A program made the position numbers and the translations under genes. DNA of 56,634 nucleotides from contig JAFWES010000062.1 in the NCBI GenBank assembly GCA_017512805.1, forward strand, positions 1 to 56,634, read 5' to 3'. Positions 1 through 56,634 of the stretch are shown in pieces. Source of the DNA: Clostridia bacterium (GTDB lineage Bacteria; Bacillota; Clostridia; Christensenellales; Aristaeellaceae). Within the stretch, counting starts at the first letter, position 1. The number at the start of each line of letters is the position of its first letter. A model generated the notes under the pieces. The model saw nothing but the letters and a program-made list of their open reading frames with translations, was not told the origin of the DNA and searched no databases.

Positions 1-234
1 AAAGGCGCTGTCAGCATGGATGATTCCGGACGGGCGAAGAAGTATACTCCGCTGATTACCCGAGAGGAAGCATCCGCGGAGGAAACCCATAAGCTTCTGA
101 ACCATGTATTCAGGGGGAAGGCTTCTTTGCTGGTCAATCAACTGGTAGACAACGGTCACCTTTCTGCAGAGGATCTGCAGGAAATCCTGAATGCCCTGCA
201 TAATGCAGGAGGTAAAAACAAATGCTCCCGTTGA
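1..234 (+). CDS. BlaI/MecI/CopY-family repressor, C-terminal part
   Basis: The frame is open to the left edge of the window, so only the last 77 residues are present. They resemble the C-terminal dimerisation part of BlaI/MecI/CopY winged-helix repressors: a basic stretch running into YTPLITREEA, then a Lys-Ala-Ser-Leu-Leu segment and a closing helix LSAEDLQEILNAL. In this family the N-terminal winged helix binds an operator and a BlaR1-type sensor protease usually inactivates the repressor; neither part is visible here. The stop codon overlaps the start of the following sigma-factor gene, so the two are probably co-transcribed, an unusual partner for this family. The family call rests on the C-terminal half only. 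Confidence 0.7.
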   Translation, partial: KGAVSMDDSGRAKKYTPLITREEASAEETHKLLNHVFRGKASLLVNQLVDNGHLSAEDLQEILNALHNAGGKNKCSR

Positions 235-770
235 TACTGACAACGATTGAGAACAATGACGACAGGGCCCTTATGGAGGAGCTTTATCTTCGATATCATC
301 ATTTGATGTACGCGCAGGCGCTCAGGGTTCTGAATAACAGCTATGCTGCTGAGGACGCAGTAAGCGATGCAATTGAAGCCCTCATCAAAAAAATATCTCT
401 CCTGAGGAATATGGATTGTAACAAACGCAAGGCGTATGCCGTCATTACTGTCAGGCACATGGCGATCAACCTTTATCGTCGGCACAGCCGCGAGACAGTG
501 TTGGAGGATGAATTTCTGGAATTAATCCCCTCGAATAGCCGCGTAGAGGATCATGTGCTGGAAGCCGCCGGCGTGGAAGAAATCAAGGAGGCAATCTATC
601 AGCTGAGCGAGAACGACCGAGACATTTTGATGATGAGATTTTTTCGGGAGATGAGCGATGCGGAAATCAGCAAAGAGCTTGGAATCCTGCCGGCGACAGC
701 CCGGGTGCGGACGAGCCGGGCAAGAAAGCATCTGATCAAGCTGCTGGAAAGAAGGGAGGCGGGATTATGA
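222..770 (+). CDS. ECF-type RNA polymerase sigma factor
   Basis: A 182-residue sigma-70-family protein of ECF size. Region 2 covers about residues 15-90 (LYLRYHHLMYAQALRVL, then AEDAVSDAIEAL, the usual region 2.2 signature). Region 4 covers about residues 125-178, with LSENDRDILMMRFF, the helix-turn-helix DAEISKELGILPATARVR and a basic tail. ECF factors direct RNA polymerase to a small regulon and are normally held by a membrane anti-sigma factor, which fits the next gene, overlapping by four bases (ATGA). The start is set by an AGGAGG site about eight bases upstream inside the end of the repressor gene. The target promoters and the inducing signal cannot be read from the window. Confidence 0.9.
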   Translation: MLPLILTTIENNDDRALMEELYLRYHHLMYAQALRVLNNSYAAEDAVSDAIEALIKKISLLRNMDCNKRKAYAVITVRHMAINLYRRHSRETVLEDEFLELIPSNSRVEDHVLEAAGVEEIKEAIYQLSENDRDILMMRFFREMSDAEISKELGILPATARVRTSRARKHLIKLLERREAGL

Positions 771-1594
771 AGCAGGAAGATAAATTGAAAGAAGCTTTTT
801 CCAGCGTTGCGATGGAGCAAACGGAGCAGCTGGAGAAGAGCCTGACTTACGAAGAACGGAGAAAATCGGAAGCTCTGTACAAACACCATCACGATACCGC
901 CCTCCGCCTAATTCGGAAACAAAAGGTTTCCATCGTGAAATGGGTATCTGGAATAGCAGCAGTTGCCGCAGCTGTCCTTCTAATCGTTTGGGGAGTGAAC
1001 CGGCCTGCTCCGGATATCATAACGCCAGCAACAGCGCCTGTCAGCACTGTGGTGTCCGCTTACACGAATGAACCACTGCAGACGGAAACAGCGACGCCTG
1101 CAGTGCAGACTGTAGAACCCACACCCCATATACCAGAGCTGAAAGCACATCTGGTTAGTTTTCCAGAGGGTATGAGATATGCTGTATATACCGGCCCGGG
1201 AGAACGTTATGAACGGGCAAATCATAATAAAGCAGTTGTTTCAACCAATGACTGGATTGAAGTCTTCGGCGTGGAAAACGGGTTCGCCATGATTCAATAC
1301 GCCATTACATCTACGCAGCGCCGAGTCGGATATATTGATGCGGCTGCGTTACCGACGCATGCATCTGTAACGGCTTTGGAATTTAGCTATCTTCCTGCTG
1401 TTATCACACATGAGACAGATCTGACAGATGATCCCTTTGGAGAGAAAACGCCGCTGCATATACTTCCGGCCAGCACGGAGGCCAAGTGGCTGGCAACATT
1501 GGATGACTGGGTATATCTGGAATGGTACGGAGGAGACCAGCCTGTACGCGGTTTTGTTCCTGCAGCTGCGGTTCGTCTGAAAAGTGCCGAATAA
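767..1594 (+). CDS. Probable membrane anti-sigma factor with extracellular SH3-like domains
   Basis: A 275-residue single-pass protein translationally coupled to the sigma factor. Residues 1-55 are charged and helical (cytoplasmic), about 57-80 form a transmembrane helix (IVKWVSGIAAVAAAVLLIVW), a Thr/Pro-rich linker spans about 85-125, and the rest is extracellular. The extracellular part holds two SH3-like units; the first contains YAVYTGPGERY and VSTNDWIEVFG. The same two-unit module recurs in the next gene (about 1.7-3.1 kb). Position, topology and coupling argue for an anti-sigma factor whose outer domain senses a cell-wall or extracellular ligand. No standard zinc anti-sigma (HxxxCxxC) motif is seen, so the inhibitory contact is inferred from context only. 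Confidence 0.65.
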   Translation: MKQEDKLKEAFSSVAMEQTEQLEKSLTYEERRKSEALYKHHHDTALRLIRKQKVSIVKWVSGIAAVAAAVLLIVWGVNRPAPDIITPATAPVSTVVSAYTNEPLQTETATPAVQTVEPTPHIPELKAHLVSFPEGMRYAVYTGPGERYERANHNKAVVSTNDWIEVFGVENGFAMIQYAITSTQRRVGYIDAAALPTHASVTALEFSYLPAVITHETDLTDDPFGEKTPLHILPASTEAKWLATLDDWVYLEWYGGDQPVRGFVPAAAVRLKSAE

Positions 1595-1720
1595 AAATTT
1601 CGCGTGCACTGTAACACCTGCCTCCTCAGGAACGTCATATTGTGTTGACAAGGCAAAAATGATGTCTGACTGTCATCGTGAAAGGCCTGAACCAATGATA
1701 AAATGTGGAGGAATCGGATC

Positions 1721-3109
1721 ATGAGAAAGTTCTGTGGTTTTCTGTTGGTTCTTACAGCCGTGTTGTTCATGGCTTGTGCGGCGCTGGCGGAGGATGGTTC
1801 CCTTCAGGGGCTCTCTCCTCGAATCGTGCAGATTCTTGCAGATCAGGGATTGGAAAACTGCGCGGAGGATTATATCCGTTTTAGCTGGACTGAATCACCG
1901 AAGGGAGTTTATTTGGATCATACGTTTGTCCTGATCAGCAAAGATGGAATACATCATGAGGTCTACCACTTTACGAACGATCAGTCGGATGAAAACGCGG
2001 ATCAAGGCTGGAAACTGAAAGCACGCTATGACAGCCTGGCACCTCAGGGAAAAGGGATCGTGGCTTTTCGGAGGCATAATGCTTCTGACCGAACGGGAGC
2101 AGATATCAGTCTGTATAAGGATGACCAGGGCTTCCTAATTTATCGCATTGATCCGAATCATGAAGAATACTGGATGCAGGGAATCAATGTTCATGTGATA
2201 AACTGCCAGTTCCAGGTGGTATCTTGGTTTGACCGGAGCAAAGCGACAACAACAGAAGCATATATCAGAAATGGGAAGATCGTATTCTATGATTGGGATG
2301 CGGATAAGAAGCTCGGCGATGTGAATCTGTATACAAGCTTTGGGCTGAACACATCGTTCAGCTCCCTCCCCAAATCATATAAGGAAGCAAAAGCAACCTT
2401 CTCCGACCCGCCAGCGATCCCCGGAGGTACATTGACAGCGGAAAGAATCAAGTTTTCGTCCAACAAAAAGTATGCTGTCTATTCCGGCCCCGGTGAAAAC
2501 TATCTCCGCGGCGGCAATGGAAAAGCCTCTGTTTCCACCAATGACTGGATTCAGGTTTTCGGAAAAGAAAATGGCTGGATTATGATCCAGTACGATATTA
2601 CCAGCGACCATATGAGAATTGGCTGGATCCGTGAAGACGCGCTGCCTAAGAAAACAAGCGTCAGTGATCTGAGCTTTGGAAATCACAAAGCGCGTACTGC
2701 TGTTCAATGTACCATCACAGATGATCCGCTGTTTTCTATGACTGCCATCGCGAATATCTCAGCAGATGCGGAGGTGAGATGGCTGGCGACGATGGGCAGC
2801 TGGACTTACGTAGAATACAACACTGGCACACAATCCATCCGTGGCTTCATTCGTTCTGATAATTTGACTTCGTTAACAGAGGAACAGGTCAGAAGTCTGG
2901 CGCAATCCGCACTTCTTGCAACGGGGCCGATCGCTGAAGGCAAAGCTGTGACGGCAGATACCTTGAAGAGCTATCGCATTTCCTGCAGCTATGATGCAGC
3001 ATCCGGGCAATGGAGCGTACGCTTTGATTCCGGAAGAGACTACGGTTATACTGTCATCGTAGAGGACAAGTCCGGCATGGCATGGCTGGCTGAATCAGAT
3101 AATGGATAA
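1721..3109 (+). CDS. Secreted SH3-like domain protein
   Basis: About 462 residues with a clear signal peptide (MRKFCGFLLVLTAVLFMA, cleavage near AALA/ED). The start at 1721 is preferred over an in-frame ATG at 1703 because a GGAGG site lies between the two and correctly precedes 1721. The N-terminal half (about 25-230) matches no domain I recognise. From about residue 240 there is a two-unit SH3-like module, with KYAVYSGPGENY, VSTNDWIQVFGKENGWIM and a second unit containing WLATMGSWTYVEY, closely paralogous to the outer part of the preceding probable anti-sigma factor. The last 80 residues form a separate small domain. It may bind peptidoglycan or the same ligand as its neighbour and could belong to the sigma factor's regulon; this is inference. 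Confidence 0.6.
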   Translation: MRKFCGFLLVLTAVLFMACAALAEDGSLQGLSPRIVQILADQGLENCAEDYIRFSWTESPKGVYLDHTFVLISKDGIHHEVYHFTNDQSDENADQGWKLKARYDSLAPQGKGIVAFRRHNASDRTGADISLYKDDQGFLIYRIDPNHEEYWMQGINVHVINCQFQVVSWFDRSKATTTEAYIRNGKIVFYDWDADKKLGDVNLYTSFGLNTSFSSLPKSYKEAKATFSDPPAIPGGTLTAERIKFSSNKKYAVYSGPGENYLRGGNGKASVSTNDWIQVFGKENGWIMIQYDITSDHMRIGWIREDALPKKTSVSDLSFGNHKARTAVQCTITDDPLFSMTAIANISADAEVRWLATMGSWTYVEYNTGTQSIRGFIRSDNLTSLTEEQVRSLAQSALLATGPIAEGKAVTADTLKSYRISCSYDAASGQWSVRFDSGRDYGYTVIVEDKSGMAWLAESDNG

Positions 3110-3165
3110 ACGACTCATTGCCAGAATACAGTGCCTTACAGATAAGTAGAAGAGGTAATCGTAAC

Positions 3166-4704
3166 ATGGTTCGAAGAATCTGGTTGCCGTTTTTTATCGC
3201 ATGGATGCTCCTGATTGTTCCGACCGCGCTTGCAGCAAATGAAGCGGAGGATTTCGAACAATTCATGAATGAACGATATGTGAACAAAGGATGGTCTGCG
3301 GAAAGCGTGACCCAGTGGGGAGACGCCGCAGCAGCGGTTCTGTATCAGGGAGATAAGGGACTATTGGTGGTGCGTAAAGGAGAGCATCTGATAGAGAATA
3401 CAGATGCAGTACTGTCCTCCGGGTATACCGTTCACATGGATACCGAGGATCTTCTGTACCTTACGGTTGCCGATGGCAAAGAGACCACCACATATGATTT
3501 CTATTATGTTCATAATCGCTGGCTGTTGGGTGGCATTCGATATACAGGTCAGGGCCCTTCTGAAAGGGATATCCCTATCATCGAGGAAATTCTGCTGAAT
3601 ATGTTGGATGATGAAATCAGCACTGATTACCTGTTGGAAGATGAAAACGAGAATATACTCTGGCGGGAAACCACCCCTCCGCTTCCGGATGTGCTGACGG
3701 AGGATGAACTGGATCTGGCGAACTGGAGCCCCTTTACTTGCCCCGTGTACTGCACCGGATATATGGACAGGGATCTAGGAGATTCTTCTGACATCGTCAG
3801 GAAACGGTTGTTTGACAGGATGAAGACCGGTACCTTCTTTGCGGATGATGCCTACGTGAATGGACTGATCAACCGGGACACCTTGCAATTCATTGCTGAT
3901 AAGCCCAACGGAAGCCGCGTGCTGCTGTGTGGCAGCTTTGCAGAAGATACAGGCTGGCAATTTGTTGAAAGCAGCCCCTTGCCTGCCGGTACAACTATGG
4001 GAGTCGAAAACTTCACAAGTAATCTGTATTTCCCCACCATTTATGGAGGTCCCTCTGTACAACGATTTGCTGACGGAATCTGGGGAGTCAGTTCCATGAT
4101 CTCCTCCCCGGGAGAACTCTATTTCATGGGGCAAAACTGGATTTCTCTGGACGGGAATCCAGTGTGGAGTGAATACAGTTGCTATGGAGAACACCCATGG
4201 AGCGACATCACCGCCATAGACTGGAACAGCATTCCGCTGACTGCGGCGGAAGCGCAAGGACAATTGGATCTCGGCAGTTGGGCAACACCCAATAGCAGCA
4301 ATCCTGAAGACCGTCTGCATTTGCGGGAGAAGGCTGAAAAAGGAAGTCGTTCCTTGGGCAAATTCTATAATGGGGCCCCAGTAAAAGTGCTGAAAAGGGG
4401 CCAGGAATGGACGAAAGTTCAGATTGGTCCCATGACAGGCTACATGATGACGAAATATCTTGCTTTCGGTAGTGATATGAAGAAAGTGAAGCTTGCTGTT
4501 CCTTACAAGGACACGCTTCATCTGACTATCGCAGTGACCTGGCTTACAGCAGAAGGAAACACGCACACGCAGATACTGCCCGGCGAACGAATTCCATCTC
4601 ATATTCTGATCGGTATCCATGAAGATCTATGGTTTTTCTGGGAATACATGAGCAACAGTTTTGGGCAGATCCAAGACAGTGATCTATGGGACGGAAACGG
4701 CTGA
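3166..4704 (+). CDS. Secreted protein with C-terminal SH3 domain
   Basis: About 512 residues. The start at 3166 is chosen because MVRRIWLPFFIAWMLLIV begins a good signal peptide (cleavage near ALAA) and is preceded by AGAGGT; an upstream in-frame ATG at 3118 would add 16 residues without an RBS. Residues 25-150 form an unfamiliar domain, and the middle (about 200-370) looks like a beta-rich domain rich in Trp and Gly. Near residues 385-440 a bacterial SH3 unit is seen (LHLREKAEKGSRSLGKFYNG, then GYMMTKYLAFG), of the type that binds cell-wall peptides. It lies downstream of another secreted SH3 gene in the same direction. The function is not recognised; a cell-envelope role is likely. Confidence 0.6.
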   Translation: MVRRIWLPFFIAWMLLIVPTALAANEAEDFEQFMNERYVNKGWSAESVTQWGDAAAAVLYQGDKGLLVVRKGEHLIENTDAVLSSGYTVHMDTEDLLYLTVADGKETTTYDFYYVHNRWLLGGIRYTGQGPSERDIPIIEEILLNMLDDEISTDYLLEDENENILWRETTPPLPDVLTEDELDLANWSPFTCPVYCTGYMDRDLGDSSDIVRKRLFDRMKTGTFFADDAYVNGLINRDTLQFIADKPNGSRVLLCGSFAEDTGWQFVESSPLPAGTTMGVENFTSNLYFPTIYGGPSVQRFADGIWGVSSMISSPGELYFMGQNWISLDGNPVWSEYSCYGEHPWSDITAIDWNSIPLTAAEAQGQLDLGSWATPNSSNPEDRLHLREKAEKGSRSLGKFYNGAPVKVLKRGQEWTKVQIGPMTGYMMTKYLAFGSDMKKVKLAVPYKDTLHLTIAVTWLTAEGNTHTQILPGERIPSHILIGIHEDLWFFWEYMSNSFGQIQDSDLWDGNG

Positions 4705-4727
4705 AAATGATAAGAATCATATGATAA

Positions 4728-4780
4728 CGCCCTGCTGCACTTCCTTTACATGTCGAGAGTGTGCAGCAGGGCGCTTCTTG
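4728..4780 (+). terminator. Intrinsic terminator after the SH3 genes
   Basis: A 13-bp perfect stem, CGCCCTGCTGCAC at 4728-4740 with GTGCAGCAGGGCG at 4761-4773, follows the stop codon at 4704 and runs into a short pyrimidine tract (CTTCTT). The T run is weak, so efficiency is uncertain. Confidence 0.6.
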
Positions 4781-4821
4781 CTGAACAGAACATGAATCGC
4801 AGACAAATTCGTTAAGCCATG

Positions 4822-4857
4822 AGAAAACCCTCGAAAGCTTTTCTGCCTCCGAGGGTT
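4822..4857 (-). terminator. Terminator of the tRNA-Ala gene
   Basis: On the minus strand, just after the encoded CCA end, AACCCTCG (4857-4850) pairs with CGAGGGTT (4833-4826) and is followed by TTTTC. It sits where the tRNA transcript should end. Confidence 0.75.
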
Positions 4858-4859
4858 GG

Positions 4860-4935
4860 TGGTGGAGCTAAGGGGATTCGAACCCCTGGCCTCTACAATG
4901 CGAATGTAGCGCGCTACCAACTGTGCTATAGCCCC
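4860..4935 (-). tRNA. tRNA-Ala(CGC)
   Basis: The minus strand folds as a complete cloverleaf: acceptor GGGGCTA with TAGCTCC, a D-arm with AGTTGGTA, anticodon stem CTACA/TGTAG enclosing loop TTCGCAT (anticodon CGC, alanine), T-arm AGGGG-TTCGAAT-CCCCT, discriminator A and an encoded CCA (4860-4862). One D-stem pair (A-C) is mismatched. It reads the GCG codon, frequent in this G+C-rich sequence. Confidence 0.9.
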
Positions 4936-4990
4936 TTATTTGGTAACTTTTCCGACCATATTTTACATCTTGTCGGATTTCGATGTCTCC

Positions 4991-5042
4991 GGGGCGGGAG
5001 TGCACAAGTGGTAGTTCGTTCTACCAACTGTGCTAATGCCCC
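4991..5042 (-). pseudogene. tRNA-derived remnant / inverted repeat
   Basis: Upstream of tRNA-Ala, the minus strand begins GGGGCATTAGCACAGTTGG and continues TAGAACG, closely matching the 5' third of that tRNA (acceptor strand and D-arm). No anticodon arm or T-arm follows. Instead the sequence turns back on itself: the D-arm motif CTACCA pairs with TGGTAG around a TTCGTT loop, and the outer GGGGC/GCCCC ends also pair, giving an imperfect 52-base hairpin. It is not a functional tRNA and looks like a fold-back duplication of a tRNA 5' half. Confidence 0.55.
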
Positions 5043-5244
5043 GTATGGGTTCCCGGAGGTTTTCCGGGGGAGTTTCCCGCGTTTTACGTCTGCGGGTCTG
5101 GAGACGAACCTGCGTCACATGCCTCGAAGGCTGTGCGCAAGCATCATCCGTTCCTTGCGGAACGGGGAGTATATTAGCACATTTCAGGGGAAAATGCAAG
5201 CATTTTTTTGAAATAATACCGACAGCATTTTTTCAAAATCTACC

Positions 5245-5278
5245 GAAAAAAACGGCCGCCGGTCAGATCGGCGGCCGT
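5245..5278 (-). terminator. Terminator of the zinc-ribbon gene
   Basis: On the minus strand a 10-bp stem ACGGCCGCCG/CGGCGGCCGT (5278-5269 with 5261-5252) is followed by a run of seven to eight T, just after the stop codon at 5288. Confidence 0.85.
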
Positions 5279-5287
5279 GATGATTCC

Positions 5288-5728
5288 TTATGCCTTTTCC
5301 CGCTTCACCGGCTGGCCGTATTTGGCCTTCATTTCCTGTTTGCGGTTCCTGCGGCAGTTGCTGCAGTAATTCGGATAATGTTCCAAGGTGTTGGGAAAGG
5401 TGAAAACCTTGCCGCAGTTCCGGCAGGTCCGCTTGATCTTTCTGGGTTCCCCGGCCCGCTGCTTCTCTTCTTTCTCTCGGGCGAAACGCTGCTTGCACTC
5501 CTTGCAGTAATTGGGAATATGCTCCCAGGAAGGATCGACGGTAAAGGTCTTTCCGCATTCCTTACACTGCTTTTTGATCTTCTCCGGCTTGGCCGCAGCG
5601 GCGGAACCCGCGCCGCCCGGGGCGGATGCCCGCGGTTGGGGGGATCTAGCCGGCGCCGGAGCTTTTACCGGCGAAGCCGGTTCCTGTTTTCTGGAGAAAA
5701 ACGCTTTGATTTTGTCAATCAGGCTCAT
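5288..5728 (-). CDS. Tandem zinc-ribbon protein
   Basis: A 146-residue basic protein. Residues 1-12 form an amphipathic helix (MSLIDKIKAFFSRK), about 15-50 are a Pro/Ala-rich linker, and then two similar four-Cys units follow: CKECGKTF...YCKECKQRF and CRNCGKVF...YCSNCRRNR, each with the pattern CxxC-x15-18-CxxC. Each unit probably binds one zinc ion. The repeat looks like an internal duplication (IPNYCKEC versus YPNYCSNC). An RNA- or protein-binding role is plausible but unproven. The start has GGAAAGGG upstream, and a strong terminator follows, so it is probably monocistronic. I do not recognise a named family. Confidence 0.7.
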   Translation of the reverse strand: MSLIDKIKAFFSRKQEPASPVKAPAPARSPQPRASAPGGAGSAAAAKPEKIKKQCKECGKTFTVDPSWEHIPNYCKECKQRFAREKEEKQRAGEPRKIKRTCRNCGKVFTFPNTLEHYPNYCSNCRRNRKQEMKAKYGQPVKREKA

Positions 5729-5869
5729 CTGTTCCCTTTCCTTCTTGCGTCATTATTGTACGTGCACCGTTTTTCATCGATCGGCGAGGAGCCGGGGCCC
5801 TTCGGCCCCGCGGCAAAGACGAAACGGCGGTACGTTTCCTGCGGCGGTCTTGCGCGCTTTGTTCCGGGA

Positions 5870-6088
5870 TCAGTAAATCGTATCGATATCCCCCGTGATA
5901 CCGTACTGTTTCCGGAAGGTTTCCAGGTCTCCCTCATCCCGAAGCAGCATCACGTCTATAAATTTTCCCGTCGCCTTTTCCCTGAAACCCGCGGTCTTTT
6001 CCCCGGTACAGATGCTGCTGCGAATCGCCGGGGTCATCTTTTCCGCGTCGTAGGATGCCTGCTGTTCCTTTTTCCGGAAAAGGCCCAT
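5870..6088 (-). CDS. Small conserved-type protein of unknown function
   Basis: A 72-residue soluble protein beginning MGLFRKKEQQASYDAEKMTP, with one Cys in IRSSICTGEK and an acidic, aromatic C terminus (YGITGDIDTIY). Short proteins of this pattern occur, as far as I recall, in many Clostridia and have sometimes been labelled aspartate dehydrogenase, which cannot be right at this length without a Rossmann fold. The start is supported by a GGGGAGG site seven bases upstream and by a good promoter at 6215-6243, leaving a leader of about 120 bases. No function can be assigned. Confidence 0.6.
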   Translation of the reverse strand: MGLFRKKEQQASYDAEKMTPAIRSSICTGEKTAGFREKATGKFIDVMLLRDEGDLETFRKQYGITGDIDTIY

Positions 6089-6214
6089 GATATTCCTCCC
6101 CTTTTACCGCGTCCGCGCAGCTGACGCCGTTCGCTTCCGCTGTTTCATTCAGATGGCTGCTTTGCTGATGGGTCCTCTTCGCCCGGCGGACCCATCCGCG
6201 CCCGGTCGAAAGCT

Positions 6215-6243
6215 ATTGTACCAGATTCCTGTCATGACCGCAA
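6215..6243 (-). promoter_or_regulatory. Sigma-A-type promoter for the 72-residue protein gene
   Basis: On the minus strand TTGCGG (6243-6238), a 17-base spacer and TACAAT (6220-6215), with TG one base before the -10, making an extended -10 element. Confidence 0.6.
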
Positions 6244-6244
6244 G

Positions 6245-6277
6245 CAAAAAACGCCCGGGCTTTTCGCTTCCGGGCGT
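6245..6277 (-). terminator. Terminator of the M4 peptidase gene
   Basis: On the minus strand an 8-bp stem ACGCCCGG/CCGGGCGT closes an 11-base loop and is followed by TTTTTT, directly after the stop codon at 6292. Confidence 0.85.
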
Positions 6278-6291
6278 GCGATGCGGTGGGC

Positions 6292-8874
6292 TTATCCCTT
6301 CGGCCGGGACATGGCCACTGTATCATCCTCTGTTTCCTCGGTCGTATTCATCATGCTGGCGATATTCTCCTCCAGCGTCAGGTTGTCCAGCCCGCTGGCC
6401 GGGATTTCGAAACGATCGCCACCAGTCGTCTTGATGATCATCTTTTTCAGGAAATCCTGGGGGGATTTCGCGGCAATGATGGCGTCTCCCAGAGCTTCAA
6501 TCAGCCCGCTTTCCGCCAGCGAGGTCAGGAACCCCTTCTTGGATTCACCCATCATAAACGCGATCAGGCCGGACATATCCACCCAGCGGTTATGAATCCA
6601 CAGGGCCGCATTCATCTGCTTCACATGGGAGGAGTTGTCCTCAAAGGTGATGTAGGTCAGGTAAGGAATGGTGTACCCCGGAGTGCTGACCATCCGGATG
6701 GTCCTGCCATCCTCCCCCGCGGCGCCCATGTCCGAGTAGAAGGTCTCCCGGATCAGGCTTCCCAGCCAGCGGTAAAGGTCTTCCCGGTCCTCTTCCGTGA
6801 CGATCAGGTCCTGCAAATTCCCTTCGGAGAGCAGATCCCCCAGGAACTCCTCCGGAGACAAATCACTCCCCTGTCCAGCGATTTTCAGGCCGATTCCTGC
6901 CAGGTTCGTCACGACCTTCGGCAGATCCTCCGTATCACCCAGGGCGATTTTCAGCGCCACTTCCGCCATCCGGTTCCTCAGGCCATCCAGATTCAGGGTC
7001 GCCACCCACATGCTCCAGTTTCCGTCCGTGAAGATTTCGCTGTCGGGCAGCTTCAGGGTCAGGATCGTCTGATCCGCCTTCGCCGTCTCCGGCGCATCGG
7101 TCTGCCCCAGGCGGGTCGCTGCCATGGCTTCCTCCAGGGAGGCCGCGTAGGCGCTCATTCCCATGTGTTCCAGCACAAAGGGCAGGATCACCGTCAGCTG
7201 GCTGTAGTCCGTCCCGGGGGTCATGGCGCAGTCCGCCGCGAACCAGAAGGCCCTGGCCTCCTGCAGGCTCATTCCTCCCTTTTCACACAGCATCCAGGCG
7301 ACCCGGTTCAGCAGCGAGGAATTGGTATGGACCCCGCCCTGATCGTTCACGGCCGTGGGGGTGGTCACGTGGTCATCGTAATACAGATCCCAGGTGTGCT
7401 CCGGCTGACCGTAGCGGTGGGGGTCGCTCATGCTGCGAACCGTCTCCTTCGCGTTCTCCCCGATCTTCCAGGTTTCATCCTCGGTGGCCCCGCTCATCAT
7501 CTCGCAGATATTGCCCTGGATATCGCTGATGGCCTCGTTGATGGCTCCCCGGTCGTTCATGTAGTCATTGTAGGTCATGGTGGTCTGGGTGACGCAGTGG
7601 GTGAACTCATGGGCCAGCACGTCCAGGCACTGGGCCAGGTCGTTGGCCCGGCTGGAAAGGAAGATCTGCCATCCGTAGTACTGCCCGGCAAACGCCGCGT
7701 TATCCACCGGCCGATGCTCGCGGTCGCAGAAATTGTTCAGGATCAGGATGGGGGTGCCCAGTCCGTCCGCGCCGATCCACCCGATGTCCCTGTAGTAATC
7801 ATAGGCCCGGCAGTAGTTATACAGGCTCAGCAGCGCTTTCTGCTCCCATTCCCGGTTGTCCTCGCTGGAGAGCATGTCCACCCGTCCCTCGTTGTACAGG
7901 AATTCCCAGCAGTCGGCTACGGCGATCCTGCGCTCGATGTTCCCCAGGTAGTACGTCCCCGTCCGGGTATCCCGCATCAGCGTCACGGCGATTTCCTTCT
8001 CCGTTCCGTCCGACAGATCCACATCGCCCGTGTAGTCCACCGGTTCCATAAATTTGAAGGCGTATTCCGCCGGATACCCCGTCTGGCTGGCTTTATCCCC
8101 CGGAAGAATGGCCGGCATGCTGTACAGGTATTCCCCCTGCATGGTCACATAATGGGCCAGGTAGGGCATTTCCGTCTGATTGTCCGGATTCGTGGTGTAC
8201 ACCGCCCATACGAAGCGGCTGTTCTCGTCCATCGTCTCCGCTTCCACATCCAGCTCCAGGGCGACCGGCAGGATGATCCTCTGCGTCTTCCCGGGAACCA
8301 GTTCCGTCCCGGCTTTTACTTTCCTATGCTTCAGGGTCAGTTCCTCCGCCGCCTCCGCCGTGATCCCTTCCGCCGCCGCGCTGTCCGGCAGGCCGGTGAT
8401 CAGGCTGGCCGTCAGCCCCAGCATCCGGTCCTCCGCGTCGGTGATCACTTTGACCGCCCCGCCCAGGACCGTGGTATCCCCCTCCATCTGCTGGAAAATG
8501 TAGTACCGGTTTCCCGCAGGATCCGTGATCTCCCGCCAGGGCTCCAGCTCCGTCCCCTGCTCGCCGCCCATAAGCCGGATCATGGATCTGACCACCTTTC
8601 CGGCGTCATCCATATCCCTGACCGGGCCCTTCGCGCAGGTGCCTTCCACAAAGACCGCCCGGCCGCCCCGGGTGTGAATCTTCGCCGTGCCCCTGTTTAA
8701 AATCTGAATGTCCGTTTCCGTCAGCTGTTCTACCCCGTCGATCCGGAAAACCGGCTGTCCCGTCTCCTTCCCCGCGTCCATCGCGGTGTTTACCGTTCCC
8801 GCGCCCGCGGGCTCCGCCAGTCCGGCGCCGCCCAGCATCACGGCCGCCAGCATCGTCGCGATCCATTTTTTCAT
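6292..8874 (-). CDS. Secreted M4 (thermolysin-like) zinc metallopeptidase with C-terminal extension
   Basis: About 860 residues from the start at 8874, chosen because MKKWIATMLAAVMLGGAG begins a signal peptide; an upstream in-frame ATG at 8955 would bury it. Residues about 40-210 look like the FTP/PepSY propeptide that keeps the enzyme inactive. The catalytic domain has HEFTH at 422-426 (zinc ligands and general base), the third ligand Glu447 in GAINEAISD, and the second-lobe histidine in GGVHTNSSLLN, so all catalytic residues are present. After the thermolysin-like lobe (ending near residue 600) there are about 250 more residues of an unfamiliar, mainly helical domain. It should digest extracellular protein, feeding uptake systems such as the Opp transporter. 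It is monocistronic, with a terminator downstream. Confidence 0.9.
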   Translation of the reverse strand: MKKWIATMLAAVMLGGAGLAEPAGAGTVNTAMDAGKETGQPVFRIDGVEQLTETDIQILNRGTAKIHTRGGRAVFVEGTCAKGPVRDMDDAGKVVRSMIRLMGGEQGTELEPWREITDPAGNRYYIFQQMEGDTTVLGGAVKVITDAEDRMLGLTASLITGLPDSAAAEGITAEAAEELTLKHRKVKAGTELVPGKTQRIILPVALELDVEAETMDENSRFVWAVYTTNPDNQTEMPYLAHYVTMQGEYLYSMPAILPGDKASQTGYPAEYAFKFMEPVDYTGDVDLSDGTEKEIAVTLMRDTRTGTYYLGNIERRIAVADCWEFLYNEGRVDMLSSEDNREWEQKALLSLYNYCRAYDYYRDIGWIGADGLGTPILILNNFCDREHRPVDNAAFAGQYYGWQIFLSSRANDLAQCLDVLAHEFTHCVTQTTMTYNDYMNDRGAINEAISDIQGNICEMMSGATEDETWKIGENAKETVRSMSDPHRYGQPEHTWDLYYDDHVTTPTAVNDQGGVHTNSSLLNRVAWMLCEKGGMSLQEARAFWFAADCAMTPGTDYSQLTVILPFVLEHMGMSAYAASLEEAMAATRLGQTDAPETAKADQTILTLKLPDSEIFTDGNWSMWVATLNLDGLRNRMAEVALKIALGDTEDLPKVVTNLAGIGLKIAGQGSDLSPEEFLGDLLSEGNLQDLIVTEEDREDLYRWLGSLIRETFYSDMGAAGEDGRTIRMVSTPGYTIPYLTYITFEDNSSHVKQMNAALWIHNRWVDMSGLIAFMMGESKKGFLTSLAESGLIEALGDAIIAAKSPQDFLKKMIIKTTGGDRFEIPASGLDNLTLEENIASMMNTTEETEDDTVAMSRPKG

Positions 8875-9016
8875 AAATTCATCTTCTCTTTCATTCGTAT
8901 TCCGCAGGGCACCGCGGGTTTCTGTTTCCGCCCCGGTGTTGCTCCCTGCATCCATTGATACGGATGAAAAACGGACCCGGCAGCTGTATTATTTCCCGGG
9001 CCCTCTCTGCCCTCTC

Positions 9017-11023
9017 TCAGGTTTCCGGGCCGAACCGGCTTATAAATTCCTCCTCGGAGAGGATCGGAATGCCCAGCTCCGCGGCCTTCTTATTCTTCGA
9101 GGACCCGGAATCGGGCTCATTGGTCACCAGGAACGCGGTTTTCTTTGATACGCTCCCCGCGACCTTGCCTCCCTGGCTTTCCACATAGGCTTTAAAGGCG
9201 TCCCGGTTGGCAAAGCGGTTCACCTCCCCGGTAATGACAAAGGTCAGCCCCGCGCACCCGCCTTCCTTCTTTTCGGCGGCCGCTTCCCCGGGGATCTCCA
9301 TCAGGCCCCGGAGTTCGTCAAACACCTGCCGGTTTTCCGCTTCGCCATACCATTCATAGATCGCTCCGTTCCGCTCCGGTCCGATCCCGTCCACCTGAGC
9401 GAAAGAGGTCCCCGCCTCCAGCTCCCCCGCCAGGCCCGGCCACCCGTAAGCGCCCACCAGCTTTTTGGCCGCGTCCGGCCCGATCTGGGGAATGCACAGC
9501 GCCGTCAGGAAATGAACCGCGTCCGTATGAGTGCGGCTTCTTTCGATGGCCGCCATCAGATTTTCCCGGGATTTCCGGCCAAAGCCCTCCATGGCTTCAA
9601 TGGCCTCCCCGTGGGCCTCCAGCCGGAACAGATCCGGGAAGGTGCGGACAAAGCCCGCCGCAATGAACTCCCGCAGGGTTTCGATGCTCATCCCGTCGAT
9701 ATCCGCGCCGGTTTTCCCCGCGAAGCGGGCAAATTTCTTCAGATGCTTGGCCGGGCAGCGGGGATTGTCGCACTTGAGGGTTTTCGCCCCGCTGGCCCCC
9801 TCGGCGACCGACGTTTCCGCCCCGCAGGCCGGGCACCTGTCCGGGACCGTATAGCGCCCCGCGGCTTTCCGCACGCCCACCACCTTGGGGATAATCTTGT
9901 TGGCTTTGATCACGGTGATCTCCGTCTCCCCTTCCGCCCCGATGCCCAGGCGGTCCATTTCGCTCAGATTCACCAGGGAGGCCCGGGTGACGGTGGTTCC
10001 TTCCAGCTGAACCGGATCAAAGATCGCCACCGGGGTAATGGTGGTGGCGCCGCAGCTCCATTCCACTTTCCGCAGGACCGTTTCCGCCGTCTCGTCCTGC
10101 CACTTGAAGGCGTATCCCGCCCGGGTGGCATGATGCCCCGTGACGCTGCCCGTGGCGGCATAGGCCGTATCGTCATAGCAGATGACCAGGCCGTCCGCCG
10201 GCAGCGGCATACGGCCCTCCTCCACCCGTTTCGTCCAGCGCTGAACCACCTCGGCCAGCCCCGCCGCGTCCGTCCGCTCCCGCTCCACGGTAGTGAAGCC
10301 CAGGCTGTCCAGATAATCCATCCGCTCCCCCCAGGAAACGATTTCCCGGTCCGCGTGCACCAGCGTGAAGGCATGGAACACCACCCGGCGGGCCTTGACT
10401 TCCTCCAGCCGTTTCTCATCCAGCCCCAGGGTGCCGCTGGCCAGATTGCGGGGATTGGCGTATTTCTCATCCGGATCGGCGATGGCTTCGTTGATCCGTT
10501 CAAAGTCCGGATAGCTGATGACCGCCTCCCCCCGAACCACCAGATGCCCCCGCTCTGGAATGGCCGCAGGAATCCCCCCGATCGCGTCCCGCATGAAGGT
10601 GATATTGGTGCCGACGGCGCCGTTTCCCCGGGTCAGGATTTTCGTCAGCCTGCCTCCGTCATAGGTCACGACCAGGGTCAGCCCGTCCAGCTTCCAGCTG
10701 AGCCACACCGGCCGCTCCCCCGCCCATTCCATCAGTTCGCTGATCTGCTTGGTCTTCGCCAGGGAAAGGGCGGGATATTCATGGGGTTCCTTGCTCCCGG
10801 CGATGTTATCCTCCTGGGAGGCGCCGACCCGCTGGGTGGGGCTGTCCGGCAGAACGATTCCGGTTTCGCCCTCCAGCCGCTCCAGTTCATCAAACAGGGC
10901 GTCCCATTCATAATTGCTCATCACCTCATCGCGCCCGCCGTAATAGGCTTCCGAGGCGGCGTTCAGCCGGCGGATGAGTTCCCGCATCTTCTCCACGGTT
11001 CCGGTCTCGTGCTCCTGTTCCAT
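9017..11023 (-). CDS. ligA: NAD-dependent DNA ligase
   Basis: A 668-residue LigA with all expected domains: an NAD-binding Ia region (residues 1-70, AYYGGRDEVMSNYEWD), an adenylation domain with catalytic Lys111 in KLDG and the downstream TRGNG motif, an OB fold, a four-Cys zinc finger (CPACGAET...CDNPRCPAK), helix-hairpin-helix repeats, and a C-terminal BRCT domain (about 590-668). It seals nicks in replication and repair. The active-site segment SWKLDGLTL and the BRCT start (FVITGEVNRF) are somewhat divergent from typical LigA (KIDG, LTGTL). A GGAAGG site precedes the ATG, and a strong promoter at 11059-11087 drives it, divergent from recD2. Whether it is the main replicative ligase or a second copy cannot be judged here. 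Confidence 0.93.
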   Translation of the reverse strand: MEQEHETGTVEKMRELIRRLNAASEAYYGGRDEVMSNYEWDALFDELERLEGETGIVLPDSPTQRVGASQEDNIAGSKEPHEYPALSLAKTKQISELMEWAGERPVWLSWKLDGLTLVVTYDGGRLTKILTRGNGAVGTNITFMRDAIGGIPAAIPERGHLVVRGEAVISYPDFERINEAIADPDEKYANPRNLASGTLGLDEKRLEEVKARRVVFHAFTLVHADREIVSWGERMDYLDSLGFTTVERERTDAAGLAEVVQRWTKRVEEGRMPLPADGLVICYDDTAYAATGSVTGHHATRAGYAFKWQDETAETVLRKVEWSCGATTITPVAIFDPVQLEGTTVTRASLVNLSEMDRLGIGAEGETEITVIKANKIIPKVVGVRKAAGRYTVPDRCPACGAETSVAEGASGAKTLKCDNPRCPAKHLKKFARFAGKTGADIDGMSIETLREFIAAGFVRTFPDLFRLEAHGEAIEAMEGFGRKSRENLMAAIERSRTHTDAVHFLTALCIPQIGPDAAKKLVGAYGWPGLAGELEAGTSFAQVDGIGPERNGAIYEWYGEAENRQVFDELRGLMEIPGEAAAEKKEGGCAGLTFVITGEVNRFANRDAFKAYVESQGGKVAGSVSKKTAFLVTNEPDSGSSKNKKAAELGIPILSEEEFISRFGPET

Positions 11024-11058
11024 CGTCTTTCCTTCCGATCCTGTATTACTTCCCCGCT

Positions 11059-11087
11059 ATTTTATCACATCGGAACCGGGACTTCAA
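11059..11087 (-). promoter_or_regulatory. Promoter of ligA
   Basis: On the minus strand TTGAAG (11087-11082), 17 bases, then TAAAAT (11064-11059) with an extended -10 TGA. It lies about 35 bases before the ligA start. Confidence 0.7.
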
Positions 11088-11139
11088 TTGCCGGGCGCCA
11101 GGCGGCGCAGGGCGGCATCCCCCACCCCGCTTCCGGTGG

Positions 11140-11190
11140 CTGCAGGTTACTACTCAACCTCGCTCTCGGGGTATTCCTTCCCGGGGGCTG
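11140..11190 (+). repeat. Dispersed intergenic repeat, family A, copy 1
   Basis: CCTCGCTCTCGGGGTATTCC at 11158-11177 followed by T-TCCCGGGGG is repeated almost exactly at 18872-18900. In both places it lies between two divergent promoters (ligA/recD2 here, folT/aroF there). The similarity extends loosely upstream (TGCAGGTTACTACTC here versus TGCAAGTCCCTGCTC there). Confidence 0.7.
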
Positions 11191-11214
11191 CCGAACGTTT
11201 TTCCCCTCCGCCCG

Positions 11215-11243
11215 TTGAAAGAAGGCTTCCTTCCCGGTATAAT
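11215..11243 (+). promoter_or_regulatory. Promoter of recD2
   Basis: TTGAAA (11215-11220), a 17-base spacer and a perfect TATAAT (11238-11243), about 95 bases before the recD2 start. Confidence 0.75.
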
Positions 11244-11338
11244 AACGCGGATGGGACGTTTCGGCCCCTCGGGCGTGCGGGGGATCAAACGGTTTCGGGC
11301 GGGACGGTTTTAAACTTCTGAAAGGAGAACGGCGGAAG

Positions 11339-14062
11339 ATGGAAAAGCTGCGGTGCGCGGTGGAGCGGATCACCTTCCGGAATGAGCAGAACGGGTACTC
11401 CGTCATCAAATGCCGGGCCAAAGGGTATTCCGATCTGGTCACCGTGGTGGGAGCCATGCCGGATGTTCACGTGGGCGCCATCCTTTCCCTGACCGGGGAA
11501 TGGAAAATTGACCCCCGGTACGGCCGGCAGTTCGCGCTGGAATCCTATGAGGAAACCCTTCCCGCCATGGTATACGGCATCGAAAAATACCTGGGCTCCG
11601 GCCTGGTCAAGGGGGTCGGCCCCAAATTCGCCAAGCGCATCGTCCAGACGTTCGGAGCGGAGACCCTGAACGTGATCGAGGAACGCCCGGACGACCTGAT
11701 CCGCGTGCCCGGAATCGGGCAGGTCCGGGTGGACCGGATCAAAAAGTCTTGGGTGGAACAGAAGGAAATCAAAAACATCATGCTCTTCCTGCAGGGGCAT
11801 GACGTGAGCACCGCGCACGCCACCCGGATTTATAAGCAGTACGGCCCGGAGAGCATCGATGTGGTCCGCGAAAACCCCTACCGGCTGGCCGATGACATCT
11901 GGGGGATCGGCTTTAAGACCGCCGACACCATCGCAGGCAAGCTGGGCTTTGAGAAAACCTCCCCCATCCGCCTGCGGTCCGGTCTCCTCTATACGCTCAA
12001 CAAGCTGGCGGAGGAAGGGCATTGCTTCGCCATCCGGGATCAGCTGCTGGACACCGGGGCCCGGCTGCTGGAGGTCGGCGGGGACGCGCTCAGCCGCGTC
12101 CTGGACGAAATGATCCAGACGGAGGACCTGATCGTCTCCAACCTGCCGGATTCCGAGGATTTCGCCATCTATCTGCCTCCCTTCTATTATTCCGAAGTGG
12201 GGGTGGAATCCCGGCTGAAGCGGATTCTGGCCGCGCCGGCGGACAGGCCCGCGGGCGAAAGCACCCAGATGGAGGCGGGCATCGAATATGACGAGGTTCA
12301 GCTGCGGGCCATCGACACCGCCCGAAAGAGCAAGATCATGATTCTCACCGGCGGCCCGGGGACCGGCAAAAGCACCACCACCATGGGCATCATCCGGGCC
12401 TTCGCGGGCTTGAGGATTCTCCTGGCCGCCCCCACCGGGCGGGCGGCCAAGCGGCTCTCCGAGGTCACGGGCATGGAGGCCCGGACCATTCACCGGCTGC
12501 TGGAGTTCAAGCCGCCCGAGGGCTACAAGCGCAGCGAGGAATCCCCCCTGGAGGGGGACGTACTCATCGTGGACGAATGCTCCATGGTGGATGTGATGCT
12601 GATGTACTCCCTCCTGCGGGCCATGCCCGACGGCATGCGGCTGATTCTGGTGGGCGACGTGGATCAGCTGCCCTCCGTGGGCGCCGGGAACGTGCTGCGG
12701 GATCTGATCTCCAGCGGGGTGTTCCCGGTGGTCACACTGACCAAAATATTTCGCCAGGCGGCCTCCAGCCGGATCATCACCAACGCGCATAAAATCAACC
12801 GCGGGGAATACCCGGATCTGTCCAATGCCGCGGGCACCGACTTTTTCTTCCAGAACTGCGAAGACCCGGATCAGGCGGCGGGGATCGTCGTAAACCTGGT
12901 GCAGAACCGGCTGCCGAAATTCTATCAGGCGGAGCCCCGGTCCATCCAGGTTCTGACCCCCATGCAGCGGGGTCCTGTGGGGGCGGCAAACCTGAATCAG
13001 GTTCTGCAGGCGGCGGTCAATCCCCCGGCGCCGGCGAAGCCCGGCGGCGCCCCGGCGGAGCTGCGCCGGGGCGGATACACCTTCCGCCCCGGGGACAAGG
13101 TCATGCAGATCCGCAACAATTACGATAAGGAAGTATTTAACGGGGATATCGGCACGATTCAGTCCATCGACATGGACGATAAAGCCCTGATCATCCGTTT
13201 TGACGACCGGGACGTAGACTATGATGTCACCGAGCTGGACGAGGTCGTCCTGGCGTACGCCACCACTGTTCACAAGGCCCAGGGGGCCGAGTATCCCATC
13301 GTAGTCATGCCGGTGATGATGACCCATTTCACCATGCTCCAGCGGAATCTCCTCTACACCGGGGTCACCCGGGCCAAAAAGGCCCTGGTCCTGGTGGGGC
13401 AGAAAAAGGCGGTCGCCTGCTGCGTCCGGAACCTGACCGTGGACAAGCGGAACACCCTGCTGGCGGAGCGCCTGTCCGGGAAGGTCAGCGGCCGGGCCGT
13501 CGAGGGGCTCCCGCCCTATTCCGGAAGCACGGACCGGTTCGTCTGTTTTGATGTGGAAACGCCCAACCGGCAGAACGACCGCATGAGCGCCATCGGCATC
13601 AGCGTGGTGGAAGGCGGCCGGATCACGGACAGCTTTTTCAGCTATGTGAATCCGGAGCAGCCCTTCGATTATTTTAATACCCAGCTCACCGGCATCAGCG
13701 AGGCGACCGTGAAGGACGCCCCCACCTTCAGGGCTCTGTGGCCGCGGATCAAGCCCCTGATGGGCAGCGGCATTCTGGTGGCCCACAACGCCCCCTTCGA
13801 TCTGATGGTGCTGAAAAAATGCCTCACCGGATACGGCATTGCGTGGAAGCACGCGGTCCCCTATACCGATACGGTCCGGATCGGCCGGGACGTGGTTCCG
13901 GGGATCGGCCACAAGCTGAATGAAATGTGCGCCTTCTACGAAATCGATCTGAATCATCACCAGGCGGACAGCGACAGCGGCGCCTGCGCCCAGATCCTGT
14001 GCCGCTATCTGACGGACGGAGTCAAGGTGGCGGATTACGTGAAATACTTCCGCATGAAATAG
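11339..14062 (+). CDS. recD2: RecD2-family helicase fused to a DnaQ-like 3'-5' exonuclease
   Basis: A 907-residue protein. Residues 1-300 hold the RecD2 N-terminal OB-like region and helix-hairpin-helix units (VKGVGPKFAKRI, DLIRVPGIGQVR). The SF1B helicase core follows: Walker A GGPGTGKST with Lys344, Walker B LIVDECSMVD, motif III VGDVDQLPSVGAGN and a C-terminal ATTVHKAQGAEYP motif. From about residue 730 a complete DEDDh exonuclease is appended: FDVET with Asp738 and Glu740, VAHNAPFD, and HHQADSDS. Stand-alone RecD2 ends shortly after the helicase core, at about 740-800 residues. RecD2 unwinds DNA 5'-3' in repair; a linked exonuclease would let one chain unwind and trim. The start has AAAGGAGAAC upstream. 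Confidence 0.9.
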   Translation: MEKLRCAVERITFRNEQNGYSVIKCRAKGYSDLVTVVGAMPDVHVGAILSLTGEWKIDPRYGRQFALESYEETLPAMVYGIEKYLGSGLVKGVGPKFAKRIVQTFGAETLNVIEERPDDLIRVPGIGQVRVDRIKKSWVEQKEIKNIMLFLQGHDVSTAHATRIYKQYGPESIDVVRENPYRLADDIWGIGFKTADTIAGKLGFEKTSPIRLRSGLLYTLNKLAEEGHCFAIRDQLLDTGARLLEVGGDALSRVLDEMIQTEDLIVSNLPDSEDFAIYLPPFYYSEVGVESRLKRILAAPADRPAGESTQMEAGIEYDEVQLRAIDTARKSKIMILTGGPGTGKSTTTMGIIRAFAGLRILLAAPTGRAAKRLSEVTGMEARTIHRLLEFKPPEGYKRSEESPLEGDVLIVDECSMVDVMLMYSLLRAMPDGMRLILVGDVDQLPSVGAGNVLRDLISSGVFPVVTLTKIFRQAASSRIITNAHKINRGEYPDLSNAAGTDFFFQNCEDPDQAAGIVVNLVQNRLPKFYQAEPRSIQVLTPMQRGPVGAANLNQVLQAAVNPPAPAKPGGAPAELRRGGYTFRPGDKVMQIRNNYDKEVFNGDIGTIQSIDMDDKALIIRFDDRDVDYDVTELDEVVLAYATTVHKAQGAEYPIVVMPVMMTHFTMLQRNLLYTGVTRAKKALVLVGQKKAVACCVRNLTVDKRNTLLAERLSGKVSGRAVEGLPPYSGSTDRFVCFDVETPNRQNDRMSAIGISVVEGGRITDSFFSYVNPEQPFDYFNTQLTGISEATVKDAPTFRALWPRIKPLMGSGILVAHNAPFDLMVLKKCLTGYGIAWKHAVPYTDTVRIGRDVVPGIGHKLNEMCAFYEIDLNHHQADSDSGACAQILCRYLTDGVKVADYVKYFRMK

Positions 14063-14145
14063 AAGAAACGGATACCCGATGCGCGGGAACACAAAGCGAC
14101 GGCCCTTTTGGATTTTTAAAAAACAATGCAAATACAAAAAACCTC

Positions 14146-14175
14146 TTGCCAAAGCAGGGGGGATTATGCTATCTT
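14146..14175 (+). promoter_or_regulatory. Probable promoter of the T-box/trpP operon
   Basis: TTGCCA (14146-14151), an 18-base spacer and TATCTT (14170-14175) just ahead of the T-box leader. The -10 is imperfect. Confidence 0.45.
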
Positions 14176-14181
14176 ACGCTA

Positions 14182-14489
14182 AACCGTTGAAGAAGAGTGA
14201 GTACTTTCCCGGGTTATCCTTCACAGAGAGCCGTCGGCGGTGGAAAGGCGGTAAGGGTCGGAAAAGGAATGGACTTCTGAGGGCAAGCAGAAAAGGGGCT
14301 CTCCCGGAGGGCGCGCCTGAGTATGTGAGACGGAGCTGACCCTCCGTAATCAAAGGTTCGCGTATGAAGTACGTGATTCCGGGTTCCGTACGATGTACGC
14401 GGCAAGTGGGCGCGAAAGCGTCAAGCCGGGTGGCACCGCAGGTATGATGATTCAGACCTGTCCCAGCAAATCTCTGGGGCAGGTCTTTT
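14182..14489 (+). promoter_or_regulatory. T-box riboswitch, tryptophan-specific (UGG)
   Basis: The leader carries the T-box signature GGGTGGCACCGC at 14428-14439, followed by an intrinsic terminator (AGACCTGTCCCAG at 14454-14466 with CTGGGGCAGGTCT at 14473-14485, then TTTT). Stem I starts with GAAGAAGAGTGAGTAC and returns with GGAATGGACTTCTGA, so AGAAG pairs with CTTCT and the specifier bulge presents TGG (14270-14272) followed by A. UGG is the Trp codon. Uncharged tRNA-Trp should stabilise the antiterminator and switch on the downstream genes. The region between stem I and the T-box (about 150 bases) is longer than usual and holds further hairpins. Confidence 0.9.
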
Positions 14490-14510
14490 CTGTCCCCGAA
14501 AGCGGAAAAG

Positions 14511-14595
14511 GGCGGACGGAAAGTCCCCCGGGAAACGCGGGCCGGTTCATCCGTCCCGGAAAACGAGACAGGGCGGACAAAAAGTCCCCCGAGAA
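14511..14595 (+). repeat. Short direct repeat between T-box and trpP
   Basis: GGGCGGAC, two variable bases, then AAAGTCCCCCG occurs at about 14511-14531 and again at about 14571-14591. Each unit can form a small GGAC/GTCC hairpin. The role is unknown. Confidence 0.45.
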
Positions 14596-14609
14596 GAAAG
14601 GAAGGATTC

Positions 14610-15152
14610 ATGATGTCGGAAAAGAGAGTGCTGAAGAACGAGGAGACCAAAGGGTTTTCCGTGCAGGACCTGATCATCGTGGCGGTGCTTCTGGCGGCCG
14701 GCGCGGTGCTGAAAATGTTCGTGGGGAGCGTGGTGAATTTCTTCGGCATGAAGCCAAACTTCACCATCGCGTCCTACTGCCTGGCCATTCTGCTGGTTCG
14801 GCCGAAGCTTCCCGGCTGCGCGATCATCGGGCTTCTGGCCGGGGCCATCTGTCAGTTCCTTCCGGGAACCCCGTGGCTGAATCTGATCTCAGAGCTGCTG
14901 GGAGCGGTGACCATGTTCTTCATGATGAAGGTGCCCTTTAAAGTGAAAAACACGGATCTGAATCCGCTGCTGGCGACCTTCGTCTCCACCGTCGTTTCCG
15001 GAGCCACGTATACGGTCTGCCTGTTTGTGCTGATGCACATGGAGACCAGCGGACTGGTCGCTTATATTCCCATCGTGCTGGGAACCGCGGCCATCGGAAG
15101 CGTGCTGGTTCAGCTGCTGTATCTGCCGCTGAAAAAGGTGCTGAACCGCTGA
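14610..15152 (+). CDS. trpP: TrpP-type ECF substrate-binding (S) component, probable tryptophan uptake
   Basis: About 180 residues with five to six hydrophobic helices and the FFGMKPNFTIASYCLAILL segment, which resembles the GMKP motif of the TrpP tryptophan-transporter family. S components bind the substrate in the membrane and dock on an EcfA-EcfA-EcfT energising module, encoded by the next three genes. Specificity is supported independently by the UGG T-box leader. Two consecutive ATGs (14610 and 14613) follow AGGAAGG; the spacing favours the second. Many Firmicutes share one Ecf module among several S components; here the module is operon-bound and probably dedicated. Tryptophan as the substrate is inference from motif and regulation. 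Confidence 0.85.
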   Translation: MMSEKRVLKNEETKGFSVQDLIIVAVLLAAGAVLKMFVGSVVNFFGMKPNFTIASYCLAILLVRPKLPGCAIIGLLAGAICQFLPGTPWLNLISELLGAVTMFFMMKVPFKVKNTDLNPLLATFVSTVVSGATYTVCLFVLMHMETSGLVAYIPIVLGTAAIGSVLVQLLYLPLKKVLNR

Positions 15153-15184
15153 CACAACCGAGGGGAAATGAGGGAGAAAACGCC

Positions 15185-16024
15185 ATGATCTGCATTCAGG
15201 ATTTGTCCTTTACCTATAAAAACGGGACGGAACCGGCGCTGCGCGAGGTGAGCCTGACGCTGCCGGACGGGGATTTTCTCGGCGTCATCGGCCCGGCGGG
15301 AGCGGGAAAGACCACGCTGACCCGGGCGATCGCCGGCATGATCCCGCATCACTACACGGGCGACTATTACGGCAGCGTGACCGTGAACGGCCTGGATACC
15401 GTGGAGACTCCGCTGGATCAAATCTCCCGCCTGGTAGGGACGGTGTTTCAGGATGTGGAAAGCCAGATCATTTCCCCGGTTGTGGAGGATGAGATGCTGT
15501 ACGGGCTGGAAAACTTCGGCGTGCCCCGGGCGGAGATCCCGCGGCGGCTGGAGGAGGCGCTGGGCATGGTGGGCATCGCGGACCTCCGGGAGCGGAGCAT
15601 TGCCTCCCTCTCCGGAGGGCAGCGGCAGAAAGTAGCCATCGCGTCCATCCTGGCGCTCAAGCCGCAGATTCTGGTGCTGGACGAGCCCACCGGAGAGCTG
15701 GATCCCCGCAGCAGCCGGCAGATTTTTACCCTGCTGCGAAAGCTGAATGAAGAGCAGGGGATCACGGTGATCATCGTCGAGCAGAAGATCATGCTCCTGT
15801 GCGAGTTCGCGCGGCACCTGGCCGTGCTCAACGAGGGACGCGTGATGCGGCAGGGGGAAGTCCGGGAGGTCCTGGCCCACGCGGAGGATCTGGAGGCGGC
15901 CGGGGTGAACTGCCCCCGGGTAACCACATACAGCCGTGCGCTTTCGGCCCGGCTGGGCGAAAGGCAGCCTGTCTGCGTGGATCTGGACGAGGCGGAGGCC
16001 CTGACAAGGAGGCTGATGAAATGA
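15185..16024 (+). CDS. ecfA: ECF transporter ATPase, first subunit
   Basis: A 279-residue ABC ATPase of the EcfA/CbiO type: Walker A GPAGAGKTT at residues 36-44, a Q-loop (VFQDVESQI), signature LSGGQRQKV, Walker B LVLDEPTGELDP and the switch region VIIVEQK. It hydrolyses ATP on the cytoplasmic face to drive toppling of the S component. In EcfA the usual switch histidine is a glutamine or histidine depending on the subunit; here the position reads Gln (VEQK). The RBS is GAGGGAG. It overlaps the next ATPase by four bases, so the two subunits are translationally coupled and probably form a heterodimer. Confidence 0.92.
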   Translation: MICIQDLSFTYKNGTEPALREVSLTLPDGDFLGVIGPAGAGKTTLTRAIAGMIPHHYTGDYYGSVTVNGLDTVETPLDQISRLVGTVFQDVESQIISPVVEDEMLYGLENFGVPRAEIPRRLEEALGMVGIADLRERSIASLSGGQRQKVAIASILALKPQILVLDEPTGELDPRSSRQIFTLLRKLNEEQGITVIIVEQKIMLLCEFARHLAVLNEGRVMRQGEVREVLAHAEDLEAAGVNCPRVTTYSRALSARLGERQPVCVDLDEAEALTRRLMK

Positions 16025-16848
16025 TCACGCTGGAGCATGTCAGTTTTTCATACGCGAACGGGCAGCCCTCGGTGAAGGATGTATCCTTTCATCTGCCGAA
16101 GGGAGAATTCGCTGCGATTCTGGGGCCCAACGGCGCCGGCAAAACCACCACGGTACGCCTGGTGGACGGGCTGCTGCAGCCCGCGGAAGGAAGGGTCATG
16201 ATCGACGGGTCGGACCTGCGGGAAAGCCGGGTCAGCGACCGGGCCCGGAAAGTGGGATTCCTGTTCCAGAATCCGGACCGGCAGATCTGCAAAAACACGG
16301 TGCGCGAGGAAATCCTCTTCGGGCTGCGGACGGTGCGCCCGGATCTGAGCGAGGAAGCCCTTCAGGCCCGGGCGGAGGAAACGCTGGCGGATTTCTCCTT
16401 CACCGGAAAGGAAGAGCCCTTTTCCCTCAGCCGGGGACAGCGGCAGCGGGTCGCCCTGGCTTCCATCCTGGCGGTGGAGCCCGAGGTACTGATCCTGGAT
16501 GAGCCGACCACCGGCCTGGATTACCGGGAATGCTGCCACATCATGGATCGGATCCGGAAAATGAACGAGGAAAAGCAGGTCACGATCCTGATGGTATGCC
16601 ACGATATGGAAGTCGTGCTGGATTACGCCCGGCAGGCGCTGGTGATGGCCGATGGAAGGCTGCTGGCCTGCGGGCCGATCCGGGACATCTTCCGGGACAC
16701 GGCGCTGATGGAACAGGCTTCCGTCCTTCCGCCGCAGATGATAGGGCTGGGACTGCGGCTGGGAGGAACATTCCTGGAAGCGGATACGCCGGACGCCATG
16801 GCGGACGCGTTGATCGCCTCACTCCGGAAGGGAGGGACGGAGAAATGA
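16021..16848 (+). CDS. ecfA: ECF transporter ATPase, second subunit
   Basis: A 275-residue EcfA paralogue starting at the ATGA overlap (16021). Walker A GPNGAGKTT lies at about residues 35-43, the Q-loop is FLFQNPDRQI, Walker B is LILDEPTTGLD and the switch histidine is present (MVCHDME). The signature reads LSRGQ rather than LSGGQ, a small deviation. With the preceding subunit it should form the ATPase heterodimer of the tryptophan ECF transporter. The reading frame is open far upstream, but codons before 16021 overlap the first ATPase gene in another frame and are not used. It overlaps ecfT by four bases. Confidence 0.92.
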   Translation: MITLEHVSFSYANGQPSVKDVSFHLPKGEFAAILGPNGAGKTTTVRLVDGLLQPAEGRVMIDGSDLRESRVSDRARKVGFLFQNPDRQICKNTVREEILFGLRTVRPDLSEEALQARAEETLADFSFTGKEEPFSLSRGQRQRVALASILAVEPEVLILDEPTTGLDYRECCHIMDRIRKMNEEKQVTILMVCHDMEVVLDYARQALVMADGRLLACGPIRDIFRDTALMEQASVLPPQMIGLGLRLGGTFLEADTPDAMADALIASLRKGGTEK

Positions 16849-17591
16849 ACAACCTGTTCGAATATGTGCCGGGGAATTCCTTCATTCACCGGCTGAATCC
16901 CATCACGAAGCTCCTTCTGACGGTGGTCATCTGCGTGGCGGCCTTCGTGACGGACCGGCTGCCGGTCCTGCTGGGGCTGCTGGCGGTAAATCTGCTTTTC
17001 GGCCTCATCGCCGGGGTAGCGGGTCGAACCTGGAATATTCTGCGGGGCCTGCTGAAGATCGCGGTCTTCCTGTTCCTGCTGCAGGCGCTGCTCTATCGAG
17101 GCGGAAACCCGGTTTTCTGGATCATTACGGATCAGGGGCTGCTGACCGCGGGAAAGGTGGTGCTGCGCCTGGTGGTGGTATGCATGCCGCTGACGCTGGC
17201 GCTGGCGGTGACGCGGATCAGCGATCTGACCAACGCGCTGACGCAGGTGCTGCATGTACCCTATCCCTATGCGTTTACCCTGGCCGCCACGATCCGCTTC
17301 ATTCCGCAGTTTGTGGAGGAAATGAACGGGATCATGGAGGCCCAGACCGCCCGGGGTATCCCCTTCGACACGGCCCGGGGGCTGAAGAAGTTTTCCATGA
17401 TCGTGCCCCTGTGCGCGCCGCTGCTGATCTCCTCCGTGCGGAAGACGGACCAGACAGCCGCGGCGGCGGAGGTGCGCGGCTTCCGCCTGCGGACCCGGGA
17501 TTCGGCTTATAAGCGGTATCCCTTTTCCGCCGGGGACTTCGCGGTGTTCGCCTGCTGTGCGGCGATCCTTGCCGGTGCTATACTCCTGTGA
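16845..17591 (+). CDS. ecfT: ECF transporter transmembrane subunit EcfT
   Basis: A 248-residue CbiQ/EcfT-family membrane protein starting MNNLFEYVPGNSFIHRLNP, where the HRLNPITKL stretch is the usual EcfT opening. There are about five transmembrane helices. Two coupling-helix motifs with an Ala-Arg-Gly core are typical: AQTARGIPFDTARG, and AAAEVRGFRLR as the second. These contact the two ATPases. The start is fixed by the four-base overlap with the preceding ATPase gene. It is the last gene of the T-box-controlled operon; about 250 bases with no gene separate it from the convergent folT. Confidence 0.92.
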   Translation: MNNLFEYVPGNSFIHRLNPITKLLLTVVICVAAFVTDRLPVLLGLLAVNLLFGLIAGVAGRTWNILRGLLKIAVFLFLLQALLYRGGNPVFWIITDQGLLTAGKVVLRLVVVCMPLTLALAVTRISDLTNALTQVLHVPYPYAFTLAATIRFIPQFVEEMNGIMEAQTARGIPFDTARGLKKFSMIVPLCAPLLISSVRKTDQTAAAAEVRGFRLRTRDSAYKRYPFSAGDFAVFACCAAILAGAILL

Positions 17592-17790
17592 GCGTTTCTT
17601 TTTCTTTTCTTCTCCGGTCGGAAGGGATTTTTCCTGTCCGCATGGAATAAAAACGGGTGACTGTTCTGAGCACTTGCCGATTATGAAAAAGAGAATGCTA
17701 TGTCACTGACCATTTTGTGCCCTCCGACGATCCCACCCAGGTCGCGAACCATGCCGGTTCCGTAAACGGGGGAAAGGATTCATAAGCAAA

Positions 17791-17838
17791 CAGCCCCGGC
17801 CTTCTGCCATCCCTGTGGCGAAGGCCGGGGCTGTTTCA
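17791..17838. terminator. Bidirectional terminator between ecfT and folT
   Basis: A 14-bp perfect stem, CAGCCCCGGCCTTC (17791-17804) with GAAGGCCGGGGCTG (17820-17833), flanked by TTT on the right and AAA on the left. It sits close to the folT stop codon and can serve both convergent transcripts. Confidence 0.8.
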
Positions 17839-17845
17839 TGATGTT

Positions 17846-18658
17846 TCAGCGTTTCCGAAGCCCGAAGGCGACGGCCGCGCAAACCGCGCCCGCCGCCGCC
17901 AGAGCGATTCCGACGGCCGGGGAGGCCAGGAGCGATTCCGGCAGCTTGTCCAGGAACTTGTCGCGCATCCAGTAAAAATACAGCTGCACCGCTCCGGCGC
18001 TCAGGAGCGTCAGCCCCGCCAGCTGCAGGATCACCTGCCCGTTGATCTTCATCTTCTCCGCGCCGGATCCGGTCATCCCCAGGCGGGAGAGCGCCGGCAC
18101 AGCCGCCCCCAGGAACAGGATCAGCAGCACCGATTCAAAGGGGAAGAGCATCAGGTTTTTCACGATCCGGGGCAGGTCAAACCAGGCGTACCCCTTCCCC
18201 ATCGCTACCCTGTAGTACAGCACCATGATCGGGGTCTGCAGGATGATGTTGACGAAAAAATTGACGCAGAACCGGGACAGGATTACCCGCCCGGGGGTCA
18301 GCTTCGCCCGGTACAGCACCAGCGCGAACACCAGGCCTCCCGCCGCCTCCGTGAGGATGAACCCGGGAAAATAGACCCCGGAGGGCGCGATCAGGTATCC
18401 CAGGGTATCCGACAACACGCCGCTGAAGGCCGCCAGCACGGGCCCGCAGACCATGGCGCCCAGCGCCGTGACAAAAAACTGCACGTTGATGTTCAGGGAC
18501 GGGCCAATCGGAATTTTCACCGTTTTCAGCGCCAGCCGCAGGGCCAGCATCAGCGCGGCGAATACCAGCATCCGTACGTCCCTGATCTCCCGGCAGGCAT
18601 CCCGCCAGTAGGCCCGGGAAAAGGGATGGGAATACAGCGTCTTCGATCTTCCGGACAT
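17846..18658 (-). CDS. folT: ECF S component, folate type (FolT)
   Basis: A 270-residue membrane protein. Residues 30-190 match the folate-type S component: RMLVFAALMLALRLALK, then IPIGPSLNINVQFFVTALGA, a GPVLAAFSGVLSDTLGYL helix and SGVYFPGFILTEA. About 80 further residues add one or two C-terminal helices beyond the usual size, of unclear role. Folate specificity is supported by the tetrahydrofolate riboswitch immediately upstream. No Ecf module is encoded next to it, so it probably uses a shared or the neighbouring EcfAAT complex. An AAAGGAGG site eight bases before the ATG lies within a hairpin (18665-18704). Confidence 0.88.
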   Translation of the reverse strand: MSGRSKTLYSHPFSRAYWRDACREIRDVRMLVFAALMLALRLALKTVKIPIGPSLNINVQFFVTALGAMVCGPVLAAFSGVLSDTLGYLIAPSGVYFPGFILTEAAGGLVFALVLYRAKLTPGRVILSRFCVNFFVNIILQTPIMVLYYRVAMGKGYAWFDLPRIVKNLMLFPFESVLLILFLGAAVPALSRLGMTGSGAEKMKINGQVILQLAGLTLLSAGAVQLYFYWMRDKFLDKLPESLLASPAVGIALAAAGAVCAAVAFGLRKR

Positions 18659-18664
18659 TCAAAA

Positions 18665-18704
18665 AACCTCCTTTCAGAGCAATCCCTTGCTGCATAAGGA
18701 GGTT
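18665..18704 (-). promoter_or_regulatory. Hairpin sequestering the folT ribosome-binding site
   Basis: On the minus strand AACCTCCTT (18704-18696) can pair with AAGGAGGTT (18673-18665), which contains the folT Shine-Dalgarno sequence, and is followed by TTTTTT. It can therefore hide the RBS or act as a terminator as the output of the riboswitch. Confidence 0.65.
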
Positions 18705-18730
18705 TACAAAGACTTCCTCTTTATGGAAAT

Positions 18731-18825
18731 CAGCGGGTGCGGGCCCGTAACCGCGGCGTCTGCCTTCGTCCTCCGTTCAACTCCCCGTTCCGGAAGCACT
18801 TCACGCTGCGGGCCCTACTCTGACG
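18731..18825 (-). promoter_or_regulatory. Tetrahydrofolate riboswitch upstream of folT
   Basis: The minus strand shows, in order, the conserved elements of the class I THF aptamer: CAGAGTAGG, GCGTGAAGTG, ACGGGGAGTTG, GACGAAGGCAGACGCCGCGG and GGGCCCGCACCCGCTG. The helix ends GGCCCG/CGGGCC and CAG/CTG pair. Binding of reduced folate should reduce expression of the transporter through the RBS hairpin just downstream. Confidence 0.85.
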
Positions 18826-18830
18826 CCGGC

Positions 18831-18859
18831 ATTATACTCCCTGGTCCGGCTATTTGCAA
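18831..18859 (-). promoter_or_regulatory. Promoter of folT
   Basis: On the minus strand TTGCAA (18859-18854), exactly 17 bases and a perfect TATAAT (18836-18831), a few bases before the riboswitch begins. Confidence 0.8.
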
Positions 18860-18871
18860 GTCCCTGCTCCG

Positions 18872-18905
18872 CCTCGCTCTCGGGGTATTCCGTCCCGGGG
18901 GACGC
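18872..18905 (+). repeat. Dispersed intergenic repeat, family A, copy 2
   Basis: CCTCGCTCTCGGGGTATTCC then GTCCCGGGG, as in the copy at 11158-11186. It lies between the divergent folT and aro promoters. Confidence 0.7.
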
Positions 18906-18943
18906 CTCTCATTGTTTTTTCCCTGTATTCCGCTCCCGGAGGC

Positions 18944-18972
18944 TTGCGTTCGGAGCCGACGGGTGATAGAAT
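18944..18972 (+). promoter_or_regulatory. Promoter of the aro operon
   Basis: TTGCGT (18944-18949), a 17-base spacer and TAGAAT (18967-18972), 45 bases before the leader peptide. Confidence 0.6.
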
Positions 18973-19016
18973 ACCCGCAGATTTCAGGCGCGGGTGCGCC
19001 GGAAAGGAGTCGGGAC

Positions 19017-19082
19017 ATGCGCAGCGGCCGTACCTTCGGGTTTGCTTTTACCTTTACCTTTTTTACGCTGATGGCGGGGTAA
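19017..19082 (+). CDS. Phe-rich leader peptide of the aro operon
   Basis: A 21-codon reading frame with a good Shine-Dalgarno site (GGAAAGGAG, seven to eight bases upstream) encodes MRSGRTFGFAFTFTFF followed by TLMAG. Six of its 21 residues are phenylalanine, clustered at positions 7-16, exactly as in classical attenuation leaders. It stops 44 bases before a strong terminator that precedes the DAHP synthase gene. It should have no function except to measure charged tRNA-Phe by ribosome stalling. It was recognised by reading the sequence, being far below normal gene size. Confidence 0.85.
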   Translation: MRSGRTFGFAFTFTFFTLMAG

Positions 19083-19161
19083 GGGTATTTTGCCGCACTG
19101 TTTTTTCCCGGCAAAAGGGAGTTTACAGGGTCCGCAGAAATACCTGCGGGCCCTGTTTTTA
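19083..19161 (+). promoter_or_regulatory. Attenuator (terminator/antiterminator) before aroF
   Basis: The terminator is a 12-bp stem, CAGGGTCCGCAG (19126-19137) with CTGCGGGCCCTG (19144-19155), loop AAATAC, followed by five T. GGTATTT (19084-19090), just after the leader stop codon, is complementary to AAATACC (19138-19144) in the loop and start of the second arm, so it can act as antiterminator. A ribosome stalled on the Phe codons would leave it free; one finishing at the stop codon would cover it. Confidence 0.75.
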
Positions 19162-19259
19162 TGACGGATCGCCGGGGTTTGGAAAAAGGCTGGCGCAAAA
19201 GGGTTGGCGTAAACGGCCCGCCGCGCGGCGGCCGCGACAAAGGAAGGAGTTTCGAAAGC

Positions 19260-20279
19260 ATGATTATCTCTCTGAAACGGGATGTCCGCCGGGAGGACCG
19301 GGAGCATCTGCTCTCCTGGCTGGAAACCCAGGGGGTCTCCGCCCAGATCGTGGAAGGCCAGTACCAAACGGTGATCGGACTGGTGGGCGATACCGCCCAC
19401 ATCAATATGGATCTCATCTCCGGGATGGACATCGTGGAGAGCGTCATGCGCATCTCCGAGCCCTACAAAAAAGCCAACCGGAAGTTTCACCCTGACGATT
19501 CCGTCATCCGGATCCGGGAGGGCGTAGCCTTCGGCGGCGGCGAGTTTGAAATCATCGCCGGACCCTGCTCCGTGGAATCTGACGCCCAGATGGAAACCAT
19601 CGCCCAGGCCGTGAAGGCCAGCGGGGCCGGGGTGCTGCGGGGCGGCGCCTTCAAGCCCCGGACCTCCCCCTACGACTTTCAGGGGCTGCACGAGGAGGGC
19701 ATGCGCATCCTGAAGGAAGTCCGCCGCCGCACGGGCATGCCCATCATTACGGAAATCATGAACATCATCCACCTGCCCCTGTTCGAGGAGGTGGACATCA
19801 TCCAGGTCGGCGCCCGCAATATGCAGAACTTCGACCTGCTCAAGGAGCTGGGCAGGATCGACAAGCCCATTCTCCTGAAGCGGGGGCTGGCCAACAGCCT
19901 GAAGGAGCTGCTCATGAGCGCCGAGTACATCATGGCCGGCGGCAATGAGCGGGTGATCCTCTGCGAGCGGGGAGTCCGCACCTTCGAAACCGCCACCCGC
20001 AACACGCTGGATCTTTCCGCGGTGGCGGTGCTGCACGATCTGACCCATCTGCCCGTGGTGGTGGATCCCAGCCATGCCACCGGGGTGGCCCGCTACGTGA
20101 AGCCCATGGCTCTGGCCGCGGCGGCCGCCGGAGCGGACGGGCTGATGGTCGAGGTTCATAACGACCCGCCCCGGGCCCTGTGTGACGGGCCCCAGTCCCT
20201 GACGCCGGAGCAGTTTGACGATGTGGCCCGGGCGGTTCGGAAGGTACGGGCCGCCCTGGTTCCGGACGCGGAGGGCTGA
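19260..20279 (+). CDS. aroF: DAHP synthase with regulatory N-terminal domain (type I-beta)
   Basis: A 339-residue 3-deoxy-7-phosphoheptulonate synthase, the first shikimate-pathway enzyme, condensing phosphoenolpyruvate with erythrose 4-phosphate. Residues 1-70 form the ferredoxin-like regulatory domain of the I-beta class, and the TIM barrel follows with IIAGPCSVES, KPRTSPYDFQG, KRGLANSLKE and VVDPSHATG, which supply substrate and metal ligands. The start at 19260 begins MIISLKRDVRRED and follows AAGGAAGGAG; an earlier in-frame ATG at 19161 lies right after the attenuator T run and adds no known sequence. It is the first structural gene of the operon, with aroB three bases behind. Confidence 0.93.
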   Translation: MIISLKRDVRREDREHLLSWLETQGVSAQIVEGQYQTVIGLVGDTAHINMDLISGMDIVESVMRISEPYKKANRKFHPDDSVIRIREGVAFGGGEFEIIAGPCSVESDAQMETIAQAVKASGAGVLRGGAFKPRTSPYDFQGLHEEGMRILKEVRRRTGMPIITEIMNIIHLPLFEEVDIIQVGARNMQNFDLLKELGRIDKPILLKRGLANSLKELLMSAEYIMAGGNERVILCERGVRTFETATRNTLDLSAVAVLHDLTHLPVVVDPSHATGVARYVKPMALAAAAAGADGLMVEVHNDPPRALCDGPQSLTPEQFDDVARAVRKVRAALVPDAEG

Positions 20280-20282
20280 ACC

Positions 20283-21359
20283 ATGAAAAGCATTGAGGTG
20301 CGCACCGGCGTCCCATACCGGGTGCTGATCGGGAACGGTCTGCTGCGGGAAGCGGGGGCCCGGTGCCCGGAGGTGCTCCGGGGCCGGCATGTCATGATCG
20401 TTTCGGATGAACGGGTGGCTCCCCTGTATCTGGCGGAGGTGTCCGAAGGCTTTGAAAAAGCCGGTTTCCGGGTTTCCTCCTTCGTCTTTCCTGAAGGGGA
20501 AGGCGCCAAGCGCCTCTCCACCGTGGAGCGCCTGCTGGACGAAGCGGACGCCGCCGGCCTGACCCGCTCCGACGCCTTTGTCTCCCTGGGCGGAGGAGTG
20601 GTCTGCGATCTGACGGGGCTGGCCGCCGCCCTTTACCTGCGGGGGGTGGATTTCATCCAGATTCCCACCACCCTGCTGGCCATGGCGGACGCCTCCGTGG
20701 GCGGCAAAACCGCCGTCAATCTGCGGGGGGGAAAGAACCTTTGCGGCGCGTTTCACCAGCCCCGGCTGGTGCTGTGCGACCCCGCCGCGCTGGCGACGCT
20801 GGCCCCCGCGGTGTACGCCGAGGGCATGGCGGAGGTCATCAAGCACGGGGCCCTGGGCGGCGGGACAGTGTTGGACCTGCTGCGGAGTGGGGCATCCATG
20901 GAGGATCTGATCGCGGAAAACGTCCGGATCAAGAGCGATATCGTCGCCCGGGATGAGCATGAGCAGCATCTCCGGCAGCTGCTGAACCTGGGTCACACCT
21001 TCGGCCATGCGGTGGAAAAGCTCTCCGGCTTCTCCATTTATCACGGGGAGGGGGTCAGCATCGGCATGATGATCGCGTCCTGGGCCGCCGTCAGCGCCGG
21101 ACAGTGTCCCAGGGAAGTGTGTCAGGAATTGCGGGATCTTCTTCAGGAGCAGCGGCTCCCGGTCAGCACCCGGTATACCGCCCGGGAAATCGCCGCCGCC
21201 GCCATGAACGACAAAAAGCGCCGGGGGGACCGGATCACCGTCGTGCTGCCCCAGGCCCGGGGAAGCTGCCGGCTGGTCACCCTCCCTGCGGCCGAGCTGG
21301 AAAGCCTGATTGCCCCCTGCGACGGAGTAATGACCGGCATCACGGAACGGAGCGTGTAA
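20283..21359 (+). CDS. aroB: 3-dehydroquinate synthase
   Basis: A 358-residue AroB, which converts DAHP to 3-dehydroquinate using NAD and a divalent metal. The NAD-binding signature is SLGGGVVCDLTGLAA, followed by IPTTLLAMADASVGGKTAVN, and the metal ligands are supplied by the Glu of AEVIKHG and the histidines in NLGHTFGHAVE and the following IYHGEGVSIGM. Length and motif order are normal. It lies three bases downstream of aroF and five bases upstream of aroA, so the three are tightly coupled. Confidence 0.94.
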   Translation: MKSIEVRTGVPYRVLIGNGLLREAGARCPEVLRGRHVMIVSDERVAPLYLAEVSEGFEKAGFRVSSFVFPEGEGAKRLSTVERLLDEADAAGLTRSDAFVSLGGGVVCDLTGLAAALYLRGVDFIQIPTTLLAMADASVGGKTAVNLRGGKNLCGAFHQPRLVLCDPAALATLAPAVYAEGMAEVIKHGALGGGTVLDLLRSGASMEDLIAENVRIKSDIVARDEHEQHLRQLLNLGHTFGHAVEKLSGFSIYHGEGVSIGMMIASWAAVSAGQCPREVCQELRDLLQEQRLPVSTRYTAREIAAAAMNDKKRRGDRITVVLPQARGSCRLVTLPAAELESLIAPCDGVMTGITERSV

Positions 21360-21364
21360 GACAT

Positions 21365-22657
21365 ATGACAGGAATCATCGAACCGGGTTCCCTGAGCGGA
21401 ACGCTGGAGGGGATCATGCCCTCCAAATCCCAGGCCCACCGTCTGCTGATCTGCGCCGCGCTGGCGGATCAGCCTACCCGCGTGCTGCGGGTGCCGCCCT
21501 CCCGTGACGCGGAAGCCACCTGCCGCTGCCTGCGGGCCCTTGGCGCGGAACTGAAGGCCGACGGCGAAGCCCTTACGGTCCATCCCGTCAGCGGCACCAG
21601 GCGGGAAAAAGCGCTTCTGGATTGCGAAGAAAGCGGATCCACCCTGCGGTTCCTGCTCCCGGTGGCCGCGGCCCTGGAAGCGGACTGCGCCTTTACCGGC
21701 CGGGGAAAGCTCTCTCAGCGGCCCCTGGAACCGCTGTATTCGGAGCTGGCCGCCCATGGGGCCGTGCTTTCGCCAGAGGGCTCCTTCCCCCTGCGCTGCG
21801 GAGGAACGCTGCGGCCGGGGACATACCGTCTGGCTGGGAACGTCTCCTCCCAGTTTATCAGCGGCCTGATGCTGGCGCTGCCCCTGCTGGAGGGGGAAAG
21901 CGAGATCCGGATCACCGGCCCCCTGGAGTCCGCTCCCTATGTGGACATGACCCTGCAGGCCCTCCGGCTCTTCGGCGTCCGCTGGCAGCGGGAGGCGTCC
22001 GCGGCCCCGGACGAGTCCCTGGTATTCCGTCTGCCCGGCGGTCAGCGCTATCGTTCCCCCGGGGAGGTCGCTGTGGAAGCGGACTGGTCCGGCGCCGCCT
22101 TCTTCCTGGCGGCAGGCGCCCTGAGCGGGGAGGGAATCCGTTTGCGTGGATTGAATCCGGACTCCGCCCAGGGGGATCGGGAGATCCTTCCCCTGCTCCG
22201 GGCCTTCGGCGCGCAGGTTCAATCGGATTTCTCGTCCGTGCTGTGCCGCTTTGCCCCGCTGCGGGGCATCGACATCGACGCCGCGGACATCCCGGATCTG
22301 GTGCCGGTGCTCGCGGCGGTCGCCGCTCATGCCCGGGGCGACACCCGCATTCGCAGCATCCGCCGGCTCCGCCTGAAGGAATCGGACCGGGTGGCCTCCG
22401 TCCTGGCCATGATCCGCGGCCTGGGCGGCCAGGTGGACGCCGGGGAAAACGAAATGATCATCCGCGGGCGGGGCGGTCTTCCCGGCGGCCGGGTGGACGC
22501 TTTCCGGGATCACCGGATCGTCATGGCCGCCGCCGTCGCCGCCTCCCGGGCCGACGGGTCCTCCGAAATATCCGGCATCGAGGCGGCAGATAAATCCTGG
22601 CCCGGCTTCTTTGACCGGTGGCAGGAACTGGGCGGACAGTTTTCCTGCGTCCCCTGA
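21365..22657 (+). CDS. aroA: EPSP synthase (3-phosphoshikimate 1-carboxyvinyltransferase)
   Basis: A 430-residue EPSP synthase starting MTGIIEPGSLSGTLEG at 21365; the open frame extends further upstream only as an overlap with aroB. Visible motifs include PSKSQAHRLLICAALA (substrate-binding Lys and Ser), ESGSTLRFLLPVA (the LxxGNxGT counterpart, here CEESGSTLRF), SSQFISGLMLALP, and the C-terminal RLRLKESDRV and FRDHRIVMA. The N-terminal SGSTLRF pattern is that of class II-like (Gram-positive) enzymes, which are often less sensitive to glyphosate; this is family knowledge, not tested. It is third in the operon. Confidence 0.93.
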   Translation: MTGIIEPGSLSGTLEGIMPSKSQAHRLLICAALADQPTRVLRVPPSRDAEATCRCLRALGAELKADGEALTVHPVSGTRREKALLDCEESGSTLRFLLPVAAALEADCAFTGRGKLSQRPLEPLYSELAAHGAVLSPEGSFPLRCGGTLRPGTYRLAGNVSSQFISGLMLALPLLEGESEIRITGPLESAPYVDMTLQALRLFGVRWQREASAAPDESLVFRLPGGQRYRSPGEVAVEADWSGAAFFLAAGALSGEGIRLRGLNPDSAQGDREILPLLRAFGAQVQSDFSSVLCRFAPLRGIDIDAADIPDLVPVLAAVAAHARGDTRIRSIRRLRLKESDRVASVLAMIRGLGGQVDAGENEMIIRGRGGLPGGRVDAFRDHRIVMAAAVAASRADGSSEISGIEAADKSWPGFFDRWQELGGQFSCVP

Positions 22658-22662
22658 TTTTT

Positions 22663-22676
22663 AGAAAGCGGAGCGA
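22663..22676 (-). repeat. Fragment of dispersed repeat family C
   Basis: Between aroA and aroC, AGAAAGCGGAGCGA is the reverse complement of the TCGCTCCGCTTTCT core found at 26256-26269 and 40703-40716. Confidence 0.4.
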
Positions 22677-22708
22677 GTGTTGTATAGCTGCAGAGGAGGA
22701 AACATTTC

Positions 22709-23779
22709 ATGCGATTTCAGGGAAAGAAGCTGACCGTTCAGGTCTTCGGCCAGTCCCACGGGGAAGCCATCGGCGCAGTCATTGACGGGCTCCCCGCCGG
22801 CGTCCGGGTGGATCAGGAGCGGCTAAATGCCTTGATGCGCCGCCGGGCGCCGGGGCAGGGCGCCCATACCACCGCCCGCAGGGAGCCAGATATCCCGGAG
22901 TTCGTCAGCGGGCTGGCGGACGGAATATCCTGCGGCGCGCCGGTGACGGTCCTGATCCGGAACCGGGACGCCCGCAGCGGTGATTACGCTTCCCTGCGGG
23001 ATATTCCCCGCCCCTCCCATGCCGACTGGCCCGCCTTCGTCAAATACGGCCCGGCCCATGACGGGCGGGGCGGCGGCGTCTTTTCCGGCCGGCTGACCGC
23101 TCCGCTGTGCGCCGCCGGCGCCATCGCCCTGCAAATGCTGGCGGACAGGCAGGTCTTCGTAGGCGCTCATATCGCCGAAATCGCCGGCATCCCGGACGAT
23201 CCGTTCGATCCCGTCGGCCTGAAGCCGGAGGATCTGGCGGCCCCCGGGCAAAAGAGCTTCCCCGTCTGTTCTGACGGAGCCGGCGCCGAAATGCTTTCCG
23301 CCATCGAAGACGCCCGCAGGGACGGGGATTCCGTCGGCGGGGTGGTGGAATGCGCTTCGCTGGGCCTTCCCGTCGGGCTGGGCGGACCCCTCTTCGAAGG
23401 GCTGGAAAGCGCGCTGGCCTCGGCCCTCTTCGCCATTCCCGCCGTCCGGGGCGTCAGCTTCGGGAAGGGCTTCGAAGCCGCCCGCATGCGCGGCTCCGCC
23501 CACAACGATCCCCTTCTTGTGGCGGACGGGAGGATCGTCACCTCCACCAACCGGGCGGGCGGCCTCCAGGGCGGCATGACCAACGGCATGCCCCTGCTGG
23601 TCAACGTGGCCTTCAAACCCACCCCCTCCATCGCCCTGCCCCAGCGCAGCGTCAGCCTTTCCCGCATGCAGCCCGCGGAGCTAATCATCTCCGGCCGCCA
23701 CGATCCCTGCGTAGTCCCCCGGGCCGTGCCCGTGGTGGAGAGCATGGTCGCCCTGGTGCTGCTGGATCAGCTGCTGTAA
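22709..23779 (+). CDS. aroC: Chorismate synthase
   Basis: A 356-residue chorismate synthase, which converts EPSP to chorismate with reduced FMN. Signatures are FGQSHGEAIGAVIDGLPAG (catalytic His), RRAPGQGAHTTARREPD, DGRGGGVFSGRLTAPLCAAG and the C-terminal RHDPCVVPRAVPVVE. An AGAGGAGG site precedes the ATG at a normal distance. The 50-base gap after aroA contains a fragment of a dispersed repeat, so expression is probably still from the operon promoter. Confidence 0.94.
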   Translation: MRFQGKKLTVQVFGQSHGEAIGAVIDGLPAGVRVDQERLNALMRRRAPGQGAHTTARREPDIPEFVSGLADGISCGAPVTVLIRNRDARSGDYASLRDIPRPSHADWPAFVKYGPAHDGRGGGVFSGRLTAPLCAAGAIALQMLADRQVFVGAHIAEIAGIPDDPFDPVGLKPEDLAAPGQKSFPVCSDGAGAEMLSAIEDARRDGDSVGGVVECASLGLPVGLGGPLFEGLESALASALFAIPAVRGVSFGKGFEAARMRGSAHNDPLLVADGRIVTSTNRAGGLQGGMTNGMPLLVNVAFKPTPSIALPQRSVSLSRMQPAELIISGRHDPCVVPRAVPVVESMVALVLLDQLL

Positions 23780-23816
23780 CTTCCTATTGTTTTGACCACA
23801 GAAAGGAGCCGGACCC

Positions 23817-24962
23817 ATGAACCGGATCGAAGAACTTCGGAAAGAAATCGACACCATCGACAGCGGTATCGTGGACCTGTACCGCCGCCGCATGGACGTG
23901 GCCCATTCCATCGGCCAGTACAAACGGGAGCACGGGATTCCCGTCAGCGATCCCGGCCGGGAGCGGGCGCTGCTGAACCGGCTGGGCGAAGCCGCCGGCC
24001 CGGAGCATGAATATGGGGTGCGGGCGCTGTTCAACCTGCTCCTGTCCCAGAGCCGGGCCTCCCAGCTGCTGGATCAGCGCCCCGTCAGCCCGCTGGGGGA
24101 GAGCATCCGCGGCGCCCTGCGCGATACGCCCCCTCTCTTTCCGCCCAAAGCCGTCGTGGCCTGCCAGGGGCTGGAAGGCGCCTATTCCCAGATCGCCTGC
24201 GAAAAGTTGTTCTCCGCCCCCTCCATCATGTACTTCCGCCAGTTCGACCACGTCTTCGACGCAGTGGATTCCGGCCTCTGCCGGTACGGGATTCTTCCCA
24301 TCGAAAACAGCCTGGCCGGATCCGTCTCCAGCGTCTATGATTCCATGCGCCGGCACCGCTTCTTCATCGTCCGGTCCGTGCGGGTGAAGATCGACCATAC
24401 CCTGCTGGCCCTGCCCGGCGCCGCCATGGAGGACATCCGGGAGGTTTATTCCCATCAGCAGGCCATCATGCAGTGCTCCCGCTTCCTGGCGGATCACCCG
24501 TCCTGGCAGGTTCATGTCTGCGAAAACACCGCCATGGCCGCCCGCACGGTGGCGGAAAGCGGCCGCAAGGATATCGCCGCCATCTCCTCCGTGGCCTGCG
24601 CCGCCCTCTACGGGCTGAACTGTGTCGCCCGGGATATCCAGAACAATCCCAATAACCATACCCGTTTTATCTGTATCGCCCGGCAGCCGGAGATCTATCC
24701 CGGCGCCGACCATACCAGCCTCATGCTCTCCCTGCCGGATAAGCCCGGCTCCCTCTACGAGCTGCTGGGCCGGTTCAGCGCGCAGGGCATCAACCTGACC
24801 CGGCTGGAAAGCAGGCCCATTCCGGGACAGGATTTCGAGTTCATGTTCTATTTTGAATTTGAATCCTCCGTCTATTCCCCCCAGTTCACCCGGCTGATGG
24901 AGGAGCTGTCCGCCACCCTGGAGCAGTTCAGCTATCTGGGCAGCTATTCGGAAATCGTCTGA
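23817..24962 (+). CDS. pheA: Bifunctional chorismate mutase / prephenate dehydratase
   Basis: A 381-residue P-protein. Residues 1-85 are an AroQ-type chorismate mutase (LRKEIDTIDSGIVDLYRRRM, QYKREHGIPV). About 105-285 form prephenate dehydratase (CQGLEGAYSQIACEKLF, PIENSLAGSV, and the NNHTRFICIA motif with the conserved Thr-Arg-Phe). About 295-380 form an ACT domain with GSLYELLGRFSAQGINLTRL and ESRP, the Phe-binding segment. The protein leads from chorismate to phenylpyruvate and should be feedback-inhibited by Phe. Its place in the operon explains the Phe-specific leader peptide. AAAGGAG precedes the start. Confidence 0.94.
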   Translation: MNRIEELRKEIDTIDSGIVDLYRRRMDVAHSIGQYKREHGIPVSDPGRERALLNRLGEAAGPEHEYGVRALFNLLLSQSRASQLLDQRPVSPLGESIRGALRDTPPLFPPKAVVACQGLEGAYSQIACEKLFSAPSIMYFRQFDHVFDAVDSGLCRYGILPIENSLAGSVSSVYDSMRRHRFFIVRSVRVKIDHTLLALPGAAMEDIREVYSHQQAIMQCSRFLADHPSWQVHVCENTAMAARTVAESGRKDIAAISSVACAALYGLNCVARDIQNNPNNHTRFICIARQPEIYPGADHTSLMLSLPDKPGSLYELLGRFSAQGINLTRLESRPIPGQDFEFMFYFEFESSVYSPQFTRLMEELSATLEQFSYLGSYSEIV

Positions 24963-24984
24963 TGGGGAGCGGGGAGGGAATCTG

Positions 24985-26247
24985 ATGATGAATGCCGTTT
25001 CATCCGACGAACGCTTCGGTCTCCTGGGGGAAACGCTGTCCCACAGCTTTTCGCCGGAGATTCACCGGGCGCTCTGCGGCTACGATTACGAGCTGCTGCC
25101 CATGGCCCCCGACCAGGTGCCGGAGTTCCTGCGCCGCAGGCCTTTCCGGGGGATCAACGTCACCATTCCCTACAAGCAGGCCGTGATTCCCTGTCTGGAC
25201 GCCCTGTCCGACCGGGCCCGGGCCCTCGGGGCGGTGAACACCATCGTGAAAGGCCCGGACGGCCGCCTGACGGGATACAATACCGACTACGCCGGCTTCA
25301 TGGCCATGCTGAACCGGATGAATCCGGATCTTCGGGGCCGGAAATGTCTGGTGCTGGGCAGCGGCGGCGCCAGCCACACGGCGGTGGCCTGCCTGCGGGA
25401 AAAAGGCGCCGGGGAGGTGGTGGTCATCTCCCGCCGGGGCCCGGATCACTATGGGAACCTTTCCCGCCACCGGGACGCATATCTGCTGGTCAACGCCACC
25501 CCCGTGGGCATGTATCCGCATAACGGAGATCAGCCCGTCAGCCTGGAGGCCTTTCCCTCCCTGGGCGGCGTGCTGGACCTGATCTACAACCCCGCCCAGA
25601 CCGCCCTGCTCCTGGAGGCCCGGCGCCGGGGAATCCCCGGAATGAACGGCCTGCTGATGCTGGTCGCCCAGGCCCGGGAAGCCGCGCAGCTCTTCACGGG
25701 GCGCGATATTCCGCTCTCCGAGGTGGACCGGGTGACCGCCCTGCTGGAGGCTCAGTCCCGGAACCTGATCCTCATCGGCATGCCCGGCTCCGGAAAGAGC
25801 ACCGTCGGCCGGCTCCTGGCCGAGCGGACCGGCCGGGCCTGGCTGGATACGGACGCCATGATCGAGGAGGCCGCGGGCGGCGTCTCCTGCGGGGACCTGA
25901 TCCGCGCGGAAGGGGAAGCGGCCTTCCGGCAAAAAGAAACCGCCGCCCTGCGGGACGCCGGAAAGCAAAGCGGGCGCGTCATCTCCGTCGGAGGCGGCGC
26001 GGTGACCCGCCCGGAAAACCTGGACCTTCTGCGGCAGAACGGCTGGCTGATTCACCTGGACCGCCCCCTGGGCGCCCTGTCCCTGGAGGGGGACCGGCCC
26101 CTGTCCGCGGATCGGGACGCCCTGGCGAAACGTTACGCCGAACGCAGGCCCCTCTACGAAGCCTGGCGGGACCTGGCGGTCTCCGCGCCCACCCCCGGGG
26201 AAGCCGCGGAACAGATCCTGGCCTGGCTGAACAAAAGAAAACCATAA
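24985..26247 (+). CDS. aroEK: Shikimate dehydrogenase-shikimate kinase fusion
   Basis: A 420-residue fusion of two pathway steps. Residues 1-255 are shikimate dehydrogenase: GETLSHSFSPEIH, INVTIPYK (catalytic Lys), GYNTDYAGF (catalytic Asp) and the NADP loop LGSGGASHTAVACL. From about residue 260 shikimate kinase begins with LILIGMPGSGKST (Lys271 in Walker A), DTDAMIEE, FRQKE and VGGGAV. The two are joined without a long linker. Both reactions are successive (dehydroshikimate to shikimate to shikimate 3-phosphate), so the fusion could channel the intermediate. GGGAGGG precedes a double ATG at 24985/24988. Confidence 0.93.
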   Translation: MMNAVSSDERFGLLGETLSHSFSPEIHRALCGYDYELLPMAPDQVPEFLRRRPFRGINVTIPYKQAVIPCLDALSDRARALGAVNTIVKGPDGRLTGYNTDYAGFMAMLNRMNPDLRGRKCLVLGSGGASHTAVACLREKGAGEVVVISRRGPDHYGNLSRHRDAYLLVNATPVGMYPHNGDQPVSLEAFPSLGGVLDLIYNPAQTALLLEARRRGIPGMNGLLMLVAQAREAAQLFTGRDIPLSEVDRVTALLEAQSRNLILIGMPGSGKSTVGRLLAERTGRAWLDTDAMIEEAAGGVSCGDLIRAEGEAAFRQKETAALRDAGKQSGRVISVGGGAVTRPENLDLLRQNGWLIHLDRPLGALSLEGDRPLSADRDALAKRYAERRPLYEAWRDLAVSAPTPGEAAEQILAWLNKRKP

Positions 26248-26250
26248 CGA

Positions 26251-26297
26251 TTCAGTCGCTCCGCTTTCTGAGGTATTCCCCTCCGGGGGACGCCTCA
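26251..26297 (+). repeat. Dispersed repeat family C, copy between aroEK and aroQ
   Basis: TTCAGTCGCTCCGCTTTCTG followed by AGGTATTCCCCTCCGGGGGA. The same string recurs at 40698-40737 and in part at 22663-22676; the GGTATTCC and CCGGGGGACGCCTC parts also match family A at 18885-18906, so A and C appear to be variants of one element. Confidence 0.65.
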
Positions 26298-26346
26298 GCG
26301 CGGAGCTTGCTGAACGGAACAGTTACAATAGATCAGGAGAAACGCC

Positions 26347-26778
26347 ATGAAAATTCTTGTTCTCAACGGGCCCAACCTGAATATGCTGGGCATCCGGGAG
26401 CCCGCCATTTACGGCAGCGGCACCTATGACAGCCTCTGCGGCATGATTTTGCGCCGGGCCGATGAACTGCATGTGGAGGTTGCCTTCTTCCAGTCCAACA
26501 GCGAGGGCGATCTGGTCACCCGCATCCAGCAGGCCTACGGCCGGGAGGACGCCATCATCATCAACCCCGCCGCCTACACCCATACCAGCATCGCCATCCT
26601 GGACGCGCTCAAAGCCGTGGGGCTCCCCGCCGCCGAGGTGCATATCAGCGATGTCAACCAGCGGGAGCCCTTCCGCCGGATCTCCTATGCCGGCATGGCC
26701 TGTGAGCTGCATTACATCGGCATGGGCTTTGACGGCTACCTCCGCGCCCTGGAGGACCTGGCGGCGAAATACGGCTGA
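26347..26778 (+). CDS. aroQ: Type II 3-dehydroquinate dehydratase
   Basis: A 143-residue type II dehydroquinase, which converts 3-dehydroquinate to dehydroshikimate. Family motifs are NGPNLNMLGIREPAIYG (with the catalytic Tyr), FQSNSEGDLVTRIQQA, IINPAAYTHTSIAILDA and EVHISDVNQREPFR with the general acid His just after. The start follows ATCAGGAG. It completes the set aroF, B, Q, E, K, A, C. A dispersed repeat lies in the 100-base gap from aroEK. Confidence 0.94.
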   Translation: MKILVLNGPNLNMLGIREPAIYGSGTYDSLCGMILRRADELHVEVAFFQSNSEGDLVTRIQQAYGREDAIIINPAAYTHTSIAILDALKAVGLPAAEVHISDVNQREPFRRISYAGMACELHYIGMGFDGYLRALEDLAAKYG

Positions 26779-26797
26779 GAGCCCGGAAGGGTGCCCC

Positions 26798-27682
26798 TTA
26801 CCGGATCAGATTCAGCACCTTCTTCCGGACGGCGAAATCGGCCCGGTTCATGGAAAAGATTTCCCCGTCCACATTCAGGCGCATGTTTTCCCCTTCCATG
26901 TGAACTTCCTCCGCCAGAAGGTGCCGGGTGACCCGAAAATGCAGAATTCTCCCCATCATCAGCCCGGGCAGGTACAGGGGGATCTTTCGCCGGGGAACGT
27001 TCTTCACCAGAACCACATCCAGTTTCCCGTCCTCCGGATCCGCCGCCGGGCAAATGGGAATGCCTCCGCCGATATACCGCCCGTTAGCCACGGAGCAGAT
27101 GAGGTACTCCCCTTCTTCCTTTTGTCCGTCGATCTCCAGCTTCAGGCGCACCGGCCTGTAATGGGCGATGGCCTTCAGCAGTCCCAGGAAATAGGGCAGC
27201 AGCCCCCGGTAGCGCTGCTTCAGGCTTTCGGCAAAGTCCAGCACGGTGACATCGAAGCCCGTCCCGCAAACGTTCAGAAAGCTTCCTTCCCCCAGCCGCC
27301 CCATGTCCACCGGGGCGGCTGTTCCTGTCAGCGCTGCATTCAGCGCTTCCATGGGATCCTTCGGTATTTTGGCCGTCTTGATGAAATCGTTCCCCGTCCC
27401 GGCGGGGATCACCGCCATGGGTTTTCCCGTGCCCATGACGCCGCTGGCCACCTCAAAGGCCGTGCCGTCCCCTCCGACAGAAATCACTGCCCGAACCGTC
27501 TCATCCGCCGCCAGCCGCCGGGCCAGCTCCGTCCCGTGTCCGGGGGCTTCCGTCCGGAACACCCGGTACGGCTGGTTCCGCCGCTTCATTTCGGCTTCGA
27601 TCTTTTCCATGGTTTCCACCGCGAAGCCGCTGCCCGCGATGGGATTGAGAATAAAAGCGTATGCGTCCGTCTCCGATTTCAT
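26798..27682 (-). CDS. Diacylglycerol kinase-family lipid kinase
   Basis: About 294 residues of the YegS/BmrU/DgkB type: FILNPIAGSG at the N terminus, the nucleotide-binding VISVGGDGTAFEVASG, IPAGTGNDFIKT, and a beta-sandwich C-terminal domain ending in VDGEIF and a basic tail. Such enzymes phosphorylate diacylglycerol or related lipids at the inner membrane face. The ATG at 27682 is preferred (GAAAGG nine bases upstream); a GTG at 27700 would add six residues. It converges with aroQ with only 19 bases between stop codons. The exact lipid substrate is unknown. Confidence 0.88.
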   Translation of the reverse strand: MKSETDAYAFILNPIAGSGFAVETMEKIEAEMKRRNQPYRVFRTEAPGHGTELARRLAADETVRAVISVGGDGTAFEVASGVMGTGKPMAVIPAGTGNDFIKTAKIPKDPMEALNAALTGTAAPVDMGRLGEGSFLNVCGTGFDVTVLDFAESLKQRYRGLLPYFLGLLKAIAHYRPVRLKLEIDGQKEEGEYLICSVANGRYIGGGIPICPAADPEDGKLDVVLVKNVPRRKIPLYLPGLMMGRILHFRVTRHLLAEEVHMEGENMRLNVDGEIFSMNRADFAVRKKVLNLIR

Positions 27683-27780
27683 GCTGCCCGACCTTTCCAC
27701 TGTGTCTTTCCATGCCGCCTGATCCCGCTATGCCGTGATCATACGGGATGGTTCCCTTTGACCCTACCAGTCTCCTCTGT

Positions 27781-30700
27781 TTATGACAGCTCCTGCTTCG
27801 CGTGGCTGCCCCTTTCGTCACAAGTCACCCGAATCTTCTGGGGGATGCTCTCGTCCAGCTTGTCCACATGGGAAATGATCCCCACCAGCCGGTTCCCGGC
27901 GGACAGCTGATTGAGCACCTCCATCGCCTTGTCCAGCACATCCGGGCTCAGCGTCCCAAACCCCTCGTCGATAAACAGCGCGTCGAGCTTCTTCCCTCCC
28001 GCGTGGTTCTGCACCGCGTCGGAAAGCCCCAGCGCCAGCGACAGGGAGGCGTAAAACCCTTCCCCGCCGGACAGCAGGGAGGAGGGGCGGACCCGGCCGG
28101 TGGCCGTATCCAGCACCTCGATTTCCAGCCCCGCCTTGGCGTTCTTCCGGTCGGTATCCTTCTTATGCACCAGCTCGTACCGGCCGCCGCTCATAATATT
28201 GATCCGCCGGTTGGCCATTTCCAGGATGTCCCGGAAAACCGCCCCCATGACGTAACGGTCGAAGCTGATCTTTCCGCCGTCCCCCGCCGACCCCAGGGCC
28301 AGCGTGCCCAGGGCATTCAGCCGCTGCCAGGCCCCGTCCGTCAAGGACAGGGCCTGTTTGGTTTCCCTGGCCCGATCCAGAATCCGCCGGTGCGCGCTGA
28401 GCGCGGCGTTTCCGGCGTTATATTCGCTGTCCGCCAGCGCCTGCTCCGCTTTCCGGGCGTTGATCTGATCCCCCAATTCCTTCAGATCCGTCTTCCGCTT
28501 TCCCTCGGTCTTCTCCTCCAGGGAGGCGATCAGTGCCTTCGTATTCCGCCAGTCCAGCACGAAGTCGTGGATCGTCTGATTCTGCTGCTGCAGCCACTGT
28601 TCCCCGTCCGCCCTTCCGATGGGTTCCAAGGCGGCCAGGGCGTCCTTTTCCTCCGGAAAGCCGTGCTCCGCCAGTGCCTTTTTCAGCGCCTCCTCCGCCA
28701 GGGCCAGCGCTTCCCGCAGCGAGGGAATCTCATTCCGCTTCCCTTCCAGGCTGCCCTTCGTCCTGTTCAGGGCGGCCCGGGCGTCCGTTTCCGCTTTCTC
28801 GTGGGCCCGGATGTCCCTCTGAAGGGCCTCCTGCTCCCGTTCCCAGGCCGCGATCTGCTGTTCCGTTTCCTCGGCGGAGGCGAGCTTCAGCGTCCGCCTC
28901 ATGGCTTCCGCCGCGCTTTGCGCCGCGGCAAAAGCCGCGTGCTGGCGGCTCTCCTCCGCTTTCAGCTCCTCGATCTGCCGTGCAACCCGCTCCAGGTTTT
29001 CCCGGTTCTCCGCCTGAGCGCGAAGCGCGCCGTCCCGTTCCGCCCGCTTGTTCCGGGCGTCCCGCAGGGCGGCCGCCGCTTCCCGGCTCCGCTCCCGGAG
29101 CCTCCGCTCCTCCGCTTCCAGGAAAGCCTCCGAGGAAAGGCTTTCCCAGGCGCAGTCCGGAAACAGCGGAAACGCCTTCATCAGCAGCTCATGTCGGTTC
29201 CTTTCCAGGCCGGCCCGCTTCTCCTGAACCGCCGCGTCCTGCCCTTTACGGGATGCTTCCGCCTGTTCCGCCGCCTTTTTCGCTGCTTCCACCTTTTTCT
29301 CGTCCGGGGTGTTTTCCGCCATCCGGGCCAGATGGGTTTCGTCTCCCCGGCGGTGAAGCGCGCCGCAAACCGGACAGGCCGCCTCTCCCTCTGCGTCGAT
29401 CCGCTGCCGCAGCGTTTCCGCCAGCAGTCCTGCCTGCCCGGCGATGAACCGCCTATAGAGGTCGTGATGCCTGTTTTCCGCCTCCAGGGCCTTGCGGGAC
29501 AGCTCCGCCAGACGGATTTCGTCCGCCCGCAGCCCCGCCTCCTCCGCCTTCAGCGCCCGCGCGCGCTCGGCGACGCCGCCCTTTCCGGTCAGCGCCTCCA
29601 CGGCCTTGCGGGCCTCCTCCTCCTGTTTGGCCCGCTCCTCCGTCAGGTGATCGATGTCCTTGAGCGCCTCCAGCACTTCCGCGATTCCGTCCTGCTCCTC
29701 CTTCAGCGCCCGCGCCCGCTGTTCCGAAGCTTCCCGGTCCGCTCCGGCCTTCCGCTCCGCCAGCGCCGCGGCATCCCGCGCCCGGACCTTCTCCTCCATT
29801 TCCCGGTATCTGGGCAGCTGCTCCCGCAGCGCGTGAATATCCTGTCCCAGCGCTTCGGTCCGGGCTTTTGCCTCCGCGTCCCCGGCGGCGGCGGCCAGGG
29901 CGTTTTCCAGCTCCCGCTCGCAGGCCTGCATCATTGCCTCCAGCCGCCGCAGTTCCTCTGCTCCCTTTCGAAGCGCGTCCTCCGCTTTTGTCCGGGCGTC
30001 CATCCCGGGCTTCACCGCGCGCAGCGCCGCGGCCGCCGTTTCCGTCCTTTGTTTCAGGGCTTTGATTTCCCCTTCCCGGGAGGTCAGGAGCGCCATTCTT
30101 TCCCGCTGTTTGTCCAGCTCCTCCAGATCCCGGTTCACCAGGGCCGCTTCCCCGTGCCGCTTGTTCAGCTTCGCCAGAAGCTCCAGGGCCGCTTCCTTCC
30201 GCTTTCCCAGCTCCGCGAGCCGCTCCTCATCCTCCCGGACCAGCCGGGCCAGGCGGTCCAGAAAGTCCGGGCTTTCCGGATGATAGTTCACCTGCTCCTC
30301 CTCGGGAAAGCCCTCCCGAATCAAGGCCGTCAGCTTCTCCTGGTTTTCCCTGCGCCGCTCCTGCAGCATCGCCCTGGCTCCGCCGATCAGGTTCTGATAC
30401 CGGGTGAAGGCGCTGTTGTCGAACAGCCTGCCCAGGATCTCGTTTTTCTTTTCGCTGTTGGCCTTCAAAAACTCCCGGAATTCCCCCTGCGCCAGCATGA
30501 TGATCTTCCGGAACTGCTCCACGTCCATCCCCAGCAGCTCGCTGCAGCGGGCGTTGACCTTCTCCTGCCCCCTGACGGTCAGGCCGTCCGGCTCCGTCAG
30601 CACCGCGTCCTGCTTCGGATCCCCGTATTCCTCCGCTGTTCCGCGCTTCCGGGTGAAATGGATTGTCCGCTCCACCGTATATGCTTTGCCGTTTTGCTCA

Positions 30701-30945
30701 AAGCGGAGCCTGACCAGGGTATCCTCCCCCAGGCTGACCCGGTCGCAATGCATCCGCAGGGGATCTCGTTCCCCGCCGCTGGTCTTCCCGTACAGGGCAA
30801 AGGCCAGGGCGTCGAAGATCATGGTCTTTCCCGCCCCTGTTTCCCCGGAAATCAGAAAAAGACCCTGGCGGAAGTCCCCGAAACGGATCACCGTTTTTTC
30901 CGCGTAGGATCCGAAGGCGGTCATCTCCAGCGTAACGGGCTTCAT
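27781..30945 (-). CDS. sbcC: Exonuclease subunit SbcC
   Basis: A 1054-residue SMC-like ATPase partnering SbcD. The N terminus has Walker A GETGAGKT in FLISGETGAGKTMIFDALAF. Long coiled coils rich in Glu, Ala, Arg and Lys run either side of a zinc hook CPVCG (Cys524 and Cys527). The C terminus has LLSGGEGFYASLSLALGLSD (ABC signature) and ALFIDEGFGTLSPD (Walker B). The complex opens hairpins and processes blocked DNA ends. The start overlaps the sbcD stop (ATGA). The complementary strand is free of stops for more than 1000 codons simply because the gene is G+C-rich. Confidence 0.93.
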   Translation of the reverse strand: MKPVTLEMTAFGSYAEKTVIRFGDFRQGLFLISGETGAGKTMIFDALAFALYGKTSGGERDPLRMHCDRVSLGEDTLVRLRFEQNGKAYTVERTIHFTRKRGTAEEYGDPKQDAVLTEPDGLTVRGQEKVNARCSELLGMDVEQFRKIIMLAQGEFREFLKANSEKKNEILGRLFDNSAFTRYQNLIGGARAMLQERRRENQEKLTALIREGFPEEEQVNYHPESPDFLDRLARLVREDEERLAELGKRKEAALELLAKLNKRHGEAALVNRDLEELDKQRERMALLTSREGEIKALKQRTETAAAALRAVKPGMDARTKAEDALRKGAEELRRLEAMMQACERELENALAAAAGDAEAKARTEALGQDIHALREQLPRYREMEEKVRARDAAALAERKAGADREASEQRARALKEEQDGIAEVLEALKDIDHLTEERAKQEEEARKAVEALTGKGGVAERARALKAEEAGLRADEIRLAELSRKALEAENRHHDLYRRFIAGQAGLLAETLRQRIDAEGEAACPVCGALHRRGDETHLARMAENTPDEKKVEAAKKAAEQAEASRKGQDAAVQEKRAGLERNRHELLMKAFPLFPDCAWESLSSEAFLEAEERRLRERSREAAAALRDARNKRAERDGALRAQAENRENLERVARQIEELKAEESRQHAAFAAAQSAAEAMRRTLKLASAEETEQQIAAWEREQEALQRDIRAHEKAETDARAALNRTKGSLEGKRNEIPSLREALALAEEALKKALAEHGFPEEKDALAALEPIGRADGEQWLQQQNQTIHDFVLDWRNTKALIASLEEKTEGKRKTDLKELGDQINARKAEQALADSEYNAGNAALSAHRRILDRARETKQALSLTDGAWQRLNALGTLALGSAGDGGKISFDRYVMGAVFRDILEMANRRINIMSGGRYELVHKKDTDRKNAKAGLEIEVLDTATGRVRPSSLLSGGEGFYASLSLALGLSDAVQNHAGGKKLDALFIDEGFGTLSPDVLDKAMEVLNQLSAGNRLVGIISHVDKLDESIPQKIRVTCDERGSHAKQELS

Positions 30946-32192
30946 TCCCGGCTCACCTCCTGCCCCAGAACGAAATCCAGAATTTTTTTGAATTCCCTCT
31001 CTCCCGGCTCCTCCCCGGCGGCCGCGGCGCTTCGGGTCATTTCACCGATGAGCGCCATCAGCTCCAGATCCTTTTCCTCCGCCTCAACGCCGTTGTTCCT
31101 GTCCCGGTAAAAGTCCGCGAACAGCGCCTCCGCCGGACGCTCCCGCATGTCGCGGGTCCGGGTGAACACCGCGTCCCCCGTGAAGCTTTGAAAGTCGCTG
31201 GTCAGTTCCATCAGGGTGCTGCCGTGCGCCCGGGCCGTTTCGTGCAGATAGTCGGAGATCTCCGGCGTGATCCGCCGGTCCGTCAGGACAATCTTCAGAT
31301 ATTCATTCTCGCGGGGGTGATAGGCCGCCTGGGCCTGAATGTCCGCGTAGGAGCCCCGGATCTCCCGCATCCGGTGCAGGGGTTCGATCTCCTGGCGCTC
31401 AATATCAACCTTCTCGCCCTTCGCCCCCAGGGTCACCAGCAGCGGACCCTTCGCCGGCTGTTTCGTTTCGTTAAAGTGATAGGCCAGGGGCGATCCGGCG
31501 TACCGCACCGTTTCCCGCCCCACGGAATAGGAGGAGTGGATGTGCCCCAGCGCCACATAATCGAACCCGTCGAAGGCGGTATAATCCACCTGGCCTACGC
31601 CGCCCACCGTGGATTCCGACCCGCCCCGCTCCGCTTCAGCCCCACCAAACGTGACATTCTGATGCGCGATGATGACGTTGCGCCCGGAAAAATCCACCGG
31701 CTGCGCCGCCAGGAGCCTGCGCACGGCCGTATCGTAATCCCGGATCTCCTCATCCTCCAGCGCCTGTGCCGCCGCGGCCGGATAGACGTAGGGCATCAGC
31801 CAGAAGGTCACCGGCCCGTATTCATCCCTCAGCGTCACCCGCACCAGCTCCGCCGACTGCTCCAGGGGGCGGGAAATGTAGACCTGCCTGGCCTCCAGCA
31901 GCGGGCTTAAAAAGGACAGGTGATACACGGAGTCATGGTTCCCGGCGGTCAGGAGAATGGGAATCCCCATGCCGGCCAGCTCCGTCACCATTCGGCTCAG
32001 CAGCTGGGCCGCCCGCCCCGGGGGAAGACTCCGGTCATACACGTCCCCCGCCACCAGGACGGCGTCCGGCTTCGTTTCCCGGGCCCGTTCCAGGAACCGC
32101 TCCACCCAGACCTGCTGATCCCCGCTGTCGATCAGGGAGGTGCCGTAGATGCTCTTCCCCAGGTGCAGATCCGCCAGATGCAGAAATCTCAT
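30942..32192 (-). CDS. sbcD: Exonuclease subunit SbcD
   Basis: A 416-residue Mre11/SbcD-type nuclease. Metal-binding motifs of the calcineurin-like fold are visible: FLHLADLHLGK, VLVAGDVYDRS, LTAGNHDS, VIIAHQNVTFGG and YVALGHIHSSY. With SbcC it forms a manganese-dependent nuclease that acts on hairpins and protein-blocked ends. It lies 22 bases after pta and overlaps sbcC, so it is probably read from the buk promoter. Confidence 0.94.
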   Translation of the reverse strand: MRFLHLADLHLGKSIYGTSLIDSGDQQVWVERFLERARETKPDAVLVAGDVYDRSLPPGRAAQLLSRMVTELAGMGIPILLTAGNHDSVYHLSFLSPLLEARQVYISRPLEQSAELVRVTLRDEYGPVTFWLMPYVYPAAAAQALEDEEIRDYDTAVRRLLAAQPVDFSGRNVIIAHQNVTFGGAEAERGGSESTVGGVGQVDYTAFDGFDYVALGHIHSSYSVGRETVRYAGSPLAYHFNETKQPAKGPLLVTLGAKGEKVDIERQEIEPLHRMREIRGSYADIQAQAAYHPRENEYLKIVLTDRRITPEISDYLHETARAHGSTLMELTSDFQSFTGDAVFTRTRDMRERPAEALFADFYRDRNNGVEAEEKDLELMALIGEMTRSAAAAGEEPGEREFKKILDFVLGQEVSRE

Positions 32193-32214
32193 GCCTCTTT
32201 CTCCTCCGTGGCTG

Positions 32215-33216
32215 TCACTTCCCGCCCCCTGCCTGCACGGCCGTCAGGACGACGGTATTCACGATATCCTCCACGCTGCACCCCCGGCTCAGGTCATTGC
32301 AGGGGGCCGCCAGCCCCTGAAGCACCGCGAAGCACTCCGCCCCGCCGATCCGCTGGGTGATCTTGTATCCGATGTTCCCGCTCTGCAGATCCGGAAAGAT
32401 CAGGACATTGGCCCGTCCGGCCACCGGGCTGCCCGGCGCCTTGCTCCGGCCCACTTCGGGCACCAGCGCGGCGTCGAACTGCATTTCCCCGTCCAGGATC
32501 AGGTCCGGCGCCATCCGGTGAGCGATCTCCGTCGCCTGCCGCACCTTGTCCACCAGTTCGTGCCGTGCGCTCCCCTTTGTGGAAAAGGAGAGCATGGCCA
32601 CCCGGGGCTCCTCGATGCCGCAGAGCACCCGGGCGGTCTCCGCCGCGGAAACAGCAATCTGCGCCAGCTCGTCGGCGGTGGGGTTGGGCACCACGACGCA
32701 GTCCGCGTAAACCAGCAGGCCGTTCTCCCCCAGGTCCCGGTTGGGGCAGCTCATCAGAAAGCTGGAGGAAACGATCCGGATCCCCGGCCGGGTCTTAATG
32801 ATCTGCAGCGCCGGCCGCAGCATGTCCCCGGTGGTGTGCTCCGCCCCGGAGACCAGCCCGTCCGCGTCCCCGCATTTGACCATCAGGATCCCGTAATACA
32901 TGGGATCGAGGGCCAGCTTCTCCGCCTCTTCCCGGGTCAGGCCCTTGCTCTTTCGCAGCTCGTAGAGCGTATCGGCGTACGCGGCCCGCCGGACGCTGGA
33001 CGCCGGATCAACCGTCTCGATCCCGTCCAGGTCCGTGCCGGTTTCCTTCGCCGTCTCCCGGATCCGCTCCGGGTTCCCGATCAGGATGGGCTCCGCCAGC
33101 CCCTCCCGCCAGATCCGGGCGGCCGCCTGGACGGTGCGCTTCTCCTCCCCCTCCGGCAGGGCAATGCGTTTCCGGTTCCGCCGGGCCTTCTCCCTCGCCA
33201 GCTCCATCATGCTCAT
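32215..33216 (-). CDS. pta: Phosphate acetyltransferase
   Basis: A 333-residue single-domain Pta, exchanging acetyl-CoA and phosphate for acetyl phosphate. Typical segments are IALPEGEEKRTVQAA, DGLVSGAEHTTGDMLRPALQ, SFSTKGSARHELVDKV, DGEMQFDAALVPEV and NVLIFPDLQSGNIGYK. These match Pta more closely than phosphate butyryltransferase. It lies between buk and sbcD. The usual partner acetate kinase is replaced here by a butyrate kinase-type gene. The start follows GGAAAGGAG. Confidence 0.9.
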   Translation of the reverse strand: MSMMELAREKARRNRKRIALPEGEEKRTVQAAARIWREGLAEPILIGNPERIRETAKETGTDLDGIETVDPASSVRRAAYADTLYELRKSKGLTREEAEKLALDPMYYGILMVKCGDADGLVSGAEHTTGDMLRPALQIIKTRPGIRIVSSSFLMSCPNRDLGENGLLVYADCVVVPNPTADELAQIAVSAAETARVLCGIEEPRVAMLSFSTKGSARHELVDKVRQATEIAHRMAPDLILDGEMQFDAALVPEVGRSKAPGSPVAGRANVLIFPDLQSGNIGYKITQRIGGAECFAVLQGLAAPCNDLSRGCSVEDIVNTVVLTAVQAGGGK

Positions 33217-33266
33217 CGCTTCATTCTCCTTTCCGAAAGGGCCCTTCCGCCCCCTGTTTCCTCGCT

Positions 33267-34379
33267 TTACAGATCAATCCCACCGAACCCCTGCCAGACG
33301 GGCTTTCCGCTGTAGGTCAGGGCCTCCGTCTCTCCCCGCAGCACCTTCAGCGTGGACAGCGCCAGGGCTTCCTGCTCCATTTCGCCCGGATAGACGCAGA
33401 TCGGCGCGATCCATTCGCACCGCGCCCGGATTTTTTCCGTGATATCGTCAAAGCGCATCAGCCCCCCGGTCAGCAGGATGGCGTCCACCTGGCCGCAAAG
33501 CACCGCGCTCATCTCGCCGATGCTCTTGCAGACCTGATAGATCATCGTATCCCAGACCAGGGTGGCCTTCCGGTCCCCCTGCTGCACCAGGCCGTGAACG
33601 GTATCGGAATTGGACGTGCCGAACAGGCTGACGAAGCCCCCGGCCCGGGAGCACATCCGGCGCACTTCCTCCGGGGAGTGATCCTGCAGATAATCCAGCA
33701 GCGCCAGCACCGGCACATGCCCGATCCGGGTGGGCGCAAAGGGCCCTTCCCCGTCGGCGCCCATGGTTCCGTCCACCATCTTCCCGTGCTCGTGGGCCCC
33801 CACGGTGACGCCCCCGTCGATATGCGCCACGATAAACCGGCAATCCTCATACCGCTTGCCGATGACCTCGGCGTGATGCTCCGCGACGGCTCTCTGGTTC
33901 AGATAATGGGAGTGGCCGGAGCGGTAAATGCCCTTGATTCCCGTCAGGCGGGCCAGCTCCCCGTATTCATCCACATTGGTGGGGTTCAGCGTGTAGGCCG
34001 GGCGGGGGTAATCCTGAATGAACCGCCAGGCCAGCATGACGCCCAGCTTGGCCGCATGCTCGCTGCCACCCACGGCGTTCACCGTATCCTCGTAAAGCCT
34101 CCGGTCGATCTTCGTCACGCCGCTGGGCTGGGTATGGGCGCTGCCGCCCCGGCCCACCACCACGTCGATCTCCTCCGGTTCCACCCCTTTCTCCCGGAGC
34201 ATCTCCAGCATCACCTGATACCGGAACGGCACCTGATCGTTCACGTGCGGATACTGCAGCAGCACCGGCGCGTCATGAAACCGGCTCGTTTCGAACAGAT
34301 GCCGATCGTTTTCGAACACGCTGATCTTCGTGGACGTGGAGCCCGGATTGATGATCAGCATTCTGAATACCTTGTCCAT
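33267..34379 (-). CDS. buk: Butyrate kinase-type acyl kinase
   Basis: A 370-residue ASKHA-fold kinase starting at 34379, where GGGAGGAAAACAGG precedes MDKVFRMLIINPGSTSTKIS. The phosphate-binding loop INPGSTSTK, the VVGRGG motif, the HSHYLNQRA segment, the IVAHIDGGVTVGAHEHGKMV motif and the LTGGLMR region are those of butyrate/branched-chain acyl kinases rather than AckA. It makes ATP from an acyl phosphate and ADP. Next to pta it could form an acid-producing module; the true acyl group (acetyl, butyryl, branched-chain) is uncertain. Confidence 0.88.
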   Translation of the reverse strand: MDKVFRMLIINPGSTSTKISVFENDRHLFETSRFHDAPVLLQYPHVNDQVPFRYQVMLEMLREKGVEPEEIDVVVGRGGSAHTQPSGVTKIDRRLYEDTVNAVGGSEHAAKLGVMLAWRFIQDYPRPAYTLNPTNVDEYGELARLTGIKGIYRSGHSHYLNQRAVAEHHAEVIGKRYEDCRFIVAHIDGGVTVGAHEHGKMVDGTMGADGEGPFAPTRIGHVPVLALLDYLQDHSPEEVRRMCSRAGGFVSLFGTSNSDTVHGLVQQGDRKATLVWDTMIYQVCKSIGEMSAVLCGQVDAILLTGGLMRFDDITEKIRARCEWIAPICVYPGEMEQEALALSTLKVLRGETEALTYSGKPVWQGFGGIDL

Positions 34380-34452
34380 CCTGTTTTCCTCCCGAAACCG
34401 CGTATTCCCGTTCCACTGGCGGATGACCGCCCGGCCCGCGGACTTTCCGTGC

Positions 34453-34481
34453 ATTATACCATGCCCTCCCCCTCCCGTAAA
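34453..34481 (-). promoter_or_regulatory. Promoter of the buk-pta-sbcDC operon
   Basis: On the minus strand a perfect TATAAT (34458-34453) preceded by TGG (extended -10) and, 17 bases further up, TTTACG (34481-34476). About 75 bases separate it from the buk start. Confidence 0.6.
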
Positions 34482-34526
34482 CTGCAGACCTCAGATTTAC
34501 CGGATTGTATTTTTTTTGTTTTCCCC

Positions 34527-34555
34527 TGTCTTTTCCTGAGGAAGCGACTTATAAT
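34527..34555 (+). promoter_or_regulatory. Possible promoter of the opp operon
   Basis: A perfect TATAAT at 34550-34555, with a weak TGTCTT 17 bases upstream, about 100 bases before oppB. The -35 is poor. Confidence 0.4.
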
Positions 34556-34654
34556 GTTCAGTATATTTTCGGAGGCAGTTTCGGATCGAGCGGAAAGAAG
34601 CGGTCCTCCGGCCGGGGAATCCCGGCGCCCAATGGGAAAACAGGAGTTATGCGT

Positions 34655-35584
34655 ATGAGTTCCAAGATGCTTTTCTACGTTCTGAAGCGGGTCCTGCTGG
34701 CGCTGCTGACCATCTGGATCGTCATTACGGTGACGTTCTTTGTGATGCACGCGGTGCCCGGCGGTCCCTTTGTGGGGGAGAAGGCCATCTCCAAGGAGGC
34801 CCAGGCGGCCCTGGAAGCCAAATACGGGCTCGACAAGCCTCTGATGACCCAGTATGTGACCTACCTGCGGGATATCGTGACCCGGTTTGATTTCGGGCCC
34901 TCCCTGAAGCAGCGGGGCCGTCAGGTGGTGGCCATCATCGCGGACGGGATGAAGACCTCCGCCCGCCTGGGCGTCATCGCGGCCCTCATCGCCACGGTGA
35001 CGGGCATCGTGCTGGGCGCCGTGGCCGCGATCCGGCGCAACACCGTGCTGGACAAGGTGATCATGGTCATCACCACCGCGTTTGTGTCCATGCCTTCCTT
35101 TATTATGGGCACGCTGCTGCTGATCATCTTTTCCGTCCATCTGGGGCTGCTCCCGGCCAACGGCGCCGCCCAGGGCGGGCTGATTCTGCCGGTGATCACC
35201 CTGTCCCTGTATCCCATGAGCTACATTACCCGGCTGACCCGCTCCTCCATGCTGGACGTGCTGGGGCAGGATTACATCCGGACGGCCCGGGCCAAGGGCG
35301 TATCCCGGGCGAAGATCATCTTCGGGCACGCCATGAAAAACTCCCTGATCCCGGTGATCACCTATGTGGGCCCCATGCTGGCCTACATCGTGACGGGGTC
35401 CATGGTGGTGGAGCAGATCTTTGCCGTGCCGGGCATCGGGCGGCAGTTCATCTCCAGCATCATCAACCGTGACTATACCATGATCATGGGGACCACCATT
35501 ATCCTCGCTTCCCTGATCGTGATCATGAACCTGGTAAGCGACATTCTGTACAAAATCGTCGATCCCCGGATCGAATTTGAATGA
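34655..35584 (+). CDS. oppB: Oligopeptide ABC transporter permease OppB
   Basis: A 309-residue permease. The start at 34655 (MSSKMLFYVLKRVLLALLT) is chosen because ACAGGAG lies eight bases before it; the frame is open upstream but without RBS. Features of the DppB/OppB family are the first helix with KRVLLALLTIWIVITVTFF, the HAVPGGPF motif, GLDKPLMTQYVTYL, and the EAA loop YIRTARAKGVSRAKIIFGHA that contacts the ATPases. About six transmembrane helices are expected. First gene of an oppBCDFA operon. Confidence 0.92.
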   Translation: MSSKMLFYVLKRVLLALLTIWIVITVTFFVMHAVPGGPFVGEKAISKEAQAALEAKYGLDKPLMTQYVTYLRDIVTRFDFGPSLKQRGRQVVAIIADGMKTSARLGVIAALIATVTGIVLGAVAAIRRNTVLDKVIMVITTAFVSMPSFIMGTLLLIIFSVHLGLLPANGAAQGGLILPVITLSLYPMSYITRLTRSSMLDVLGQDYIRTARAKGVSRAKIIFGHAMKNSLIPVITYVGPMLAYIVTGSMVVEQIFAVPGIGRQFISSIINRDYTMIMGTTIILASLIVIMNLVSDILYKIVDPRIEFE

Positions 35585-35600
35585 GGGAGGGCTGAGAGAG

Positions 35601-36659
35601 ATGCTGAATGCCAACAAACCCTTCAGCCTGCACCTGGATCCGAAGCTGTTTGAGCCGGCGACGGAGGAGGAAAAGGCCTATATTTCCCGGATGCGCCCCT
35701 CCAGCACCTTCTTCCGGGACGGATGCAAGAGGCTGCTGAAGAACAAGGTGGCCACGGTGAGCATGATCCTGATCCTGCTGATTACCCTGGCGGTCATCAT
35801 CCTGCCCATGGTCTGGCCCTATTCCTATGAAAGCATGCTGGGCGTCCGCCCGGGCAAGCCGGTGGACAGCTCCTACAACAACCTGGCGCCCTTTACCTGG
35901 GGCAAGACGGAGCTGAAGCGGATGGAGGAAGGGGAAAAGCTCTTCCCCCACATCTTCGGGACCGACGGGCACGGCCGGGATTACTTTATCCGGGTGGTAT
36001 ACGGGGCCCGCATCTCCCTGGCGGTGGGCTTCTTCGCCAGCATCATCGTGCTGCTGATCGGGATGGTGATCGGGTCCGTCGCCGGGTATTGCGGCGGCAA
36101 GGTGGACATCATCATCATGCGGATTGTGGACATTATTTATTCCCTGCCGGACATGCTGGTGATCATCCTGCTGGCGGTGGTGCTGGGAAAGACCCTGAAC
36201 GTGGAGGGGACGATTCTGGAAAAGATCGGCTCCAACGTGATTTCCATGTTCATCGTCTTCGGCCTGCTGTACTGGGTCAGCATGGCCCGGCTGATCCGGG
36301 GGCAGATTCTGTCCCTGCGGGAGCAGGAATATGTGCTGTCCTCCCAGGCCACCGGCGCGAAGGGCGGATGGATCATCCGCAAGCACCTGCTGCCCAACTG
36401 CATCTCCGTGATCATCATCTCCACGGCGCTGCAGATTCCCAACGCGATTTTTACCGAAAGCTTCCTTTCCTTCATGGGCCTGGGCGTCAATGCCCCGATG
36501 CCCTCCCTGGGGTCCCTGGCCTCCGAGGCGCTCAACGGCATCACGAGCTATACCTACCGTCTGGTGATTCCGGCGGTGGTTATCTGCCTGATCGTGCTTT
36601 CGCTGAACCTCTTCGGGGACGGGCTGCGCGACGCCTTTGACCCGAAGCTGAACGCCTGA
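35601..36659 (+). CDS. oppC: Oligopeptide ABC transporter permease OppC
   Basis: About 352 residues. The ATG at 35601 follows GAGGGAGG by ten bases; a TTG at 35577, overlapping oppB, is the alternative. The soluble N terminus (FSLHLDPKLFEPATEEEK) is usual in OppC, followed by a first helix, a periplasmic-side loop with FGTDGHGRDYFIRVVYGAR, and the EAA motif YVLSSQATGAKGGWIIRKHL. The end FLSFMGLGVNAPMPSLGSL is typical. It forms the membrane channel with OppB. Confidence 0.92.
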   Translation: MLNANKPFSLHLDPKLFEPATEEEKAYISRMRPSSTFFRDGCKRLLKNKVATVSMILILLITLAVIILPMVWPYSYESMLGVRPGKPVDSSYNNLAPFTWGKTELKRMEEGEKLFPHIFGTDGHGRDYFIRVVYGARISLAVGFFASIIVLLIGMVIGSVAGYCGGKVDIIIMRIVDIIYSLPDMLVIILLAVVLGKTLNVEGTILEKIGSNVISMFIVFGLLYWVSMARLIRGQILSLREQEYVLSSQATGAKGGWIIRKHLLPNCISVIIISTALQIPNAIFTESFLSFMGLGVNAPMPSLGSLASEALNGITSYTYRLVIPAVVICLIVLSLNLFGDGLRDAFDPKLNA

Positions 36660-36679
36660 CGGGCCGGAAGGAAAGATGA

Positions 36680-37747
36680 ATGAAAGGGCAGGATACCATG
36701 TCAGAGAACAGAGAACAGGGCGCTTCCGCGAAGCAGCCCCTGCTGGAAGTAAAGGATCTGCACACCTCCTTCTTTACGGACGCGGGTGAGGTGAAGGCCG
36801 TGGACGGGGTTTCCTTCCGGCTGGACCGGGGCAAGGTCCTGGGCATTGTGGGGGAATCCGGATCCGGTAAATCGGTGACGGCTTATTCGGTGATGCAGAT
36901 TCTGGCGCCCACGGGGAAGATCGTCCGGGGCAGCGTAAAGCTGGACGGGCAGGAGCTGGTTGGCGCGGATGAGAAGACCCTGCGGAGCGTCCGGGGGAAC
37001 CGGATTTCCATCATTTTCCAGGATCCCATGACCTCCCTGAATCCCACCTATACCATCGGGCATCAGCTGGTGGAGGCTATCACCCTGCATACCAGCCGGA
37101 AGCGGAAGGAAGCGAAGGACCGGGCCCTGGAGATGCTGCGGCTGGTGAATGTCAACGAGCCGGAGAAGCGGCTGAAGCAGTATCCCTTTGAGCTCTCCGG
37201 CGGTATGCGCCAGCGGGTCATGATCGCCATGGCCCTGGCCTGCGAGCCGGATATCCTGATCGCCGACGAGCCCACCACGGCCCTGGACGTGACCATCCAG
37301 GCCCAGATTCTGGAGCTGATGGCGGATCTGCAGAAGAAGCTGGGCATGGCCATCATCATGATCACCCATGACCTGGGCGTGGTCGCCCAGATGTGCGACG
37401 AGGTGATCGTGATGTACGCGGGCTCCATCTGCGAGCGGGGCACCGCGGACGCGATCTTCTACCATCCAGCCCATGAGTACACCAAGGGGCTGATGCGGTC
37501 CATCCCCCGGGACGATGACAACGGGGAACGGCTTCAGCCCATTTCCGGAACCCCCATCGACCTGCTGAACATGCCCGCCGGCTGCCCCTTCGCCCCCCGG
37601 TGCGACCGGGCCCTGAAGATCTGCCTGACGCGGCGGGCCGAAGAGATGTGGGTCGGCGAGGATCATATCAGCAGCTGCTGGATGAACGTGAAGGATCTGG
37701 CGGCGCAGGGCGTCATCACCCTGGAAGGAGACGGAGAGCATGAGTGA
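36680..37747 (+). CDS. oppD: Oligopeptide ABC transporter ATPase OppD
   Basis: A 355-residue ATPase: Walker [10 protein letters not shown]-loop [12 protein letters not shown], signature [15 protein letters not shown], Walker [15 protein letters not shown], switch His in MITHDLGVV. The C-terminal oligopeptide-transporter domain has the four-Cys iron-sulfur-like motif seen in this family: [14 protein letters not shown] and a later CW. The start may be ATG 36680 (GGAAGGAAAG upstream) or ATG 36698. It overlaps oppF by eight bases. Confidence 0.93.
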
Positions 37748-38720
37748 GCACGGAACGCTGCTGGAGGTTCAGGACCTGAAGCAGTATTTTGACATCAACA
37801 TGGGCTTCTTCCGCTCCAGGCCCCTGAAGGCGGTGGACGGGGTTTCCTTCTCCATCCGGAAAGGGGAAACCCTGGGCCTGGTGGGAGAATCCGGCTGCGG
37901 CAAGACCACGGTGGGGCGCTCCATCCTGCACCTGTATCAGCCCACCGGCGGAAAGGTGATCTATGACGGGAAGGAAATCGGAGACCGGGCGAGCCTGAAG
38001 GAATTCCGCAAAAAGGCCACCATGGTTTTTCAGGATCCCTATTCCTCGCTGAACCCCCGCATGACGGTGTCCGACATCGTGGCCGAACCCCTGGATGTGC
38101 ACGGCCTTTGCAAGAACAAGGCGGAGCGGAACGACCGGGTGCTGGAGCTGCTGGGGTATGTGGGGCTCAACAGCGAGCACGCTTCCCGCTACGCCCATGA
38201 GTTTTCCGGCGGCCAGCGCCAGCGCATCGGCATCGCCCGGGCCCTGGCGGTGAATCCGGAATTCATCGTATGCGACGAGCCGGTCTCCGCCCTGGATGTA
38301 TCCATCCAGGCCCAGGTGATCAATATGTTTGACGAACTGCAGGAGCAGCTGGGCCTGACTTATCTGTTCATCGCCCATGACCTGCTGGTGGTGCGGCATA
38401 TTTCCGACCGAATCGCCGTGATGTATCTGGGCAAGATGGTCGAACTGGCGGACGCAGAGGAAATCTACAGGCGTCCCCTGCACCCCTATTCCCGTTCCCT
38501 TCTGAGCGCGGTGCCCCTGCCGGATCCGAAAAAGGCCCGGGCCAACAAGCGCATCATGCTCTCCGGGGATATCCCCAGCCCGCTGAACGCCCCCTCCGGC
38601 TGCCCCTTCCGCACCCGCTGCCCCCATGCGTCGGACGTCTGCGCGGGGAGCATGCCGGAATTCAAAGAGGTGGAGACAGGGCATTTCGTCGCCTGCCACC
38701 GGCTGGCGGAGATCGGCTGA
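37740..38720 (+). CDS. oppF: Oligopeptide ABC transporter ATPase OppF
   Basis: A 326-residue ATPase forming a heterodimer with Opp[13 protein letters not shown] at the start, Walker [22 protein letters not shown], signature [15 protein letters not shown], Walker [15 protein letters not shown], switch FIAHDLLVV. The C terminus carries [14 protein letters not shown], like OppD. A GGAGACGGAGAGC stretch within oppD supplies the RBS. Confidence 0.93.
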
Positions 38721-38780
38721 TCCGATTCATTCATGCGGGAAACCGTATGATGAAATAAATCTTTTTTAAGGAGGAACCCC

Positions 38781-40541
38781 ATGAAAAAGTTTGCTGCGTT
38801 GCTGCTGGCAGTGGTCATGACCCTGTCCTGCGCGGTGGCGGCTTCCGCGGAAGACGCCAAGACCTCGATGAATGTCTGCATCGCTTCTGAGCCGGATACC
38901 CTGGATCCCGCTCTGAACTCCGCTGTGGACGGCGCGACCATGATCGCCCATCTGTTCACGGGTCTGTCTACCTGGGCCCAGGATGAAAACGGCGCCCTGG
39001 AGATCATCCCGGCCTGCGCCACCGAGCTGCCCGCCGCCGTGATCAACGAGGACGGCACCGCCACCTATACCTACACCCTGGTGGACGGCCTGAAGTGGTC
39101 CGACGGCCAGGATCTGACCGCGAAGGATTTTGAGTACGCCTGGAAGCGCGCCTCTTCTACGGAGCTGGGCGCCGACTACGGCTACATGTTCGAGGTCGTC
39201 AAGGGCTATCCGGATGAGCTGGCCGTGGAAGCCACCGACGACAAGACCCTGGTGGTGACGCTGAACAACGATGTGTCCTACTGGAATGAACTGCTGGCCT
39301 TCCCGAGCTTCCTGCCCGTGCGGGAGGACGTGGTGGCCAACGAAGCCTGGGCCACCGATCCGGCGACCTATGTTTCCAACGGCGCCTATTCCATGACCAA
39401 GTGGGAACATAACTCCGTGATCACCCTGACCAAGAACGACAACTATTTCCTGGCCGACACCATCAAGATGGATGAAATCAACTTCTATCTGTCCGATGAT
39501 GAAAACAACATGCTGGCCAACTATCAGAACGGCGACTGGGTGATGATCGACAGCGTGCCCAACGCGGAAATCGACGCCCTGAAGGCCCAGTATCCGGATG
39601 AATTCGTGGTCGGCTCCCAGATGGGAACCTATTACGTATCCTGGAATGTGAACGCCAACATCCTGCCCGAAGGCTGCGAGCTGACCGGCGAGGAAGCCGA
39701 GAAGGCGGAAGAGGAAATCCGCTTCGCCATCGGCCTGCTGTTTGACCGCAACTACATCGTGACCGAGATCGGCAAGGCCGGACAGCAGCCCGCGTCCTCC
39801 TTCGTCGCCCTGGGTATGACCGATGCGGACGGCAAGACGCAGTTCTATGAGAACGCCGGCCCCTCCGATGAGTACGCGGGATACTGGAACGTCTCCGAGG
39901 ACGCCTATGAAGCGAACTGGGAGAGCGCCATCGAAACCCTGAAGAAGTACTACACCTTCGACGAAGCCACCGGTATGTTCACCAACTTCCCCACCATCGA
40001 GTATCTGTACAATACCAACGACGGCCACAAGCTGATCGGCGAGTATCTGCAGAGCGTGGTCAGCGGCGTGGGCATCACGATGAACCTGGTCAACCAGGAG
40101 TGGAACACTTTCCTGAACACCCGGAAGAACGGCGACTACACCGTGGCCCGCAACGGCTGGCTGGCGGACTATAACGATCCCATCTCCTTCCTGGATATGT
40201 GGGTTTCCGCCTCCGGCAACAACGACTCCCAGTTCGGCAAGGGCGAGCACGCGGATCTGAAGATGTTCAACATGGATCTGACCCCCTACGGTGTGGACGT
40301 GAAGGTGGAGAACGGCACCTGGGCCGAGACCTATGACGCCGCCATCACCGCCGTCAAGACCTGCGGCGACAAGGATGCCCGCTATGCCATGATGCATGCC
40401 GCCGAGGATCTGCTGATGAGCACCGGCGCCATCACCCCCCTGTATTACTACACCGACATCTACATGGTGAAGAGCAACGTGAAGGGCTTCTTCGCCAACC
40501 CGCTGGGATACAAGTACTTCATGTACTGCACCGTGGAATAA
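38781..40541 (+). CDS. oppA: Oligopeptide-binding protein OppA
   Basis: A 586-residue extracytoplasmic solute-binding protein of family SBP_bac_5. It has a signal peptide MKKFAALLLAVVMTLSC followed by AVAASAE. The Cys is not in a good lipobox (TLSC), so cleavage at ASA/ED and some other membrane anchoring, or an unusual lipoprotein, are both possible. Domain signatures are IASEPDTLDPALNSA, GLKWSDGQDLTAKDFEYAWKR and WNTFLNTRKNGDYTVARNGW near the end. It delivers peptides to OppBC. AAGGAGG precedes the start, and a hairpin with T run follows the stop codon. Confidence 0.92.
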   Translation: MKKFAALLLAVVMTLSCAVAASAEDAKTSMNVCIASEPDTLDPALNSAVDGATMIAHLFTGLSTWAQDENGALEIIPACATELPAAVINEDGTATYTYTLVDGLKWSDGQDLTAKDFEYAWKRASSTELGADYGYMFEVVKGYPDELAVEATDDKTLVVTLNNDVSYWNELLAFPSFLPVREDVVANEAWATDPATYVSNGAYSMTKWEHNSVITLTKNDNYFLADTIKMDEINFYLSDDENNMLANYQNGDWVMIDSVPNAEIDALKAQYPDEFVVGSQMGTYYVSWNVNANILPEGCELTGEEAEKAEEEIRFAIGLLFDRNYIVTEIGKAGQQPASSFVALGMTDADGKTQFYENAGPSDEYAGYWNVSEDAYEANWESAIETLKKYYTFDEATGMFTNFPTIEYLYNTNDGHKLIGEYLQSVVSGVGITMNLVNQEWNTFLNTRKNGDYTVARNGWLADYNDPISFLDMWVSASGNNDSQFGKGEHADLKMFNMDLTPYGVDVKVENGTWAETYDAAITAVKTCGDKDARYAMMHAAEDLLMSTGAITPLYYYTDIYMVKSNVKGFFANPLGYKYFMYCTVE

Positions 40542-40545
40542 TTCC

Positions 40546-40581
40546 AAAAGGAGACAGGGGACGGTTCTCTGTCTCCTTTTT
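40546..40581. terminator. oppA terminator formed by hairpin repeat copy 1
   Basis: AAAA-GGAGACAG (40550-40557), loop GGGACGGTTCT, CTGTCTCC (40569-40576), TTTTT. A perfect 8-bp stem with A run before and T run after can terminate in both directions, serving oppA and perhaps the convergent MATE gene. Confidence 0.7.
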
Positions 40582-40821
40582 ATCCCGGCAAAAACAGCCG
40601 GAGCGCCATGCGCTCCGGTGTCAGAGACAGGGGACGGTTCTCTGTCTCCTCCATCCTGAAAAAACAGCCGGAGCGCCATGTGCTCCGGCTGTACCTATTC
40701 AGTCGCTCCGCTTTCTGAGGTATTTCCCTCCGAGGGAGACAGGGGACGGTTCTCTGTCTCCTTTTTATCCCGACAAATACAGCCGGAGGGGGAGACAGGG
40801 GTGACGGTCGGCTCCCGCCCC
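40550..40821. repeat. Composite array of hairpin repeats
   Basis: Three copies of GGAGACAG-GGGACGGTTCT-CTGTCTCC (40550-40576, 40623-40649, 40735-40761) and a truncated fourth (about 40791-40806). Between them a second unit, ACAGCCGGAGCGCCAT(G)CGCTCCGG, appears at about 40592-40618 and 40665-40690, with a trace at 40779-40787. Copies 1 and 2 have a 73-base period. A family C copy (40698-40737) interrupts copies 2 and 3, and the array ends in GACGGTCGGCTCCCGCCCC (40803-40821), shared in inverted form with 52172-52190. Confidence 0.85.
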
Positions 40822-40835
40822 CCAGCGAATCCGTT

Positions 40836-42230
40836 TCAGTGCTGGGACGCCAAAGCGATTTCCTTGTAATGCTTCTTTCCGGCTTTGCCTGTACTGCTCT
40901 GTTTCCGTTTCCATGAAAAATACCGAAGGGCGCAGGATGTTCCCGCCAGCACCCAGGTGACGCCGGCGGTGATCCAGATGGACCATACGCCCGCGGCGGT
41001 GAAGCGCAGCAGCAGGAACGGCAGCCCCACCCGGCCGACGATCTCCACCGCGCCGTTCACAAAGGAAAAGAACGCGTCGCCTACGCCGTTGAGCACCCCG
41101 CGGACCGCGTATATGACCCCCAGGAAGGCATAGAACAGGCTTGTGATCCTCAGGGCCCTTCCGCCCAGGGCGATCACATCCGCCTCCCGCACGAACATCC
41201 CCACCAGGGATTCGCCAAACAGCTGCATAACCAGGGTCATCACGCAGGCCACGGCAACCGTGGCCAGCAGCCCGTCCCTCAGCCCGCGCTGAATCCGTTC
41301 CGTTTCCCCGGCGCCTTTGTTCTGCCCCGCGTAGGTGGACAGGGCCATACCCATGGAGCCAAAGGGCTGCTGCACCAGCTGCTCCAGCCGGTTGGTGGCC
41401 GTATACGCCGCCATGGCCGTTGCGCCAAAGGAATTGACCACCGACTGCAGCGCCGTGGTGGAAACGGCGATCAGGCTCCACTGCAGCGCCAGGGGCAGGC
41501 CAAGGCGGATCGCACTTTTGGTGATGTCCCGGTCAAAAGCCAGGGAGTTCCGGGTGACGCGGAAATACGGATTGCGACGGAACGCGTACCACAGCGAACC
41601 CACCCCGGCCAGCAGCTGGCTGAGCATGGTGGCCAGCGCGGCGCCGAAGACGCCCAGGCCGAAGGAACCCACAAACAGAAGATCCAGCACGACGTTGATC
41701 AGGCAGGCCAGCACCAGGAAGTACAGCGGCGTGCGGGAATCCCCCAGGGCCCGCTGCATGGACGAGGCGTAATTGTAAATGGCAATCAGCGGAACGGAAA
41801 CCGTCGTCATCCGCATATAGGTGATGGCGTCCGGCAGGATCTCCCGGGGCGTTCCCATCCAGGACAGCACGGTGGGAACCATCAGAAAGGAAATGACGGC
41901 CGTCACCAGGGAGGACGCCAACGTGAGATAGGCCGAGTTGGTAATGGCCCGGCGGACTTTCAGATCCTCCCGCGCACCGAAAAGCTGCGCCGTCACGATG
42001 CCGCATCCTCCGCTGATCCCGTTGAAAATGGAAAAGAACAGGAACGAGATCGATCCCGTGGCGCCGACCGCCGCCAGCGCGTCCGCGCCAAGCAGCCGCC
42101 CCACGATCATGGAATCCGCCAGGTTATACGCCTGCTGGAACAGATTGCCGATGAGCAGGGGCAGCGCAAAGACGGACAGCAGCGCCAGAGGCCTGCCCTC
42201 CGTCATGTTCAGGGTCATTTTGCTCCGCAT
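40836..42230 (-). CDS. MATE-family efflux transporter
   Basis: A 464-residue protein with 12 hydrophobic helices and two MATE half-domains. The first half opens PLALLSVFALPLLIGNLFQQ followed by AYNLADSMIVGRLLGADALA; the second has a similar repeat after residue 230 (LGLPLALQWSLIAVSTTALQ). Such proteins export cationic drugs or metabolites against Na+ or H+. The start is either 42230 or an internal ATG twelve bases later; neither has a strong RBS. It is a paralogue of the MATE gene at 44.8 kb. Substrate unknown. Confidence 0.9.
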   Translation of the reverse strand: MRSKMTLNMTEGRPLALLSVFALPLLIGNLFQQAYNLADSMIVGRLLGADALAAVGATGSISFLFFSIFNGISGGCGIVTAQLFGAREDLKVRRAITNSAYLTLASSLVTAVISFLMVPTVLSWMGTPREILPDAITYMRMTTVSVPLIAIYNYASSMQRALGDSRTPLYFLVLACLINVVLDLLFVGSFGLGVFGAALATMLSQLLAGVGSLWYAFRRNPYFRVTRNSLAFDRDITKSAIRLGLPLALQWSLIAVSTTALQSVVNSFGATAMAAYTATNRLEQLVQQPFGSMGMALSTYAGQNKGAGETERIQRGLRDGLLATVAVACVMTLVMQLFGESLVGMFVREADVIALGGRALRITSLFYAFLGVIYAVRGVLNGVGDAFFSFVNGAVEIVGRVGLPFLLLRFTAAGVWSIWITAGVTWVLAGTSCALRYFSWKRKQSSTGKAGKKHYKEIALASQH

Positions 42231-42304
42231 GTGTTTGAACCTCAGTTTTGACCTTTTCGGCCCGTCCCTGATCGGAACGGGCCGGAAAGGATGCTACTCC
42301 GCAT

Positions 42305-43441
42305 TCAGTCCGCGTTCAGCTCCGCCCAGGCGGTCTGAAGCTTTTCGATGATGTTCAGATGCTGGGGGCAGGCCGCCTCGCAGGCGCCGCAGCCGATGCA
42401 CTTGTCGGCGCCGTTTCCCTTCTCTTTGATCTGGCGCAGGTCCCAGTTTCCTTTGGGATCGGTCTCGTACAGGGACACGTTGTTCCAGACGGAGAAGATG
42501 CCGGGAATATTGACCCCGTTGGGGCAGGGCATGCAGTACCGGCATCCGGTGCAGCCGATTTTGGTGCGGCTCAGGTAAGCCTTCCGCACGTCCTCCATCA
42601 GCTTCAGTTCCGCTTCGCTCATGATATTCGGTTCCACCGTGTCAAAAACGCGCAGATTGTCGTCGATCTGCTCCTGTTCGTTGCAGCCGGACAGCACCAC
42701 CGAAACCTCGGGATGATTGCAAAGCCAGCGGAACGCCCACTCCACGGGTGAACGCTTCACCGGGAAGGCGTCGTAGAGCGCCTGCACATTGGCGGGGGCC
42801 TTGGACAGCCGTCCGCCCAGCAGCCCTTCCATGATCACCACCGGGATGCCCTTTTTCCCGGCCAGCTCCAGCCCCTTTGTGCCCGCCTGATTGTGGATAT
42901 CCATGTAGTTATACTGGATCTGCACCATATCCCAGTCCCAGTCATTCAGGATATATTCAAAATCCTCATAGGGCCCGTGGAAGGAAAAGCACTTGTACCG
43001 GATCTTCCCGGCCTTTTTCATGTCGTCAAAAAACGCCGGCGCGCCGATGGACTTGAAGTATTCCCATTTTTCCTTGTTGATGCCGTGCATCAGATAAAAA
43101 TCGATGTATTCCGTCTGCAGCTTTTTCAGCTCGCTCTCCAGCAGGGCTTCCATTTCCGCCCGGTTGTGCACATACTCCATGGGCATCTTGGTGGCGATGG
43201 TCACCCGCTCCCGGTATCCGTCCTGCAGGGCCTTGCCCAGAACGATCTCCGATGTCTTGTCCAGATAGACATAAGCGGTATCCAGATAGGTCACGCCCCC
43301 GTCAATGGCACGGCGGATGAGCGAAATGGCCTTTTCTTCGTTAATCACGCTGTCGCCGGAGGCTTCGCCGTTAAAACGCATGCAGCCCAGGCCGAAGGCC
43401 GAGGCCTGGATACCCAGCTTTCCCATCGTACGGTACTTCAT
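42305..43441 (-). CDS. Aldo/keto reductase with C-terminal [4Fe-4S] domain
   Basis: A 378-residue protein of the iron-sulfur aldo/keto reductase type. Residues 1-260 form the TIM barrel (SAFGLGCMRF, VTYLDTAYVYLDKTSEIVLG, IDFYLMHGI, VVIMEGLLGG). The C terminus has two cysteine clusters, CTGCRYCMPCP and CIGCGACEAACPQH, fitting two [4Fe-4S] clusters. Members probably reduce carbonyl compounds with electrons from the clusters, but substrates are mostly unknown. A GAGGAGATGA site precedes the start. It faces away from the divergent AraC-type regulator gene. Confidence 0.9.
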   Translation of the reverse strand: MKYRTMGKLGIQASAFGLGCMRFNGEASGDSVINEEKAISLIRRAIDGGVTYLDTAYVYLDKTSEIVLGKALQDGYRERVTIATKMPMEYVHNRAEMEALLESELKKLQTEYIDFYLMHGINKEKWEYFKSIGAPAFFDDMKKAGKIRYKCFSFHGPYEDFEYILNDWDWDMVQIQYNYMDIHNQAGTKGLELAGKKGIPVVIMEGLLGGRLSKAPANVQALYDAFPVKRSPVEWAFRWLCNHPEVSVVLSGCNEQEQIDDNLRVFDTVEPNIMSEAELKLMEDVRKAYLSRTKIGCTGCRYCMPCPNGVNIPGIFSVWNNVSLYETDPKGNWDLRQIKEKGNGADKCIGCGACEAACPQHLNIIEKLQTAWAELNAD

Positions 43442-43644
43442 GTGACAATCATCTCCTCATTCTTTTGATCAGGCCGGGGTCAGGTGCTTTGAGCCTCCGC
43501 GGCGCAGGACTGAACCGGTGTTCACGGTTCCGCCTTCCTGCCCGAATCCAATGGTTATTCTATCAAAGATGCCTCCCCCATCTCCTTCCATTTTTTGACG
43601 TCCTTCGCCCATTTTTTGCAATCCTTCGCTCTCGGCGAAAAGAA

Positions 43645-43673
43645 TTGACTTCCTGCTTATTCTTTGGTTTAAT
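43645..43673 (+). promoter_or_regulatory. Promoter of the AraC-type regulator gene
   Basis: TTGACT (43645-43650), 17 bases, TTTAAT (43668-43673), about 45 bases before the start at 43720. Confidence 0.65.
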
Positions 43674-43719
43674 GAAAGACGGGAAGGGGTTTCCCTGAAA
43701 TCTCCGTCGGGGGTGCGGC

Positions 43720-44592
43720 ATGGATTATAACCAGTATGAGAATTTCGGTTTCGACCGCATCAGCGCCTTCAACCTTGCGACCGGCGTCAAAAGCCGCAGC
43801 TATCATGCGCACTGGCATTCCTACGGCGAAATCGTTATGGTCGGGTCCGGAAAGAATAATGTGTTCAAAGTCAATCAACATACCTATATTCTCGAGGAGG
43901 GAGACTATCTGCTGGTCTGGCCGATGGAAGTGCACGAGTTCATCGACGCGGACAGGGAAAAATCGCTGATCATCCAGTTCAGCAACGCCTTTATGAATTC
44001 GCTGTTTGATTTGCAGCGGATCATGCATTTCTACAGGAATCTGCATGTGCTTGGCGTTCATTCCCATCCGCAGCTTGTTTCCGGCCTGCAGGTGATTTCG
44101 GATAAAATGAAATCCATCTTTCTTTCCGCCGCGCCCAACCGCGAGCTGCGCTGCTGCATGCTGCTGATGGAATTCATGCAGACCCTGGATGATCATCGGG
44201 AGGAATTTGCCTCCGAAATCAAAAACGGGGATCCCTACAGCTATACGGATACCGCCACCCATCGCATGATCATGGTTACGGATTATATCAAGAATAATCT
44301 GACAGCGGACGATCTGTCCCAGAGCGCCATGGCCAGGCTCGCCGGCGTCAATAAGGATTACTTTTCCCGGATCTTTCACAGCATCACGGGGATGAACTAT
44401 ACTAAATGGCTTAATACCGTGCGGCTGGAGAAAGCGACGGAACTCCTGGCGGATCCCGACATGTCGCTCACGGAGGTGGCGATGTATTCCGGGTTTCAAA
44501 GCATTTCCAGCTTTAACCGGGTATTCCGGGAGGACAAGGGCATGTCTCCCCGGGAATACCGGATGCTGTTTACCCCCTCCGATTCAGAGTAA
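43720..44592 (+). CDS. AraC-family transcriptional regulator
   Basis: A 290-residue regulator. Residues 15-110 form a cupin-like sensor domain (RSYHAHWHSYGEIVMVGSG, EEGDYLLVWPMEVHEF). The two AraC helix-turn-helices lie at about 185-285: SQSAMARLAGVNKDYFSRIF and SLTEVAMYSGFQSISSFNRV, ending REDKGMSPREYR. The histidines HAHWH could bind a metal or ligand. It probably controls neighbours such as the MATE exporter downstream or the divergent reductase; the window does not show a binding site that settles this. Confidence 0.9.
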   Translation: MDYNQYENFGFDRISAFNLATGVKSRSYHAHWHSYGEIVMVGSGKNNVFKVNQHTYILEEGDYLLVWPMEVHEFIDADREKSLIIQFSNAFMNSLFDLQRIMHFYRNLHVLGVHSHPQLVSGLQVISDKMKSIFLSAAPNRELRCCMLLMEFMQTLDDHREEFASEIKNGDPYSYTDTATHRMIMVTDYIKNNLTADDLSQSAMARLAGVNKDYFSRIFHSITGMNYTKWLNTVRLEKATELLADPDMSLTEVAMYSGFQSISSFNRVFREDKGMSPREYRMLFTPSDSE

Positions 44593-44762
44593 CCCCGCCT
44601 GTTGTCCTTGAATGGAATCCAAGGCCCCTTCCGGGAGCCGGATCCGAAAGCAGCGAAGGCTTTCCCGGGGGACGCGGAAGAGGATGAAACGGTTGAAATA
44701 AGGTATCATTTCACATACAATCAAGATGGATTCCCGCTTCGCGACGAGGAAAGGAGATTCCC

Positions 44763-46112
44763 ATGGCGCAGAAACGAGAGATGGATATGCTTCAGGGCCC
44801 GCTGATGGGCAAACTGATTCTCTTCGCCCTCCCCATCGCGGCCAGCGGCCTGCTGCAGCAGCTGTTCAACTCGGCGGACACCGCCGTGGTGGGCCGCTTC
44901 GCGGGCAGCGATTCCCTGGCGGCTGTCGGCGGAAACGGGTCCATCATCTTTCTGCTGATCGGTTTGTTTATCGGGCTCTCCGTGGGAGCGAACGTGCTCA
45001 TGGCCAGCTTCACGGGCCAGAAGGACGAGGAGGGCATGACCCGGACGCTGCACACCTCCGTGCTCTTCGCCATTCTTTGCGGCCTGGTGCTGACGCTGGC
45101 GGGGCTGTTCCTGGCGCCGGTGGCCCACGCGCTGCTGGGAACCGGAGAGGAAGGCAGTTATCTGCGGTCCCAGGCGGAAGCCTATTTCCGCATCTATTTC
45201 CTCGGGGTGCCCTTCATCCTCCTGTACAATTTCGAGGCCGCCATTCTTCGCAGCAAGGGGGATACCCGGCGTCCGCTGATCGTGCTGGCCATTTCCGGGG
45301 TGCTGAATGTGGCGCTGAACCTGCTTCTGGTCTGCGTCTTCCACATGGCGGCCGAGGGGGTGGCCATCGCCACGACGGTTTCCAATATCTTCAACAGCCT
45401 GGCTCTCTGGCGGATCCTGCTCCGTGAGGAGGGCGGATACCGCCTGTCCCCGCGGCAGCTGCGGATTCACGGTCCCACCCTGCGGAAAATCATTGGCATC
45501 GGCCTTCCCGCGGGGGTCCAGAGCAGTATGTTCTCCATTTCCAACGTGATTGTCCAGTCCTCGATCAACGCCCTGGGCGCCAGCGTCATCGCGGGCACCA
45601 CGGTGGGCCTGAACGCGGAGTTCTACAGTTACCAGGTGCTCAACGGCTTCAGCCAGGCGGCAACCACCTTCGTCAGCCAGAATTACGCCGTCCGGAATCT
45701 GCCCCGGGTCCGGAAGATTGTTCGCTGCTGCCTGGTGTGCGGCGGGCTCAGCACCCTGGCCGTGGCCGGGCTCATGGTCTTCTTCCGGGAGGCAATCGTG
45801 AGCATTTTCACGACGGATCCCGTGGTCGCGGCCCTCGCCGGGGACCGGATGCTCCGGGTGGGCATGTTTCAGTTTCTCAACGGCATGGGCGAAATCCTGT
45901 CCGGCAGCATGCGCGGCATGAGGCGGGCGACCATCCCGGCCATCATCAGCATCCTCTCCATCTGCGGGGTCCGGCTGCTGTGGATTTTCTTCATCTATCC
46001 CCTGAATCCCGTCTATGAGCGCCTGATCGTCGCTTATCCCCTCAGCTGGCTGGTCAGCTTCTGCGCCATGACGGTAGCATACATTCTGGTCCTCCGCCAC
46101 ACGTCTGCTTAA
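44763..46112 (+). CDS. MATE-family efflux transporter
   Basis: A 449-residue MATE protein with about 12 transmembrane helices. It opens MLQGPLMGKLILFALPIAAS and continues with the usual QQLFNSADTAVVGRFAGSDS. The second half begins at about residue 235 (IIGIGLPAGVQSSMFSISNV). The start follows AAAGGAGATTCCC. It lies 170 bases downstream of the AraC-type gene in the same direction, so it may be its target. It is paralogous to the exporter at 40.8-42.2 kb. Substrate unknown. Confidence 0.9.
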   Translation: MAQKREMDMLQGPLMGKLILFALPIAASGLLQQLFNSADTAVVGRFAGSDSLAAVGGNGSIIFLLIGLFIGLSVGANVLMASFTGQKDEEGMTRTLHTSVLFAILCGLVLTLAGLFLAPVAHALLGTGEEGSYLRSQAEAYFRIYFLGVPFILLYNFEAAILRSKGDTRRPLIVLAISGVLNVALNLLLVCVFHMAAEGVAIATTVSNIFNSLALWRILLREEGGYRLSPRQLRIHGPTLRKIIGIGLPAGVQSSMFSISNVIVQSSINALGASVIAGTTVGLNAEFYSYQVLNGFSQAATTFVSQNYAVRNLPRVRKIVRCCLVCGGLSTLAVAGLMVFFREAIVSIFTTDPVVAALAGDRMLRVGMFQFLNGMGEILSGSMRGMRRATIPAIISILSICGVRLLWIFFIYPLNPVYERLIVAYPLSWLVSFCAMTVAYILVLRHTSA

Positions 46113-46146
46113 CAACAACGACAGCGATCGCCGTTCTTTTCTGACA

Positions 46147-46176
46147 GAAAAAAACTCCGGCCGGAAGAGGCCGGAG
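46147..46176 (-). terminator. Terminator of the ABC-F gene
   Basis: On the minus strand CTCCGGCC/GGCCGGAG (46176-46169 with 46162-46155) with a six-base loop, followed by seven T (46154-46148), just after the stop at 46193. Confidence 0.85.
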
Positions 46177-46192
46177 GCAAAGGCAAATGGCG

Positions 46193-47779
46193 TCATTTCG
46201 TCCGTTCCAGATATTCCTCATAGTTGCACAGGTAATCGGACACGGTGCCGTCGTTATGGATTTCCAGGATACGGTCCGCGATGGTGGAAATGAACTGATG
46301 ATCCTGGCTGGTAAAAATCACGTTTCCGGGGAAGTTGATGAGGCCGTTGTTCACCGCCGTGATGCTTTCCAGATCCAGGTGGTTTGTGGGCTGATCCAAC
46401 ATCAGGAAGTTGGCCCCGCTGAGCATCATCCGGCTCAGCATGCACCGCACCCGCTCCCCGCCGGACAGAACGCTGACCGGCTTGTATACATCGTCCCCGC
46501 TGAAGAGCATCCGCCCCAAAAATCCCCGCATATAGGTCTCCAACTGCTCCGGCGAATACTGGGCGAACCACTGCATCATATTCAGGTCGCATCCGTCGAA
46601 GAAGGGGCTGTTGTCCTTCGGGAAATAGCTGGTAGAAATGGTGACGCCCCACTTGATATTCCCGCTGTCGGGCTGAATCTCCTCCGCCAGGATGCGGAAC
46701 AGCGCCGTGGCGGCCTGCTCGTTCCCCACCAGGGCGATCTTCTGCCCCCGGGTCACCAGGAAGCTGACGTTTTTGAGCAGCTGCACCCCGTCCTGGCTGT
46801 AATTCAGGTCGGTCACACTCAGGATATCCTTTCCCGCCTCCCGGTCCGGGGTAAAAGCGACCCAGGGATACCGGCGGCTGGAAGCGGGCATCTGCTCCAG
46901 GCTCAGCTGATCCAGCAGCTTCCGGCGGCTGGTGGCCTGCCGGGCCTTGCTCTTGTTGCTGGAGAACCGCTGGATGAAGGCCTGCAGCTCCCGCATCTTG
47001 TCTTCCCGGCGCTTCTTCTGGTCGTTCATCAGGCTCTGCATCATCTTGCTGGATTCGTACCAGAAGTCGTAGTTGCCGACGTAGAGCTTGACCTGATTGT
47101 AGTCGATGTCCACGATGTGGGTGCAGATGTTGTTCAGAAACCACCGGTCGTGGGATACGACGATCAGCGTCCCAGGGAACTCCATCAGGAAATCCTCCAG
47201 CCAGGCCACGGACCGGTTATCCAGGTTGTTGGTAGGCTCGTCCAGCAGCAGGATATCCGGATTGCCGAAGAGCGCCTGGGCCAGCAGCACCTTGAACTTC
47301 TCCCCTGCCTGCAGGTCCCCCATCAGGGCGGTATGCTCCTCCGCCGGGATGCCCAGCCCGGTCAGCAGGGTCGCGGCGTCGCTCTCCGCGTTCCATCCGT
47401 CCATCTCGGCGAATTCGCCTTCCAGCTCCGCGGCCTTCTCCCCGTCCGCCTCGCTGAAGTCCGGCTTGGCGTAGAGCGCGTCCTTTTCCTTCATGATGTC
47501 ATACAGGCGCTGGTTCCCCATGATCACCGTATCCATCACCGGATACGCGTCATACATGAACTGGTCCTGCTTCAGGGTGCTGAGCCGCTCGTTAGGCGGG
47601 ATGGATACGGACCCGGTGGTGGGCTCCAGCTCTCCGCTGAGAATCTTCAGAAAGGTGGATTTGCCTGCGCCGTTGGCGCCGATGATGCCGTAGCAGTTGC
47701 CCGGCCGAAATTTCAGATCCGCTCCGGAAAAAAGCTTCTGCCCGCCGAAGGTAAGGGATACGTTGGTAACTGTAACCAT
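46193..47779 (-). CDS. ABC-F family ATPase (YbiT-like)
   Basis: A 528-residue soluble protein with two ABC domains and no membrane segment. Domain 1 has Walker A GANGAGKST and Walker B ILLLDEPTNNLD; its signature is degenerate (GDLQAGEKFKV instead of LSGGQ), as in the YbiT branch. A P-site linker with coiled-coil character (MQSLMNDQKKRREDKMRELQ, then RQATSRRKLLDQL) follows. Domain 2 has a weaker Walker A (GNEQAATAL), signature LSGGERVRCML and FLMLDQPTNHLD, where the usual DEP glutamate is Gln (DQPTNHLD), again typical of YbiT-like proteins. ABC-F proteins act on the ribosome. RBS AGGAG. Confidence 0.88.
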   Translation of the reverse strand: MVTVTNVSLTFGGQKLFSGADLKFRPGNCYGIIGANGAGKSTFLKILSGELEPTTGSVSIPPNERLSTLKQDQFMYDAYPVMDTVIMGNQRLYDIMKEKDALYAKPDFSEADGEKAAELEGEFAEMDGWNAESDAATLLTGLGIPAEEHTALMGDLQAGEKFKVLLAQALFGNPDILLLDEPTNNLDNRSVAWLEDFLMEFPGTLIVVSHDRWFLNNICTHIVDIDYNQVKLYVGNYDFWYESSKMMQSLMNDQKKRREDKMRELQAFIQRFSSNKSKARQATSRRKLLDQLSLEQMPASSRRYPWVAFTPDREAGKDILSVTDLNYSQDGVQLLKNVSFLVTRGQKIALVGNEQAATALFRILAEEIQPDSGNIKWGVTISTSYFPKDNSPFFDGCDLNMMQWFAQYSPEQLETYMRGFLGRMLFSGDDVYKPVSVLSGGERVRCMLSRMMLSGANFLMLDQPTNHLDLESITAVNNGLINFPGNVIFTSQDHQFISTIADRILEIHNDGTVSDYLCNYEEYLERTK

Positions 47780-47845
47780 CTCTGTCTCCTGTACTTTTCT
47801 GTATCTGTTTTTCTTTTATCTTCTGTCCGTCAGCCCATGCCCCGC

Positions 47846-47944
47846 AACCTCCATCGGCGCGCAGCCCCCTCGGGGCGGCCCTTGTTTCGGTTGAGGCTTT
47901 CACCTTTCTTTCGCCTTCGGCGAACGCTCCACCGGGGCGACGGT
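47846..47944 (+). repeat. Dispersed 100-base intergenic repeat, family B, copy 1
   Basis: From AACCTCCATCGGCGCGCAGCC through CTTGTTTCGGTTGAGGC, CACCTTTCTTTCGCCTTC and GGGGCGACGGT. The same series of blocks occurs in inverted orientation at 52184-52288. It contains a short TTCGCC/GGCGAA hairpin and lies between pepV and the ABC-F gene. Confidence 0.75.
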
Positions 47945-47948
47945 ACGC

Positions 47949-49313
47949 TCAGGCCTGCGCCAGGCGGACCAGCGCGTTGGCATAGATCTTCATGGCCAGC
48001 ATCAGGCTGTCGATGCTTTCGTATTCGTTCGCCAGGTGAGCCAGCTCCTCCTCCCCGGGGAACACTGCCCCGAAAGCCACCCCCTGCTTCAGCACCTTGG
48101 CGTAGGTGCCCCCGCCCGTGGACATGGCCTCGCCCTTCAGCCCGGATTCCTCTTCGTAGGCCGCCAGCAGGGCGGTGACCAGCTCGCTTTCCGCCGGCAC
48201 ATGATGCGGGGGCTTCTGCGTGGTCACGGTGACCTGAATCCCCGGCAGATGCGCCTTTGCCTCCCGGATCAGCTTTTCCTGATCCGCCTCGACGGGGCAG
48301 CGGAAGTCCAGCGTGCCGAACCACTCCCCGTCCCGAAGCCGCAGGATGCCCATATTGTTGGTCAGCCTGCCGGATACCCTGTCCTCACAGGCGCAGCCCA
48401 GGCTTTTCCCGTCGCTCTCCAGGCCCACGGCGTCCGCCAGCACGGCGATGCCGCCCTTCGCGCCCAGGGCCTTCATCAGCTTCAGCATCATCCCGATGGC
48501 GCTGCGCTTTCCTTCCGGATACGCGCTGTGCCCGGAGATTCCGGTGGCGGTCACCCACACGCCCGCCTCCGTCACCTCCGCCGCGTAGGGGAGCCCGGTG
48601 TCGGCCGCGTAGGCCCGGACCTTTTCCGCCAGGTCTTCCCCGCCCTCCAGCAGGGCCCTGCTTTCCCCGGCGATCACGTTGGGCCGCTCTCCGGTAGCCA
48701 TCTCCAGCACTCTGAGCCCATTCTCCGCCGCCGGGAAGCGGATCTCAAAGTGCAGCATTCCCTTCTCCGTATTGATCAGCGGGAAAGACGCATCTGGGCT
48801 GAACCCCATTTCCGGCATCTCCGCGTAGGCCGCGTAATAGGTCATGCACTCCCAGTCGCATTCCTCGTCCCCGCCCAGGATCAGGCGGATGCTCCGCTTC
48901 AGGGGAATGCCCGCTTCCTTGATGGCCTTCATAGCGTATAGGGCCGCCAGGCTGGGGCCTTTGTCGTCATTGGTCCCCCGGCCGTACATCCTTCCGTTCT
49001 CAATTTCCGCACCGAAGGGCGGCCAGGTCCATCCGTCCCCCACCGGCACCACGTCCAGATGCCCCAGCACGGCGATCTTTTCGTCCGCGCCGCCCAGGGT
49101 CATGTCCAGCGCATAGCCATCGAAGGTCCGGACATCGAACCCCATCTTCCGGCCGGTCTCCGCCGCCAGGTCCATCATTTTTCCGACCCCGGTGCCGAAG
49201 GGCGCTCCTTCAGCCGGTTCTCCCTTGACGGAGGGCACCCGCACCCATTCCTGCAGGGTTTTCACAAAATCGTCCCGATAGCTTTCCAGCAGTTCATTCA
49301 GCTTCTGATCCAC
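47949..49313 (-). CDS. pepV: Dipeptidase PepV (peptidase M20, Sapep type)
   Basis: About 454 residues from a GTG start at 49313, chosen because GAGGTGATACC precedes it and VDQKLNELLESYRDDFVKTL matches family N termini. The M20 metal site is complete: the His and Asp of VLGHLDVVPVGDGW, the GRGTNDDKGPSLAALYA motif, the Glu pair in LILGGDEECDWECM, Asp in GFSPDASFPL and a late His in LAHLANEY. A lid domain lies between. It cleaves dipeptides in the cytoplasm, complementing the peptide transporter and the secreted metallopeptidase elsewhere in the window. Confidence 0.92.
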   Translation of the reverse strand: MDQKLNELLESYRDDFVKTLQEWVRVPSVKGEPAEGAPFGTGVGKMMDLAAETGRKMGFDVRTFDGYALDMTLGGADEKIAVLGHLDVVPVGDGWTWPPFGAEIENGRMYGRGTNDDKGPSLAALYAMKAIKEAGIPLKRSIRLILGGDEECDWECMTYYAAYAEMPEMGFSPDASFPLINTEKGMLHFEIRFPAAENGLRVLEMATGERPNVIAGESRALLEGGEDLAEKVRAYAADTGLPYAAEVTEAGVWVTATGISGHSAYPEGKRSAIGMMLKLMKALGAKGGIAVLADAVGLESDGKSLGCACEDRVSGRLTNNMGILRLRDGEWFGTLDFRCPVEADQEKLIREAKAHLPGIQVTVTTQKPPHHVPAESELVTALLAAYEEESGLKGEAMSTGGGTYAKVLKQGVAFGAVFPGEEELAHLANEYESIDSLMLAMKIYANALVRLAQA

Positions 49314-49332
49314 GGTATCACCTCTGTTTCTT

Positions 49333-49629
49333 TTAATCAAACGAATTCCGATAGTCCCGGCTCTTCTTTTTCGGCGCGTCCGGGTCGATATACTCGATAT
49401 CCAGCCTCTGAAAGGGAATGCTTTCAAAAAACGCGTCCGCCGTGAAGCGGGTCATCCCGAATTCCGTCCATTCCCTCTGATTCTTTTCCAGCCAGACCGG
49501 CTCAGGCAGATCCAGAGTATGACAGGCCTCCAGCAGCGCCTCCCGGGGATCCTCCCGGCTGCAGGCCACCGTCGTCTGCCGGTCAATCCGATGGTTTTGA
49601 ATCGTCTTCACCCAAAGTCCTTCCGCCAT
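49333..49629 (-). CDS. Small conserved-type protein of unknown function
   Basis: 98 residues from 49629, with a strong RBS (GGAAGGGGGGAG) before MAEGLWVKTIQNHRIDRQTT. The open frame extends 19 codons further into uvrC without RBS. It has one Cys in VACSRED, a HTLDLPEPVWLEKNQREW segment and ends with a YIDPDAPKKK tail. No transmembrane segment. Similar small proteins occur, as far as I recall, next to uvrC or repair genes in some Clostridia, but I do not know a function. It lies 35 bases behind uvrC and 20 bases before pepV, so it is in the same transcription unit. Confidence 0.65.
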   Translation of the reverse strand: MAEGLWVKTIQNHRIDRQTTVACSREDPREALLEACHTLDLPEPVWLEKNQREWTEFGMTRFTADAFFESIPFQRLDIEYIDPDAPKKKSRDYRNSFD

Positions 49630-49663
49630 CCGGCTCCCCCCTTCCAAAGCACATTCGATTATC

Positions 49664-51526
49664 TCATGACTGCGGCTTAGGCGCAAGTCCGTTTTTCACG
49701 GCTTCCGCCGTCTGGCGGGTCATGCCTTTGACCGCCGCGATGTCCTCCACGGGGGCCTCCCGCAGCGCCTTCAGGCTGCCGAAGGCCTTCAGCAGCGCCT
49801 TGCGGCGCGCCGGCCCAATGCCCGGGATGTCCTCCAGCTGGCTGTGGGTAAAAGCCTTCGCCCGCAGCACCCGGTGATGGATGATGCCGAAGCGGTGGGC
49901 TTCGTTCCGGATCCGCTGCACCAGCTGCAGCTCCGGCGTATGATGATCCAGCCGGATGGGCTCCTCTGCCTCCGGCAGCCAGATCTCCTCCTCCTTCTCC
50001 GCCAGGCCGAAGATCGTCGGCGGCGAAAGGCTTAATTCCCGAAAGGCGTCCAGGGCGAAGCGCACCTGCTGGGGGCCGCCGTCGATCAGGATCAGATCCG
50101 GCAGGTCGGTAAACTTCCCGTCGGTCATGCCCTCCTCCTTCTCCCGAAGGGCGTGGGCATACCGTCGGCCCAGAACTTCCTTCATCGACGCGAAATCGTT
50201 GGCCCCCTCCACGGTCTTGATCCGGAACCGCCGATACTCCTTTTTGGCCGGAACGCCATCGATGAAGACCACCATGGAAGCCACGCTCTGCTGTCCCTGG
50301 GTATTGGAGATATCGTATCCCTCAATCCGCCTCGGAAAGCGGTCCATACCCAGAATCCGGCCCAGCTCCTCCGCCGCCCCGACGGTGCGCTCCTCCTGAA
50401 TCGTCCGCCTGGCGTTGCGCTTTTTCAGGGCGTCCTCGGCGTTCTTTACCGCCAGCAATACCAAGTCGTGCTTTTCTCCCCGCCGGGGAATCCGCAGGCT
50501 GACCGCGCTGCCTTTTTTCTCCCGCAGCCAGCTTTCCAGCTGACCCTCCATACCCTCGGGCAGGATCTGGCACAGAATGTTCCGGGGGATCAGCGCCGCT
50601 TCTTCGTAATACTGGGTCAGGAACCCGGCGATCACGTCCCCCGGTTCTTCCCCGCCCTCCCGGGCCAGCAGGAAATGATCCCCCCCGATCATCCGCCCGC
50701 CCCGGACGTACAGCACCTGGATCATGGCATCCAGCCCGTCCTGGCTGATGGCAATCAGATCCTGCTCGCTGCCATCGGTCCGCAGCGCGATTTGCCGCTC
50801 CATCAGGCCCTGGACGTCCTTCATCTTGTCCCGGATCTGGGCCGCCCGTTCATACCGCATGGCCGCAGCGGCCTCTTCCATCTCTTTTTTCAGCTGATCC
50901 GCCACCGGCCTGTAATCCCCTTCCAGGAAGTGGATCACCCCGTTCATCATCCCGTGATAGGCTTCCTCGGTACATTTCCCCGCGCAGGGAGCGAGGCATT
51001 TATGGATATCGTAGTTGACGCAGGGCCGCTTCGGGCTCTTTGCGGGCAGCGCCTGCCTGCAGGTCCGGATCGGGAACACCCCGCGCACCGCCTCGATCAC
51101 CTGCTTCACCGCGCTGGCCCCGATATACGGGCCAAAATACCGGGCCCCGTCCTTCTCCTGCTTTCTCGTCAGCTCCAGCCGGGGGAAGGGATCCTTCATG
51201 TTGACCTTCAGATAGGGATAGTGCTTATCGTCCTTCAGCAGGATATTATAGTAGGGCCTGTGCAGCTTGATCAGATTGCATTCCAGAATCAGCGCCTCTA
51301 AATTGGTCTCGCACAGCAGGATCTCAAAATCGTCGATGTGGCTGATCATGGCAGCCACCTTCGGCGTATGAGCGGTGTCCCGGAAATAGCTGCGAACCCG
51401 GTTCTTCAGGTTCACCGCTTTCCCCACATAGATGATGGTCCCCTCCGCGTCCTTCATCAGATAGCAGCCGGGGGAATCCGGCAGCATTCGGATCTTTTCC
51501 TCTAATTTCTCTCCCCAGTCAATCAA
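49664..51526 (-). CDS. uvrC: Excinuclease ABC subunit C
   Basis: A 620-residue UvrC starting with TTG at 51526, eight bases after GGAGGAG. Domains: GIY-YIG nuclease (residues 10-95, GCYLMKDAEGTIIYVGKA), a Cys-rich segment (CRQALP...CVNYDIHKCLAPCAGKC) fitting the iron-sulfur cluster of many UvrC, the UVR motif around DYRPVADQLKKEMEEAA, an RNase H-like nuclease (EGYDISNTQGQQSVASMVVF, DLILIDGGPQQV, HHRV) and C-terminal helix-hairpin-helix pairs (DIPGIGPARRKALLKAFGSL). It makes both incisions in nucleotide excision repair. Confidence 0.94.
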   Translation of the reverse strand: MIDWGEKLEEKIRMLPDSPGCYLMKDAEGTIIYVGKAVNLKNRVRSYFRDTAHTPKVAAMISHIDDFEILLCETNLEALILECNLIKLHRPYYNILLKDDKHYPYLKVNMKDPFPRLELTRKQEKDGARYFGPYIGASAVKQVIEAVRGVFPIRTCRQALPAKSPKRPCVNYDIHKCLAPCAGKCTEEAYHGMMNGVIHFLEGDYRPVADQLKKEMEEAAAAMRYERAAQIRDKMKDVQGLMERQIALRTDGSEQDLIAISQDGLDAMIQVLYVRGGRMIGGDHFLLAREGGEEPGDVIAGFLTQYYEEAALIPRNILCQILPEGMEGQLESWLREKKGSAVSLRIPRRGEKHDLVLLAVKNAEDALKKRNARRTIQEERTVGAAEELGRILGMDRFPRRIEGYDISNTQGQQSVASMVVFIDGVPAKKEYRRFRIKTVEGANDFASMKEVLGRRYAHALREKEEGMTDGKFTDLPDLILIDGGPQQVRFALDAFRELSLSPPTIFGLAEKEEEIWLPEAEEPIRLDHHTPELQLVQRIRNEAHRFGIIHHRVLRAKAFTHSQLEDIPGIGPARRKALLKAFGSLKALREAPVEDIAAVKGMTRQTAEAVKNGLAPKPQS

Positions 51527-51543
51527 CGCCGGCTCTCCTCCTC

Positions 51544-51560
51544 GCTAAACCAGGTTTAGC
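51544..51560. repeat. Short palindrome upstream of uvrC
   Basis: GCTAAACC-A-GGTTTAGC, a perfect 8-bp inverted repeat 18 bases from the uvrC start, just before its RBS. It could be an operator or a small RNA hairpin. Confidence 0.35.
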
Positions 51561-51628
51561 TTCTGACCGTCTGCCACGGACGCTTCTATTGCAGCCGCGC
51601 CCCCATTGCGGGTGGGCAAAACAGGTCT

Positions 51629-52117
51629 CTATTGTTCCAGGGCACTGATGTCCACCTGGAGGGCGTTAAGGCTGTTCTGCAGGTTGGTCTGATATTCCCC
51701 CGTGTCCATCCCGGTGGTCAGGAAAGCCAGATAATGATCGATTTCGGACTGCAGGGAGGCAATCCTGTCCTCCTGTATCAGCCGCCCGCCGGCGCCTTCC
51801 TGCCCGATACTGATTTCGTTGATCACCCCGATGGTGTATACATTGCTCCGGATCTGCGCCAGAATCGCCGCGGAGTTCGCTCCCGCGTTCCGGCTCAGGG
51901 ACGTGGTCAGCCGCACGGCCGTGGCAATCTCGTTCTGCATCCGCTGGATATAAAGCTGCCTGCCGGCTTCCCTGCTGCGCACCGCCGGCAGGGCGACTGC
52001 CGTCATGGCCGCCAGCCCCGCCGCCAGAATCAGGATCAGAATATTTCTGATCCGGTTCCGCCGCACCTGGCTCACGGAAACGGCCGCCTGGTTCACCTGT
52101 GAATATCTGCGGTACAT
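51629..52117 (-). CDS. Single-pass membrane protein of unknown function
   Basis: A 162-residue protein: a short charged N terminus (MYRRYSQVNQAAVSVSQVRR), one transmembrane helix at about 25-46 (ILILILAAGLAAMTAVALP), then about 115 extracytoplasmic residues predicted mainly helical, with repeated hydrophobic heptads and no Cys. The helix might instead be an uncleaved signal. AAGGAGGGAACGAC precedes the ATG. It is the gene next to the repeat region that ends the ribosomal cluster. I recognise no family. Confidence 0.6.
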   Translation of the reverse strand: MYRRYSQVNQAAVSVSQVRRNRIRNILILILAAGLAAMTAVALPAVRSREAGRQLYIQRMQNEIATAVRLTTSLSRNAGANSAAILAQIRSNVYTIGVINEISIGQEGAGGRLIQEDRIASLQSEIDHYLAFLTTGMDTGEYQTNLQNSLNALQVDISALEQ

Positions 52118-52183
52118 GTCGTTCCCTCCTTGGAAGAGAGTATATCACATGCCTGCGGAAAACGCAAAAACGGGGCGGGAGCC

Positions 52184-52288
52184 GACCGTCGCCCCTGTGG
52201 GGCGTTCGCAGAAGGCGAAAGGAAGGTGACCGCCTCAACTGAAACAAGCGCAGCCGCTGCCCCAAAGCGGCTGTGCGCCGATTGAGGT
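52184..52288 (-). repeat. Dispersed 100-base intergenic repeat, family B, copy 2
   Basis: Read on the minus strand it gives AACCTCAATCGGCGCACAGCC, CTTGTTTCAGTTGAGGC, CACCTTCCTTTCGCCTTC and GGGGCGACGGTC, block for block the copy at 47846-47944. The adjoining GGCTCCCGCCCC (52172-52183) is shared with 40810-40821. Confidence 0.75.
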
Positions 52289-52298
52289 TCGGAGAACC

Positions 52299-52327
52299 CT
52301 GAAAACGGTCCAGTGGACCGTTTTCAG
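52299..52327. repeat. Perfect 13-bp inverted repeat
   Basis: CTGAAAACGGTCC (52299-52311), AGT, GGACCGTTTTCAG (52315-52327). No T run follows. It directly adjoins the family B copy and the tandem repeat. Confidence 0.6.
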
Positions 52328-52328
52328 C

Positions 52329-52394
52329 GGAGAACGGGCAGCAGCCCCGTGCAGGCGGAGCGCCCGGAGAACGGGCGGCAGCCCCGTGCAGGCG
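52329..52394. repeat. Tandem repeat, two 29-base units
   Basis: GGAGAACGGGC(A/G)GCAGCCC-CGTGCAGGCG starts at 52329 and again at 52366 (period 37). The 373 bases between the membrane-protein gene and rpmJ hold only such repeats and the rpmJ terminator; no gene is seen. Confidence 0.7.
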
Positions 52395-52454
52395 AGCCGT
52401 CCCCGAAACGAACCGCCCCTGAACGAAGCGCCCCGGGAGCAGGGTTATCCGCAT

Positions 52455-52487
52455 GAAAAAACCGAACCGCCTGAACGGTTCGGTTTT
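52455..52487 (-). terminator. Terminator at the end of the spc cluster
   Basis: On the minus strand AAAACCGAACCG/CGGTTCGGTTTT (12-bp stem, 52487-52476 with 52469-52458) and a following TT, immediately behind rpmJ. Confidence 0.85.
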
Positions 52488-52490
52488 GAA

Positions 52491-52845
<355 letters not shown>

Positions 52846-52847
52846 TC

Positions 52848-53150
52848 TCAGCCCTCCTTGCACAGCGAACGTTTTACCGTGAATCCGTTTGCCTCCAGCG
52901 CCCTGCGAAGATCGCTGTCCTGGACGAGCCCGCCTTCCGGCCGGATCTCATCCCAGTTTACCATAATCGGCTTCACATGTAAATGTTTTGTTTTCTTTTT
53001 TTTCGGGCGCTCCAGGCGGTGAACCAGCCCATCCGCCACCGTCACCGTATCCTCTCCGATCCGGTCCAGGATCAGGAATGCCCTGCCCTTGTCCCGGCCC
53101 TGGGTACTGATGACTATCCTTCCCCGTTCCAGGGAAAGCGGTCTTTTCAT
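52848..53150 (-). CDS. KOW-domain RNA-binding protein (L14e-like)
   Basis: A 100-residue basic protein with an N-terminal KOW/SH3-like barrel ([20 protein letters not shown], then [15 protein letters not shown]), a Lys-rich loop KKKKTKHLH and a charged C terminus. Small KOW proteins between map and infA are common in Firmicutes and are thought to bind rRNA or ribosomes. It overlaps map by four bases and lies two bases before infA's TTG. Confidence 0.88.
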
Positions 53151-53986
53151 AACGCGCCCTCCGTCTCTGCGCCCGCCAAGTGGGATACCCGGGGGAATCC
53201 CTTTTCGTTCAGCGGCGTGTGTTCCCAGCTGAATCCCGGCAGCGTCAGAATATCCGGCAATCCCTCTTCGTTGATGGCAATGGTGTGCTCATAATGGGAA
53301 CAGAGCTTTCCGTCCCTGGTACGCGCGGTCCATCCGTCCGGATCGGTATTGATGTGCCAGTCGCCCTGAGCGATCATGGGCTCCACCGCGATGGTCATCC
53401 CCTTGCGCAGCCGAAAGCCGCGCCCGGGCTCCCCGTCATTGGGAACGGAGGGATCCTCGTGCATCTCCCGGCCGATTCCGTGCCCTGTATAGGCTTGGAT
53501 GGGGGCATAGCCCAGGGCCCGCACATAGCTGGCCACGGCATGTCCCACATCGCCCAGCCGATTCCCGGCCACGCATTGCCGGATTCCCTGCCAGAAGCTT
53601 TCCTCCGTGGCGATGATCAGGCGCATCGCCTCCTCGCTGATCTGCCCGACGCCCACGGTGAAGGCGGAATCCGCCTGCCATCCGTCCAGCTTCAGCGTGC
53701 AGTCCACGGTGATGATGTCCCCCTCCCGGAGAACGCGCCTGTCGCTGGGAATGCCGTGCACCACCTCATCGTTGACGCTGGCGCAGATGCTGCAGGGATA
53801 CCCCTCATATCCTTTTTCGGAGGGAATCGCCCCTCCCTTCCGGATCAGCTGCTCCGCCAGCACATCCAGATCCGCGGTGGTCACGCCCGGTTTAATGGCT
53901 CTTCGAACTTGCTGCTCCACCTCGTAGAGCAGCTTTCCGGCCGAACGCATTTTTTCGATCTGAGCCGGGTTTTTCAGCATGATCAT
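53147..53986 (-). CDS. map: Methionine aminopeptidase type I
   Basis: A 279-residue enzyme that removes the initiator Met. Metal ligands of the pita-bread fold are visible: Asp in VDCTLKLDGWQAD, the next Asp in QADSAF, His in GHGIGREMHEDP, Glu in AVEPMI and the final Glu in YEHTIAI. The C terminus is about 30 residues longer than the usual 248-252 and ends [22 protein letters not shown]; its role is unknown. The start is one of two ATGs (53986, 53980); the first overlaps the adk stop. Confidence 0.93.
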   Translation of the reverse strand: MIMLKNPAQIEKMRSAGKLLYEVEQQVRRAIKPGVTTADLDVLAEQLIRKGGAIPSEKGYEGYPCSICASVNDEVVHGIPSDRRVLREGDIITVDCTLKLDGWQADSAFTVGVGQISEEAMRLIIATEESFWQGIRQCVAGNRLGDVGHAVASYVRALGYAPIQAYTGHGIGREMHEDPSVPNDGEPGRGFRLRKGMTIAVEPMIAQGDWHINTDPDGWTARTRDGKLCSHYEHTIAINEEGLPDILTLPGFSWEHTPLNEKGFPRVSHLAGAETEGAL

Positions 53987-54612
53987 GCCTTCGCTCCCAG
54001 CGCTTCCAGGATCGCCGCCCGGGTATTATCCATTCCCTGGGCGCCGTCGATCTTCTTCAGCAGGCCCTTCTTTTCGTAATAGCCGATCAGAGGAGCCGTC
54101 TGATCATGATAAACCGTCAGCCGGTTCAGCACGGTTTCCGCCTTGTCGTCGTTCCGCTGCACCAGCGGTTCTCCGCACTTCGGGCACTTGTCCGCGTATC
54201 CTTCGCGGCTGATATGATCGGTGTAACCGCAGGTCAGGCAGACCCGACGGCCGCTGAGCCTGTTTACCAGCACCTCGTCGGCCACGTCCAATTCGATCAC
54301 GCAGTCGATGGTGGCGAAGGTATCCAGCGCTTCCGCCTGCGGCACCGTCCGGGGGAATCCGTCCAGGATATAGCCGCCCCGGCAGTCCTCCATGGCCAGC
54401 CGTTCCTTCACGATATCGATGATCACTTCATCCGGCACCAGCTGTCCGGCGTCGATGTAGCTCTTCGCCTTCCTGCCGGTCTCCGTGCCTTCCTTCATGG
54501 CGCGGCGCAGAATATCGCCCGTGGAAATCTGGGGGATTTTCAGCGCCTCACAGATCTTCTGGGCCTGCGTGCCTTTTCCCGCACCGGGAGGTCCGAGGAA
54601 AATAATGTTCAT
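53983..54612 (-). CDS. adk: Adenylate kinase
   Basis: A 209-residue adenylate kinase with the P-loop GPPGAGKGT, the AMP-binding STGDILR and DGFPRTVPQAEAL segments, and a long-type LID containing four cysteines (CLTCGYTDH...DKCPKCGEPL), the zinc-binding Gram-positive form. It interconverts AMP, ADP and ATP. GAAAGGAGATCGGAAGG precedes the ATG. A strong hairpin separates it from secY. Confidence 0.95.
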   Translation of the reverse strand: MNIIFLGPPGAGKGTQAQKICEALKIPQISTGDILRRAMKEGTETGRKAKSYIDAGQLVPDEVIIDIVKERLAMEDCRGGYILDGFPRTVPQAEALDTFATIDCVIELDVADEVLVNRLSGRRVCLTCGYTDHISREGYADKCPKCGEPLVQRNDDKAETVLNRLTVYHDQTAPLIGYYEKKGLLKKIDGAQGMDNTRAAILEALGAKA

Positions 54613-54642
54613 CCTTCCGATCTCCTTTCAGGTTTTATGGGA

Positions 54643-54668
54643 AAGGGGCGGGGTCTTCCCCGCCCCTT
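54643..54668 (-). promoter_or_regulatory. Intercistronic hairpin between secY and adk
   Basis: A perfect 11-bp G+C stem AAGGGGCGGGG/CCCCGCCCCTT with a four-base loop, without a good T run. It may protect or process the secY mRNA end or partly terminate. Confidence 0.5.
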
Positions 54669-54675
54669 CCGGTTC

Positions 54676-55956
54676 TTACATAAAGCCAACGTTGTCCATA
54701 TCCATATCGATACCGCGGATGCTCATCTCGCCCTGCAGCGTCCGGATGGTCTCCAGGCTGACGCTCACGGCGATCAGGATGGAGCTGGCGGCGAAGGGTA
54801 CGCTGACGCCCGCCAGCCGGAGCAGCAGCGTAGGCACCGCGCTCAGGACTGCCAGGAACAGCGCCGCAAACAGGTTCAGCCTGCTCACAATGTTCGCCAG
54901 ATACTGCCGGATGTTCTTGCCCCTCTGCCCGGGGATGACCGCGCCCTGCTGCTGCAGCTGGTCAGCCTGCTGTTTGGGATCAAAGCTGATGGAGCTGTAG
55001 AAGAAGGTGAAGGCGATGATCAGCAGCGCGCTGATGATCATGTACCACACGGATCCGGTGTACATGGTGGTCGCCCACCACCGGGTGAACCATCCGTTCA
55101 TGTTCGGGTCGATCAGCTGGGCGATCGTGCCCGGGAACGCCAGGAAGCTGTAGGCGAAGATCAGGGGCAGCACGCCCACGGAAACCACCTTCAGGCTCAT
55201 ATGGGTGCTCTGGCCGCCATAAACCCTGCGGCCCTTCACCTGCTTGGCGATCTGCAGCGGAATCCGCCGCTCGCCCAGTTCCACGAAGGTGACGATCACG
55301 GTCATCAGGATGGTGGTCACGATGATCACGATCAGGTTGATCCAACCGGAGGTGGTGCCGGACGCGGTAGCGGTGGTAAACCCGGAAACGATGCCGTTAA
55401 ACAGGTTCGAGATGATACCGACAAAGATCAGCAGGCTGATCCCGTTGCCGATGCCCTTCTCGGTAATCCGCTCGCCGATCCACATGGCCAGGGCGGTACC
55501 GCCGGCCATGGTGACGCCCACCAGGATGGCGTTCAGGGCGCCGGGCTTCATGTAGTTCAGCCCGCGCACCAGGCCGATAGCCTGCAGAGCAGCCAGGCCC
55601 ACCGTGACATACCGGGTGATCTTGTTGATCTTCTGCCGGCCGTCCTCTTCCTTGCTCAGCCGCTCCAGCGCCGGGATGGCAATGGTCAGCAGCTGCATAA
55701 TAATGCTGGCGTTGATGTAGGGGGTAATACCCATCGCCATCAGCGTCATCTGGCTGAAGTTGTTACCGGTCATCATGTTGACCAGCTCCAGCAGCGGCAG
55801 GTTCGAGGTTCCTGAGGAGCTCATGACCCGGGCGGCGTCCACGCCGGGGGCCGGAATGACGCCCACCAGCCGGTACAGAACCAGCATCAGGAACGTATAG
55901 ATGATCTTTTTCCGAATCTCGGCGATTTTCCACATCTTACGGATGTTTTCAATCAT
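54676..55956 (-). CDS. secY: Protein translocase subunit SecY
   Basis: A 426-residue ten-helix membrane protein forming the Sec channel. It begins IRKMWKIAEIRKKIIYTFLM, with the plug region after the first helix, LTIAIPALERLSKEEDGRQK, the cytoplasmic loop with ERRIPLQIAKQVKGRRVYGG, the NIRQYLANIVSRLN region and a C terminus TIRTLQGEMSIRGI. Those are typical of bacterial SecY. It lies one base downstream of rplO with overlapping RBS. Confidence 0.95.
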   Translation of the reverse strand: MIENIRKMWKIAEIRKKIIYTFLMLVLYRLVGVIPAPGVDAARVMSSSGTSNLPLLELVNMMTGNNFSQMTLMAMGITPYINASIIMQLLTIAIPALERLSKEEDGRQKINKITRYVTVGLAALQAIGLVRGLNYMKPGALNAILVGVTMAGGTALAMWIGERITEKGIGNGISLLIFVGIISNLFNGIVSGFTTATASGTTSGWINLIVIIVTTILMTVIVTFVELGERRIPLQIAKQVKGRRVYGGQSTHMSLKVVSVGVLPLIFAYSFLAFPGTIAQLIDPNMNGWFTRWWATTMYTGSVWYMIISALLIIAFTFFYSSISFDPKQQADQLQQQGAVIPGQRGKNIRQYLANIVSRLNLFAALFLAVLSAVPTLLLRLAGVSVPFAASSILIAVSVSLETIRTLQGEMSIRGIDMDMDNVGFM

Positions 55957-55957
55957 T

Positions 55958-56398
55958 TCAGATCACCTCGGCTTTCCCACCGACGGCCTCGATCTTCTCC
56001 TTGGCTCCAGCCGTGAATTTCTGTGCCTGAACGGTCAGCTTCTTGGTCAGATCTCCGTTCCCGAGGATCTTCACACCGTCCAGTGTTTTCCGGATGATGC
56101 CCGCATCCAGCAGCATATCCGTCGTCACAGTGCTTCCATCCTCGAAAATCTCCAGCCGTTCCACGTTCACTTCAGCATACTCAGTGCCAAAGATATTGTT
56201 GAATCCGCGCTTCGGGACCCGGCGGTACAGAGGCATCTGGCCGCCTTCGAATCCGGGCCGCTTGCCGCCGCCGCTGCGGGCCTTGGCGCCCTTGTGACCC
56301 TTACCGGAGGTCTTGCCCAGACCGGAACCGGTACCCCGGCCCAGCCGCTTCTGAGCGGTGGTGGACCCTTCCGCGGGATGCAGTTCATGCAGTTTCAT
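55958..56398 (-). CDS. rplO: Ribosomal protein uL15
   Basis: 146 residues: [20 protein letters not shown], then [20 protein letters not shown] with the Gly-rich N-terminal extension that reaches into the ribosome, and a C-terminal globular part [27 protein letters not shown] precedes the start. Confidence 0.95.
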
Positions 56399-56412
56399 GG
56401 GGTATTCCTCCT

Positions 56413-56595
56413 TTACTCGTCAACTTCCTCGACCTTCACCATGTGCTTCACGGCAAAGATCTTGCCGCGGATTGCGGCGTCATCGGGCTGAATGACGGTC
56501 TGGCCCACCTTGTGCAGACCCAGCGCTTCGACATTCGCCTTATGCTTCGGAAGGCTGGCGATGGGAGATTTCACCAGAGTAATCTTCAGTTTCAT
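56413..56595 (-). CDS. rpmD: Ribosomal protein uL30
   Basis: 60 residues, [20 protein letters not shown] followed by [18 protein letters not shown], the compact L30 of bacteria. AAGGAGGACGATTGAG precedes the ATG. It lies between rpsE and rplO as usual. Confidence 0.95.
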
Positions 56596-56609
56596 CTCAA
56601 TCGTCCTCC

Positions 56610-56634
56610 TTATCCGATGATCTCTTCCACGGTC
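56610..56634 (-). CDS. rpsE: Ribosomal protein uS5, C-terminal end
   Basis: Only the last seven codons (TVEEIIG and TAA stop) are inside the window. They match the usual S5 C terminus, and the position before rpmD is the standard order of the spc cluster. Confidence 0.8.

Follow-up and report, generated by a model that had tools for sequence, protein, structure and literature searches.

Background

What decides whether a member of the Clostridia transcribes its shikimate genes when these are preceded by a tiny open reading frame (ORF) crowded with phenylalanine (Phe) codons and by a terminator? The question is raised by the window, i.e. the whole stretch of 56,634 nucleotides analysed here, in which both elements lie directly upstream of aroF. 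Leader-peptide attenuation is a textbook mechanism, and in the pheL/pheA system of Escherichia coli a leader peptide with Phe codons, alternative hairpins and an intrinsic terminator are found before a Phe-pathway gene. T-box leaders, which respond to uncharged tRNA and act on a terminator, are common in Firmicutes.

Leader peptides for other amino acids have been recorded in Gram-positive bacteria. His-leader attenuators of amino acid genes occur in Gram-positives including Eubacteriales (PMC9413887, PMC2965389); they share the leader-peptide mechanism with the element studied here but use histidine codons and serve other genes. Leader-peptide attenuation in Staphylococcus aureus likewise involves a different amino acid, the attenuator peptide being rich in leucine and belonging to branched-chain genes (PMC5794164). 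The Leu/phe leader of Lactococcus lactis (RF01743) is, by its name, a Phe leader in Firmicutes (PMC2864571). The closest description found is that of the uORFC-13-1 motif, a predicted upstream ORF with at least one Phe codon and a terminator before aroF, represented by 24 sequences from Acholeplasma and environmental DNA (PMC8632094); in the available part of that report neither Tyr codons nor a link with operon content is described, and the two elements were compared by description only. A search of the open-access literature, with subscription papers and preprints outside its scope, revealed no family of Phe/Tyr leaders before Clostridia aroF and no link of such leaders with tyrA. In this study, the leader was analysed in the window, in its genus and in wider samples of Clostridia, and the tiny Phe-rich frame and its hairpins most likely sense Phe shortage, as far as sequence analysis can tell.

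Results and discussion

Leader ORF and terminator upstream of aroF

The elements of the leader are listed below.

18944..18972, + strand: promoter-like sequence TTGCGT-17-TAGAAT, with TG one base before the second hexamer (read by eye)
19003..19009, + strand: Shine-Dalgarno-like AAAGGAG, seven bases upstream of the leader ORF
19017..19082, + strand: leader peptide ORF, MRSGRTFGFAFTFTFFTLMAG-stop (translation; shuffles; homologous Tyr/Phe ORFs in 10 genus relatives)
19049..19058, + strand: region 1, Phe-codon segment of the protector helix 1:2 (folding; duplex energy -14.6 kcal/mol)
19078..19093, + strand: region 2, holding TAA 19080-19082; partner of region 1 (through 19078-19087) or of region 3 (through 19083-19093)
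19134..19145, + strand: region 3, upper 5' arm and loop of the terminator, antiterminator partner of region 2 (duplex energy)
19125..19160, + strand: intrinsic terminator (3:4), stem 19125-19156 and T run to 19160 (terminator scan; folding)

The ORF comprises 21 codons followed by TAA, and Phe occupies codons 7, 9, 11, 13, 15 and 16, i.e. six positions within codons 7-16 (19035-19064). The first-pass annotation, made from the letters alone, had singled out this frame together with its ribosome-binding site, and both are borne out by the translation, by the AAAGGAG motif and by shuffling: when the 400 nt ahead of aroF were shuffled 5000 times with dinucleotides preserved, 7 of the results held a short ORF with six or more Phe within ten codons. 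TTT accounts for five of the six Phe codons, as compared with 35 TTT versus 79 TTC in nine neighbouring genes (Fisher p 0.015). The promoter-like sequence at 18944-18972 was not reported by a consensus scan of the window; a similar sequence occurs at the equivalent place in the aligned genus relatives, L009 being the most divergent. Use of this promoter and translation of 19017-19082 are predictions only.

The terminator that had been noted behind the frame is also present, with 13 pairs rather than 12, of which 9 are G-C, a loop of 6 and the T run; folded alone, the hairpin reaches -26 kcal/mol (z -7.1). The features that define the attenuator class are found here, namely a short translatable ORF that is rich in codons for the pathway amino acid and has a Shine-Dalgarno-like site, an intrinsic terminator ahead of the first gene, aroF, and mutually exclusive 1:2, 2:3 and 3:4 pairings that overlap codons and stop and co-vary in relatives. 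With respect to the Rfam families of similar name, the window scored 14.4 bits (E 8.4) against the Phe_leader model (RF01859), whose gathering score is 55, and was unmatched by RF01743 both at the gathering score and with permissive settings.

Downstream gene cluster and aromatic pathway

The genes that follow the terminator were assigned as listed below, in agreement with the earlier placement of the leader ahead of a cluster running from aroF to pheA.

19260..20279, + strand: aroF, DAHP synthase with N-terminal ferredoxin-like domain
20283..21359, + strand: aroB, 3-dehydroquinate synthase
21353..22657, + strand: aroA, EPSP synthase (start codon not fixed)
22709..23779, + strand: aroC, chorismate synthase
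23817..24962, + strand: pheA, chorismate mutase - prephenate dehydratase - ACT
24985..26247, + strand: aroE-aroK fusion, shikimate dehydrogenase - shikimate kinase
26347..26778, + strand: aroQ, type II 3-dehydroquinate dehydratase

Both main domains of the aroE-aroK fusion reach their Pfam cut-offs, and its best NCBIfam rows lie below cut-off. From their spacing and order, the seven genes aroF-aroB-aroA-aroC-pheA-aroEK-aroQ would form one transcription unit. The leader shares its Phe-codon peptide, alternative hairpins and terminator with the pheL/pheA attenuator of enteric bacteria; it differs in heading a whole shikimate cluster that begins with aroF and in having relatives that carry Tyr/Phe peptides.

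In the window, aroF is followed by aroB and the leader contains no Tyr codon. Prephenate dehydrogenase (tyrA) was not found by family search of the window's own genome, which is 88% complete, and a protein search of the same 88%-complete assembly with a relative's sequence gave a best E of 0.085. Nor was TrpC detected in this 88%-complete genome, and its TrpB-like gene scored 149.9 bits, under the trpB cut-off of 392.45. Because of the 88% completeness each absence (tyrA, trpC) is weak when taken alone; the place that tyrA would take after aroF is itself present in the window and is occupied by aroB. All in all, Phe would seem to be the sole aromatic amino acid that this genome derives from chorismate, and it is also the only one that the leader samples.

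Outside the aroF cluster, the same genome holds a second prephenate dehydratase gene on contig C82 (L002 841-2313). The separate protein of 490 residues has the prephenate dehydratase domain as its sole Pfam match (residues 221-400), preceded by about 220 residues, with no match to chorismate mutase or ACT.

Alternative pairings and proposed mechanism

The arrangement in the window is the classical one of 1:2, 2:3 and 3:4 helices. When 19024-19166 was folded, the Phe-codon stretch was paired with the stop-codon region and the terminator was kept (z -4.2; 0 of 200 shuffles equally stable). In the 1:2 pairing, which the first-pass annotation had not mentioned, the Phe codons at 19049-19058 pair with the stop-codon region at 19078-19087. 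As for the 2:3 pairing, the complementarity between GGTATTT and AAATACC that had been pointed out earlier is present within a longer duplex, the best one (-11.3 kcal/mol) joining 19083-19093 with 19134-19145 by 11 pairs that flank a single bulged base. When the window is taken by itself, this duplex was not better than shuffles (z +0.99), so that its support comes from the relatives. An additional local hairpin is predicted within region 2 and the adjacent stretch.

The ORF, the terminator, the alternative pairings, their conservation and the statistics are results of computation, and from them we infer stalling and readthrough as follows. When Phe is plentiful, a ribosome would read the 21-codon leader to the TAA inside region 2 and mask this region, whereupon the 3:4 terminator would halt transcription. 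If charged tRNA-Phe runs low, the ribosome would stall in the Phe run over region 1 and leave region 2 free; the latter could then pair with region 3, and RNA polymerase would read through into the aroF cluster. Counted from the first base of the final Phe codon (19062-19064), the pairing region starts 16 nt downstream, so a ribosome stalled on that codon would leave this start at or beyond its edge. If the leader is not translated, the 1:2 helix should hold region 2, and termination is expected. Since the terminator (-26 kcal/mol) is far stabler than the 2:3 pairing (about -11 kcal/mol), antitermination must be kinetic. The earlier proposal that a ribosome stalled on Phe codons frees the antiterminator region thus finds support in the placement of the exclusive pairings, and the mechanism as a whole may be called well supported as a computational prediction.

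The leader in genus relatives

A total of 45 genomes of the genus were searched, 26 of which contain aroF (the window's own genome included), and the leader element was found in 11 of these 26, window included. Each of the other ten leaders mixes 3-6 Tyr codons with 1-4 Phe codons (MRQAFVYYYYYFTFTKTV, MLRSFYFGFYYFTLVL and MAQFNGFAYYYYFTFMKK are examples), and the gaps within the aligned leader ORFs are 3 and 6 nt. In all ten of these relatives the aroF match is followed, at a distance of 48 to 196 nt, by the start of a prephenate dehydrogenase domain. No aromatic leader was found in the remaining 15 aroF genomes of the genus, and as tyrA follows aroF in 7 of these 15, the leader is not obligatory. 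In one genus member (L017 / L037), a family-like terminator (GGAGAGCTCGCAG...CTGCGGGCTCTCC) lies upstream of aroF with no aromatic-rich ORF found before it; this is possibly a degenerate leader.

The pairing regions were aligned for 10 of the 11 genus sequences, L013 being omitted as nearly identical to L011. The window and L020 share one type of regions 1, 2 and 3 (UACCUUUACC, in L020 UACCUUUGCC; GGUAAGGGUAUUUUGC; GCAGAAAUACC), the common type of the genus reads UUACUUUACC (one with U), GGUAAGGUAAUUUUGC and GCAGAAUUAC, and L028 has a third type of regions 2 and 3. Window-type region 1 pairs with its own region 2 at -14.6 and -15.4 kcal/mol and at -10.2 to -11.1 when swapped; the corresponding values for common-type region 1 are -10.6 to -13.5 and -9.3 to -11.7. 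For the 2:3 pairing, region 2 of the window gives -11.3 with its own region 3 and -9.0 to -9.8 when swapped, and L028-type region 2 gives -14.6 and -8.8 to -11.1, respectively. The opposite case was also met, region 3 of the window pairing with the common region 2 (-12.1 to -12.5) slightly better than with its own (-11.3). Co-variation is thus clear for 1:2; for 2:3 it is equally clear in L028, and in the window it holds in one direction only. A comparison of leaders among relatives had been suggested for this locus with conservation of the Phe codons and of both hairpins in mind; the element itself, with co-varying pairing, does recur in ten other genus genomes, but the Phe-rich frame is not kept there, its place being taken by the mixed frames, which make Tyr plus Phe the probable ancestral signal.

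Aromatic leaders before aroF beyond the genus

In a scan of named genomes, the best 80 loci of at least 587 confirmed relatives were read, and a short ORF with at least 4 aromatic residues in 10 codons was found at 70 of the 79 best loci that had enough upstream sequence. A class sample contained aroF in 277 of 391 genomes, of which the best-scoring places (127 loci) were read. Genus loci, best loci from named genomes and these 127 loci were pooled to 230 upstreams, after three upstreams under 190 nt had been dropped; the pool leans to AroF proteins similar to those of this genus and counts the window twice (also as L115) and three genomes twice (L035/L036/L037 = L004/L005/L017).

Of the 230 upstreams, 152 had at least six F/Y/W residues within 10 codons, a density reached by 21 of 1150 shuffled sequences and by 9 of the 230 upstreams when read in antisense; with the threshold raised to seven, 119 upstreams remained against 1 shuffle and 2 antisense readings. 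The records are mostly titled Clostridia, Oscillospiraceae or Lachnospiraceae, with some metagenome bins labelled, as deposited, e.g. Treponema or Lentisphaerae. Peptide-coupled attenuation had been called unusual for this lineage; the 152 leaders, together with the leader peptides for other amino acids already in print for Firmicutes, do not support that judgement. The findings also correct the assumption that this kind of control falls, in Clostridia, to T-boxes or proteins.

Identical peptides, two leaders short of downstream sequence and a doubtful ORF (L187) were dropped from the sets used for pairing and regression. A recognisable terminator was present in 143 of 146 distinct leaders, and in these 143 the stretch around the leader stop was complementary to the 5' arm and loop of the terminator (mean z -1.7, Wilcoxon p 8e-19; 61 below z -2 and 0 above 2), while in a control with stretches taken from other leaders the mean z was -1.07, with 32 below -2 and 1 above 2. 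In the 61 best leaders the last aromatic codon, counted from its first base, lies a median of 22 nt (10-90%: 17-44) ahead of the start of the pairing, a spacing fitting a ribosome shadow. A Shine-Dalgarno-like motif precedes the chosen start codon in 122 of 147 leaders, and the peptide sequence is not conserved apart from the aromatic residues. The window leader, which could be aligned with six and then with nine genus relatives, has the characters of this Clostridia group of Phe/Tyr aroF leaders, namely an aromatic ORF, complementarity of stop region and terminator, and a position directly before aroF. Trp occurs within the dense stretch of 23 of the 152 leaders (L207, L208, L211, L221, L214, L228 and others; e.g. 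MFWGFYFSA...), suggesting that some Clostridia leaders sample F, Y and W three ways.

Short ORFs and terminators do arise by chance, and in T-rich sequence a Phe-rich frame might stand beside an ordinary or constitutive terminator without sensing Phe at all, as the failure of the window's 2:3 pairing to exceed shuffles would allow; yet so dense a frame was rare among shuffles, such ORFs stand in two thirds of the sampled aroF upstreams (152/230), and the frame is kept in ten relatives through length changes of 3 and 6 nt with its aromatic codons, which together make coincidence extremely improbable. That a T-box, a ligand-binding riboswitch or a protein-bound leader controls the terminator, with the peptide secondary, would suit a genome with six T-box-like matches (all below the Rfam gathering score) and a tetrahydrofolate (THF) riboswitch next door to the leader. 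Against this, no Rfam family reached its gathering score in the leader, a permissive search gave only four matches (E 2.5-8.4), and the pairing involves the codons and the stop codon themselves, so we regard such control as very improbable. Leader translation can also affect the access of Rho, and coupled translation, Rho-dependent polarity or an action of the peptide might operate instead of an RNA switch at the terminator; we give this little credence in view of the strong intrinsic terminator and of the complementarity that links the stop region to the 5' arm of the terminator throughout the family, peptide action being further disfavoured by the lack of sequence conservation beyond the aromatic residues. 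With high confidence, although from sequence comparison, we take the element to be a ribosome-mediated attenuator that senses charged tRNA-Phe, the Phe-only member of a Clostridia aroF leader family that normally mixes Tyr and Phe.

Codon mix and tyrA

Among the 152 leaders, tyrA follows aroF in 117 and does not in 33, with 2 unjudged. The Tyr share of the dense stretch was 0.51 in 114 distinct leaders with tyrA next and 0.26 in 31 without (p 4.5e-11, L187 still being counted in this comparison and removed from the regression). Tyr-free stretches numbered 0 of 114 with tyrA next and 6 of 31 without, the doubtful L187 being one of the six. In a phylogenetic regression on the AroF tree with 144 leaders, the effect of tyrA was +0.22 (p 6e-9 at the best lambda of 0.78; p 3e-5 at lambda 1), and it was unchanged when GC content was added (t 7.9 vs -0.2 for GC). 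Adjacency of tyrA is a noisy label, because G112 and G212 have aroF-tyrA further along what is possibly the same operon.

Five leader-bearing genomes of the class sample, window included, were scored as lacking tyrA from a list drawn up by hand, and their Tyr shares of 0, 0.33, 0, 0 and 0.17 compare with a mean of 0.46 in 72 other genomes (p 7.5e-4); two further genomes scored without prephenate dehydrogenase had no leader. For six leaders pheA is the next recognised gene; in the dense stretch, three of these leaders are Tyr-free (L155, L160 and L264) and three contain one or two Tyr (L239, L240 and L265). In L155 and L160 (genomes G186 and G414) aroF is directly followed by pheA and the leader is Phe-only, MNARFFNGFF(D/G)FSFF; the other aroF copy of these genomes is without such a leader. 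In the six genomes from which two aroF copies were fetched, the leader was present on one copy or none, which limits the value of such paralogues as a within-genome control.

A held-out test was made on 84 further upstreams from a phylum sample, with the prediction fixed beforehand. At least 6 aromatics in 10 codons were found in 23 of 84 upstreams against 0 of 84 antisense readings, and the Tyr share was 0.41 in 18 distinct leaders with tyrA next and 0.28 in 4 without (one-sided p 0.14); the result pointed in the predicted direction with too few cases and was not significant. The strict form of the prediction, that no Tyr-free stretch stands beside tyrA, failed at face value, 2 of the 18 being Tyr-free; the two exceptions, with GTG or TTG starts, look like chance ORFs, a judgement made afterwards.

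In the window, the Tyr codons were probably lost together with tyrA, and the comparisons suggest that the sensed amino acid was retuned from Tyr plus Phe to Phe alone; this order of events is one that we infer, and such retuning is moderately supported. The mechanism could be right and the loss of Tyr codons nevertheless be a matter of drift or lineage history, unrelated to the loss of tyrA. The genus offers a single clear event, the held-out sample was non-significant with its two exceptions, and G118, a 79% complete genome scored without tyrA, retains Tyr codons (share 0.33). The regression over 144 leaders, the low Tyr of the five tyrA-lacking genomes and the Phe-only leaders of G186 and G414, where pheA follows aroF, argue the other way, and we consider drift a possible but doubtful explanation. 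As to retuning across the class, it seems reasonably probable that a widespread, unnamed Clostridia family exists in which one leader samples Tyr and Phe and the mix is retuned to the remaining end products of the operon: Tyr plus Phe with tyrA, Phe-dominated without it, and Phe-only where pheA follows aroF in some genomes or where tyrA and the Trp branch are gone. The leaders would then form a natural series of one RNA switch whose input has apparently been altered one codon at a time while branches of the pathway were retained or dropped, so that the rewiring of amino acid specificity in an attenuator becomes directly testable with ready-made natural variants. From a leader peptide of this kind it may also be possible to predict the aromatic amino acids for whose synthesis an uncultured gut bacterium uses the operon in question.

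Neighbouring RNA elements

T-box leaders, unlike the leader of the window, involve no peptide, and with E values of up to 10 allowed, the T-box model (RF00230) matched nothing in 18940-19270; T-box-like elements do occur elsewhere in this genome, where they seem to serve other genes, Phe being left to a leader peptide. One T-box-like leader lies at 14178-14468 (+) of the window (68.7 bits, gathering score 93, E 6.3e-15) and precedes a TrpP-type tryptophan transporter gene (14610-15152), its specifier being UGG (Trp) by eye. A second one, with UGG at the same place, is found on contig C74 at 38232-38483 (L031 1501-1752), just before the TrpB-like gene (C74:38779-39819) whose score fell short of the trpB cut-off; TrpC being undetected, this gene may serve indole salvage. 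At L031 1126-1303 (-) the glycine-GGAnGA riboswitch family matched with 65.7 bits, its gathering score of 110 not being reached. The THF riboswitch at 18729-18824 (-) of the window (81.2 bits) precedes a folate-family ECF transporter S gene (17846-18658, -), a unit divergent from the aroF leader, and three kinds of RNA control are thus gathered within 5 kb.
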